Shown here piece after piece: positions 1 to 40,995 of a stretch of DNA of 40,995 nucleotides. Numbering within the stretch: position 1 is the first letter of the stretch; each line of letters opens with the position of its first letter. The DNA is taken from the NCBI GenBank assembly GCA_000996895.1, contig LCBB01000002.1, positions 91,596-132,590 of the forward strand, written 5' to 3'. A model generated the notes under the pieces. It worked only from the letters and a program-made list of their open reading frames with translations, searched no databases and was not told the origin of the DNA. Source of the stretch: a candidate division WWE3 bacterium GW2011_GWC2_41_23 (GTDB taxonomy: Bacteria > Patescibacteriota > WWE3 > UBA101185 > UBA10185). The position numbers and the translations under genes are program-made.

Positions 1-63
1 ACAAATTTGCATGTATATGCAGGCCCCGAGCACCCTCATAAAGCTCAGGAAACAGCGAAGTAA
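1..63 (+). CDS. rplM: Ribosomal protein L13 (uL13), C-terminal end, partial
   Basis: Frame 1 is open from the window edge to a TAA at 61-63 and encodes 20 residues ending in HVYAGPEHPHKAQETAK. The VYAGP-HPH-AQ pattern is the usual C-terminal signature of bacterial uL13. The gene sits two bases upstream of rpsI, the standard rplM-rpsI pair, so the two are almost certainly cotranscribed. Only the tail is visible. Confidence 0.88.
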   Translation, partial: TNLHVYAGPEHPHKAQETAK

Positions 64-65
64 AT

Positions 66-500
66 ATGGTAAAAGAAAAAGTACAAGAAAGAGCAAAAAT
101 AGAACCTAATTTCTTCTCAGGCACCGGAAGAAGAAAAACAGCAGTAGCAAGAGTATTTATGTGGGACGACAAAGGCGAAATTACGGTCAACGGAATGGAT
201 ATTAATGAGTACTTCCCGTCAGAAAAAGAACAGATAGCCTGGACAAGACCTTTCCATATTCTCGGAATTTCACACCCAAAAGCAAAATTCAAAGCAAGCA
301 TTAAAGTAGCAGGCTCGGGTAAATCAGCTCAGCTGGGAGCCGTAGCACATGGTATTTCCGTAGCTCTTTCACGCATGAACGAAGAATACTCCGTAATGCT
401 GCATAAACAGGGACTTATGACCAGGGATTCAAGAATGGTCGAAAGAAAGAAACCCAACTTACACAAAGCCAGAAAAGCTTCGCAGTATTCAAAGCGTTAA
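66..500 (+). CDS. rpsI: Ribosomal protein S9 (uS9)
   Basis: This is a small-subunit ribosomal protein of 144 residues, slightly longer than usual because of an N-terminal extension before the conserved GTGRRKTAVARV start of the S9 fold (about residues 19-30). The HGISVALSRM segment and the basic tail ending KARKASQYSKR are family hallmarks; the C-terminal SKR normally reaches toward the P-site tRNA. The ATG at 66 follows the rplM stop by two bases, so translational coupling is likely. Its last four bases overlap the stop of the convergent XRE gene. Confidence 0.97.
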   Translation: MVKEKVQERAKIEPNFFSGTGRRKTAVARVFMWDDKGEITVNGMDINEYFPSEKEQIAWTRPFHILGISHPKAKFKASIKVAGSGKSAQLGAVAHGISVALSRMNEEYSVMLHKQGLMTRDSRMVERKKPNLHKARKASQYSKR

Positions 501-772
501 TTTTCAGCTAAAACTTTTTCAAGGTTTTCGACAAAATTCTTAACTGAGATTATTTGATCTCTTAGCTTACACTTCTCAACCTTGTTCATATATAAAATGG
601 GAACAGAGAAAATTTCCGATATCTCAGTAATAATTTTTTCCGGCGGGACTGCACGTCCGGTCTCATAAGCGGAAACCGTCTTTCCTGAAACACCTATCTT
701 TTTTCCAAACCTGTATTGGGATAATTTAAAAGAGTTTCTTATATCTCTGATCTTTCCGCCGATTTCTGACAT
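497..772 (-). CDS. Small XRE/Cro-type helix-turn-helix regulator
   Basis: The 91-residue protein carries an N-terminal HTH_3-like domain (about residues 4-58). The segment LSQYRFGKKIGVSGKTVSAY contains the two-helix recognition unit, and the ETGRAVPP stretch following it is typical of Cro/C1 repressors. The remaining 30 residues look helical and amphipathic, possibly for dimerisation; there is no peptidase domain. It is transcribed divergently from radC across a 62-bp gap with a near-perfect 20-bp palindrome (798-817), so it probably regulates itself and radC. The 3' end overlaps rpsI convergently by 4 bases. DNA binding is confident from the motif; the targets are inferred. Confidence 0.85.
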   Translation of the reverse strand: MSEIGGKIRDIRNSFKLSQYRFGKKIGVSGKTVSAYETGRAVPPEKIITEISEIFSVPILYMNKVEKCKLRDQIISVKNFVENLEKVLAEN

Positions 773-787
773 ATATAGTCTGGGTAG

Positions 788-827
788 AATTTAACATATT
801 GTAATGAACATTGCAATAACCTAGATT
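788..827. promoter_or_regulatory. Back-to-back promoters for XRE gene and radC around a palindromic operator
   Basis: The palindrome ATTGTAATGAACATTGCAAT occupies 798-817 (half-site ATTGYAATG). Plus strand: TTGTAA (799-804), 17 nt, TAGATT (822-827), with the radC ATG exactly 7 nt later. Minus strand: TTGCAA (complement of 811-816), 17 nt, TAAATT (complement of 788-793), with the XRE ATG 15 nt downstream. Both -35 boxes therefore lie inside the two halves of the palindrome. A dimeric repressor there, most simply the XRE protein, would shut both promoters. This is inferred from sequence only. Confidence 0.55.
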
Positions 828-834
828 ATGTATT

Positions 835-1524
835 ATGAATATTCTGGAACTTCCCGAAGAAGACAGACCCCGTGAAAAACTTTTAAATTTAGGAGCAAAC
901 ACAATGTCTGACGCCGAGCTTATTGCCTTAATACTCTCCAGCGGCGGAAAAGGACAATCTGCTCTTGAACTCTCCCAAAGTCTTATAAAGGAAGCGGGAA
1001 CGCTTGCCGAACTCTTAAATTTTCCTATTCAAAAATTAGTGAGTCACAAAAACCTTGGAGAGGCCAAGGCAGTAAAAATATCCGCCGTTAGGGAACTGGC
1101 GACACGTTATAACAATAAAAATAAAAGCATTGTCAGGATTTCGGCGCCGGGAGATGCGTACGAATACATTAAATCCAGCCTATCGGGAAAAGAAACCGAG
1201 CACCTCTATTTAATTGCTCTTAACGCAAGAAACACAATCATCAATAAAAGCCTGATTTCAGTAGGAACCGTAAACGAAACACTAATTCACCCGCGCGAAA
1301 TTATAAAGGTCGCAGTAATGAATAACGCCGTCTCAATAATATTAGTTCACAACCACCCGTCAGGAGAACCCTATCCAAGCACAGAAGATATAAAAGTAAC
1401 TCACAGACTGGAAAACGCATGCAAACTAGTCGGAATAGGTTTTACCGACCACATCATTGTGTGTGACAGTTCTTACTCCAGCATGAGGGCACAAAATTTA
1501 TTGGGAGGGGGTGAAAATAATTGA
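835..1524 (+). CDS. radC: RadC/UPF0758 family JAMM-domain protein
   Basis: The 229 residues match the RadC family in length and layout: an N-terminal helical UPF0758 domain (about residues 1-95) and a C-terminal JAB/MPN domain. The metal-binding signature HNHPSG-x7-S-x2-D is intact (about residues 172-188), so zinc binding and possible metallohydrolase activity are expected; the cellular substrate is not established, and the old DNA-repair assignment is doubtful. There is no Shine-Dalgarno before the ATG, and a -10-like TAGATT ends 7 nt upstream, suggesting a leaderless mRNA. It ends in TGA and overlaps the TTG start of the next gene (TTGA), so the two are coupled. Confidence 0.93.
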   Translation: MNILELPEEDRPREKLLNLGANTMSDAELIALILSSGGKGQSALELSQSLIKEAGTLAELLNFPIQKLVSHKNLGEAKAVKISAVRELATRYNNKNKSIVRISAPGDAYEYIKSSLSGKETEHLYLIALNARNTIINKSLISVGTVNETLIHPREIIKVAVMNNAVSIILVHNHPSGEPYPSTEDIKVTHRLENACKLVGIGFTDHIIVCDSSYSSMRAQNLLGGGENN

Positions 1525-2108
1525 AAAATAATAACAAACTAGGATTGTACTTAGCAGGACTGGCAGTAGTGTTAAGTATGGTTGCAGGAGTGACGTTCGC
1601 AGCTTTCACGGATAAAGCGAAGGTGTTGGGCTCTAACTTCTCTATCGGAAGTGCGGACATTAGATTTTTGAACGATCTTCCTCTTGGCACCGACCCCACA
1701 AACCTTGTTGATGAGCTTCCCGGGCCGACGTTCGGCAATATCGGACAAACATGGTCAGCCGACTACCCTATTAAAGTAATCAACAACGGAACCTCCGGCG
1801 TCAACCTGGCGTCCCACGCTTACTACGAAACCGCAAACGATCCGGCTGACTTAAGATCTGATATTAACGTGGAAATATTTGAGTGGAACGACGCTAACGG
1901 CAACGGAGTTCTGGACACAGGGGAGGTAGGAATGAGTATGGGCAAGAAAACAATAGTTAAGTGGAAAACCGAGGGGATGGGATTGGGACAATTTAATCCC
2001 GGGCAGTTAAAAGCTCTGGTGCTTAGGTTCTCCACGGAAAACCTAAGCAGTACAAAACAGGGTAAAACTGCTCTGTTTGATTTTGAGTTCGAATCCGCGC
2101 AACTGTAA
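1521..2108 (+). CDS. TasA/camelysin-like secreted protein (SipW-dependent)
   Basis: The protein is 195 residues. Residues about 6-27 form a hydrophobic signal segment ending GVTFAAFTDKA, the arrangement seen in SipW-processed TasA/CalY proteins. The rest is a beta-rich ectodomain; DANGNGVLDTGE (about residues 119-130) resembles a calcium-binding loop. The TTG start at 1521 is chosen because GGAGGGGGTG at 1504-1513 is a strong ribosome binding site and the start overlaps the radC stop. The next gene encodes a SipW-type signal peptidase, as in tasA-sipW modules, so it probably builds a surface fibre or layer. The family match rests on architecture and neighbourhood, not on strong motif identity; fibre formation is inferred. 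Confidence 0.72.
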   Translation: MKNNNKLGLYLAGLAVVLSMVAGVTFAAFTDKAKVLGSNFSIGSADIRFLNDLPLGTDPTNLVDELPGPTFGNIGQTWSADYPIKVINNGTSGVNLASHAYYETANDPADLRSDINVEIFEWNDANGNGVLDTGEVGMSMGKKTIVKWKTEGMGLGQFNPGQLKALVLRFSTENLSSTKQGKTALFDFEFESAQL

Positions 2109-2131
2109 AAGTACGCGGCTTAGGATAAATT

Positions 2132-2572
2132 GTGGACAGGTACTACCCGATTATTTTAATAGTCTTACTTTCGATAGCGGCAAAGCTGTGCGGTGTTTCA
2201 TTGTTTTACGTTTTAACCGAATCTATGAAACCTGCAGCCGGGAAGGGAGACGCAGTCATAACAGTGCCTGTCCGCAAAGTAAAAATAGGAGATATTATCT
2301 CTTTCGAGCAAACTCAAAGCGTAATAACGCACCGCGTGATAAGCATACATAACGAAACAGGCGGTACGTATTTCATAACAAAGGGAGATAATAATACATA
2401 CGATGACCCCTTTCCTGTTTCCGGAAAGGAGATTTTGGGAAAAGTCATTTTTGTAATTCCTTCCGGAAAGATAATTAATATCCACTACGTACCCGTACTT
2501 TACTGGCTTTTGGGTTTTACGTTCGGCATTCTCATATACACACTCCGTGTACAAAAAGCCCCTCAACTCTGA
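2132..2572 (+). CDS. sipW: SipW/ER-type signal peptidase I
   Basis: This 146-residue membrane protease removes signal peptides outside the membrane. The catalytic serine is in TESMKP (Ser31). The general base is His67 in ITHRVI rather than lysine, the feature that separates SipW/archaeal/ER-type enzymes from LepB. KGDNN (residues 84-88) and the DP motif that follows are conserved substrate-site elements. Hydrophobic segments lie at about 6-26 and 119-137. The GTG start at 2132 has AGGA about 7 nt upstream. Position directly behind the TasA-like gene suggests this is its dedicated peptidase. A general signal peptidase elsewhere is expected but not visible. Confidence 0.88.
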   Translation: MDRYYPIILIVLLSIAAKLCGVSLFYVLTESMKPAAGKGDAVITVPVRKVKIGDIISFEQTQSVITHRVISIHNETGGTYFITKGDNNTYDDPFPVSGKEILGKVIFVIPSGKIINIHYVPVLYWLLGFTFGILIYTLRVQKAPQL

Positions 2573-2584
2573 TATTCTTATGTT

Positions 2585-5149
2585 ATGAAGTCTCTGCCCA
2601 GACTGCCTCACGAATTTTTAATATGGTGGCTTTTAAAAGCTCCCCGAAGAATACTTAAAATATCTTCGCGTCTTATAGCGCTGACCAACAATCAGATCTC
2701 CTTTACTACGAACTTCAGATTATTATTTGTGCCGCTTTTCGGCGACTACACGTTGGTTGGAAGATTTATAGGTTTTACTATTAGAATTGTCTGGATAGTA
2801 TTCGGCTTTGTTTTTTTCCTACTGCTATTGCCGGTGTGCGCCCTTTTTCCCGTCGCGTGGTATTTAACCCCAGCTTTCGTTTTTAAGTACGGCGGTCCTC
2901 AGTATGCCCTAGCTTACGTTGTGGCACTGTACCTTCTCTACCTACTAAGAAACCGCGATACTCCCAGAATCAGAGTTCGGGAAAATACAAAAGAAAACTT
3001 TCAGGCGTCCTCCAGAAAAAACGTGCTGGTAGCTTTAGAAAAACTGGACTCGGAGCAAAGTTCGGGAATGAAATGGCTATTTGATCTCGATTCCTCGGAA
3101 ATAATATTCAAACGCTCGGAAATAAATAAGGATCTTCTCTTTGAAAAACTTAGATCCGCCCCTTCCATACAAATATCTGCTCTCGGTCAAGCTGCTTTCG
3201 CGGACGCGCTTAGATTTAAATCTAAATACATAGAAACCGATTATCTTTTGCTTGCACTTCTAAATAACGTTCCGAAAATCGACATTATCTTGTCCTCACT
3301 TAATACTTCTATTAAAAATGTAGCGGGAAGCATTGAATGGGAAAGTGATAAAAGAAATGAGAAAGATAAAATCTTTATTTGGCAGGACGACTACGAGCTT
3401 TTATTTACAGGGGGTTTCGGAAAGGGAATGCTCGGAAGGGTTACACCGACACTGGACGCCGTTTCCCGTGACTACACAAGAGAAATAGCGCTGGGAAGAT
3501 ATAAGAGAATCCTGGGCCGTGAAACCGATATAAAAAACATTGCTCAAATTCTTAGCGGGTCAAAAGAAAACGTGCTCATTGTAGGTGAACCCGGAAGCGG
3601 AAAAACTACGCTTGTGAAGGGAATCGCACAGAGAATTATGGAAAGCAACGAATACAAAGCCGTCAGTAATCACAGACTGGTTAGCCTTGATATCGGAGGT
3701 CTCATTTCCGGAACTACTTCTCCCGGCAAAATAGCTGAAAACCTTAATAACATCATGGGTGAAGTAAAAAGCTCTGGTGACATCATTCTATTTATCGACG
3801 AGATACACAACCTTGTGGCCGGTGCGGGAGATGCCGACGCGGAAACTTCCAAGATTTATACGATGCTGGAACCCCATCTTGCGAATGACAAAATAAAATT
3901 TATTGGGGCAACAACCGTCTCCAACTATCGAAAATACATAGAACCTAACGGAGCTTTCGCCCGTTTATTCCATTTAGTACAAATCGACGAGCTTCCTAAA
4001 GATGTTACCGTAAAAATACTTGAAGCCAAGGCCGACAAACTTGAAAGTAAAGAAAATATATTTGTAACGTATCCTGCACTGGTAAAAACCGTAGATTTGT
4101 CAGAAAAACTTATGCACGAACGTGTTCTTCCCGACAAAGCCGTCGATATTCTAAACAGAACTTCTACAAGGGTGTTGGGCGGTTCAAGGTTACTCTCATC
4201 TTCCGAAGTTGCTACCGAGATAGCGGAGATTACAAAAATTCCCGTCGAGACCGTAACTCAGGATGAAGCCCAGAAACTCCTCTCTATTGAAGACACTATG
4301 AAAAAGATGGTAATCGGACAGGATGAGGCGGTACGGCAAATATCTACAGCCCTCAGACGTGCCCGCGCAGGCATAAGAGATGAGAATAAACCTATTGCCA
4401 GCTTTTTGTTCGTAGGAACAACGGGTATAGGAAAAACTCAAACGGCAAAAGCGTTGGCTAAACATTATTTCGGTCACGATACTAACATGATTAGACTTGA
4501 TATGAGCGAGTATCAACAAATCGACAGCATGAACAGACTATTGGGAGATACTGCCGGAAATAAAGGGTTACTCACTGAGATGGTACGCACAAAACCTTTT
4601 GCACTTATATTATTGGACGAAGTTGAAAAAGCTCATCCCAATATTCTTCTTACATTTTTACAGGTTCTCGATGAAGGAAAGCTTACGGATAACTCCGGAA
4701 TGGAAATTGATTTTACGAACACAATAATAATCGCGACGAGTAACGTCGGAACAAAATCAATTCAACAGGTATTTTCCGAACACGGAACTTTAGAAAAAAT
4801 GCGGGAACGGGCACTGGCAGATGTGCGGGAAAAGTTTGCTCCCGAATTTTTAAACAGGTTTTCGGGAATAATAGTTTTCAATCCTCTCACAGAACAAAAC
4901 GTCAGAGAAATAACCCTTCTTATGCTGGATAAAGTAAGGGAACTCTCAGAGGAAAAGGGTATAAACGTGAGATTTAAACAGGATTTGATCGACGTTCTTT
5001 CAAAAAAAGGGTATTCTCCCGAATGGGGAGCAAGACCTCTGGCACGGGTTATTGAAGACACGGTAGAAACGTATATAGCAACTAAAATGCTCAAAAAGGA
5101 AATAAACGCCGGAGACCAGGTATTGCTCGGTACTGAAGCAATGGATTGA
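2585..5149 (+). CDS. Membrane-anchored double-AAA+ Clp-like ATPase
   Basis: The 854-residue protein combines a membrane region with two ClpA/B/C-type AAA+ modules. Hydrophobic segments lie at about residues 60-120 ([17 protein letters not shown] and [14 protein letters not shown]). Residues about 195-250 look like a degenerate Clp N-repeat ([19 protein letters not shown]). D1 has Walker A GEPGSGKT (about 334) and Walker B LFIDEIHN (about 400); D2 has GTTGIGKT (about 611) and LLDEVEKAH (about 675). The D1-D2 junction is short, so there is no ClpB/ClpC coiled-coil middle domain. The D2 stretch after TSNVG lacks a recognisable ClpP-docking IGF/VGF loop. It begins 12 nt after sipW and is probably cotranscribed. 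Unfoldase activity is expected; a protease partner is uncertain. Confidence 0.87.
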
Positions 5150-5159
5150 ACAACGCCGG

Positions 5160-5168
5160 TGGTATAAT
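5160..5168 (+). promoter_or_regulatory. Extended -10 promoter of prfB
   Basis: TGGTATAAT forms a perfect TGn plus TATAAT extended -10 in the 28-bp gap after the Clp-like gene. The -10 ends 9 nt before the prfB ATG, so the predicted leader is 2-3 nt at most. No convincing -35 at normal spacing was seen, as expected for an extended -10 promoter. Confidence 0.65.
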
Positions 5169-5177
5169 CTCATAGTT

Positions 5178-6185
5178 ATGCAGGAAATACTTCGTGAAAG
5201 ACTTGAACAACTTAAAAAAGGCCTATTTATCGAAGAAAAAAGAGCCAAAATCAAAACCCTCGAAGAAAGGGTAGCTGAAGAAGATACCTGGAAAAACTGG
5301 GAGGAAGGCAACGCAATTACACGGGATCTCTCCTCATTAAAAAAAGACATCGAAGACTACGAGATGCTCGAACTTATGGCCGAGGAAGGTGACAACGAAA
5401 ACTTTGAACGCGAACTTCACCGTCTGGAACTTAACACTTTCTTTAAAGAAAAACACGACCAAAACGATGCAATCATTACCGTACATTCAGGACAGGGCGG
5501 AACCGAAGCAATGGATTGGGCAGCTACACTATTTAGAATGTACAAACGTTACGCAGAAAAAAACAAATGGGAATGGCACGAAGTTCATGCTGTTCAGGGA
5601 GACGAAGCGGGTATCAAAACAGGCACCGTCGAAATAGCAGGCAGATACGCATACGGATTTCTTAAAAATGAGTCCGGGGTCCACAGACTGGTCAGACAAT
5701 CCCCTTTTAACGCCGATAATTTGAGACAGACCTCGTTCGCCCTCGTAGAAGTAATTCCTTTAATAAACGAAGATGTGGAAGATATTGAATTAAAAGACGA
5801 AGACGTTGAGTGGGATTTTTTCAGGTCAGGCGGTAGCGGTGGGCAGAACGTAAATAAAGTATCCACCGCAGTACGGTTAAAACACAAACCTTCCGGAATA
5901 ATCGTTGAATGCCAGGAAGAAAGATTTCAAGGAAAGAATAGAGAGAAAGCTATAAAAATTCTTAAGTCAAAACTTTACAAACTGGAATTGGAAAAAATAG
6001 AAGCAGAAAAAAAGAAAGCGAAGGGTGATTACAAAATGCCCGGGTGGGGAAACCAAATCCGCAACTATGTTTTACATCCCTACAAACTTGTGAAAGATCT
6101 TAGAACTGATATAGAATCAACTAATCCGGAATATGTGCTCGACGGAGGACTTGAAGAATTTATTGACGCAGAAATCAGGCTCTAA
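5178..6185 (+). CDS. prfB: Peptide chain release factor 2 (RF2)
   Basis: RF2 ends translation at UGA and UAA. The anticodon-like tripeptide SPF (about residue 175) specifies UGA reading, and GGQ in GSGGQNVNK (about residue 222) triggers peptidyl-tRNA hydrolysis. The protein has 335 residues against about 365 for E. coli because the N-terminus is shorter. The gene is one uninterrupted frame: where many bacteria carry an in-frame TGA and a programmed +1 frameshift, this gene reads GGC CTA TTT ATC, so that autoregulation is absent. Its promoter lies just upstream. The stop is immediately followed by the stop of the convergent gene at 6186. Confidence 0.97.
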
Positions 6186-6440
6186 CTACAAACTCCAACC
6201 TGAAATTTTTATTCCTGCGATCACCGCTATCGCAAACAATAGAAACGCAAAGTTTTTTATCATGTCTTTTTTAATCTCGGCTGTAGGAAGTTCGTGGTAC
6301 CCGACTTTCGCAGTATTTTTTTCTGCGGTCTCCACGGATACTTTTGACGGTACAATTCCCTGACGGGCAGATTGTGCACGTGCTATCTCTGCCAAACGTC
6401 TCTCTTGTCTTCTTAATTTTGATGCTTTTTTATTTCCCAT
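6186..6440 (-). CDS. Small basic protein with C-terminal membrane helix
   Basis: The 84-residue protein has a strongly basic N-terminal half (KKASKLRRQERRLAEIARAQ) and one C-terminal hydrophobic helix (about residues 62-80, NFAFLLFAIAVIAGIKI), so a tail-anchored protein with a cytoplasmic basic region is predicted. No family is recognised. It is likely real: it fills the space between prfB and ftsK exactly (stop adjacent to the prfB stop) and has an extended -10 (TGGTAGAAT) 8 nt before its ATG. Confidence 0.62.
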   Translation of the reverse strand: MGNKKASKLRRQERRLAEIARAQSARQGIVPSKVSVETAEKNTAKVGYHELPTAEIKKDMIKNFAFLLFAIAVIAGIKISGWSL

Positions 6441-6448
6441 AATGGACT

Positions 6449-6457
6449 ATTCTACCA
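6449..6457 (-). promoter_or_regulatory. Extended -10 promoter of the small membrane protein gene
   Basis: The minus strand reads TGGTAGAAT (TGn plus TAGAAT), ending 8 nt before the ATG at 6440. It lies in the 22-bp gap after the ftsK stop. A leaderless or near-leaderless mRNA is predicted. Confidence 0.5.
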
Positions 6458-6462
6458 GATTT

Positions 6463-8715
6463 TTAAGATACCAGATCATCCATTTCGTCCGAGTACGAAG
6501 ACATCCCACCGGTCAATAATTCTCTTGCTCTGCTGCCGCCTGCCGCAGGTCCTACAATTCCTTTACTTTCCATATCATCTATAATCCTTGCTGCGCGTGA
6601 AAACCCTATTGATAATTTTCTTTGTAAAAGAGATGCAGAAGCTTTACCCATAGAACTTACAATATCTACCGCCTCGTCGAACAACGGATCTACGTCATCC
6701 CCCCAGGAACTGGAACCGGTCTTACCGTCTTTTTCCATTGCCGCGCTAAGTACTTCTTCCAAATAATCGGGCTCAACTCCCTGAGTTCTCAGGTAGTTAA
6801 CGAGCCTCTCTATTTCTTTCGCGTCGATATAGGCACCCTGCAAACGGATAGGCTTTTGGGCGTCGGGAGGTACGAAAAGCATATCTCCTCTAGTCAAAAG
6901 CTTCTCTGCCCCCGGCTGATCGATAATAACTCTCGAATCCACCTGACTTGAAACGCTGAAAGCTACACGCGTAGGAATGTTTGCCTTTATTATTCCGGTG
7001 ATAATGTTTATAGAAGGTCGCTGAACAGCTAATATAAGGTGGATACCAGTGGATCTGGCCATTTGCGCGAGTCTCACAACCGCTTTTTCTACCGAATTTG
7101 TATCCTGCATCATAACTTCAGCAAACTCGTCTACTACGATTACAATGTAAGGCAGCGCCTGGAATCCTGAACTTTCGTTGTAAGAATCAAGATTACGCAC
7201 CCTCGCCTGTTCAAACAATTTCAAACGTCTCTCCATTTCCTGAACTGCCCACTTAAATACTGCAGGAGTCTTTTCCATATCAACAACTACAGGAGTTATT
7301 AAGTGAGGAATATCCTGATAGTGAATTAATTCGTTTCTCTTGGGGTCGACTAAAATTAACTTCACTTCCTGCGGAGAAGCGCGGAATAGAATTGAAAAAA
7401 GAATATTGTGAATGAAGATAGATTTTCCTGAATTTGTAGCACCGGCAATTAGCATATGGGGCATCTTTGCGATATCGTAAACATAAGTTTTTCCTGCGAC
7501 ATCCTTACCCAATCCGATAGCAAGTTTCGTCTTCATATTTTTCATAGCATCGGAGGTTATTATTGATTTAAAATTGACCACGGATCTTACGGTATTAGGA
7601 ACTTCTATTCCTATCTCGGACGTTCCCGGAATAGGAGCTTCGATTCTCACCAAACCGTTAGGAGAAGCAAGCGCCAGAGCGAGGTTTTCATGCAACGAAG
7701 CTATCTTAGACACTCTTATTCCCGATTTGGTTTTCAACGCATATCTTGTAACGGACGGACCGACTTTTGTATTTGCTACCTCAACGTCTATTCCGAAAGA
7801 TTTTAATGTTTCTACTATCTTTTTTTCGTTAACCTTAGTTTCAGAAGTATCCCTGGTTTCAGCAACCGGTTCTATTAGTAAATCTAACGGAGGTTCCTTC
7901 CATATTTTATTTGAAGGAGTTGTTAAAAATCCCCCCGGAGATATGGTAGCAATTGTCGACGTAGCACCCTCGGGAATGATCACGGGAACTTTTATAGGTT
8001 CGTAGTGAGAAGGTATTACCTCAAACTCCGGCGTTTCCTCAGCTTCCTCCATCTCTGACAACACAAGCGCGGGAGCGACTTCAACATTCTCTCCGTTTAT
8101 ATTAAATTCATCCTCTCCAACTTCTTCAAAATCCCCGGCTTCTTCTTTTTTAAACGGCCACATACCGCCGAACGGCAATTTGAACGAACCTTTCTTCTCT
8201 GAAACAAAACCCAGCACCTGGTCCAAAGAAACATCAAATATTAAAATGGCCGATATCAAAACTGCCAAAATAAGAAGAACCGCAGCTCCGTATATACTCA
8301 CACCACTTGCCAAAAAAGAACTGATTTTGTATCCGACCATTCCTCCGCCTAATCCGCTTTCAGCAGCCTCTAAAGCATCATTTTTTTTAATAAAAACGTG
8401 GAAAAGGCCGGACAAACTCAAAAGAGCTAAAACCAGTCCGGTAACTATTCTTGGCTCTTTTAGCTTTACTTTCAACCTTTGAATAAATAAGGATCCGGAG
8501 ATTACGAGCAAAAAAGGAAGGATTATCGACGGTTTCCCGAATAAACCTGTCATAAAACCCACTATTTTTGCGTTTATCGAGTAGGAAGGGGCAAAAAAGG
8601 CTATGATACCGAGCAATCCCGCGGTTACGAGCACCAGTGCCAATACCGACCTTATAGTCTCGGGTTTTACACTGAAGCCAAGCTTAAATTTCCTTTTTCT
8701 ACCTCTCTTTGGCAT
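6463..8715 (-). CDS. ftsK: DNA translocase FtsK
   Basis: The 750-residue hexameric motor pumps DNA at the division septum to help resolve chromosome dimers. Four hydrophobic segments occupy about residues 20-165, followed by an acidic linker, then the alpha/beta motor with Walker A GATNSGKS (about residue 425) and Walker B VIVVDEFAE. The C-terminal winged-helix gamma domain (DEAVDIVSSMGKASASLLQRKL...) reads polar DNA motifs and contacts XerCD in other bacteria. The start is set at the ATG at 8715 (MPKRGRKRK), not at an upstream in-frame codon, because TGATATAAT ends 7 nt before it. The size suits compact SpoIIIE-like forms without the long E. coli linker. Confidence 0.96.
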   Translation of the reverse strand: MPKRGRKRKFKLGFSVKPETIRSVLALVLVTAGLLGIIAFFAPSYSINAKIVGFMTGLFGKPSIILPFLLVISGSLFIQRLKVKLKEPRIVTGLVLALLSLSGLFHVFIKKNDALEAAESGLGGGMVGYKISSFLASGVSIYGAAVLLILAVLISAILIFDVSLDQVLGFVSEKKGSFKLPFGGMWPFKKEEAGDFEEVGEDEFNINGENVEVAPALVLSEMEEAEETPEFEVIPSHYEPIKVPVIIPEGATSTIATISPGGFLTTPSNKIWKEPPLDLLIEPVAETRDTSETKVNEKKIVETLKSFGIDVEVANTKVGPSVTRYALKTKSGIRVSKIASLHENLALALASPNGLVRIEAPIPGTSEIGIEVPNTVRSVVNFKSIITSDAMKNMKTKLAIGLGKDVAGKTYVYDIAKMPHMLIAGATNSGKSIFIHNILFSILFRASPQEVKLILVDPKRNELIHYQDIPHLITPVVVDMEKTPAVFKWAVQEMERRLKLFEQARVRNLDSYNESSGFQALPYIVIVVDEFAEVMMQDTNSVEKAVVRLAQMARSTGIHLILAVQRPSINIITGIIKANIPTRVAFSVSSQVDSRVIIDQPGAEKLLTRGDMLFVPPDAQKPIRLQGAYIDAKEIERLVNYLRTQGVEPDYLEEVLSAAMEKDGKTGSSSWGDDVDPLFDEAVDIVSSMGKASASLLQRKLSIGFSRAARIIDDMESKGIVGPAAGGSRARELLTGGMSSYSDEMDDLVS

Positions 8716-8722
8716 TGGGTCA

Positions 8723-8731
8723 ATTATATCA
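8723..8731 (-). promoter_or_regulatory. Extended -10 promoter of ftsK
   Basis: The minus strand reads TGATATAAT (TGn plus perfect TATAAT), ending 7 nt before the ftsK ATG at 8715. Transcription should therefore start at or next to the A of the start codon. No Shine-Dalgarno is present. Confidence 0.7.
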
Positions 8732-8798
8732 TTACGACAACCAAAGTTACGCAACCAAATAATGCATAAGAAGGTGATTTACGTCACTTTAATCTATG

Positions 8799-10523
8799 CT
8801 AAACACTCAGTGCGTGGACAATAACTAACGGAGAACTTCTTGTTTCCTTAAAGAGAAAGTCCTGAATTTCACTTTCAAGCCTCTTTTTCTTTGCAGGCCA
8901 CTCTAAGGGTTTCTCAGCTAGTTTCTCAATTGTCTTGGTTACAAACTTTCTCGATTTATCCATAAGTTCCTGAGATGCTTTTACGTAAATAAACCCGCGT
9001 GTTACTACTTCCACATTGTCTTTTAAGAGATTCCCATCTTTGGATGGGATTACCACCACGAAAACTCCGTCGGAAGATAACTGATCCCTGTCTTTTATAA
9101 CAACAGGATTGATGGTGCTACCCGATCCCGCAGTGTCTATGTAAACCGGAACGGTTGCGAGTCGTCCTGACTTTCTGGCTCTGCCTGAGGAAAACTCTAC
9201 GGTATCTCCTTCAAGACACTCGAACACGCGGTCCTTTGAAACTCCTAATTCTCCCAGCATGTTTGTGTAAGCGCGCATTCTGGTAATTGTTCCGCCGATT
9301 GGGATAAAGAATTTTGGTTTTACGACAGATGCAATTGTCATCAAGTCGCCTTTTGTTCCGTGACCGGATACGTGGAGGTTATCCTGAATTCTACTGTAAA
9401 CTACTTCCGCGCCGAACAATGTAAACGCCGACATTACTCTTTCCACAGCCACATCAACTCCCGGAGGATTCGGGTCGGCTGAAAAGATTACAATCGGATC
9501 TTTTTCCAAAACTATTTCTTTGTGTTCTCCCCTGCTTAATCTTCCGAGTGATGAACCGGGCTGTCCATAACAACCGGCGATAATGTAAACAACATCGCCC
9601 TGAGGAAGTCTTCCCGCTTCTTTTTCTTCAACAAAAAGATCGTCGTGGAATTTGATTACTCCCAGCCCCCTGGCAACTTTTACACTTTGCTCGATAGAAC
9701 GTCCGCTTAATACAACTTTTCTTCCGTGCTTTAGTGCCGCCGTCATTATCTGACTCATCCTCGAGATATTTGAGGAAATGGTTGTGATAAACATCTGTCT
9801 TTCCGGGTTACTTTCAAAAAGATCGGTGAATGTGTTTGACAAAGAACTTTCACTTTTTGAGTATCCTTCTGTTAAAACGTTTAGACAGTCCGATAATAAA
9901 CACAAAACTCCCTGCTGTCCGTATTTACCGATAGTGTTCAAATCTATAGGCTTATCCAAAACCGGCGTCCAGTCTATCTTGTAGTCAGCCATGTGCAAAA
10001 CAACACCTTCCGGGGTGTCGATTGCCAAGCCCATTGTAGAAGGCACTGAGTGATTAACACCGAATGCCGTAACTTTAAACGCGCCTGCCGTTACAGTTCC
10101 CGTACCGGGCTCCAATAAAGTGAAACGGGTTCTTTCCGCCAGATGCTTAAATCCTTTGTCATTAAGCCTTTCTTTCAGGAAACCCTGTACCAGCTTACTG
10201 GTAAATATAGGTACATCGAGTTGATTCAGCAAAAACGGTACTGCCCCGAAATGGTCTTCATGACCATGCGTGACAAATAATCCCCGTATTTTGTGAGAAT
10301 TTTCCAGTATGTAAGTAAAATCCGGTATAACTACGTCAACCCCATAAAGGTCGCTGTCGGGAAACCCGACTCCGCAGTCCACCAAAATTATATCGTCGCC
10401 ATACTCATAAACCGTTAGGTTTTTCGTGACCGACTCAGTTCCGCTTAAAGTTATTATTTTAAGCCTGTTCTTTGCCGCTCCCTTTTCTTCTTGTGAAATT
10501 GAATTTACGTATTGTTGATCCAT
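8799..10523 (-). CDS. rnj: Ribonuclease J
   Basis: This metallo-beta-lactamase/beta-CASP ribonuclease degrades and matures RNA from 5' ends and by internal cleavage. It has 574 residues, the normal length. The zinc-binding THGHEDHFGA (HxHxDH, about residue 85) is intact, and VSGHGTKGD is the beta-CASP motif. The C-terminal domain with PVYIDTAGSGS and the dimerising tail is complete. It is last in an operon with the zinc-ribbon protein, Lon-like ATPase and UDG (9 nt after udg). No Shine-Dalgarno is evident before the ATG at 10523. Together with RNase Y and PNPase in this window it supplies a Firmicutes-like RNA decay set. Confidence 0.96.
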   Translation of the reverse strand: MDQQYVNSISQEEKGAAKNRLKIITLSGTESVTKNLTVYEYGDDIILVDCGVGFPDSDLYGVDVVIPDFTYILENSHKIRGLFVTHGHEDHFGAVPFLLNQLDVPIFTSKLVQGFLKERLNDKGFKHLAERTRFTLLEPGTGTVTAGAFKVTAFGVNHSVPSTMGLAIDTPEGVVLHMADYKIDWTPVLDKPIDLNTIGKYGQQGVLCLLSDCLNVLTEGYSKSESSLSNTFTDLFESNPERQMFITTISSNISRMSQIMTAALKHGRKVVLSGRSIEQSVKVARGLGVIKFHDDLFVEEKEAGRLPQGDVVYIIAGCYGQPGSSLGRLSRGEHKEIVLEKDPIVIFSADPNPPGVDVAVERVMSAFTLFGAEVVYSRIQDNLHVSGHGTKGDLMTIASVVKPKFFIPIGGTITRMRAYTNMLGELGVSKDRVFECLEGDTVEFSSGRARKSGRLATVPVYIDTAGSGSTINPVVIKDRDQLSSDGVFVVVIPSKDGNLLKDNVEVVTRGFIYVKASQELMDKSRKFVTKTIEKLAEKPLEWPAKKKRLESEIQDFLFKETRSSPLVIVHALSV

Positions 10524-10532
10524 ATGATAAGT

Positions 10533-11162
10533 TTACAAACCCAGAACAAGTTGTCCATCATCTATTTGTTGGTCCGTTTGCACAGGTATGTTTTTATCTC
10601 CTTTTTTAATTAAATCTAATATTTGCGGAATCCTCTTAAAATCTTCTACAAATCCGCGCATCATCTCAGGATTCCTTAGAGCTGCTGCGGGATGGTAAAC
10701 CGGATAAACATTAAAGTTTTTAGTACGCAATAATGTACCTCTGTCGTGGGTTATTCTTCCTTCCGGATAAAAGTAATTCATTGCAAATCTTCCGAGCGTC
10801 ACAACCAGCACCGGTGAAATTATCCTCAATTGGTAAGCCAGGAATTTTTCACACGCGGTTATTTCATCGGGTAGTGGATCGCGGTTTTCGGGAGGACGGT
10901 GTTTTACTATATTTCCGATCCACACATCTTTCCTCGACAGTCCTATATCGGACAGTGATTGCTCCAATAGCTTTCCTGCCCTTCCTACAAACGGTCTGCC
11001 TGTCTCATCTTCGGTACGCCCCGGGGCTTCTCCGATAAAAACTATTTCACTACTTGTATTTCCTTCTCCGGGTACGGCGTTCAGCGCACCGGAATGAAGG
11101 CGGCATTTTTTACAGACTTTTACAGCCAAATTGACATTTTCCATCATTTCTTCTTTGTTCAT
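10533..11162 (-). CDS. udg: Family 4 uracil-DNA glycosylase, altered Fe-S ligand
   Basis: The 209-residue enzyme excises uracil from DNA to start base-excision repair. Motif 1 GEAPG-x5-TGRPFVG and the later HPA in VYHPAAALRNP are the two catalytic-loop signatures of family 4. Family 4 enzymes hold a 4Fe-4S cluster with four cysteines. Here Cys17, Cys20 and Cys104 are present, but the third position, normally in KCRPP, is His88 (KHRPP; codon CAC). The spacing between positions 88 and 104 is the family norm. The gene is one base after the Lon-like gene and 9 nt before rnj, so it is mid-operon. The cluster may be His-ligated or weakened; function otherwise looks intact. Confidence 0.93.
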   Translation of the reverse strand: MNKEEMMENVNLAVKVCKKCRLHSGALNAVPGEGNTSSEIVFIGEAPGRTEDETGRPFVGRAGKLLEQSLSDIGLSRKDVWIGNIVKHRPPENRDPLPDEITACEKFLAYQLRIISPVLVVTLGRFAMNYFYPEGRITHDRGTLLRTKNFNVYPVYHPAAALRNPEMMRGFVEDFKRIPQILDLIKKGDKNIPVQTDQQIDDGQLVLGL

Positions 11163-11163
11163 A

Positions 11164-12237
11164 TTATTTGGGGAGATAGTATTTTAAATTGTCTGCGTTT
11201 ATAAAAACCTTTTCCGCTTTGCCCTCAACAATTTCCTTAGCAACTTTCCTGCACATAGATTCCAACGTTCTGGTAAGACTTCTGATTCCGGAATCGTAAC
11301 CGAACGGTCTTATTATTCCCGGCCAAAGATTGGGGTCTATAACTATTTCTTCCGGTTTCAATCCGGAATTCTCGATAACCTTTGGAAATACATAATCTCT
11401 TGCTATAATCATTTTTTCGGTATCAGAATATGAAGGCATTTTAATAATTTCCATTCTGTCCAACAGAGCTGTTGAAAGAGGACCGAGATTGTTTGCCGAA
11501 CAAATGAACATTACATCCGACAAATCTACGGGGAAATCGATGTAGTGATCCCTGAACGCTACGTTTTGCGCAGGATCCAAAATCTCGAGCAAAACTGCCA
11601 TTATGTCGGACTGTAATCCTTTTTCACCGCTGGCTTTCTCTATTTCGTCAAGTAAAATAACGGGGTTTTTAACTCCCGAACTAATCAAAGCTTTTATCAC
11701 CAATCCGGGCTCTGACTCAGGAAATGCCTTACTCCTACCTCTTATCTCAAGGGTGGAGCCGATGCCTCCCATAGCGATTCTTACAAACTTCCTTTGCATA
11801 GCCTCGGCTATAGAAATAGCAAGTGTGGTCTTACCTACACCTTGCAGACCGACCATTAATAGAATAGGTGCCCTTCCCAATGCGTCTTTTTGGCGTTGTT
11901 TCAAAAGAATAAGCGAAGACATATATTCCAGGATTCTTTCCTTTACATACTCCAGACCGTAGTGATGCTGATCCAAAACCTGCTTTGTAACAGCAAGGTT
12001 AAGTCTGTCCTCAGTCTTAGCTGCCCATGGAATAGAGGTCACAATGCCAATATACCTCGCTAAAGTGTCGTATTCGGTCGCGTAGTGCCCCAGATTGGCC
12101 ATTCTATCCAATCTTTGAATCATTTGGCGCAAACGGTCGGCAAGATCCTCAGGAATACCCTTTGTTTCGTCTACCTTTGCGGTTAACGTTTTTAACTCTT
12201 CAAATAAAAAGTCTTTTTTTCCTTCTTTTTCACTCAT
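11164..12237 (-). CDS. Lon-type AAA+ ATPase lacking the protease domain
   Basis: The 357 residues align with the middle of Lon only. A short helical N-terminal region (YIGIVTSIPWAAKT, LDQHHYGLEYVKERILEYM) leads into the AAA+ module with Walker A GLQGVGKT, Walker B VILLDEIEKA, and the arginine-finger region ALLDRME. The alpha subdomain ends IVEGKAEKVFINADNLKYYLPK, which is where the Ser-Lys protease domain normally begins. The substrate-binding N-domain is also mostly gone. The next gene is udg, so there is no split protease half here. The start is taken at the ATG at 12237 (MSEKEG), overlapping the upstream stop by 8 nt. A chaperone-like or regulatory ATPase is the likely role; proteolysis is not possible alone. 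Confidence 0.88.
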   Translation of the reverse strand: MSEKEGKKDFLFEELKTLTAKVDETKGIPEDLADRLRQMIQRLDRMANLGHYATEYDTLARYIGIVTSIPWAAKTEDRLNLAVTKQVLDQHHYGLEYVKERILEYMSSLILLKQRQKDALGRAPILLMVGLQGVGKTTLAISIAEAMQRKFVRIAMGGIGSTLEIRGRSKAFPESEPGLVIKALISSGVKNPVILLDEIEKASGEKGLQSDIMAVLLEILDPAQNVAFRDHYIDFPVDLSDVMFICSANNLGPLSTALLDRMEIIKMPSYSDTEKMIIARDYVFPKVIENSGLKPEEIVIDPNLWPGIIRPFGYDSGIRSLTRTLESMCRKVAKEIVEGKAEKVFINADNLKYYLPK

Positions 12238-13153
12238 ATTGTACAAATCCGTAGTAACTTCCGGATTTCATGTAACTAAGCACCAGTGCTTTAAAAGACT
12301 CCGGCATGGCACCCGTATCAAATTTATTAACATATCCTACACCAATGTCGGTAAAGACAAAAATCTTAGATCTTACGGTTTCCGGGATTTTATTCCTTAT
12401 GTTCACGAAGTACGAATTTAAATCTAAACCTTTCTTCAAACCTTTTGCAACCTGCATGATCTCATCACCCATCTTAGTGCTGCTTGTAACAATCACAAGA
12501 TTATCCGAAATTATTTCAGAAAATTCTCCCGATATGTATTTCTTATATGAACCGGGTTGAACTTTGCTTTGCGGGAAAAATAAAATACTAATTCCGTTTG
12601 TACTATCAGGCTCCTCTGCAGGATTAACTACAATTACAAATGGGGAGAGGTTTGCGGTTTTTAGAAAATCCTGATCAAAAGAATTTTCAACTCCGAAAAA
12701 TTTTAAAGCGTCGGTAAAATCCGAAGGAGAGTAGAACACTACGGCAAAATTTGTGTCAAAAGGAAGAAAACTTTCAACTTCTATGCCTTTGTCACCGCTT
12801 GTTACTTCTTTTTCCGCCACAGTAGTTACAACGGGCGCGTTATTCTGTGAACTTACTGCTTTGGGAAATACTGTTTCTACCATAGTTTTACCGTTGGCAA
12901 CTGCCTTATTTGTAAGATAAGTGGATATGATTATCGAAGCTACCAACAATAAGAATACCCCGGCGCCCGCGAGTAATCCCCAAACGGAAAAGCTCGGACC
13001 GGCGGTTTGTTTCCTTTTTTCTCCACCAGAGAGTTGGTAGTAGCGTTTGTCCGTCATACCTGCGGAATTACCAACTACGGCACCGCAGGAGGAACAAAAA
13101 AACACATCTACCTTTGACAAATTTCTTCCACACTGGGGGCAGTTTCTCGACAT
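12230..13153 (-). CDS. Zinc-ribbon membrane protein with extracytoplasmic domain
   Basis: The 307-residue protein has an N-terminal zinc ribbon (Cys5, Cys8, Cys20, Cys23: CPQC...CSSC), a linker, one transmembrane helix at about residues 50-75, and an extracytoplasmic domain of roughly 200 residues with no family I recognise. The C-terminal domain has the look of DUF3352-type proteins (LPFDTNFAVVFYSPSDF), but this is a weak impression. The ATG at 13153 is preferred over the in-frame TTG one codon earlier because TGTTATAAT ends exactly 7 nt before it. It is first in the operon with the Lon-like ATPase, udg and rnj, but its link to those functions is unknown. Confidence 0.8.
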   Translation of the reverse strand: MSRNCPQCGRNLSKVDVFFCSSCGAVVGNSAGMTDKRYYQLSGGEKRKQTAGPSFSVWGLLAGAGVFLLLVASIIISTYLTNKAVANGKTMVETVFPKAVSSQNNAPVVTTVAEKEVTSGDKGIEVESFLPFDTNFAVVFYSPSDFTDALKFFGVENSFDQDFLKTANLSPFVIVVNPAEEPDSTNGISILFFPQSKVQPGSYKKYISGEFSEIISDNLVIVTSSTKMGDEIMQVAKGLKKGLDLNSYFVNIRNKIPETVRSKIFVFTDIGVGYVNKFDTGAMPESFKALVLSYMKSGSYYGFVQYE

Positions 13154-13160
13154 CAAATAA

Positions 13161-13169
13161 ATTATAACA
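13161..13169 (-). promoter_or_regulatory. Extended -10 promoter of the zinc-ribbon/lon-like/udg/rnj operon
   Basis: The minus strand reads TGTTATAAT (TGn plus TATAAT), ending 7 nt before the ATG at 13153. It overlaps a weak two-part hairpin (complement of 13164-13189, ATAAC...GTTAT with an inner TTAC/GTAA) followed by a T-rich stretch, which may be the pnp terminator. Terminator and promoter would share the same 26 bp. Confidence 0.6.
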
Positions 13170-13188
13170 GCTTACAGCGTAAAGGTTA

Positions 13189-15309
13189 TCAATTCTCTAA
13201 ATCGTCAGATTTAGGTTCGAGTGCTTTATGCGACAAACTGATCTTTCCTTCAGGACCGAGTCCTATTACTTTAACTTTTACTTTATCTCCGGGTTTGTAC
13301 CAATCTTCTACTTTTTTAACGTAGGAGTTGGTTATTTCGCTGACGTGCATTAACCCTACTCTGCCCGGTAATATCTCAACAAGTGCTCCGAAGTCTAAAA
13401 GGTCTTTGACTGTTCCTTCAAATATTTCTCCGGTTCTTAATTCTCTTGTAAGTCCGTCGACTATCTTCGCTGCTTTTTGAACATTTTCCATATCAACAGC
13501 GGATATTATTACCGTTCCGTCTTCTTCGATGAAGATTTCGGATTGTGTAGTTTCCTGTATTTCCTTAATGACCTTCCCACCGCTTCCGATTACCATTCCG
13601 ATCTTTTCGGGGTTAATCTTGAGCATGGTGGTCTTAGGTGCGTACTTGGAAACTGTATCCTTGGGAGTACTGATTGTTTTTTCCATTTCATCCAAAACTT
13701 TCATTCTGGCCTCTTTGGATTGAGCAATAATGTCCTTAAGGATTTCAACCGGTATCCCTTTTACTTTCATGTCTGCCTGTATTGCGGTAACACCGTTTCT
13801 TGATCCGGTCATCTTGAAGTCTAAGAAACCATACGCATCTTCAAGATAAGCTAAATCGGTCATAATCTTGTAGTTGCTAAAATCGTCAGTCGTTATAATC
13901 CCGACTCCGACACCTGCAACCATTTCCTTTATCGGAACCCCCGCGTCCATTAACGCTAAGGTTGAACCGCAGGTGGCAGCCATCGAAGATGAACCGCTGG
14001 ATGAAAGCACCTCGGAAACAAGTAGAACGGTATAAGGAAATTCTGTTTGACTGGGTATTACAGCTCTCAAAGCTTTTTCGGCCAACATTCCGTGACCTAC
14101 TTCTCTGGATTTAGGAGCTCCCATTCTACCCGTTTCTCCTGTCGAAAAAGGAGGGAAATTGTAATAGTGAATGAATCTCTTGTTAAATTCTCCGTACATA
14201 TTCTGTACCAGCAGCTCCATAGAAGGAGAACCAAGTGTACAGACAGTTAAAGCCTGAGTTACGCCTCTTGTGAAAAGAGCGGAACCGTGAGTTCTCGGCA
14301 AGAGACTAACTCTGGAACTGATATCCCGTATGTCTTTCACGCCTCTTCCGTCAGGTCTTTTTCCTTCATCAAGAATCAAGTGCTGGATCGATTTCTTTTC
14401 CAGCTCTTCCAGAGCCATAACCATATCAACCTTCTTGTACTTTCCTTCAAGGCCGGTCAGAACCTTTTCTTTCATTTCTTCCCTTTTCTCTTTTAGTTCG
14501 GTTTTGTCGAACTCCATTCTTATAATCTTATCTAAGGTTTCTTTTGCAATTGCAGATACGTCTGCAATTATTTCCGCGCTTAATGCTTTAGGTTCGTATT
14601 TATAAACCGTGTGCTCGGGATTTACTTCCATCGCAAACTCTTTAATAAGTTCAAACACCGGGTCGGCACCGTCACGTGCAAAATTAATAGCGCCGAAGAT
14701 ATCGTCTTCGGGCAAAATATCTGCTTCAGCCTCTACGGCTAAGAATTTTTTCTGATCACCTACGAAGGAGATCATCATATTCAACTTAGAACCGTCCTCT
14801 AAAACAGTGCTGCTCGGATTTATAATATAGTTTCCGTCAACTTTTCCGATTCTTAAACTAACCATAGGTCCGTCCCACGGAAGTTCACTCGCAGATAGGG
14901 CTGCAGAAACAGCCGTCATCGCGGTAAATTCAGGATCAGCGTCAACATCAAGTGACAGTATGGTAGCAACTACCTGTACTTCATCCATGTATTCTTTGGG
15001 AAACAACGGTCTGACAGCGTGATCAATCAATCTTTTGCTGATTATTGCTTCATCGGTTGCCCTTCCGTCTCTCTTAACAAAGCGGGACGATTTTATAGTT
15101 CCGCTCGCGTACAACTTTTCCTCATAATTTACTGTTAACGGGAAAAAGTCTATGTCGGGCATAGGCGCGCTATGCACAACGGTAGCCAAAATAACGGTAT
15201 CCCCGTACGAAGCCTTAACAGCCATATCGGCCTGTATTGCAAGCTCACCTGTCTCCAGAACTAGGTTTCGCCCTGCGAAATTTATTTCTTTTCTTACGAT
15301 TTTATTCAT
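13189..15309 (-). CDS. pnp: Polyribonucleotide nucleotidyltransferase (PNPase)
   Basis: This 3'-5' phosphorolytic exoribonuclease is a trimer in the RNA decay machinery. The 706 residues contain the full domain set: first RNase PH domain, helical linker, second RNase PH domain with the active core GERKPDGRG-like DEGKRPDGRGVKDIR and the SSGSSSMAATCG segment, KH domain (MVIGSGGKVIKEI) and S1 domain (GEIFEGTVKDLLDFGALVEI). The start is set at the ATG at 15309 (MNKIVRKE) by homology; an in-frame GTG at 15363 would add 18 residues unlike the family. The 84-138 nt between rpsO and pnp show no strong hairpin. The pairing rpsO-pnp is widespread. Confidence 0.96.
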   Translation of the reverse strand: MNKIVRKEINFAGRNLVLETGELAIQADMAVKASYGDTVILATVVHSAPMPDIDFFPLTVNYEEKLYASGTIKSSRFVKRDGRATDEAIISKRLIDHAVRPLFPKEYMDEVQVVATILSLDVDADPEFTAMTAVSAALSASELPWDGPMVSLRIGKVDGNYIINPSSTVLEDGSKLNMMISFVGDQKKFLAVEAEADILPEDDIFGAINFARDGADPVFELIKEFAMEVNPEHTVYKYEPKALSAEIIADVSAIAKETLDKIIRMEFDKTELKEKREEMKEKVLTGLEGKYKKVDMVMALEELEKKSIQHLILDEGKRPDGRGVKDIRDISSRVSLLPRTHGSALFTRGVTQALTVCTLGSPSMELLVQNMYGEFNKRFIHYYNFPPFSTGETGRMGAPKSREVGHGMLAEKALRAVIPSQTEFPYTVLLVSEVLSSSGSSSMAATCGSTLALMDAGVPIKEMVAGVGVGIITTDDFSNYKIMTDLAYLEDAYGFLDFKMTGSRNGVTAIQADMKVKGIPVEILKDIIAQSKEARMKVLDEMEKTISTPKDTVSKYAPKTTMLKINPEKIGMVIGSGGKVIKEIQETTQSEIFIEEDGTVIISAVDMENVQKAAKIVDGLTRELRTGEIFEGTVKDLLDFGALVEILPGRVGLMHVSEITNSYVKKVEDWYKPGDKVKVKVIGLGPEGKISLSHKALEPKSDDLEN

Positions 15310-15447
15310 TTTTGTGTAAGCCGGGTGATAAATGTGGGGATTAAGACTTAAAATATTACGCACATACTGTGTGTGCCCAATACATTAACTCCTAATCCTG
15401 ATCTAACGTCCGGACTTAAAACTTAATTACTAATGTCTGACTCTAAA

Positions 15448-15717
15448 TTACTTAGAAAGCTCCAACTTTTCAGAAACTGAAGTAAATCTTTCCTCGTCCT
15501 TCTTTTTAAGATAGGAAAGAAGTCTTCTTCTCTTGTTAACCATCTGGAGCAACCCTCTTCTTGAGTGGTTGTCCTTCTTGTGGGCTTTCAGATGCGTAGA
15601 CAACTTCGTGATCTTCTCGTTCAAAAGCGCAATTTGAACTTCCGGAGATCCGGTGTCGGCATCGTGTAGCCTGTTGGTCTTTATTATTGAAGATTTTTTA
15701 TCTTTATTTAAAGCCAT
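15448..15717 (-). CDS. rpsO: Ribosomal protein S15 (uS15)
   Basis: This primary 16S-binding ribosomal protein has 89 residues, the usual length. The signature [16 protein letters not shown] and [27 protein letters not shown] are diagnostic; the latter contacts the three-way junction of 16S rRNA helices 20-22. The ATG at 15717 is preferred to the TTG at 15723. It has its own promoter (15730-15758) and is followed by pnp on the same strand, as in many bacteria. Confidence 0.97.
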
Positions 15718-15729
15718 AACCAAGATGAA

Positions 15730-15758
15730 ATCCTATCAAAAAAGAGCGTAAAAATCAA
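15730..15758 (-). promoter_or_regulatory. Promoter of rpsO-pnp
   Basis: The minus strand shows TTGATT (complement of 15753-15758), a 17-nt spacer and TAGGAT (complement of 15730-15735), ending 12 nt before the rpsO ATG. It lies in the 56-bp gap after the degenerate DHH gene. Confidence 0.5.
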
Positions 15759-15773
15759 GGTTTTTCTTGTAAT

Positions 15774-16412
15774 TTAGCGGGAAATGCCCATTGTTAAGGC
15801 CTTTGCCGAACGCTGGTCAATAGTAAGACCCCATTTCGGAGCTTTATTTAGTATGAGCAGGGATAAGGTCTCCATAGAGGCATCGACGGTATATATTGTC
15901 CCAAATCTGGTGTTCAGGGAGTTATTGTCTATGTTTAAAACCTTAGACTTTGAAATCTCGGCCTGAAGTTGGTCTTTTAAAGCACCCGTGTCTTCGGGAC
16001 TTTGGACGCCTATAGTAATGTAAAGGTCAAAATCCGGCCCTGTAATCTCAGCTTTTACCTTACTAAGATCGAACCCATGATCTACGGGAGTCAGGTAGAA
16101 AGATAAAACGTCATTTTCGGTTGTGTAATTTACTTTAGAAGCTGTGGTCCCTGAGTAATCTATTGAGACAACCAGGCTTCTGTTACCCATTGAGGTACTG
16201 ATGTTTATGCCTTCTGTTATGCCCTCAAGCCCCGCGGGTACGGTACCGGGATATAAGATGGCAGCGTCTTTACCGGCGCCTGATAACATCCTATACAACC
16301 CTACGGCTGAAGCAAAAGAGTCCGCTCCGTCAACGACGGAAGGTACAATAGCCACTTTATGGGCGGTTCCGAGTAGTTCTTTAATTTTAGTTTCTAAATC
16401 AAGTTCAGGCAT
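15774..16412 (-). CDS. Degenerate, truncated DHH-family protein (NrnA-like N-domain)
   Basis: The 212 residues resemble the N-terminal half of NrnA-type DHH phosphoesterases (nanoRNase/pAp phosphatase). The motif I region is DGADSFASA. The signature IDHHxxNxxFG appears as IDNNSLNTRFG (residues 161-171), so both histidines of DHH are asparagine. The protein stops after TIDQRSAKALTMGIS, just where GIxxDTG (motif IV) and the DHHA1 domain should follow. Catalysis as in NrnA is therefore unlikely. Position between infB and rpsO is where nrnA often lies in other bacteria. It has its own good promoter. It could bind RNA or nucleotides, or scaffold; that is inference. Confidence 0.72.
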   Translation of the reverse strand: MPELDLETKIKELLGTAHKVAIVPSVVDGADSFASAVGLYRMLSGAGKDAAILYPGTVPAGLEGITEGINISTSMGNRSLVVSIDYSGTTASKVNYTTENDVLSFYLTPVDHGFDLSKVKAEITGPDFDLYITIGVQSPEDTGALKDQLQAEISKSKVLNIDNNSLNTRFGTIYTVDASMETLSLLILNKAPKWGLTIDQRSAKALTMGISR

Positions 16413-16474
16413 ATATATGAAGCGAATTTTGAGGTACTCCCCAAAAGAAGTGCACTTTTTCTTCGCGACAGGAG

Positions 16475-16503
16475 ATTGTACATCAGATAACCTATATAGT
16501 CAA
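16475..16503 (-). promoter_or_regulatory. Strong promoter of the degenerate DHH gene
   Basis: The minus strand shows TTGACT (complement of 16498-16503), 17 nt, TACAAT (complement of 16475-16480): 5 of 6 consensus matches in each box. Predicted transcription starts near 16468, giving a leader of about 55 nt. The leader contains a 10-bp palindrome AAGTGCACTT (16448-16457) of unknown use. There is no clear Shine-Dalgarno next to the ATG. Confidence 0.65.
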
Positions 16504-16529
16504 AGCGTGGAAATTAGCTGAAACGGGGC

Positions 16530-18026
16530 TTAACGGACTTCTATCCACATTCCTACTGCAACATTTTCGAAGTGGGGCTTAAGCATAACGCCGCACTCCA
16601 CATCCTTACCTATAATTTTTACCTCTTCCTGGCCTTTGTGCAGGGATTTTATAGTACCTGTGTAAAGAGGAATGTCGTCAGAGGTAAGATCAGAAGGATC
16701 TTTATCATAAAAGGACACCCTTACTCCTGATTTCAAAGCTCCGGCTAAAACCTTTGTGCCCACAATTACATCACCGGACGGGAGTTTGAAAAGTTTGATA
16801 ACCTGCCCTCTACCTTTTATTTTTGATTCCGCATCAACAGCCGTACCTTCAAGTATATTTTTGGCGTCGTCGATAAGGTCGTATATTGTTAAGTAAGTTT
16901 TAACCAAAACCTTATTGCTTTCGGCTACATTCGCTGCCGCAGAAGGAAGTCTGATGTTAAAACCCAGCACTATTCCTCCTTTTGCACTTTGAGCCAATAT
17001 AACGTCTGATTCGGATATATCACCGGTACCACAGTATAAAAATTTCAAAGCGTAGGTTGCCCCTACCGAAGAAGAAATAAGATCGGCCAAGCTACTTTTA
17101 ACAGCTTCTAGTGTTCCCTGAGTGTCGGCTTTAAGAACAACCGCGACGGTTTTCTTAGCATCCTTACCGATTATCTCTGTCTGGTCTTCCTGCACGGCAA
17201 GTTCTGCCAACTCACTGCCTTCATAAACAATTAGGTCTCCTACACGGGGAACCTTACTGAAACCCAGTATTTCAACAGGGGTTGAAGGACCTGCAGTTTG
17301 AATAGTGGCTCCTTTATCGTCAGTCATTGCCTTTACTTTGCAGGAATAACCTCCGGACACTATTTTATCTCCGAAGTGCAAAGTTCCGTTTCGGACAATG
17401 CAGGATACTACCGCACCTTTTTTCCTGTCCAAACGTGATTCTATTATTATCGCTTCCAATTCTCCCGCAGGATCGGCTTTTAACTCGTGCATTTCTGCTA
17501 CCGTAAGTATTGCGTCTAATAACTTGTCTATGTTCTGACCGTTTTTAGCGGACACCTCAACGCTGATACACTCTCCGCCCCAGTCTTCGACCAGGATGTT
17601 TTCAGACGCAAGTTCCTGCTTTACTTTTTGGGAATTGGCTCCGGCTTTATCTATTTTATTTATCGCAACTATTATGGGAACGTGAGCGGCAAGCGCGTGG
17701 GAAATGGCTTCCTTAGTCTGAGGTTTGACACCCTCGTCTGCTGCTACAACTAAAACTACGATATCGGCTGCCTTGCCTCCTCTTGCTCGCATTTGGGTAA
17801 AAGCCGCATGGCCCGGAGTATCTATAAAAGTGATTTTTTTATTTTTATGTTGGATTTGGTAAGCACCGATGTGCTGGGTTATTCCGCCGTATTCTTTTTC
17901 CTGTATATTGCTGTGTCTGATAAAGTCAAGAATGCTGGTTTTGCCATGATCGACGTGACCCATAACAGTGACGATGGGCGCCCGTAAATTCTTTTCAGTT
18001 GTAGTTTTAGTTTTATCGTTAGACAT
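16530..18026 (-). CDS. infB: Translation initiation factor IF-2, short form
   Basis: This GTPase brings fMet-tRNA to the 30S subunit and promotes subunit joining. The 498 residues begin almost directly at the G domain: GHVDHGKT (P-loop, about residue 22), DTPGH and NKID are intact, followed by domain II and the C1/C2 domains, ending VGMWIEVR. The several-hundred-residue N-terminal region of E. coli or Bacillus IF-2 is absent, as in other minimal genomes. It follows nusA by 46 nt with AAAGG 7 nt before its ATG. rimP, the YlxR/YlxQ genes and rbfA, usual neighbours, are not present here. Confidence 0.97.
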
Positions 18027-18072
18027 TTCAAAACCTTTATATTAATTTTGCTTTTGGCAAAAAACAGCATCA

Positions 18073-19266
18073 TTATTCGACAGGTGTATTCTCTTCAGAT
18101 TGTACATCCTGAGGTTCTTCGTTTCCAGATTCGACGCCTTCTTCCGAAGCTTTTTCAATTTCTGCCGCAGCTTCTTCTTCTTTACGAACTCTGTCTTTTT
18201 CTATTTTCTCATCTTCAGTTTTCTTTATTGCCTCATCCCATACTCCTACGACTTTTTTGTCTTCCTTGGCTCCTATTTTTATCGCTTCTCCTGACTCGGC
18301 TGAGAATATTCCGGCAGCTCCCTTAATATCGATTTTCCACTTTGTAAGTTTGTTCGCGAGACGGGCGTTCTGGCCTTCTTTTCCGATTGCCAGACTTTGC
18401 TGCTCTTCAGGGACAGTAACTACCGCGCGTTTGTTTTCTTTATCCAAAACCACTTCTGCTACTTTAGCAGGAGACAAGCTCGCGGCGATAAATTTTTCAG
18501 TTATGTTATAAAAAGGAATGATGTCGATTTTCTCACCGAAAAGTTCCGCGATTATTGCCTGAACCCTTACACCTTTTTGTCCGACGCAGCTACCCACAGG
18601 ATCTACTTTGTCGTCTTTTGAGGAAACGGCCATCTTAGTACGTGAGCCGGCTTCTCTTGCGATTGCTTCGACAACAACAACTCCGGATGCTATTTCCGGT
18701 ACTTCCTGTTCGAAAAGTTTTACAACAAATTGCGGGTCGGATCTGCTGACAACAACTTCGGTGCCACGTGTACTTTCCTTGATGTCTTTAACCAAAACTT
18801 TTAGTCTTTGATTGATTCTGTAATTTTCAAAAGGAACCTGTTCGCCTGAGGGCATGACTCCCTGCGCGCGCGTCTTTCCCAAATCAAGAGTGACCATACC
18901 ATTATCAATTCTGAAAACGGTACCCAACATAATTTGTCCTATTTTTGCTCTGAATTCGCTGGTAATAACTTCTTTTTCGGTCTCTCTTATCTTTTGCAAA
19001 ATGACTTGTTTGGCTGTCTGAGCTGCGATTCTTCCAAAACCCGAAGGTGTAACGTCTTTTTTGTCTTTTATAATCTTCACTTCTCCGGTATCCGTGTCCA
19101 GGTCTACCTCTATCTCCTCAAGTTCGACTTCTTCCCCAGCTTCTTTTCTGTCTTTTTTGTACGCGGTAGCCAGAGCCGTTTTAACCGACTCGATAACACT
19201 TTCCACGGTAATGCCTCTTTCGGCAGCTACCTGGTTCAACGCAGCATTAAATTCCGATATTGCCAT
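18073..19266 (-). CDS. nusA: Transcription elongation/termination factor NusA
   Basis: NusA binds RNA polymerase and modulates pausing, termination and antitermination. The 397 residues show the N-terminal polymerase-binding domain (ISEFNAALNQVAAERG), the S1 domain (GQIMLGTVFRIDNGMVTLDLG), then two KH domains (GSCVGQKGVRVQAI; AIGKEGQNARLANKLT) and a long acidic, Glu-rich tail of about 80 residues instead of E. coli AR repeats. The start is the ATG at 19266, preceded by AGAGG at good spacing, not the upstream in-frame codon at 19305, which would lie inside a terminator hairpin. The leader holds an intrinsic terminator between promoter and start, suggesting attenuation. Confidence 0.96.
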   Translation of the reverse strand: MAISEFNAALNQVAAERGITVESVIESVKTALATAYKKDRKEAGEEVELEEIEVDLDTDTGEVKIIKDKKDVTPSGFGRIAAQTAKQVILQKIRETEKEVITSEFRAKIGQIMLGTVFRIDNGMVTLDLGKTRAQGVMPSGEQVPFENYRINQRLKVLVKDIKESTRGTEVVVSRSDPQFVVKLFEQEVPEIASGVVVVEAIAREAGSRTKMAVSSKDDKVDPVGSCVGQKGVRVQAIIAELFGEKIDIIPFYNITEKFIAASLSPAKVAEVVLDKENKRAVVTVPEEQQSLAIGKEGQNARLANKLTKWKIDIKGAAGIFSAESGEAIKIGAKEDKKVVGVWDEAIKKTEDEKIEKDRVRKEEEAAAEIEKASEEGVESGNEEPQDVQSEENTPVE

Positions 19267-19284
19267 ATATTTCCTCTTAGTAAT

Positions 19285-19307
19285 AAAAAAGTGGGTGACA
19301 CCCACTT
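19285..19307 (-). terminator. Intrinsic terminator in the nusA leader (dnaJ terminator and/or attenuator)
   Basis: On the minus strand AAGTGGGTGTCACCCACTT forms a perfect 8-bp stem with a 3-nt loop, directly followed by a T run. It is 77 nt past the dnaJ stop but downstream of the nusA promoter (19338-19366), and only 18 nt before the nusA start. It can stop dnaJ readthrough and also abort nusA transcripts. Confidence 0.85.
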
Positions 19308-19337
19308 ATCAACCAAATATTACGCTTATACCGGTTG

Positions 19338-19366
19338 ATGATACATCAGCGTCGGCGGGCGGTCAA
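19338..19366 (-). promoter_or_regulatory. Strong promoter of nusA-infB
   Basis: The minus strand shows TTGACC (complement of 19361-19366), 17 nt, TATCAT (complement of 19338-19343), each 5 of 6 to consensus. The predicted start is near 19331, giving a leader of about 65 nt that contains the terminator hairpin and then an AGAGG ribosome binding site. It lies just downstream of the dnaJ stop. Confidence 0.7.
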
Positions 19367-19383
19367 CTTGTTCGGCAGGCTAC

Positions 19384-20322
19384 TTACAGAGTTCCCAGCT
19401 CTTCCAGCAAACTCCTCTGCTTCTTGTTCAAGGTCTTCGGAACGACCACCGCAATCTGCACCATCACATCTCCCTGCCCGCGCCCGTGCAGCCGGGGCAT
19501 TCCTTTGCCTCTGATAAGGAGTCTCGCGCCGTACTGGGTACCTGCAGATATTTTAAGTTTGGCTTTACCTAGGGCATCGGAGCTGGCCAGGTCCACTACC
19601 GGAACTTCGACGGTCCCACCTATGGCCGCTGTCACAATGTCTATCTCAGCTACAACATATAAATCGTCACCGGCCACCTTAAACCCCTTCGGAGAGGGAA
19701 CTTTCAGCGTTATAAACAGGTCGCCGGCAGGTGTTCCCGAAGGCCCCGGCATGCCTTTTCCCGTAAATTTGAGCTCTAATCCATCCCGGGCACCTGAGGG
19801 TATTTTTATTTTCACCTTCCCGCTTTCAATGGATACTTCTTTTTCAACGCCGAAAACCGCCTCTCTGAACTCTATGTTTAATTGGTAATAGAGACTTTTT
19901 CCACGTCGGGGAGCACGCTGTCCGCCGAATCCCCTGAAACCGAACATGCTCTCAAAAATATCGAAGGGATCAAAATCACCGTATTCCGGGTTCCCTCCGG
20001 CGTTCGGACCATTAGAAGTATAAGTATAGGTAAACGGTCCCCACTGTCCGCCTCTACCTGCGCCACCTGAAAAGCCTCCGAATCCTTGATTAGGATCCGC
20101 AGTGCCGTAAGTATCGTACATCTTACGTTTTTCCGCGTCGCTCAAAACTCTGTAAGCTTCATTTATTTCTTTAAACCGCTTCTCGGCTGCTTCCTTGTCT
20201 TTTTCCGAAACAACGTCGGGATGATGTTCTCTTGCCAGCTTCCTATACGCCTTTTTTACGTCCTCTTCCGAGGCGTTTTTATCTATTCCTAATACTTTGT
20301 AGTAGTCTTTTCCGTTTGCCAT
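19384..20322 (-). CDS. dnaJ: J-domain co-chaperone, DnaJ/CbpA type without zinc fingers
   Basis: This co-chaperone stimulates the ATPase of DnaK. The 312 residues begin with a J domain holding the essential HPD (REHHPDV, about residue 35), then a Gly/Phe-rich linker (GFGGFSGGAGRGGQ), and two C-terminal beta-barrel substrate domains. The CxxCxGxG zinc-finger repeats of classical DnaJ are absent, making it a type II (CbpA-like) protein. The start is set at the ATG at 20322 (MANGKDYY), 8 nt after an extended -10. No dnaK is visible nearby. It follows the hup terminator and has its own promoter. Confidence 0.95.
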   Translation of the reverse strand: MANGKDYYKVLGIDKNASEEDVKKAYRKLAREHHPDVVSEKDKEAAEKRFKEINEAYRVLSDAEKRKMYDTYGTADPNQGFGGFSGGAGRGGQWGPFTYTYTSNGPNAGGNPEYGDFDPFDIFESMFGFRGFGGQRAPRRGKSLYYQLNIEFREAVFGVEKEVSIESGKVKIKIPSGARDGLELKFTGKGMPGPSGTPAGDLFITLKVPSPKGFKVAGDDLYVVAEIDIVTAAIGGTVEVPVVDLASSDALGKAKLKISAGTQYGARLLIRGKGMPRLHGRGQGDVMVQIAVVVPKTLNKKQRSLLEELGTL

Positions 20323-20330
20323 ACTGGGAT

Positions 20331-20339
20331 ATTTTAGCA
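20331..20339 (-). promoter_or_regulatory. Extended -10 promoter of dnaJ
   Basis: The minus strand reads TGCTAAAAT (TGn plus TAAAAT), ending 8 nt before the ATG at 20322. A leaderless or near-leaderless message is predicted; there is no Shine-Dalgarno. Confidence 0.5.
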
Positions 20340-20360
20340 CTTACAACACTTAATTGTTAA

Positions 20361-20394
20361 GAAAAAAGAAACAGCCCCTTATTACGGAGGCTGT
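20361..20394 (-). terminator. Intrinsic terminator after hup
   Basis: On the minus strand ACAGCC pairs with GGCTGT (complement of 20371-20394), extended by an inner CC/GG, and is followed by TTCTTTTTT. It lies about 33 nt after the hup stop and separates it from dnaJ. Confidence 0.75.
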
Positions 20395-20426
20395 CTCGAA
20401 GCGTAACTAAAGTTTACTCAAAAGAG

Positions 20427-20658
20427 TTACTTTACCGCGTCCTTCAAACCTTTACCGGCTTTGAAAGCGGGAGTTTTGCTTGCTGGGATGTGAAGAGGAG
20501 CTCCAGTCTGGGGATTTCTTCCCATTCTCTGTCTTCTGGGTCTAACTTCGAAGGTTCCGAAGCCAGTCCAGGTTACCTTTTCACCTTTCTTCAATGCTGC
20601 GGTGATAGATTCGGCGACTGCGTCAACTGCTTTTAGCTTGTAATTCCTGTTTTGTCAT
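20427..20658 (-). pseudogene. hup: HU-family DNA-binding protein gene with internal deletion and frameshift
   Basis: HU is a small dimeric nucleoid protein, normally about 90 residues. Here an ATG at 20658 with a GGGGG-rich ribosome binding site starts MTKQEL, the normal HU N-terminus, but the frame stops after 11 residues. In another frame, [19 protein letters not shown] continues through GFGTFEV and GRNPQTG to KDAVK and a TAA at 20427. The segment between MTKQEL and AVDAV should be about 17 codons but only 10 nt remain: 41 nt are missing and the 232-nt gene is out of frame. A terminator follows. It is either a genuine pseudogene, with another hup copy expected, or an assembly error. Confidence 0.85.
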
Positions 20659-20704
20659 TTACTAAGACACCCCCTTTCAGGTTGTCTGCCCTTTTATAGG
20701 CTAA

Positions 20705-21484
20705 CTAAATTAACTTATCTATTCTTATTGTTTCTTTTTTATCTGTGTCGAACAGCACACTTCTGAAAGCTTTTCTGCCATGCTCTTCCCAATCGAACCG
20801 CTGATTTCTCGCTGTCTTAAACATGTTGATTATTATGTCAGTTTGAACTCCAAGTACGGAATCTATAGATCCGGACATTCCCACATCAGTTACATACAAA
20901 GAACCTTTTGGAAGGACCATGTTGTCGCAGGTAGGAACGTGAGTGTGTGAACCCACAAAAATATCTACCCTTCCGTCGAGGTAGTGTGCTAATGCATATT
21001 TTTCACTTGTTGCTTCGGCGTGGAAATCTATAATAATTGCCGCCAGATCTTTTTCCTTATATAAATCCAAAATTTTATCGGCTGTTGAAAAAGGATCTTC
21101 TAAATAAGCGTGTAATGTTGAAAAGGAAGTTCTACCCATGAGATTTATTATTAAAACTTCGCCCTTGCCACCGAGATCTACAATTTTGTGGCCGACGCCG
21201 GGCGTCCCTTCAGGATAATTTGCAGGTCTTATTATCGGGAGTGAATCGATTACATCCTCTGATTCTTTTTGCCAGAAAATATGATCACCTCCGGTAAAAA
21301 AATCTACACCGGCTTTTTGCATATCCTGAATTTTTTCTTCAGTGAATCCTCTTCCGGAAACTAAATTTTCACAATTGGAGAAAACGAAATCTACAGAGTG
21401 TTCTTTGATAATTTCGGGTAGCGCGGCTTGCACCGCTTTACGACCGGGGCTGGCAACTATTTCGCCTACGCAAAGAATTTTCAT
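20705..21484 (-). CDS. ymdB: YmdB-type metallophosphodiesterase
   Basis: The 259 residues match the YmdB/TIGR00282 calcineurin-like family, which hydrolyses 2',3'-cyclic nucleotides and affects RNA decay and cell fate in Bacillus. Metal-site motifs are visible: GEIVASPGR, NCEN, GGDHIF, IDFHAEATSEK and GSHTHVPTCD. The start is the ATG at 21484 (MKILCVGE), since the upstream extension would overlap the small membrane gene and is unlike the family. ymdB next to rny is the Bacillus arrangement (ymdA-ymdB), here with one small membrane gene between. Confidence 0.94.
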   Translation of the reverse strand: MKILCVGEIVASPGRKAVQAALPEIIKEHSVDFVFSNCENLVSGRGFTEEKIQDMQKAGVDFFTGGDHIFWQKESEDVIDSLPIIRPANYPEGTPGVGHKIVDLGGKGEVLIINLMGRTSFSTLHAYLEDPFSTADKILDLYKEKDLAAIIIDFHAEATSEKYALAHYLDGRVDIFVGSHTHVPTCDNMVLPKGSLYVTDVGMSGSIDSVLGVQTDIIINMFKTARNQRFDWEEHGRKAFRSVLFDTDKKETIRIDKLI

Positions 21485-21491
21485 AATTTTT

Positions 21492-21698
21492 TTAAAGTTT
21501 GGTAATTTGAAAGTTATATATTCTATATTTACCAAACACGTTGATCGGCTCTACTGTTGATTTATACAACAAAAATATTGTAATGACAATAAGAAGTAGT
21601 GATACAGCCACAAAGCAACCTTTGACTAAAGAGCTTAAAATCCTTGCAGCTACAATAAAAACGACCACTATTAGTAATGCCATTAATACGTAGTACAT
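21492..21698 (-). CDS. Small two-helix membrane protein
   Basis: The 68-residue protein is mostly hydrophobic, with two predicted membrane helices (about residues 2-20, YVLMALLIVVVFIVAARIL, and 28-45, CFVAVSLLLIVITIFLLY) and a short polar tail. No family is recognised. It ends 8 nt before the ymdB ATG and starts 71 nt after the rny stop, so it may form a unit with ymdB. Its reality is supported by position and membrane character; no ribosome binding site was found. Confidence 0.5.
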   Translation of the reverse strand: MYYVLMALLIVVVFIVAARILSSLVKGCFVAVSLLLIVITIFLLYKSTVEPINVFGKYRIYNFQITKL

Positions 21699-21743
21699 TT
21701 GTTAACACCGCACCAAATCAGGCTTAGTTACTAGTTTGGTAGA

Positions 21744-21783
21744 CTAAAAAAGCAAAATAAACTGCAAAATTATTTTGCAGTTT
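21744..21783 (-). terminator. rny terminator overlapping the stop codon
   Basis: A perfect 12-bp inverted repeat (arms 21759-21770 and 21772-21783, arm AAACTGCAAAAT) is centred on the rny stop codon TAA. On the minus strand it is followed by ATTTTGCTTTTTTAG. The last codons of rny form one arm, so a terminating ribosome would cover the hairpin. Confidence 0.65.
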
Positions 21784-23347
21784 CCGACACTCTTGTCTCT
21801 CTTATCACCGTTACTTTTACAACTCCGGGATAAGATTGCTCGAGTTCAATTTTCTTTGCAATTTCGCGTGCAAGAAATGCTGTTGAGTAATCGTCAACTT
21901 TTTCAGGTGACACAAATACCCTGACTTCACGTCCTGCTGAAATTGCATATGCTTTTTCTACTCCGTCGAACGACATGGAAGCGTTCTCAAGTTCTTTAAG
22001 TCTTGTTGCGTAGGATTGATAATCTTCACTTCGCGCTCCCGGTCTGGCACCGCTTACATGATCTGCCAGATTTACAACCGCAGATTCAATAGAGCTAAAC
22101 GGTCTGTCTTCATGGTGTTCGGCAACACAGTTTATAACATCTTCGGATATTTTGTATTTTCTTAGAAGATCAACGCCCAGCTGAATATGAGTTCCCTCAT
22201 CCTCGGTGACAACCTTTCCGATATCGTGAAATAAACAGCCGAGACGGACAACATCGACTTTGATGCCCAATTCGTGCGCAAGGGCTATTCCTATTTTGCT
22301 TTCCTCCATCGTGTGCTCAATCATATTCTGACCATAAGAAAATCTATATTTAAATCTCCCTAATATTTGAATGAGTTCTTTGGGAATATTGTAAGCTCCG
22401 ATTTTGTGACATAAATCATCTCCTGCTTTATACATAAGATGTTCCGTGTCCTGTTGTGTTTTCTGAACTATCTCTTCAATTTTCGCGGGTTGAATTCTTC
22501 CGTCGGCTAAAAGTTTTTCCAGCGCAATTTTTGCAATCTCACGTCTTACCGGATCAAAACAGGAAATTAATATCTCTCCGGGAGACGAATCCAAATCAAG
22601 GTCTACTCCGGTCAGCTCTTCAAACGTTCTGATGTTTCTTCCTTCTTTTCCGATTATTCTTCCTTTTACATCTTCGTCCGGTAGTTTAACTTTAGAAGTT
22701 GTGTGTTCCACAACGGTATCTGTAGCTCCGAAGCGCATAGCACTTACGAGCATTTCCTGTGAAACCTTATCGGAATTGTGTTTGATTTCTTCTTCAACTT
22801 CTCTTATTCTCTTGCCTTTTTCCTGAGCAAGTTCTTTGTCCAATGACTGGAGCAAAAGATTTTTAGCTTCGTCCTTGCTCATAGCGGAAACGTGTTCTAA
22901 TTCATCCTGAGCCTTTTTGTGAAGCTCCTCTATTTCTTCCTGCTTTTTCTCGATTTTCTCTTTTACCTCTTTGAGGGTCTTAACTTTTTGCTCAATATCA
23001 CGTTCTTTTGTCTCAACTTCAGTCTTTCTTATTGCCAGAGCCTTCTCAATCTCCAGCGAACCTTCTCTGATTCTTCTGGACTCTTCCAGGGAACTTTCCT
23101 TGGTCTTTCTGGCCTCGTCATCGGCCTGGGACCTGATTTTCAAAGCCTCGTCTTTGGCTTCTATTACAATCTCTTTTGCCTGGGACCTTGCTTCTATAAC
23201 AACAGCCTCATTTTCCAGGTCTCTGTCCTGGATAGTAAGAGGGGCTTTTTCCTCTTGTTTCGGCTTATTTGAATTAGTTACTACGCGTGAAACGACTACA
23301 CCGGTCACCCCGGCTACTAATACTAAGAGTACTGTTACTGGATCCAT
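21770..23347 (-). CDS. rny: Ribonuclease Y
   Basis: This membrane-anchored endoribonuclease starts mRNA decay in bacteria lacking RNase E. The 525 residues show an N-terminal membrane helix (VTVLLVLVAGVTGVVVS), a long charged coiled coil (about residues 35-200), a KH domain (VKGRIIGKEGRNIRTFEELTG) and the HD domain with GCLFHDIGKV and AEHHED. The domain set is complete. The ATG at 23347 has GGAGG 9 nt upstream. The 164-bp gap to the upstream recX holds a T run after CGGGC but no convincing terminator stem; I saw no other gene there. Confidence 0.97.
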   Translation of the reverse strand: MDPVTVLLVLVAGVTGVVVSRVVTNSNKPKQEEKAPLTIQDRDLENEAVVIEARSQAKEIVIEAKDEALKIRSQADDEARKTKESSLEESRRIREGSLEIEKALAIRKTEVETKERDIEQKVKTLKEVKEKIEKKQEEIEELHKKAQDELEHVSAMSKDEAKNLLLQSLDKELAQEKGKRIREVEEEIKHNSDKVSQEMLVSAMRFGATDTVVEHTTSKVKLPDEDVKGRIIGKEGRNIRTFEELTGVDLDLDSSPGEILISCFDPVRREIAKIALEKLLADGRIQPAKIEEIVQKTQQDTEHLMYKAGDDLCHKIGAYNIPKELIQILGRFKYRFSYGQNMIEHTMEESKIGIALAHELGIKVDVVRLGCLFHDIGKVVTEDEGTHIQLGVDLLRKYKISEDVINCVAEHHEDRPFSSIESAVVNLADHVSGARPGARSEDYQSYATRLKELENASMSFDGVEKAYAISAGREVRVFVSPEKVDDYSTAFLAREIAKKIELEQSYPGVVKVTVIRETRVSETAK

Positions 23348-23511
23348 ATTTAATTACCTCCATAATTTGTTTAACCATATGTTTTAAATTCGGTGGAATC
23401 GCCTCTATTAAAGAGCGTCGGTACAACTTAAGATCGTGGAAAAGGGGGTATAAAAAAGCCCGATTTCAGCGTGTTTTTAAGCAATATGCCGGCGAATTCC
23501 ATGCCTTGATG

Positions 23512-24018
23512 TTATTTTAATGACGCGATTTTGTCAACCTCCGCCCTCACGCGGTCGGGATTGAACCCTTTTGATATAAGATACCTAATCAGCTTATTAC
23601 GGGTAGCAGGGTCCCTTAGACTCTTTAGCGACCGAGCCTTTTTTTCAACCAATATGCCAAGAGATTTCTCTTCTAATTCTCCGCCCAGTTGACTAAGGTA
23701 CTTACCGGAAATGCTCTCCGGTATTCCCTTTTTATAAAGAAACATCGCGGCTTCCCTGGAACTTTTCGATTTGGGTGAGAGAATCAAACCCTCGATGTAT
23801 CGTCGCGTGTACTCGTCGTCATCAATGTCCCTGGAAGTTTTAAATCTCAATATTATCTCATCGACAACCGTAGCAGGATCAACGCCGGGCGGAAAAGATA
23901 TTTTACGAAGATAGTACGCCGCCCTATCCCTCACTTCCTTTTCAGTGCGGAAAGAATAAGAAACAAAATCCAATATTTTTGAATATAACTTATCTACGGA
24001 TTCTCTAATATCAGACAT
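23512..24018 (-). CDS. recX: RecA regulator RecX
   Basis: RecX modulates RecA filaments, usually by capping or disassembly. The 168 residues show the three-helix repeat pattern: an opening ILDFVSYSFRTEKEVRDRAAYYLRK, a middle DDDEYTRRYIEGLI...SREAAMFLYKKGIPE, and an end with KARSLKSL...RNKLIRYLISKGFNPDRVRAEV. The length is normal. It starts 6 nt after the recA stop, the common recA-recX pairing, so expression is coupled to recA and its probable operator. Confidence 0.87.
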   Translation of the reverse strand: MSDIRESVDKLYSKILDFVSYSFRTEKEVRDRAAYYLRKISFPPGVDPATVVDEIILRFKTSRDIDDDEYTRRYIEGLILSPKSKSSREAAMFLYKKGIPESISGKYLSQLGGELEEKSLGILVEKKARSLKSLRDPATRNKLIRYLISKGFNPDRVRAEVDKIASLK

Positions 24019-24024
24019 TTGTTA

Positions 24025-25131
24025 TTATTCAATTTCTTCGGACATGGGAACTGAAGAATCTTCGGCACTAACCATTCCCAACTCAAGAGGTATTTCGTTA
24101 CTTTGTTTTACAGTCTCTTTTATTTTCTTTGCCAGGTCATCACGCAGTTTTGGATTGCTTTTCAGGTAAACTCTTGAAGCCTCTTTACCCTGCCCGAGCT
24201 TTTCTCCGTTGTATTCATACCAGGCTCCCGATTTTTTAATTACGTTCAAATCCGTACCGACATCCAGTATGTTAGCCTCTTTACTTATTCCTTCGTTAAA
24301 CATTATGTCGAACTCGGCTTTTCTGAAAGGAGGTGCTACTTTGTTTTTTACTACTTTGGCTACAACGCGTATTCCGTTGATATCCTGTCCGACTTTAATT
24401 GATTCAATTTTTCTTACTTCTATTCTTACAGAAGCATAGTACTTTAAAGCTTTTCCTCCGGGGGTAGTTTCGGGATTTCCGAACATAACACCAATCTTCA
24501 TTCTCAATTGGTTAGTAAAAATAAGGGTGCACTTGGATCTGCTTATTGTTCCCGTCAATCTTCTTAAAGCCTGGCTCATTAGACGTGCCTGTATAGCAAC
24601 AAAGCTGTCGCCTATGTCACCTTCGATTTCTGCCCTGGGAACTAAAGCGGCAACAGAGTCTATTGCCACAACATCCACAGCGTTAGATCTAATCAAGGTT
24701 TCTGCAATTTCCAAAGCCTGTTCGCCGGTATCAGGTTGAGAAACGAGAAGATTTTCAACATCAACACCGGTCTTTTCCGCGTAACTTGGGTCAAAAGCGT
24801 GCTCCGCGTCGATTAAGGCGGCTGTTCCGCCGTTTCTCTGAGCCTCTGCGATTATGTGCTGGACCAAGGTTGTTTTTCCTGACGCCTCGGGTCCGTAAAT
24901 CTCAACTATTCTTCCGCGGGGAACTCCCCCGACACCCAAGGCAATATCCAAAGCAATCGAACCGGTAGGAATTACTTCAATGATACGTTCGCCACTGTTG
25001 CCGCCGAGCCTCATGATTGACCCCTTTCCGTAATTTTTTTCAATTTGATCCAGGGCAGTTTGAAGGGCAATGCCTTTGTTCTTCTTAGCTATATCTACCT
25101 GTTTACTATCTTTAGTTTCTTTTTCTTTCAC
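24025..25131 (-). CDS. recA: Recombinase RecA
   Basis: RecA polymerises on single-stranded DNA, drives strand exchange and, where LexA exists, triggers SOS cleavage. The 368 residues have P-loop [10 protein letters not shown], the conserved DAEHAFDP, Walker [21 protein letters not shown], the L1/L2 loops including [20 protein letters not shown], and an acidic C-terminal tail. No intein is present. The start is the GTG at 25131, because GGAGG lies 8 nt upstream; a TTG at 25146 would sit inside that ribosome binding site. It is preceded by a promoter overlapped by a palindrome (25190-25208). Confidence 0.98.
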
Positions 25132-25189
25132 AGTAATAACCTCCAAAAAAAATGTGTACGGGTACCCCCTTTTTCTCTCTGTACTCTAG

Positions 25190-25221
25190 GTTCATTTTAA
25201 CAATGAACTAAACTAATACAA
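25190..25221 (-). promoter_or_regulatory. recA promoter overlapped by a palindromic, SOS-box-like operator
   Basis: The minus strand shows TTGTAT (complement of 25216-25221), 16 nt, TAAAAT (complement of 25194-25199). Across the -10 lies GTTCATT-GTTAA-AATGAAC (25190-25208), a perfect 7-bp inverted repeat with a 5-bp centre. A repressor bound there would block the -10. It is not followed by a T run, so it is not a gltX terminator. It differs from the known GAAC-N4-GTTC and CTGT-N8-ACAG LexA boxes. Confidence 0.6.
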
Positions 25222-25240
25222 GAAAGCCGTTCTATGTTAA

Positions 25241-26698
25241 TTAGATTTTTAGGGCAGAATCAAGCCTTTTCAACACGGACTCTTTGCCGAGAATCCCCAG
25301 GATATCAAAAATCTGGGGAGTAGCGGTCTCTCCTGTCAGCACAATCCTTAATGTCATAAATGCTTCTTTGGGTTTATATTCTTTGGACGCGATAAATTCG
25401 TGAGCGATAGCATCCAATTTCGAAACGTCCCATTCCTTAACTTCTAAAAATAAACTTTTGAAACCTTCGAGAATTTCTTTTCCTCTCGATACATCGGAAA
25501 CATAAGAAAACAATTCTTCTTTTTCAATTGCCGGGTCTTCGAAAAAGTAATGAACAAGACTGTTGTACTCACTTAACAATTTCATTCTATCTTTCACAAG
25601 ATCCAATATGGAGTAAACAACTTTTTCGCCGGCGTCCTTACCGTGTAAAAATACATCGAATCTTTTTGCCCAAATCTGAAGTTCTTTCCACAATTCCTCG
25701 GCAGGCATATTTCTGATATACATGCCGTTAATCCATAATAATTTCTGCCTGTCGAATGCGACAAGATCGGTTTTTTGTATGTGGTCAACTGAAAAGTCTT
25801 TTATAAATTCTTCCATCGAGTAAATCTCTTTTTCTGTTCCGGGGTTCCAACCGAGAAACATCAGAAAGTTATTCAAAGCTACAGGTAAATATCCTTCGGT
25901 TAAAAACTCTATGACGGACACCGAACCGTATCTCTTAGACAGCTTGCGTGTTCCTTCCACTTCTTTTAAGTTGGGCAAATGTACAAATGCAGGAGGTTCC
26001 CAGCCGAAAAATCTGTATAGAAGAACGTGTTTAGGTGTGGAGGGTACCCAATCATTCCCGCGCATAATGTGAGTTATTTTCATGAGGTGGTCGTCCACAA
26101 CAACGGCCATGTGATACGTCGGAAATCCGTCTGTCTTTAATAAAACCTGATCATCTACGGAGCTTGTATTTATAGTTATCTTTCCTAATATCAAATCGTC
26201 AAAAGAAATATCTTCGTTATCCGGTACTTTCATTCTGATCACGTGAGGAACACCTGTTTTCAATTTCTCTTCGATTTCTTCTTTTTTTAAATTCAGGCAA
26301 AGTCTGTCGTATTTGGTAAATTCGGAACCCGAAGCTTTTTGCTCTTCCCGGAGCTTACTTAAACGCTCTTCAGTACAGAAACAATAATAAGCGTGACCTT
26401 TCTCTACTAGTTCAAGAGCGTACTTTTTGTAAAGGTCTAATCTTTCGGATTGAGTGTACGGAGCATGGGGTCCTCCGGCGCCCGGACCTTCATCCCATTC
26501 AAACCCCATCATTTTTATAACATCCTGAATTCTTTCGACGGCCCCCGGAACATACCTCTCACGGTCGGTGTCCTCTATTCTTAAAATGAATTTTCCCTTG
26601 TTCTGACGGGCAAAAGCGTAGTTGTACATTAAGGTTCTGATGTGACCTACGTGGTATTCCCCCGTGGGACTCGGAGCCATTCTGGTTCTTACTTCCAT
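25241..26698 (-). CDS. gltX: Glutamyl-tRNA synthetase
   Basis: This class I synthetase charges tRNA-Glu, and possibly tRNA-Gln in organisms using the amidotransferase route. The 485 residues contain the HIGH motif as PTGEYHVGHIRT (about residue 10) and the KMSKS motif as KLSKRYGS. The anticodon-binding helical domain at the C-terminus is present. The start is the ATG at 26698 (MEVRTRMAPSPTG); a -10 box TAAAAT ends 7 nt upstream, so a longer N-terminus from 26755 is unlikely. It is divergent from the gene at 26743. Confidence 0.97.
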   Translation of the reverse strand: MEVRTRMAPSPTGEYHVGHIRTLMYNYAFARQNKGKFILRIEDTDRERYVPGAVERIQDVIKMMGFEWDEGPGAGGPHAPYTQSERLDLYKKYALELVEKGHAYYCFCTEERLSKLREEQKASGSEFTKYDRLCLNLKKEEIEEKLKTGVPHVIRMKVPDNEDISFDDLILGKITINTSSVDDQVLLKTDGFPTYHMAVVVDDHLMKITHIMRGNDWVPSTPKHVLLYRFFGWEPPAFVHLPNLKEVEGTRKLSKRYGSVSVIEFLTEGYLPVALNNFLMFLGWNPGTEKEIYSMEEFIKDFSVDHIQKTDLVAFDRQKLLWINGMYIRNMPAEELWKELQIWAKRFDVFLHGKDAGEKVVYSILDLVKDRMKLLSEYNSLVHYFFEDPAIEKEELFSYVSDVSRGKEILEGFKSLFLEVKEWDVSKLDAIAHEFIASKEYKPKEAFMTLRIVLTGETATPQIFDILGILGKESVLKRLDSALKI

Positions 26699-26705
26699 GA
26701 TTGGG

Positions 26706-26733
26706 ATTTTATCACACAAAATATTGTTATAAT
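26706..26733. promoter_or_regulatory. Divergent extended -10 promoters for gltX and the 26743 gene
   Basis: Minus strand: TGATAAAAT (complement of 26706-26714), ending 7 nt before the gltX ATG. Plus strand: TGTTATAAT (26725-26733), ending 9 nt before the ATG at 26743. Two leaderless or near-leaderless promoters thus fit in a 44-bp gap between start codons, with their -10 boxes about 16 bp apart. Confidence 0.6.
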
Positions 26734-26742
26734 ATATTAGAG

Positions 26743-27897
26743 ATGAACTTAACAAATACTGCCGTCATGTTTAAGCGTTGGACAAAGATCGTTATTTTGA
26801 TTCTTGGTGTTTATTACGGCTGGATGTTTTTCGGCGGTCCGGGCTTAAGATCCCTTGTCAAACTGTTTTATGTCACCAAGGAACCTGCAAATCCGATATA
26901 CGGCAACCTCGATGCTCTTGAATTCACGAACAAAGAAGTATCGGGAGATCAGGTTTATAAGCTGAACACAGCTAATGGCAGGTTGCCCGGAAAATTCCCT
27001 TTCAAAATGAATGTTTATAAATTTAAACCCAAAACATTCTCTTATCTGGCCGGAGATACCGCACTAAAAGATGGTAAATATATGGGCTACGCGGACACAG
27101 ACCTCATTACCGACCTTAAAGGTACAGTTTACAGATGGAGAAAAGCTGACACTAACAGCTTCCTGGAAATAGACATAAACAGCAGGCGTCTGCACGCTGA
27201 CTCGGATATGGTAAGAAATTCGGCCAGAATGCAAAAAGGCAGATTAGACGAAAAATACGCCATAGAAAGTGCTTTAAATTTTTTTAAGGGTGTAGAGCGT
27301 ACGGACACTATATATCAAACCGGTGTCCAGAAAGTCACTTTCGGATACATCGGAGGTACCAGGCTTTTTCAAACGACAGCACAGCGCGATATTTTATTCG
27401 CGCGCGTCGACCTCTACAGAAAAATGGATGACTACATGATACTTGGTCCTGATCCCAAAGTCGGATTACTAAATATATTCGTGGCAGTACCCAAAAACGA
27501 AAGAAGCTTTATTATAGAACACCCTAAAGTATCGGCTTACTACAGAGAACTTGAAACAAAAACCCAAGCTTCCTACCCGATTATCGACATATCGACCGCG
27601 TGGGATGCTGTAATGAACGGCAAGGGGGTTATAACGAGTGTGGTACCCGCAAATACATCCATTTTCGACAAACAAGCCGTTCCTGTTGTAAGTGAAATAC
27701 TGGTGGACAACATTTACCTCGCGTACTACGAAAACACCAAGGATCAAACATATCTTCAACCCATATATGTGTTCGGGGCAAAATATAAAAGTCTCGGATC
27801 TCAGGGCGGTGATATGGTGATTTATCTGCCGGCTGTAAGCGGGGAATACGTTAAACCAATCCCGCAGGCTGCACCGGCTCCTGCGGTCACGCAATAG
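26743..27897 (+). CDS. Anchored extracytoplasmic protein of unknown function
   Basis: The 384-residue protein has one N-terminal signal anchor (about residues 13-32, KIVILILGVYYGWMFFGGPG) and a large extracytoplasmic part without cysteines, ending in a Pro/Ala-rich tail. The segment AYYENTKDQTYLQPIYVFGA recalls the C-terminal part of YycH/YycI-like regulatory domains, but only loosely, so no function is assigned. The start at 26743 fits the promoter; an in-frame ATG-like codon at 26701 is in the gltX promoter. It is the only plus-strand gene right of prfB and is flanked by divergent gltX and convergent dacA, so it is a monocistronic unit. Confidence 0.8.
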   Translation: MNLTNTAVMFKRWTKIVILILGVYYGWMFFGGPGLRSLVKLFYVTKEPANPIYGNLDALEFTNKEVSGDQVYKLNTANGRLPGKFPFKMNVYKFKPKTFSYLAGDTALKDGKYMGYADTDLITDLKGTVYRWRKADTNSFLEIDINSRRLHADSDMVRNSARMQKGRLDEKYAIESALNFFKGVERTDTIYQTGVQKVTFGYIGGTRLFQTTAQRDILFARVDLYRKMDDYMILGPDPKVGLLNIFVAVPKNERSFIIEHPKVSAYYRELETKTQASYPIIDISTAWDAVMNGKGVITSVVPANTSIFDKQAVPVVSEILVDNIYLAYYENTKDQTYLQPIYVFGAKYKSLGSQGGDMVIYLPAVSGEYVKPIPQAAPAPAVTQ

Positions 27898-27930
27898 GGT
27901 GCTTTGTACCAAAGGGTGCTTTGTACCAAA
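27897..27930. repeat. Tandem 17-bp repeat between convergent genes
   Basis: GGGTGCTTTGTACCAAA occurs twice head to tail (27897-27913 and 27914-27930), starting at the last base of the upstream stop codon. Each copy contains CTTTG-TAC-CAAAG, a 5-bp inverted repeat. It fills nearly the whole 39-bp gap before the dacA stop. It could act as a weak bidirectional terminator or be a recent slippage duplication. Confidence 0.8.
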
Positions 27931-27936
27931 GTAATC

Positions 27937-28941
27937 CTAATCGTTTTTCCAGGCATAATTATCAAGTGTCCAGTTCAACAGATTTCTTGTATCGCTAAAT
28001 CTGTCCTGGCTACCCATTACAATTATCACCAATTCCCGCTTTTTATCCTGCCAACCGTAGATTAGAACCTCTCCCGCCCCTACAGTCGTGCCTGTCTTTA
28101 TCCCTATAGTACCGGGAATCTCCGACAGAAATCTGTTAGTGTTGGTCACTGTATAAGTAAAATCGGAAGTAAGAGATTTTACCGTAAATTCCTGCGTTTT
28201 TACTGCATCCTGTACCGTTTCATTTGATAAGGACGCCAACGCGAGTAGATAAAGATCCGAAACCGTGGAATAGTGAACACCGTTGAAGCCGTCGAGACCT
28301 ATCGGATTAACAAAATTTGTGTTTTTCATGCCTAACACAGCAGCTTTTTGCCGCATCTTATCTACAAATTCCGAGTAGGAAACCTTGGATGTTGCTAAAG
28401 AACACGCAGCATCACCGGCAGAACCTATCAGCATTGTGTAAATAAGTTCCCGTGCTAAAAATTGCTCATCCGCGGGTAAGTATGCCTTTGTGGAATCGAT
28501 GTTTGTACAAAAGTAAGGAACTATTACCTTTTCCTCCGGAGAATAAAGTTCCAGAGCTACTAAAGCCGTCATAAGTTTTGTTGTGGATGCGGGGGCCAGT
28601 TTTTCATCCGGCATTTGAATAAAAAGAACTTTTCCCGATCTTCTTTCGAAAACCCCGGCAGAAATTGCAGATATCACGGGAGGTGGTTGAGTTCCGAATT
28701 TTAAAGGATAAATTTTCTCAAAAGAAATTACGTCGGGCTTGGTGTATCTCATCGACACGAGTACGCCGTTCAAAACACTTCCAAGATTTGCACTGCTTAT
28801 GCCGATTAAAAAAGCGGAATAAATTACAATCAAAAAATAAACAACCGGCCTTAAACCGGTACCAATATCTGCCGCCCACAGAACGTACGTAATAGATCTG
28901 ATAAAGTGGACTAAAAATCTGCGCGGTATGGAAATGGTCAT
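27937..28941 (-). CDS. dacA: D-alanyl-D-alanine carboxypeptidase-like (peptidase S11)
   Basis: This penicillin-binding protein family member trims peptidoglycan pentapeptides outside the membrane. The 334 residues have a hydrophobic N-terminal anchor (about residues 32-60), the SxxK motif ASTTK (Ser119-Lys122) and the KTG motif IKTGT (residues 282-284). The middle motif, normally SxN as in SGND, reads SAGD (residues 174-177), so the asparagine is replaced by glycine. The C-terminal beta domain of PBP5 is absent. It is last in the secD-secF-recJ-aspS-dacA operon, 7 nt after aspS. Activity is probable but the motif change leaves doubt. Confidence 0.9.
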   Translation of the reverse strand: MTISIPRRFLVHFIRSITYVLWAADIGTGLRPVVYFLIVIYSAFLIGISSANLGSVLNGVLVSMRYTKPDVISFEKIYPLKFGTQPPPVISAISAGVFERRSGKVLFIQMPDEKLAPASTTKLMTALVALELYSPEEKVIVPYFCTNIDSTKAYLPADEQFLARELIYTMLIGSAGDAACSLATSKVSYSEFVDKMRQKAAVLGMKNTNFVNPIGLDGFNGVHYSTVSDLYLLALASLSNETVQDAVKTQEFTVKSLTSDFTYTVTNTNRFLSEIPGTIGIKTGTTVGAGEVLIYGWQDKKRELVIIVMGSQDRFSDTRNLLNWTLDNYAWKND

Positions 28942-28948
28942 CTCGTTT

Positions 28949-30241
28949 TTAGGGGGTTAATCTTTTTACATCCCTGGGAAGGAACGTAGCCTCTTTAACC
29001 GTCGGCAGTTCAAGTAATCTCATAATTATTCTTGCCGGTCCTATTCCTGCGCCACCGTGAGGAGGACATCCGTATCTGAAAAAGTTCATGTATCCTTCTA
29101 GTGAAGCGATATCCATTCCTTTTTCAACCGCTTGTTTTTTAAGAACTTCAAACCTGTGTTCTCTCTGTGCTCCGGTCGTGACCTCGACTCCTTTATAAAG
29201 AAGGTCGAAACTTTTCGTTAATGTAGGATCATCTTCGTGGTGCATGTGGTAAAAAGGTCTGGCCGCAACCGGGTAGTCGGTAACGAACACAAAATCCGAA
29301 TTGTTCTTTTCTTTTATAATTTCACATAAAGTTCTTTCTTCTTCGGGTGACAAGTCATGTACTTTTTCATTCTTTAGGCCTTTTTCAGCCAACAGCTTTT
29401 TTACTTCTTTCAAAGTAATCTTCGGAAAGGGTTTGGAAGGAACTTCGATGTCCGACCCAAGCTTCTCCTTAACATTTTTAAATCCTGAAATGAGCATATC
29501 CTCTTCCATGGACATGATTTCGGAATGATCGCTAATGTAGGAAGCTTCAAAATCCCAACCCGTGAACTCGGTTAAGTGGCGGGTGGTAAAGGAAGGCTCT
29601 GCTCTGAATACGGGACCGACCATAAATACTCTTTCTATGCCCGCTGCCATTGCCATCTGTTTATAAAATTGGGGTGACTGAGCAAGATAAGCTTTTCTGT
29701 CGAAATATTTTACTTCAAACACGTCGGAACCTGTTTCACTCGCTGTGTTCATTAAAGACGGCGAGTAGATTTGTGTAAATCCGGATTTCAGAAAATATTC
29801 GCGGAAACCTTCTTCGAGAGCTGTCCAAGCGGCAAAAATATTTGACTTGGACTGTTTACGTAAATCAAGCCATCTCCAGTCCAGACGTTTCGTCATTTCG
29901 GTTTCTTCCCCGCCCTTTTCTTCAACAACAGGAATGGGCAACTCAGGCTCGGCGGCTGATAACACGAACATTTCCATAGCCTGAACTTCAAATCCTCCCG
30001 GAGCTTGTTTTTCTTCTTTAACTAAACCGTGAATTTCCAAAACCGATTCCAAAGACAAATCTTTTACGGCGTCAAAAACTTCTTTTTCTGATTTTAAAAT
30101 AACAATCTGCACAATTCCCGAAATATCCCTTAACTGTAAAAATTTAATTCCTCCCTGGTCACGGATTGCGTGTATAAAACCACTGATTTTAACCTGACTT
30201 CCGATGCTACTTTTTAAATCTTTGATTAATGTTCTGTCCAT
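28949..30241 (-). CDS. aspS: Aspartyl-tRNA synthetase, archaeal type, predicted non-discriminating
   Basis: This class II synthetase has 430 residues, without the bacterial GAD insertion that brings bacterial AspRS to near 590. It has the OB-fold anticodon domain (residues about 1-100) and class II motifs (FRAEPSFTTRHLTEFTGWDFE; GGAGIGPARIIMRLL). In the archaeal family, His at the FIHAIRD position and Pro in the QAPGG loop mark enzymes that also charge tRNA-Asn; here they are His24 and Pro81. Asp-tRNA-Asn would then need GatCAB to become Asn-tRNA-Asn. It is one base after recJ in the operon. Confidence 0.93.
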   Translation of the reverse strand: MDRTLIKDLKSSIGSQVKISGFIHAIRDQGGIKFLQLRDISGIVQIVILKSEKEVFDAVKDLSLESVLEIHGLVKEEKQAPGGFEVQAMEMFVLSAAEPELPIPVVEEKGGEETEMTKRLDWRWLDLRKQSKSNIFAAWTALEEGFREYFLKSGFTQIYSPSLMNTASETGSDVFEVKYFDRKAYLAQSPQFYKQMAMAAGIERVFMVGPVFRAEPSFTTRHLTEFTGWDFEASYISDHSEIMSMEEDMLISGFKNVKEKLGSDIEVPSKPFPKITLKEVKKLLAEKGLKNEKVHDLSPEEERTLCEIIKEKNNSDFVFVTDYPVAARPFYHMHHEDDPTLTKSFDLLYKGVEVTTGAQREHRFEVLKKQAVEKGMDIASLEGYMNFFRYGCPPHGGAGIGPARIIMRLLELPTVKEATFLPRDVKRLTP

Positions 30242-30242
30242 A

Positions 30243-31883
30243 TTAATTCCTTTTTATATCCTTAATAAATAAATCCACGAAAGTATTTCCATTGTACTCA
30301 TTCTTCTTCAGAGTATAAACAATGTCGACCTTATCTCCAAATTTGAGCTCTGCTGCTTCTTTGTCCGAAGCGTTGAAGAAAATCCCCTTGTGATACTTGC
30401 CCGATTCATAAAATTTGAAAAGAAGGTGCTGGGAATCGCGGCCTACTCTACCCACATCGGTAATCCCCACCTTTTCGGACATAAAAACAGGTTCCTCATT
30501 GCCCAACCCGAAAGGTTTTAATGTATCAAGACGGTTTAAGAGCTCAAGAGAAACCATATCAATCGGTATTTTTATATCAACATTTATCGAAGGCACCAAA
30601 AGCTCGTCTGGAATGGATTTGTCCGCTAATTTTTCGGCTTTTTCTTTAAGTTCGGGGATCAGTTCTTTTTTAATCGTAAAACCCGCCGCCATCGGGTGTC
30701 CCCCCAAGCTTTCGAACATGTCACCAAAGTTTCTTAAAAATGAAATTATGTCCACACCGGGAACCGATCTTACCGAACCTTTTCCGTACCCGTCGGACAA
30801 ACTTATTACAATTGCCGGTCTGAAATATTTTTGGGTAAGCCTCGCTGCGACCAATCCTATTATTCCTTCGTGATAATCGGCGTGGGACGACAAAATTATT
30901 TTCGGCAGATTATTTTCATCAATTCCCGCGGCGAGGTCATACATTTCAACCGTCCTGTCCTGTCTTTGAACATTTATTGTATTAAGCTCAATGGCTAATT
31001 TTTCTGCAATATTTTCGTCTTCTTCGATGAGTAAATTCAACGAACTTGAGGCGTCCGTAATTCTTCCAGAGGAATTCAAACGGGGACCTATGATCCATCC
31101 GAGTTCGTAAGTTGTTATTTCGGTTGCTATCTTTCCTGCTACCTGTAATAACTTTTTAATTCCCACCGGAGGATCGGTGTTTAGTATTTCAAGACCGCGT
31201 TTTACTAAAGACCTGTTGAACCCTAACAAAGGTTGAAGGTCGGTGACCGTAGCGAGAGCGGCTAAAGCGATCATGTGAGGATCCTTCGAGCCTAAAGACT
31301 TCGCCAACAGTAACGAAAGTGTTGCCCCTACAATCTTGTCGTACCAGACAATAACGTCCGCGGGGGGAAGTATTTCTGATTTTTGGTGATGATCTGTAAT
31401 TATTACCGAATGTCCGTGATCCTTTAAAGTTTTTATTTCTTCGTTGGCTGTTATTCCGCAATCTACCGTAATAACTAAAATCTTTTCAGCGCTGTTAAGA
31501 GACAGACCGGCTTTTTCAAAAAAAGATAAGATGGATTTTTCAGATAGCCCGTAACCGTGATCAAATCTGTTTGGAATAAAGTGAAACGTATTTTCATATT
31601 TTTTTTCTTTAAATAAAGCGTTGTATAAAATTGAAGTCGCACAAATTCCGTCCGAATCGTAATCGCCGTGAATAAGTATTTTTCTTTTTTCTTTTATGCA
31701 TAGCTCTACAAGATCAACCGCCTTACGCAGGTTATCTTTTAATTCCTGCGGTAACAGTTTAAAAGCTTCGGATAAATGAGGAGGATTCAAAAAATCACCT
31801 TCCGCAGATATTCCGCGGATTTTGATTATAGAAGCAATTACATCATCACCTTCGGTGAATTCGGAACGTATATTCCATTTCAT
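30243..31883 (-). CDS. recJ: Single-strand DNA exonuclease RecJ
   Basis: This 5'-3' exonuclease acts in recombination and mismatch repair. The 546 residues carry the DHH-family motifs: HGDYDSDGICA (motif I), VDCGIT (motif II), TDHHQ (motif III), and DHHA1 elements SSHADYHEGIIGLVAARL and GGHPMAAGF, plus a C-terminal OB fold. The start is the ATG at 31883 (MKWNIR), which overlaps the secF stop as ATGA; the ORF extends upstream but only into secF. Its intact motifs contrast with the degenerate DHH protein at 15774. Confidence 0.95.
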   Translation of the reverse strand: MKWNIRSEFTEGDDVIASIIKIRGISAEGDFLNPPHLSEAFKLLPQELKDNLRKAVDLVELCIKEKRKILIHGDYDSDGICATSILYNALFKEKKYENTFHFIPNRFDHGYGLSEKSILSFFEKAGLSLNSAEKILVITVDCGITANEEIKTLKDHGHSVIITDHHQKSEILPPADVIVWYDKIVGATLSLLLAKSLGSKDPHMIALAALATVTDLQPLLGFNRSLVKRGLEILNTDPPVGIKKLLQVAGKIATEITTYELGWIIGPRLNSSGRITDASSSLNLLIEEDENIAEKLAIELNTINVQRQDRTVEMYDLAAGIDENNLPKIILSSHADYHEGIIGLVAARLTQKYFRPAIVISLSDGYGKGSVRSVPGVDIISFLRNFGDMFESLGGHPMAAGFTIKKELIPELKEKAEKLADKSIPDELLVPSINVDIKIPIDMVSLELLNRLDTLKPFGLGNEEPVFMSEKVGITDVGRVGRDSQHLLFKFYESGKYHKGIFFNASDKEAAELKFGDKVDIVYTLKKNEYNGNTFVDLFIKDIKRN

Positions 31884-32779
31884 TTCTTTTTCTTGGCTGC
31901 GTGGTTCTCCCAAAGCACAAGTATGGGAGCGGCATTAAAGATCGACGAATAAGTTCCGGAAATTATTCCGACCAGCATTGCCAGTACGAACATTTTTATT
32001 GTATCCCCGCCTAACACGAACAAAGCACTTAGCGTAAATATAACGGTAAGTGAGGTGGCAACGGACCTGCTTAAAGTTTCGGCCACCGAGTAGTTAGTAA
32101 CATCTTCAAAGTTCATTGTCTTAGGCAGTTTACCCAGGTTCTCTCTTATCCTGTCGAAAACAACAATAGTATCGTGAACCGAAAATCCTAACACCGTAAG
32201 TACGGCGGTAATAAACAGACCGTCGACCTCAACATTTTTAAAATGACCGAGTATTGCGAACAAGCCGATAAGAAGGAGTGCATCGTGGAGCATTGCTATG
32301 ACGGCGCTAACTCCAAAACGGAAGCTCGAGTAAGGTTTTGGTATATTTCTAAATGCGAAAGCTATATAAGCCATAATGCCCACAACCGCCCAGCTTAATG
32401 CCACAAACGCGCTTCTTGTTGTTTCCGCCCCGATTGAAGGACCTACCGTTTCAAAAGAAAGCTGTTCGGCATTGGGAAAAACCACCGACACCGCGTCTTT
32501 GATTTCGTTATTTCTCTGAGGGTCCACCGGTTTTGTACGGACACTATATTTGTTACCGCTTTCCGGGACAACAGCCTCCACCTCGATGTTTTTTTCCGAA
32601 TAAACTTTTCTTAAATCTTCCGTGTTAATGGTGGATTCAAATTCGTATCTGAAAACCGAGCCCCCCGTGAAATCCACAGCCATATTCAACCCCCAAATAA
32701 TAAGAGCTATAACGCCCGGAATAATAGTAAGTGCCGAAAACGCCAGGTACCAGATTTTGTATTTCATTAAATTACGCAT
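31880..32779 (-). CDS. secF: Protein translocase subunit SecF
   Basis: SecF works with SecD to use the proton gradient for late steps of Sec export. The 299 residues have an N-terminal helix, the DFTGGSVFRYEF motif, an extracytoplasmic P4-like domain and five further membrane helices including VLTVLGFSVHDTIVVFDRIREN, the family hallmark. The ATG at 32779 has GGGGAGGA about 7 nt upstream and overlaps the secD stop by 8 nt. The C-terminus KKKK overlaps recJ. Confidence 0.96.
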   Translation of the reverse strand: MRNLMKYKIWYLAFSALTIIPGVIALIIWGLNMAVDFTGGSVFRYEFESTINTEDLRKVYSEKNIEVEAVVPESGNKYSVRTKPVDPQRNNEIKDAVSVVFPNAEQLSFETVGPSIGAETTRSAFVALSWAVVGIMAYIAFAFRNIPKPYSSFRFGVSAVIAMLHDALLLIGLFAILGHFKNVEVDGLFITAVLTVLGFSVHDTIVVFDRIRENLGKLPKTMNFEDVTNYSVAETLSRSVATSLTVIFTLSALFVLGGDTIKMFVLAMLVGIISGTYSSIFNAAPILVLWENHAAKKKK

Positions 32780-34157
32780 TTTTCTTTCCTCCCCATATGC
32801 TTGAAAACTCTATGAAAGTTCTGACCACAAATATTGAGCTGAACAAAGATACTGCAATACCTATGGCTAAAGTCAAAGCAAAACCCTTAACCGGACCGGA
32901 TCCGAATTGAAACAAGATAAAAGAAGTTATCAAAGATGAAATATTGGAATCCTTAATAGAATTCCAGGCACGGTCAAACCCCAGGTGTATGGCAAGATTT
33001 TTAGGCTTACCCCAAAATATTTCTTCCTTAACTCTCTCAAAAACCAGTACATTCGCGTCTGTTGCCATTCCTATAGACAGAATAAAACCTGCTATACCGG
33101 GAAGCGTTAAAACAACGGGAACAAGCTTAAATATTGCCAATGTCAAAACCGAATAGATAAAAAGTGCAACTCCCGCAAGTACACCCAATCTTCCGTATCT
33201 GAAAATTAAAAACAAGACGACGAGCAGTAGTCCTACTCCGGCAGCAAAAAAACTTTTCTGAACTGACTCAGCACCGAGTGTGGCACCGATTGTTTCCTGC
33301 TCCAAAACTTTTACCGGAACCGGTAAAGCACCGGCTCGAATTTGAATACTCAAACTCTTAGCACTTTCAAAATCGAAATCTCCACTAATAACAGGATCAT
33401 CGGTTAAACCCTGTGCGAGGTCGGGACTGACAATAGGCATTGATAAAGGAACACCTGTCTCGTCCAAAAAAAGCCCGATAGGTTTGTTTACATTTTTCTT
33501 CGCCAGTTCAGAAAACTTTTCACGTCCTTCATTGGAAAATATTAACTTAATTTGAGGTCTACCCTGATTTTGAATATCCGTCTGACTTGCGACAATAACT
33601 TCTGCACCTTTAAGATCAGCTCCCGTGATACCGGTCGGTTCCCATAAATCCGGATTCGTGTAAAATTCCGGTATCCTATCTTCACTCCACCCGCTATCAG
33701 GTTTTATTTGTTTAAAAGTAAGCTGGGCAGTTCGACCGATTAAGTTTACTGCGTCCGTTACGTTATCGAGACCGGGAATTTCTACTAAAATCCTGTACTG
33801 ATCCCCACTTTTTGTGGTAGCTACGTAAGGTTCGGTTACACCAAGCAAATCTACCCTTCGTGCAATTACATTTTTAGCAGACTCCAAAGCGTTTTCTCTT
33901 TCTCCCAATTCTATGTTAGAAACGTCGGCTTCCAGAACTATTCTGATTCCGCCTTTTAAATCCAGACCCTTTTTAAAATCGCGGAGATCTTTTTTAAATT
34001 TGCCACCGAAAAGTTCGAGATTATAACCGCCGATGGTCGTCTCCAAACCTATCAGACTGTTGTTCATTTTTATCGGAGTCCTGGGGAGAACAATAAGTAG
34101 TGCCATAGTGGTAAGGGCAGATATTAATCCTAATCGTACATATATATTTTTAAGCAT
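32772..34157 (-). CDS. secD: Protein translocase subunit SecD
   Basis: SecD pairs with SecF in Sec-dependent export. The 461 residues start with a membrane helix, followed by GLDLKGGIRIVLEAD (the D1 signature), a large extracytoplasmic domain, and a C-terminal RND-type bundle with GFILSIGMATDANVLVFERVKEE containing the proton-path aspartate. It is first in a five-gene operon with secF, recJ, aspS and dacA. The promoter lies within the 3' end of the upstream gene and its -10 ends 8 nt before the ATG. Confidence 0.96.
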   Translation of the reverse strand: MLKNIYVRLGLISALTTMALLIVLPRTPIKMNNSLIGLETTIGGYNLELFGGKFKKDLRDFKKGLDLKGGIRIVLEADVSNIELGERENALESAKNVIARRVDLLGVTEPYVATTKSGDQYRILVEIPGLDNVTDAVNLIGRTAQLTFKQIKPDSGWSEDRIPEFYTNPDLWEPTGITGADLKGAEVIVASQTDIQNQGRPQIKLIFSNEGREKFSELAKKNVNKPIGLFLDETGVPLSMPIVSPDLAQGLTDDPVISGDFDFESAKSLSIQIRAGALPVPVKVLEQETIGATLGAESVQKSFFAAGVGLLLVVLFLIFRYGRLGVLAGVALFIYSVLTLAIFKLVPVVLTLPGIAGFILSIGMATDANVLVFERVKEEIFWGKPKNLAIHLGFDRAWNSIKDSNISSLITSFILFQFGSGPVKGFALTLAIGIAVSLFSSIFVVRTFIEFSSIWGGKKNA

Positions 34158-34165
34158 ACTCAGAG

Positions 34166-34195
34166 ATTATATATTTTATGACTGGTGGGTGGCAA
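34166..34195 (-). promoter_or_regulatory. Promoter of the secD-secF-recJ-aspS-dacA operon
   Basis: The minus strand shows TTGCCA (complement of 34190-34195), 18 nt, TATAAT (complement of 34166-34171), ending 8 nt before the secD ATG. The -35 lies in the coding end of the wHTH-nucleotidyltransferase gene. Transcripts would be leaderless or nearly so. Confidence 0.65.
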
Positions 34196-34772
34196 TCACT
34201 GAAACAAATTCTTCTTCGTCCCCGATAAGCATCGCTCTACTTTGAGACAGTATCTTCATGATGAACTGATCATAAGTCCTTTTTCTGTAGTTAAATTGCT
34301 CTTCATCCATCACTGAGTAATTGATTTCTCTGCCTGTGACAGTTTCGTTTTCCTTAATAACCTTGTCAAGTTCAGGTTGATCAACCGTCCCTACAATAAA
34401 AAGATCCACGTCTAAGGCCGTAGACTGGCGGCCCCGTAAATAAGAACGGGAGAGAATCGCATAAGTAATGTTTCCAAGTTTTTTCTGTTTCTTAATTATT
34501 TCTGCGCCTACTCCATCGTCTTTGGCTAAAATAGAAACAAGATCGGGAAATAAAGGATGCATTACATCGACTGTGTAAAAAATTTTGTTCGAGCTTTGTC
34601 TTTTTGTAAAAAGACCGATTGAAATTAAATTATCCAGCTCTCTTCTGACGGCATTTATTTCCGCCTTTACTGCACGGACAATAGCACGCACGTGGTAGGA
34701 CTTAGTGGGATTAAGCAACAACAATTTCAGGATCTTGACCCTGACTTCGGAAACAAATAAATTTTTTAACAT
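34176..34772 (-). CDS. Winged-helix protein fused to a nucleotidyltransferase-like domain
   Basis: The 198-residue protein has an N-terminal ArsR-like winged helix (residues about 1-75: VRVKILKLLLLNPTKSYHVRAIVRAV...LDNLISIGLFTKR) and a C-terminal domain like the MNT nucleotidyltransferase fold. In the latter, ILSRSYLRGRQSTALDVDLFIVG resembles the GSxxRG...DxD core, with a metal-binding-like DVD, although the canonical GS is SY here. Such fusions are seen in archaea and candidate phyla; targets are unknown. AAGG lies about 7 nt before the ATG. The upstream leader has competing inverted repeats. Transferase activity is uncertain. Confidence 0.75.
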   Translation of the reverse strand: MLKNLFVSEVRVKILKLLLLNPTKSYHVRAIVRAVKAEINAVRRELDNLISIGLFTKRQSSNKIFYTVDVMHPLFPDLVSILAKDDGVGAEIIKKQKKLGNITYAILSRSYLRGRQSTALDVDLFIVGTVDQPELDKVIKENETVTGREINYSVMDEEQFNYRKRTYDQFIMKILSQSRAMLIGDEEEFVSVIATHQS

Positions 34773-34783
34773 ATTTCGACCTT

Positions 34784-34822
34784 TTTCCGGGCAGCAGTTC
34801 TCCGGGCTTTCATCCCCGGAAA
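34784..34822 (-). promoter_or_regulatory. Leader with competing hairpins before the wHTH gene
   Basis: On the minus strand TTTCCGGG (complement of 34815-34822) can pair either with nearby CCCGGA (complement of 34801-34806) or with distal CCCGGAAA (complement of 34784-34791). The two structures exclude each other. The distal one reaches the AAAAAGG next to the wHTH start. No T run follows, so a plain terminator is unlikely. Confidence 0.4.
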
Positions 34823-34826
34823 TAAA

Positions 34827-36125
34827 TTACCCTTCATGCGCGGACGTCACGGGCCTTACGTCAGGAACAATGCCTATCCAGAAATTTCCACGGTTGAATT
34901 CCATTTCGTTACCGGCAGTATCGTAGAATATTGTTCTTTCATCACGTCCGATTTTCGACCATGTTGCGTCAATTACTTTTCCGTCGATAAATACCAATGA
35001 TTTTCCACTGCCGAGAAGTTCGTATTCTAGCCTACTCTTGTCGTCTCCGACGATTCCAGTTTCAACGGCAAATTGTATTATCAGGTTTTTAGCTGCTACC
35101 TGCTCTTTAGTTTCCTGGTCCAACTGAGGGATAGGTTGATCACTAGCATCAACACCCGTGTATCTTAAATATGTGTTGGTCGTGGGGTCGAACTTGAAAG
35201 CTCCGGTGTAATCGCCGTGATACCAATAGTCTATTGTTATATCGGTAGCCGAAGAGGACGCGGAGTATTTGTTAGGGTCATCCTTGAAAAGCCACGGTCT
35301 TACAGTTGTCTGGCCTTCCCATCCAAGCGAGTCTCCCAATTCTCTGAGTTTCACTCCATTGGTGTACTCGGTGTGCTCGTAAGCTACATCTCTCGGGTTA
35401 TCTCTCCAAACGCAACCGTCACAAATAGAAGTTATAGTTGCCCCTCCTCTAAAAAGACTCCTTACCGGCCAGTTTTCGATTGCGTATAAAGCCTGAGGCG
35501 AATATCCATCGTGCATTATCATGGCGTCGCCCAGCTCTTTGACCAGAACGAGATAGTATTCGCGGGTACTTCGTACCGGACCTATTTTTTCCGGGGTGTT
35601 CGAATAGTAGAAAGTTAAAAATCTGGTGATTCCGCCCTCGGCAACTACTTCATAAACGATGTCGGCGTAAATTAAACCTGATTGGGGACGGGCATCGAGA
35701 TGATTATTCATCATTATACCGAACGGTCTGTCCTCAAACCAGCTAGCTGCGGTCTCGGGAAACATTTTTCCCGTTAAGGGATTCATGATTTCCGTAACTT
35801 TAACGGCGGGTTCGTTGGAATTTGAATTGGGTACCACAGAGGTTTTCTCACCTTCCTGAGTCTTTATATACCAATAACCTCCCCCGAGAACTCCGGCTAA
35901 TATAAAGCCAAGTATTACGGAGATAACAAATCCTGTTTTTCTCTTTTTTGTGGGTTTCATAGAATTTTTTAAACCTTCAGGAGGCATATTATTATTGCTC
36001 AAACCGGTGTCTTGTATTGGTTGGGGCGCCTTAGCCATTCTCATGGGGCGACCCTGAACCTGCGTAGGTTCCACAGGACCTTGACCGTTTTGAGATAGGG
36101 GTGTCTCAAAGTCAGATAATTGCAT
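34827..36125 (-). CDS. DUF3048 (YerB-like) anchored extracytoplasmic protein
   Basis: The 432-residue protein has a cytoplasmic N-terminal stretch rich in Pro and Gln, one membrane helix (about residues 64-84, GFVISVILGFILAGVLGGGYWY), and an extracytoplasmic domain matching DUF3048: FGIMMNNHLDARPQSGLIYADIVYEVVAEGGITRFLTFYY, KIGPVRSTREYYL, and a C-terminal WSKIGRDERTIFYDTAGNEMEFNRGNFWIGIVP. The family's biochemical role is unknown; a cell-wall role is often assumed. The ATG at 36125 is chosen because a TATAAT ends 6 nt upstream. It is not a lipoprotein as in Bacillus YerB. Confidence 0.9.
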   Translation of the reverse strand: MQLSDFETPLSQNGQGPVEPTQVQGRPMRMAKAPQPIQDTGLSNNNMPPEGLKNSMKPTKKRKTGFVISVILGFILAGVLGGGYWYIKTQEGEKTSVVPNSNSNEPAVKVTEIMNPLTGKMFPETAASWFEDRPFGIMMNNHLDARPQSGLIYADIVYEVVAEGGITRFLTFYYSNTPEKIGPVRSTREYYLVLVKELGDAMIMHDGYSPQALYAIENWPVRSLFRGGATITSICDGCVWRDNPRDVAYEHTEYTNGVKLRELGDSLGWEGQTTVRPWLFKDDPNKYSASSSATDITIDYWYHGDYTGAFKFDPTTNTYLRYTGVDASDQPIPQLDQETKEQVAAKNLIIQFAVETGIVGDDKSRLEYELLGSGKSLVFIDGKVIDATWSKIGRDERTIFYDTAGNEMEFNRGNFWIGIVPDVRPVTSAHEG

Positions 36126-36131
36126 GCTTAG

Positions 36132-36159
36132 ATTATATATTGAGTACATTTTTTGTCTA
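36132..36159 (-). promoter_or_regulatory. Promoter of the DUF3048 gene
   Basis: The minus strand shows TAGACA (complement of 36154-36159), 16 nt, TATAAT (complement of 36132-36137), ending 6 nt before the ATG at 36125. Transcription would begin at the start codon. Confidence 0.7.
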
Positions 36160-36180
36160 GATGGTTATGGGTTAGGGTTT

Positions 36181-36239
36181 AGAAAAAAAGAAGGAGTAAC
36201 TTTGCGTTTGGATTTTATTCCGCAGCATTGTTACTCCTT
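36181..36239 (-). terminator. Intrinsic terminator of the Cys-rich protein gene
   Basis: A 10-bp perfect stem AAGGAGTAAC/GTTACTCCTT (arms 36230-36239 and 36191-36200) encloses a second stem with GCGGA and TCC..GC elements. On the minus strand it is followed by CTTTTTTTCT. It begins 7 nt after the stop of the gene at 36246. Confidence 0.85.
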
Positions 36240-36245
36240 GTAAAG

Positions 36246-36737
36246 CTAGTACTCGTCTACCGACACAACGACCTCTGCACCGCAACCGCATTGTTCTTCG
36301 TGGGATTGGATGAAACGTTTTTTTGTTTCTTCAACCTCAGATTCTAAAACACGCGGATCGTACTCGTACCAATTCGGGTTGTTGGGGCAGCCGGTGGAAA
36401 TACTGAAAGACTTGACCGGGGGCTCTTCATCGTCAGGGCAATTGCAGTAATTCTTGTCAAATCCACAAACAGGGCAGGTCTCACCATAAAGATCGGGTTC
36501 CTCTTCGTAGAAACTTTCCTCATCGAAGGAGGACTCCGAGTAAAATCCTTCGCTGCTTGTCCCGAGCTCCGCGGCCTGAAGGTCAATTTGCAACAAACGC
36601 CGTTCTTCGGCAGACATTCTTTTTTGATTAATAACTGAAGCGGTCATAAAATCTGACGCTTCGGGTGCTCTGCCTTCGCTGGCTGCAATATCAACCGCAT
36701 CTTCCAAAATCTGGTCGTGAACATTTTTATTGACCAC
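36246..36737 (-). CDS. Acidic Cys-rich protein, probable zinc binding
   Basis: The 163-residue protein is soluble, strongly acidic in the middle (EESFYEEEPD) and has seven cysteines: Cys88, Cys91, Cys98, Cys100 (CPVCGFDKNYCNC, knuckle-like), Cys117, and Cys150/Cys152 near the C-terminus. No family is recognised. The GTG start is set by AAGGAGG 6 nt upstream. It has the closest match to a consensus promoter in the window, a 12-bp palindrome over the start point, a good ribosome binding site and a strong terminator, so it is a highly expressed, regulated single gene. It lies next to the sortase/surface protein operon. Confidence 0.75.
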   Translation of the reverse strand: MVNKNVHDQILEDAVDIAASEGRAPEASDFMTASVINQKRMSAEERRLLQIDLQAAELGTSSEGFYSESSFDEESFYEEEPDLYGETCPVCGFDKNYCNCPDDEEPPVKSFSISTGCPNNPNWYEYDPRVLESEVEETKKRFIQSHEEQCGCGAEVVVSVDEY

Positions 36738-36775
36738 AGCTAACCTCCTTAGGATTTGTAGGGGTCGTGGATTAC

Positions 36776-36813
36776 AATGGCGCCATTATAGCAACTTTTG
36801 GATATTTAGTCAA
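36776..36813 (-). promoter_or_regulatory. Near-consensus promoter with palindrome at the start site
   Basis: The minus strand shows TTGACT (complement of 36808-36813), 17 nt, TATAAT (complement of 36785-36790) with TG one base upstream. The perfect palindrome AATGGCGCCATT (36776-36787) overlaps the -10 and the predicted start, a typical repressor position. The leader of about 40 nt carries AAGGAGG. Confidence 0.75.
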
Positions 36814-36829
36814 ACACTATGGGTTGTAA

Positions 36830-37510
36830 TTATTCCGTTGGGGCGATTTCAGCTACAACCACCAAGCGTCTTAGTGTTGTACCTGCGGGCCAGCAGGTCA
36901 TTAGCGTAACTTTTGCGGTTTCTGATTCAGGGTCCATGTAAGAAATCTCTTCCGCAGAAACTATTTTGGTTTCCGTTACGGAGTAAACAAATTTGCGGCG
37001 ATTAAAAATGAGGTAGATTTTGTCGCCTTTCTCCATTTTATTTAAAAGATAAAAGACAGAATTATATCTGTTCGCGTTTATAAAATTATCGGAAGAGTGG
37101 GCGAATAGGAAAACATTTCCAACCTGACCTGGTAATGCGGTACCTCTCGCGTGAGCCACACCTTGTGTTAGTGCTTTCTGGTAAGACTTGCTGTCTAAGG
37201 GGTTTACATCCTGTATTATCCTGGCATTTGCACCGATTTTAGGAACAACAATACTTAAATAGGGGTCGGCCGCAACTATGTAATCATTACCATTATTTTG
37301 GGGATCGGATGGGGTCAATTTTACCTCAGCGTCGGCTTTAGGAGGGCTAAGGCGATACTTTAACTCGTTAACTATATTTGGATAGAAGATAGCTAATAAA
37401 AGTACCAGAGACAGCCCTACAAAGCCGATGCCCAGCCTAAAAAAGGCTGGGCGCGGTTGGGCTTGGGTTATCCTCGTAATTAAATTATGCGTTCCTTTTT
37501 CTAAGTCCAT
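36830..37510 (-). CDS. Sortase
   Basis: This membrane transpeptidase cleaves LPxTG-type signals between Thr and Gly and joins the protein to a wall or pilin nucleophile. The 226 residues have one N-terminal membrane anchor (about residues 25-45) and the sortase beta-barrel with catalytic His138 (FLFAHSSD), Cys206 (LMTCWPAG) and Arg214 or Arg215 (TTLRRLVV). It resembles class D/E enzymes more than housekeeping SrtA, a tentative call. Its ATG overlaps the end of the surface protein gene by 26 nt, so enzyme and substrate are translationally coupled. The substrate signal LPATG is inside that upstream ORF. Confidence 0.94.
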   Translation of the reverse strand: MDLEKGTHNLITRITQAQPRPAFFRLGIGFVGLSLVLLLAIFYPNIVNELKYRLSPPKADAEVKLTPSDPQNNGNDYIVAADPYLSIVVPKIGANARIIQDVNPLDSKSYQKALTQGVAHARGTALPGQVGNVFLFAHSSDNFINANRYNSVFYLLNKMEKGDKIYLIFNRRKFVYSVTETKIVSAEEISYMDPESETAKVTLMTCWPAGTTLRRLVVVAEIAPTE

Positions 37511-40500
37511 TTATCGTTAATCCGCCTAGGAGCACTATAAGTGCTACCCATGTCCACGGGCTGGCAATTAGTTTTCCGAAGAATCCTTTTTCCTGTGTTT
37601 CCTCTTCCTGAACTTGTTCTCCCAAAACGCTTCCTTCTTCACCGTTACCTTCACCGATCTCTTCTTCAGAGGTTACAACTTCGGCGCCTTCGTTACCTTC
37701 TCCACCGATACCTATCGTCGAAGCTCCTCCGGTTGTGGATACGCCGGCTTCGTAAATTATTTCCTCTTTGTTTATTGTAATGGTCTTTGTGTCCACCAAT
37801 TCTTCAGCTTCCACATCCGAGCCGTTGCCCGCAGAATCGAAAGCTCTTACTGCAAAGTATTGTCGGTGTGCGCACTGGGCGCCGGCGACCTCTTCAGTAA
37901 ATGTTTTCTTTTCATCGGGACCCATATCAAAGGTTCTTATTCTAGAGTTGTTGTTAGCTGTGAATTCTTTGTCATCGGACATGTAGACTTCGACGTAATA
38001 GGTCTGGTCATCATTGGCTGTTTTGATTGTTATTTCGTATTTGCAGTCGGATTTTCTGTCTACTTCTATGTATTTGGGTTTGTCAGGGCCGTCGTTGTCG
38101 TAGGTGGTTGTAACTTCCTCTGAAGTAACAGGTCCCGTACCTTCCTCAGCCGATAGAGTAACCCAGAACTTGTAAGCCCCGGCATCTCCAAGGGCACCGT
38201 CGGTCACATCACAAACCTTCGTGTCTCCACCGGGATTTATCGAAATTGTGGAAAACTCGTGAGCCGATGAGTCAGGACCGTCCAAATAGCACTTAGCCGT
38301 CAAAGCTCTACCACCAAGTGTATCCATAGCCACAAATGTTAGCTGGAAAGGTTCGTTGTAATTACTTGCAGGATTTTCCAATCTTACAAGTAGGTAAGGA
38401 TCGGGTGTTTCAGCGTATACCTTTCCCGAGAATGCGAACACACCAAGTAAGAAAATCGGAAGCGCCAATATAGCCTTTTTTCTTCGTGACAACGCGATAA
38501 GTGAAATTCCTAATAACATAGTGGTTAGAACAGAAATTAATACTACGGTAGAAGCTCCGGTTGCAGGAAGACGCACCGTCGAAGTACCCAGCACTTCCTC
38601 AGTAATCTCCTTTTCATCTACTTCAGCATCCGCTGACGGGTCAGGAGTAGGAGTAACTATCTCTACGTCAGTTCCGACGAATCTGTCCGCAATATCGGCT
38701 AAATCGCCCGGATCTTCTGCGGTAGCAAAGACACTTCCCTCACTCTCGCTTGTATCCCAAATGTCTTTTCCTCTTGCCCATGCAATATCCTTATAAATAC
38801 CAGCTGTTACGCCCGACCCTATGACCGCGTCGTAAACTAAAGTGATAGTTTCACCGGCGACCATGTCACCAATTTCCCACATTCCGGGAGAAAGATAACC
38901 GGTTATTGTCACATCACCACTGATATTTCCCTGAGTGGATGAGTTAGCATCCCAGGTATCCGTATCAAAGTGGTTGAATTCGAAACCCTCTGAAAGTAAA
39001 TCTCTCACAACAACATCATTTACCGGAGAGTTTTCTGCTCTGACGGTAATCGTGAATCTAACAGTGTCCCCCGGGCTTTCCGGTGCGACACTATCATTAT
39101 CTTTGGTTATGAAAAGTTCGGGCATTTGCTGAACATTGTGGAAGTCGCAGATATTGTTACTCCCGCTTGTTAAGTTACTGAAATCACAGCTTGTGGGTCC
39201 GTTGGGTGTCCAGAAATCTCTTGATTCCTCAGTAACTGAAAATCCTGTGTTAGGACCGAGTCCTTCCCATGTATAACATCCGTTCTCACCGGTAGTCTGA
39301 GGATCTGTTAGCTCCCTATCCGTGGTTAAAGTCACTCCCCAACCTTGGGTGTATAAGGTACTTTGAATCCCGTTCTCCTCTGTATCTTGGAGAACCCCAC
39401 TATCTACATACTTACACGCAGTTATTGAGGCTAGCTTGAAGTTGCCGAAATTGTTATCTGATGAAGAGTATGCATCGTGCAAATCAACATCTATATAACC
39501 TACAACAGGAGCAGTTCGTGTCCATCCACTTTCTTGCACCTCTCTAATGCGGTATGTGTCAGAAACAAGGTTTGTGAGTAGATAGTTGCCATCTGCATCC
39601 GTGGTTACAGAAGTTTCTCCGGCATCCAAAATTCCATTGCCGTTTGTCTCTATGAAGATTGTCCAATCAGGCAATCCGGGTTCACCTGAATCTTTCTGTC
39701 CGTTTCCGTTTAGATCCTCATACTTCTGCCCTGAAATAGTACGGAATTGTGCATTTAAGAAATTTGCAGTCACGTCAGAACCCGATGTGATTGAAAAGTC
39801 TTGTTGGGTGACACTATTAGAAGAGTAGTACCCCGCGAGATCGGGATCGGTATAATCTTCTGCTACTCTATACTGCCCTACCGTCAATCCTGTGAATACA
39901 GTACAACCATTTTCTCCGGTTTCTTGAGTAGGCTGAGGTATCCAAGACGAATCTACTTGCTTAGACAAAATCATGGAAATATTATCTAATGCAAAATCCC
40001 CGTCTTCTTTTTGCCCGTTTCCGTTTAGATCTTCATACTTGCACGCGGTGATTTTACCTAGCTTGAAGTTTCCGAAGTCTTTATCCTCAACATCTCTGCC
40101 AAGATCTAATGAAACGTCGTGACATGCGCCATTGGGATAAGTTGCGACCCACGAAGTATCAGCTGTAGATTCACAAACTTGATAGTCTCCTATGTAATAA
40201 CCGCTAAACTCGTACTCGCCTTCAGAGTCAGTTGTTATAGAAGCAACTGCTACTCCACCAAGATTTTTAAGATCAATTGTCCAACCTGGAATTACCTGCT
40301 CACCTGCATCTTTAATACCGTCAGCGTTTGTGTCGTCCCATTTAATACCTGAGACGCTTCCCTGGTTCGGGGTGTTAGTAATAGTGCAGATTTCTCTGTC
40401 ACCATTTGTAACAGCGATGTTTTCGCAATTATCATAGGTAGTAGAGTATCTACTGTCTTCATTCTCAAGTACTGTGTATGTTCCCGGGGCAACCATTACT

Positions 40501-40995
40501 TCGTTACTCCCGTCAGATTCGAATTGATGATTTCCTGCACCTGATAAATCAAATTTAAACGAGAAGTCTGTCACACCCTTGTCGCCTAGTTGACCGTCAA
40601 CAATAATTTTATTGACTACTATTACTGCTGGCTGGTCGTTGTTGTTTATAGTACACGTTGCTGATCCTCCGTTTGGAATCACTACATCAGTGCAGTTATC
40701 ATAAGTGGCTGTGTAGCCGGGCACAGAAGGTTCTACAACACTGTAGGTACCAGCATCAACGGTAAGGTTATTCTGTCCGTCGAACTCAAAGGGAACTGCA
40801 GTGCCACTATTTACTGAGAAGGTGAAATCGTGTGCTGCCTTGGTCCCGCCATTGTTGTTGGTCATAGTCTTTTTTACTATCAGGGTGCCAGGTAAGTCAT
40901 CGTTTGTAATGGTACAGGTTTCGGTTTCACCGATTGAGACACCTACAGAGGTGCAGTTATCGTACGTTGTTGAGTAACCGGATACTGCAGGTTCT
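37485..40995 (-). CDS. Giant repetitive surface protein with internal LPATG sorting signal (N-terminus outside window)
   Basis: The frame is open to the right edge; 1169 residues are visible, numbered from 40994. Residues 1-210 are repeats of about 75 aa with YDNC...CTITN motifs. From about 212 to 600 come SdrD/Cna-B-like domains with Ca-binding loops such as DTNADGIKDAGE and DLNGNGQKDSGE, then a DUF11-like domain (LFITKDNDSVAPESPGDTVRF). A sorting signal follows: LPATG at 809-813, membrane helix, RRKK. The frame continues with a signal-peptide-like ILALPIFLLGVFAFSGKVYA, a 280-residue ectodomain, a Glu/Gly-rich stalk, and a final membrane helix with RKRNA. An in-frame TTG (38492) could start the second part separately. 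It is followed by the sortase. Confidence 0.9.
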   Translation of the reverse strand, partial: EPAVSGYSTTYDNCTSVGVSIGETETCTITNDDLPGTLIVKKTMTNNNGGTKAAHDFTFSVNSGTAVPFEFDGQNNLTVDAGTYSVVEPSVPGYTATYDNCTDVVIPNGGSATCTINNNDQPAVIVVNKIIVDGQLGDKGVTDFSFKFDLSGAGNHQFESDGSNEVMVAPGTYTVLENEDSRYSTTYDNCENIAVTNGDREICTITNTPNQGSVSGIKWDDTNADGIKDAGEQVIPGWTIDLKNLGGVAVASITTDSEGEYEFSGYYIGDYQVCESTADTSWVATYPNGACHDVSLDLGRDVEDKDFGNFKLGKITACKYEDLNGNGQKEDGDFALDNISMILSKQVDSSWIPQPTQETGENGCTVFTGLTVGQYRVAEDYTDPDLAGYYSSNSVTQQDFSITSGSDVTANFLNAQFRTISGQKYEDLNGNGQKDSGEPGLPDWTIFIETNGNGILDAGETSVTTDADGNYLLTNLVSDTYRIREVQESGWTRTAPVVGYIDVDLHDAYSSSDNNFGNFKLASITACKYVDSGVLQDTEENGIQSTLYTQGWGVTLTTDRELTDPQTTGENGCYTWEGLGPNTGFSVTEESRDFWTPNGPTSCDFSNLTSGSNNICDFHNVQQMPELFITKDNDSVAPESPGDTVRFTITVRAENSPVNDVVVRDLLSEGFEFNHFDTDTWDANSSTQGNISGDVTITGYLSPGMWEIGDMVAGETITLVYDAVIGSGVTAGIYKDIAWARGKDIWDTSESEGSVFATAEDPGDLADIADRFVGTDVEIVTPTPDPSADAEVDEKEITEEVLGTSTVRLPATGASTVVLISVLTTMLLGISLIALSRRKKAILALPIFLLGVFAFSGKVYAETPDPYLLVRLENPASNYNEPFQLTFVAMDTLGGRALTAKCYLDGPDSSAHEFSTISINPGGDTKVCDVTDGALGDAGAYKFWVTLSAEEGTGPVTSEEVTTTYDNDGPDKPKYIEVDRKSDCKYEITIKTANDDQTYYVEVYMSDDKEFTANNNSRIRTFDMGPDEKKTFTEEVAGAQCAHRQYFAVRAFDSAGNGSDVEAEELVDTKTITINKEEIIYEAGVSTTGGASTIGIGGEGNEGAEVVTSEEEIGEGNGEEGSVLGEQVQEEETQEKGFFGKLIASPWTWVALIVLLGGLTINGLRKRNA

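Follow-up and report, generated by a model that had tools for sequence, protein, structure and literature searches.

Introduction

The fused bacterial gene fbcH of Bradyrhizobium encodes a cytochrome b/c1 precursor, the product of which signal peptidase cleaves at a signal sequence inside the chain. An internal signal peptide is also cut by signal peptidase in the Gn/Gc glycoprotein polyprotein of bunyaviruses (PMC5113920). Among bacterial surface proteins the streptococcal IgA1 protease, ZmpB, ZmpC and ZmpD are N-terminal LPXTG proteins and accepted sortase substrates (PMC7939560); for the sortase motif within the chain of the streptococcal IgA1/Zmp proteases, the list in PMC7695701 names Bender and Weiser 2006. 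Conserved pairs of overlapping genes with coupled translation form a known class, for which the co-location of a stop and a start serves as the signature (PMC3711429). One sortase family is present in more than half of CPR genomes (PMC6744442).

Here we analyse a locus from a WWE3 (Katanobacteria) bacterium with a genome of 837 kb (97% complete). The window, i.e. the whole stretch of DNA analysed, comprises the final 40,995 bases of a contig and carries an open reading frame in which a repeat adhesin, a sorting signal and a second secreted protein are fused. With the classical C-terminal LPXTG proteins (MSCRAMM/SdrD-like) this frame shares SdrD_B, SpaA and DUF11-type repeats, an LPATG-helix-basic tail and a linked sortase. 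Unlike in these proteins, the sorting signal lies away from the C-terminus, as about 330 codons follow the RRKK tail.

Results

The fused frame lies on the minus strand, has no stop between the contig end (40994) and the stop at 37485, and runs off the contig end together with its N-terminus (Table 1). Full-length relatives begin with signal-peptide-like N-termini. The adhesin half contains SdrD_B, SpaA and DUF11-like repeats. Fused as well as split relatives have, by eye, a stretch resembling a DUF11-type repeat ahead of LPxTG.

LPxTG motif, hydrophobic helix and basic tail are all present in the fused frame, and the motif is conserved in relatives. The internal sorting signal scores 16.5 bits with TIGR01167, above the curated NCBIfam cut-off of 15.9, and 18.1 with Pfam PF00746, slightly below the cut-off of 20. 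The second signal peptide reads AILALPIFLLGVFAFSGKVYA and is followed by ETP after the predicted cut. For LPATG, helix 1, RRKK, the internal signal peptide and the VYA/ETP boundary, the positions given in the original prediction are exact to the base. As it also stated, no stop separates the RRKK tail from the second signal peptide, and adding or removing one base in the A6 run creates no prompt stop. We find the nearest stops 22 codons (+1) and 30 codons (-1) past RRKK.

Table 1. Features of the fused locus and its sortase gene, in window coordinates
Feature	Position	Strand	Evidence or remark
Fused open reading frame: repeat adhesin, sorting signal and second secreted protein	37485..40994	-	1169 codons in window; N-terminus past contig end
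SdrD_B / SpaA-like prealbumin-fold repeat, one of several in the adhesin half	40131..40343	-	PF17210 E 1.9e-28; NCBIfam SdrD-like
DUF11-type repeat immediately 5' of the sorting signal	38973..39077	-	TIGR01451 E 4.3e-5, 23.4 bits (cut-off 24)
LPATG sortase motif inside the frame	38556..38570	-	reads CTTCCTGCAACCGGA; TIGR01167 above cut-off, residues 809-840
Predicted membrane helix 1 of the sorting signal, out to in	38487..38555	-	sequence
In-frame TTG, sole nested-start candidate beside the loop	38490..38492	-	without Shine-Dalgarno at 4-11 nt
RRKK, sorting-signal tail and n-region of the second signal peptide	38475..38486	-	loop net positive in fused loci
A6 run at the junction	38476..38481	-	sequence
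Internal signal peptide, hydrophobic and c-region, ending VYA/E	38412..38474	-	predicted cut by signal peptidase I between 38412 and 38411
Second ectodomain, two beta-sandwich (Ig/FN3-like) domains	37797..38411	-	AlphaFold2 pLDDT mostly 65-93; Foldseek
Low-confidence stalk, acidic/Gly-rich, probably disordered	37560..37793	-	AlphaFold2 residues 207-284 pLDDT <50
Predicted C-terminal membrane anchor (helix 3), basic residues at end	37491..37559	-	AlphaFold2 helix 285-307; sequence
Sortase gene	36830..37510	-	PF04203 E 3.8e-26; start overlaps 3' end of fused frame by 26 nt

The second half matched no family in Pfam and, in NCBIfam, only gave a weak match to MXAN_2561 (23.2 bits, cut-off 150); a sequence search of solved structures yielded no match. 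It was modelled with AlphaFold2 (five sequences, mean pLDDT 64). Foldseek returned generic tandem Ig/FN3 proteins only, e.g. RbmA, with low TM-scores, so that no function can be derived from the fold. The family searches found no protease family in the second half, which is thus unlike the M26 N-terminal LPXTG zinc metalloproteases. The modelled arrangement of tandem Ig/FN3 domains on a stalk suggests a binding or scaffolding role of the partner.

The overlap of the sortase gene with the 3' end of the fused frame, noticed in the original prediction, is confirmed. The catalytic His, Cys and Arg of the sortase are present by eye (AHSS, TLMTCWP, RR). Its best class assignment is class C with 66.2 bits at a cut-off of 160, and only the general model TIGR01076 passes. 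The genome encodes four sortases and two S26 signal peptidases above cut-off.

This organization is consistent with one secreted polyprotein that is threaded through the membrane. In this chain an N-terminal signal peptide and the giant repeat adhesin would be followed by LPATG and by helix 1, running from out to in; RRKK would lie in the cytoplasm, the internal signal peptide would lead out again to the Ig/FN3-like second ectodomain, and helix 3 would return from out to in. Signal peptidase I would cut after VYA and free the N-terminus of the second protein, which helix 3 would still anchor, while the linked sortase would cut LPAT-G and couple the adhesin to an acceptor on the surface. Both cuts would leave behind a small helical hairpin, and the adhesin and its membrane-anchored partner would be present in equal amounts and at the same place. 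The sequences themselves show an unbroken and conserved frame, its alternation with overlapping genes, conserved motifs and a linked sortase, from which we infer the topology, the two cleavages, the equal amounts and that the two proteins act as partners. Separation of the two products also requires signal peptidase I at the internal VYA/ETP site, a point not stressed in the original prediction.

To collect homologous loci, a profile of the second half was searched over the family, the class, a partial sample of the phylum and two further classes. Once fragments and unrelated matches were removed, 80 loci in Patescibacteria were kept; the weak profile matches L033-L037 were excluded as other large Ig/FN3 proteins. 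The two halves are fused in frame in 50 of the 80 loci and split into two genes in 30, so the relatives are not uniformly two genes with a stop in between. Several single-contig assemblies are among the fused loci, e.g. CP006914, and among the close relatives the fusion is shared by four loci in three genomes, one of them in CP006914. Junction sequence and length vary widely among the fused loci.

The upstream gene of a split locus has an ordinary C-terminal LPxTG-helix-basic tail, at or within which the second gene begins. The second gene is in one same phase in 25 of the 29 pairs measured, the overlap is exactly 8 nt in 15 of these 29, and a Shine-Dalgarno sequence is found at half of the split second-gene starts. 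Since most pairs share this phase, one 1-nt deletion in the tail would fuse both genes; the fused state and the overlapping gene pair thus appear to be a single frame-changing indel apart.

A tree of the second halves implies 7-9 state changes by parsimony, 3-4 of which are forced by starred branches; for the exact number the support from the tree is moderate. One common origin for all fused loci is rejected over all 79 rows (p-AU 1.4e-5), whereas a single fused clade within the main clade alone is not (p-AU 0.12), and the number of switches is therefore uncertain. As the tree is unrooted, it does not fix the direction of change between split and fused. In WWE3, two split loci adjoin the fused clade, and within this clade the distance from LPxTG to AxA changed at least 8 times, each time by whole codons. 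With a free frame this would be expected with a probability of about (1/3)^8, which argues that continuity matters, with the caveat that frame-broken loci would count as split (there are only two such WWE3 loci, outside the clade). A single continuous frame has thus been maintained over evolution in the 50 fused loci and through the in-frame length changes of this clade.

Two further features are conserved at the junction. Using a uniform rule, an AxA-type site is found at the end of helix 2 in 47 of 50 fused loci, compared to 22 of 50 for helix 1; a laxer rule gives 50/50 for helix 2, a count that is inflated because this rule favours Ala in a window. The loop between helices 1 and 2 is net positive in all 50 fused loci, with a median of 6 residues. 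A sortase gene lies immediately downstream in 62 loci, and wherever a fused locus has strict LPxTG and downstream DNA the adjacent sortase is there (38/38). The nine fused loci without strict LPxTG (LPAAG, LGAATG, LxxTG) have no adjacent downstream sortase. In a divergent clade the sortase is encoded 4.5-7 kb upstream on the same strand, before the giant gene (12 loci). As the fused loci of this clade carry LPAAG or LGAATG and have no adjacent downstream sortase, sortase cleavage may be dispensable there. Across deep divergence the locus keeps its linked sortase, the predicted hairpin and the signal-peptidase site within the chain, as a polyprotein would require.

Alternatively, the product could be an uncut or half-cut membrane protein, in which the internal signal peptide stays uncleaved, the second ectodomain sits on a helical hairpin and release of the adhesin by sortase is optional. 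Uncleaved internal signal anchors exist, and to our knowledge the action of signal peptidase I within a polyprotein is uncommon in bacteria. The evidence for cleavage comes from sequence throughout, and the loss of strict LPxTG (now LPAAG, LGAATG) together with the adjacent sortase in some fused relatives would fit an optional release. However, an uncut anchor would need no AxA-type site, and the more frequent presence of such a site after helix 2 (47-50 of 50) than after helix 1 (22 of 50) argues for cleavage, as does the pairing of strict LPxTG with an adjacent sortase in every assessable locus. We therefore regard the uncut or half-cut protein as unlikely, and favour the cleaved polyprotein.

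We also considered that the second protein is translated separately from a nested start, i.e. the TTG at 38492 in the window or an ATG with a Shine-Dalgarno sequence in some relatives, while a read-through fusion may or may not be made as well. The region is a real start in the split relatives, and all WWE3 fused loci have a start codon ahead of the basic stretch. Compared to shuffles of synonymous codons, starts with Shine-Dalgarno-like sites are in excess in the WWE3 fused loci (7 of 12 vs 2.9 expected, P 0.004, an optimistic value given near-copies among the loci). Because of this excess, some WWE3 relatives may additionally make the second protein separately from a nested start. Outside WWE3, in contrast, starts with Shine-Dalgarno sites occur at shuffle level (8 vs 6.8, P 0.35). 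Moreover, 21 of the 50 fused loci have no ATG, GTG or TTG in the stretch that begins five codons ahead of the loop and ends with the loop's last basic residue, and 36 of 50 have no ATG in or just before the loop. In many of the start-less loci KKRK-like residues double as sorting-signal tail and signal-peptide n-region, and the chain therefore has to be made whole there. Start codons vary even inside the genus, and the frame was held through at least 8 length changes, which nested starts would not require.

Taken as a general explanation, nested starts are thus ruled out by the 21 start-less loci and the chance-level shuffle outside WWE3. Given this shuffle result, and since the window offers only a TTG without a Shine-Dalgarno sequence, the fused chain is the predicted main product in the window. 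Separate translation is a distinctly improbable account overall: the alternative of nested starts, raised in the original prediction for the TTG, fails for 21 of 50 loci and is weak for the window, but stands as a possible added route in some WWE3 relatives. Finally, the explanation that a mistake in sequencing or assembly, or an isolated frameshift, joined two normal genes is almost certainly wrong, for although the A6 run sits at the junction and the fused and split states differ by a one-base phase, the 50 fused loci among 80 refute chance or assembly error for the family, coming from independent assemblies, several of them single-contig, and with junction sequences and lengths that differ too widely for a copied error.

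Discussion

We assign a probability of roughly 0.6 to the reading of the fused frame as a surface polyprotein, in which cleavage of LPxTG by sortase and of the internal signal peptide by signal peptidase I would yield a 1:1 pair. The original prediction of such a polyprotein gains support from the in-frame fusion in 50 of 80 loci, and from the conservation of the hairpin, of the signal-peptidase site inside the chain and of the sortase linkage, from which both cleavages are deduced. Somewhat better than even, in our estimate, are the chances of a wider proposal. In Patescibacteria, a surface polyprotein processed by both sortase and signal peptidase I would supply a giant adhesin and a membrane-anchored partner at a 1:1 ratio, and the locus would have changed state repeatedly, from overlapping genes with coupled translation to a covalent polyprotein or the reverse.

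The locus is common in a phylum with poorly understood cell-to-cell attachment. If the polyprotein reading is true, sortase can work on a mid-chain motif of a membrane-threaded protein and signal peptidase I can work within a bacterial polyprotein. By alternating between overlapping genes and fusion, the locus provides a natural test of the value of a fixed 1:1 ratio. For gene callers, the continuous frame at this locus is genuine.

In the literature searched we found no bacterial surface polyproteins of this design, nor their spread in Patescibacteria or the alternation with split genes. The split relatives resemble translationally coupled overlapping pairs in the co-location of stop and start, but differ from them in that many lineages have the two genes joined in frame. 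Bradyrhizobium fbcH differs from the fused frame in that it encodes a respiratory enzyme and involves no sortase. In bunyavirus Gn/Gc, too, a single chain holds two ectodomains with membrane anchors, and an internal signal peptide leads the second; the locus described here is, however, bacterial and one partner has a sortase motif, so that only the mechanism is alike and no homology is implied. As in the fused frame, the sortase motif of the streptococcal IgA1 protease and Zmp proteins is located mid-chain with a large exported part after it (PMC7939560). While in these proteins the motif is near the N-terminus and is followed by the protease, in the fused frame it comes after a giant adhesin and before an unrelated Ig/FN3 protein that is membrane-anchored and has a signal peptide of its own, and two-gene relatives exist. 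Each component thus has a precedent, and for this reason we group the locus with the sortase substrates, among which the combination is new within the literature searched.

Genes downstream of the sortase

By eye, the DUF3048 gene that follows the sortase in the window is also the next gene past the sortase in the loci L004, L115 and L116, and because of this shared position it may be a member of the WWE3 operon. A Pfam search with the small acidic ORF that separates it from the sortase gave no match.

Features downstream of the sortase gene
Feature	Position	Strand	Remarks
DUF3048 gene	34827-36149	-	PF11258, PF17479; after sortase
Small acidic ORF	36246-36737	-	separates the sortase and DUF3048 genes; contains a Cys-rich stretch, CPVCGFDKNYCNC

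Variation among loci

The fused loci L056, L057, L096, L097, L100, L101 and L103 form a divergent clade in which LPAAG or LGAATG replaces LPxTG and the sortase lies upstream of the giant gene, not downstream. Perhaps this sortase has another specificity, or sortase cleavage has been lost.

The genomes G025 and G637 each carry the fused locus twice (pairs L002 and L005; L081 and L107). Upstream of a split locus in genome G006 there are, judged by eye, an apparent SipW-type signal peptidase and an apparent TasA/CalY-like secreted protein (L120:245-2807, minus strand).

Likenesses of the second half

Other large Ig/FN3 proteins from the same taxonomic class (L033-L037) share the C-terminal FN3-stalk-helix plan of the second half and are devoid of a sorting signal. 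The second half (37485-38411, minus strand) weakly matches NCBIfam MXAN_2561 (23.2 bits, below the cut-off of 150), an MXYO-CTERM-anchored family.
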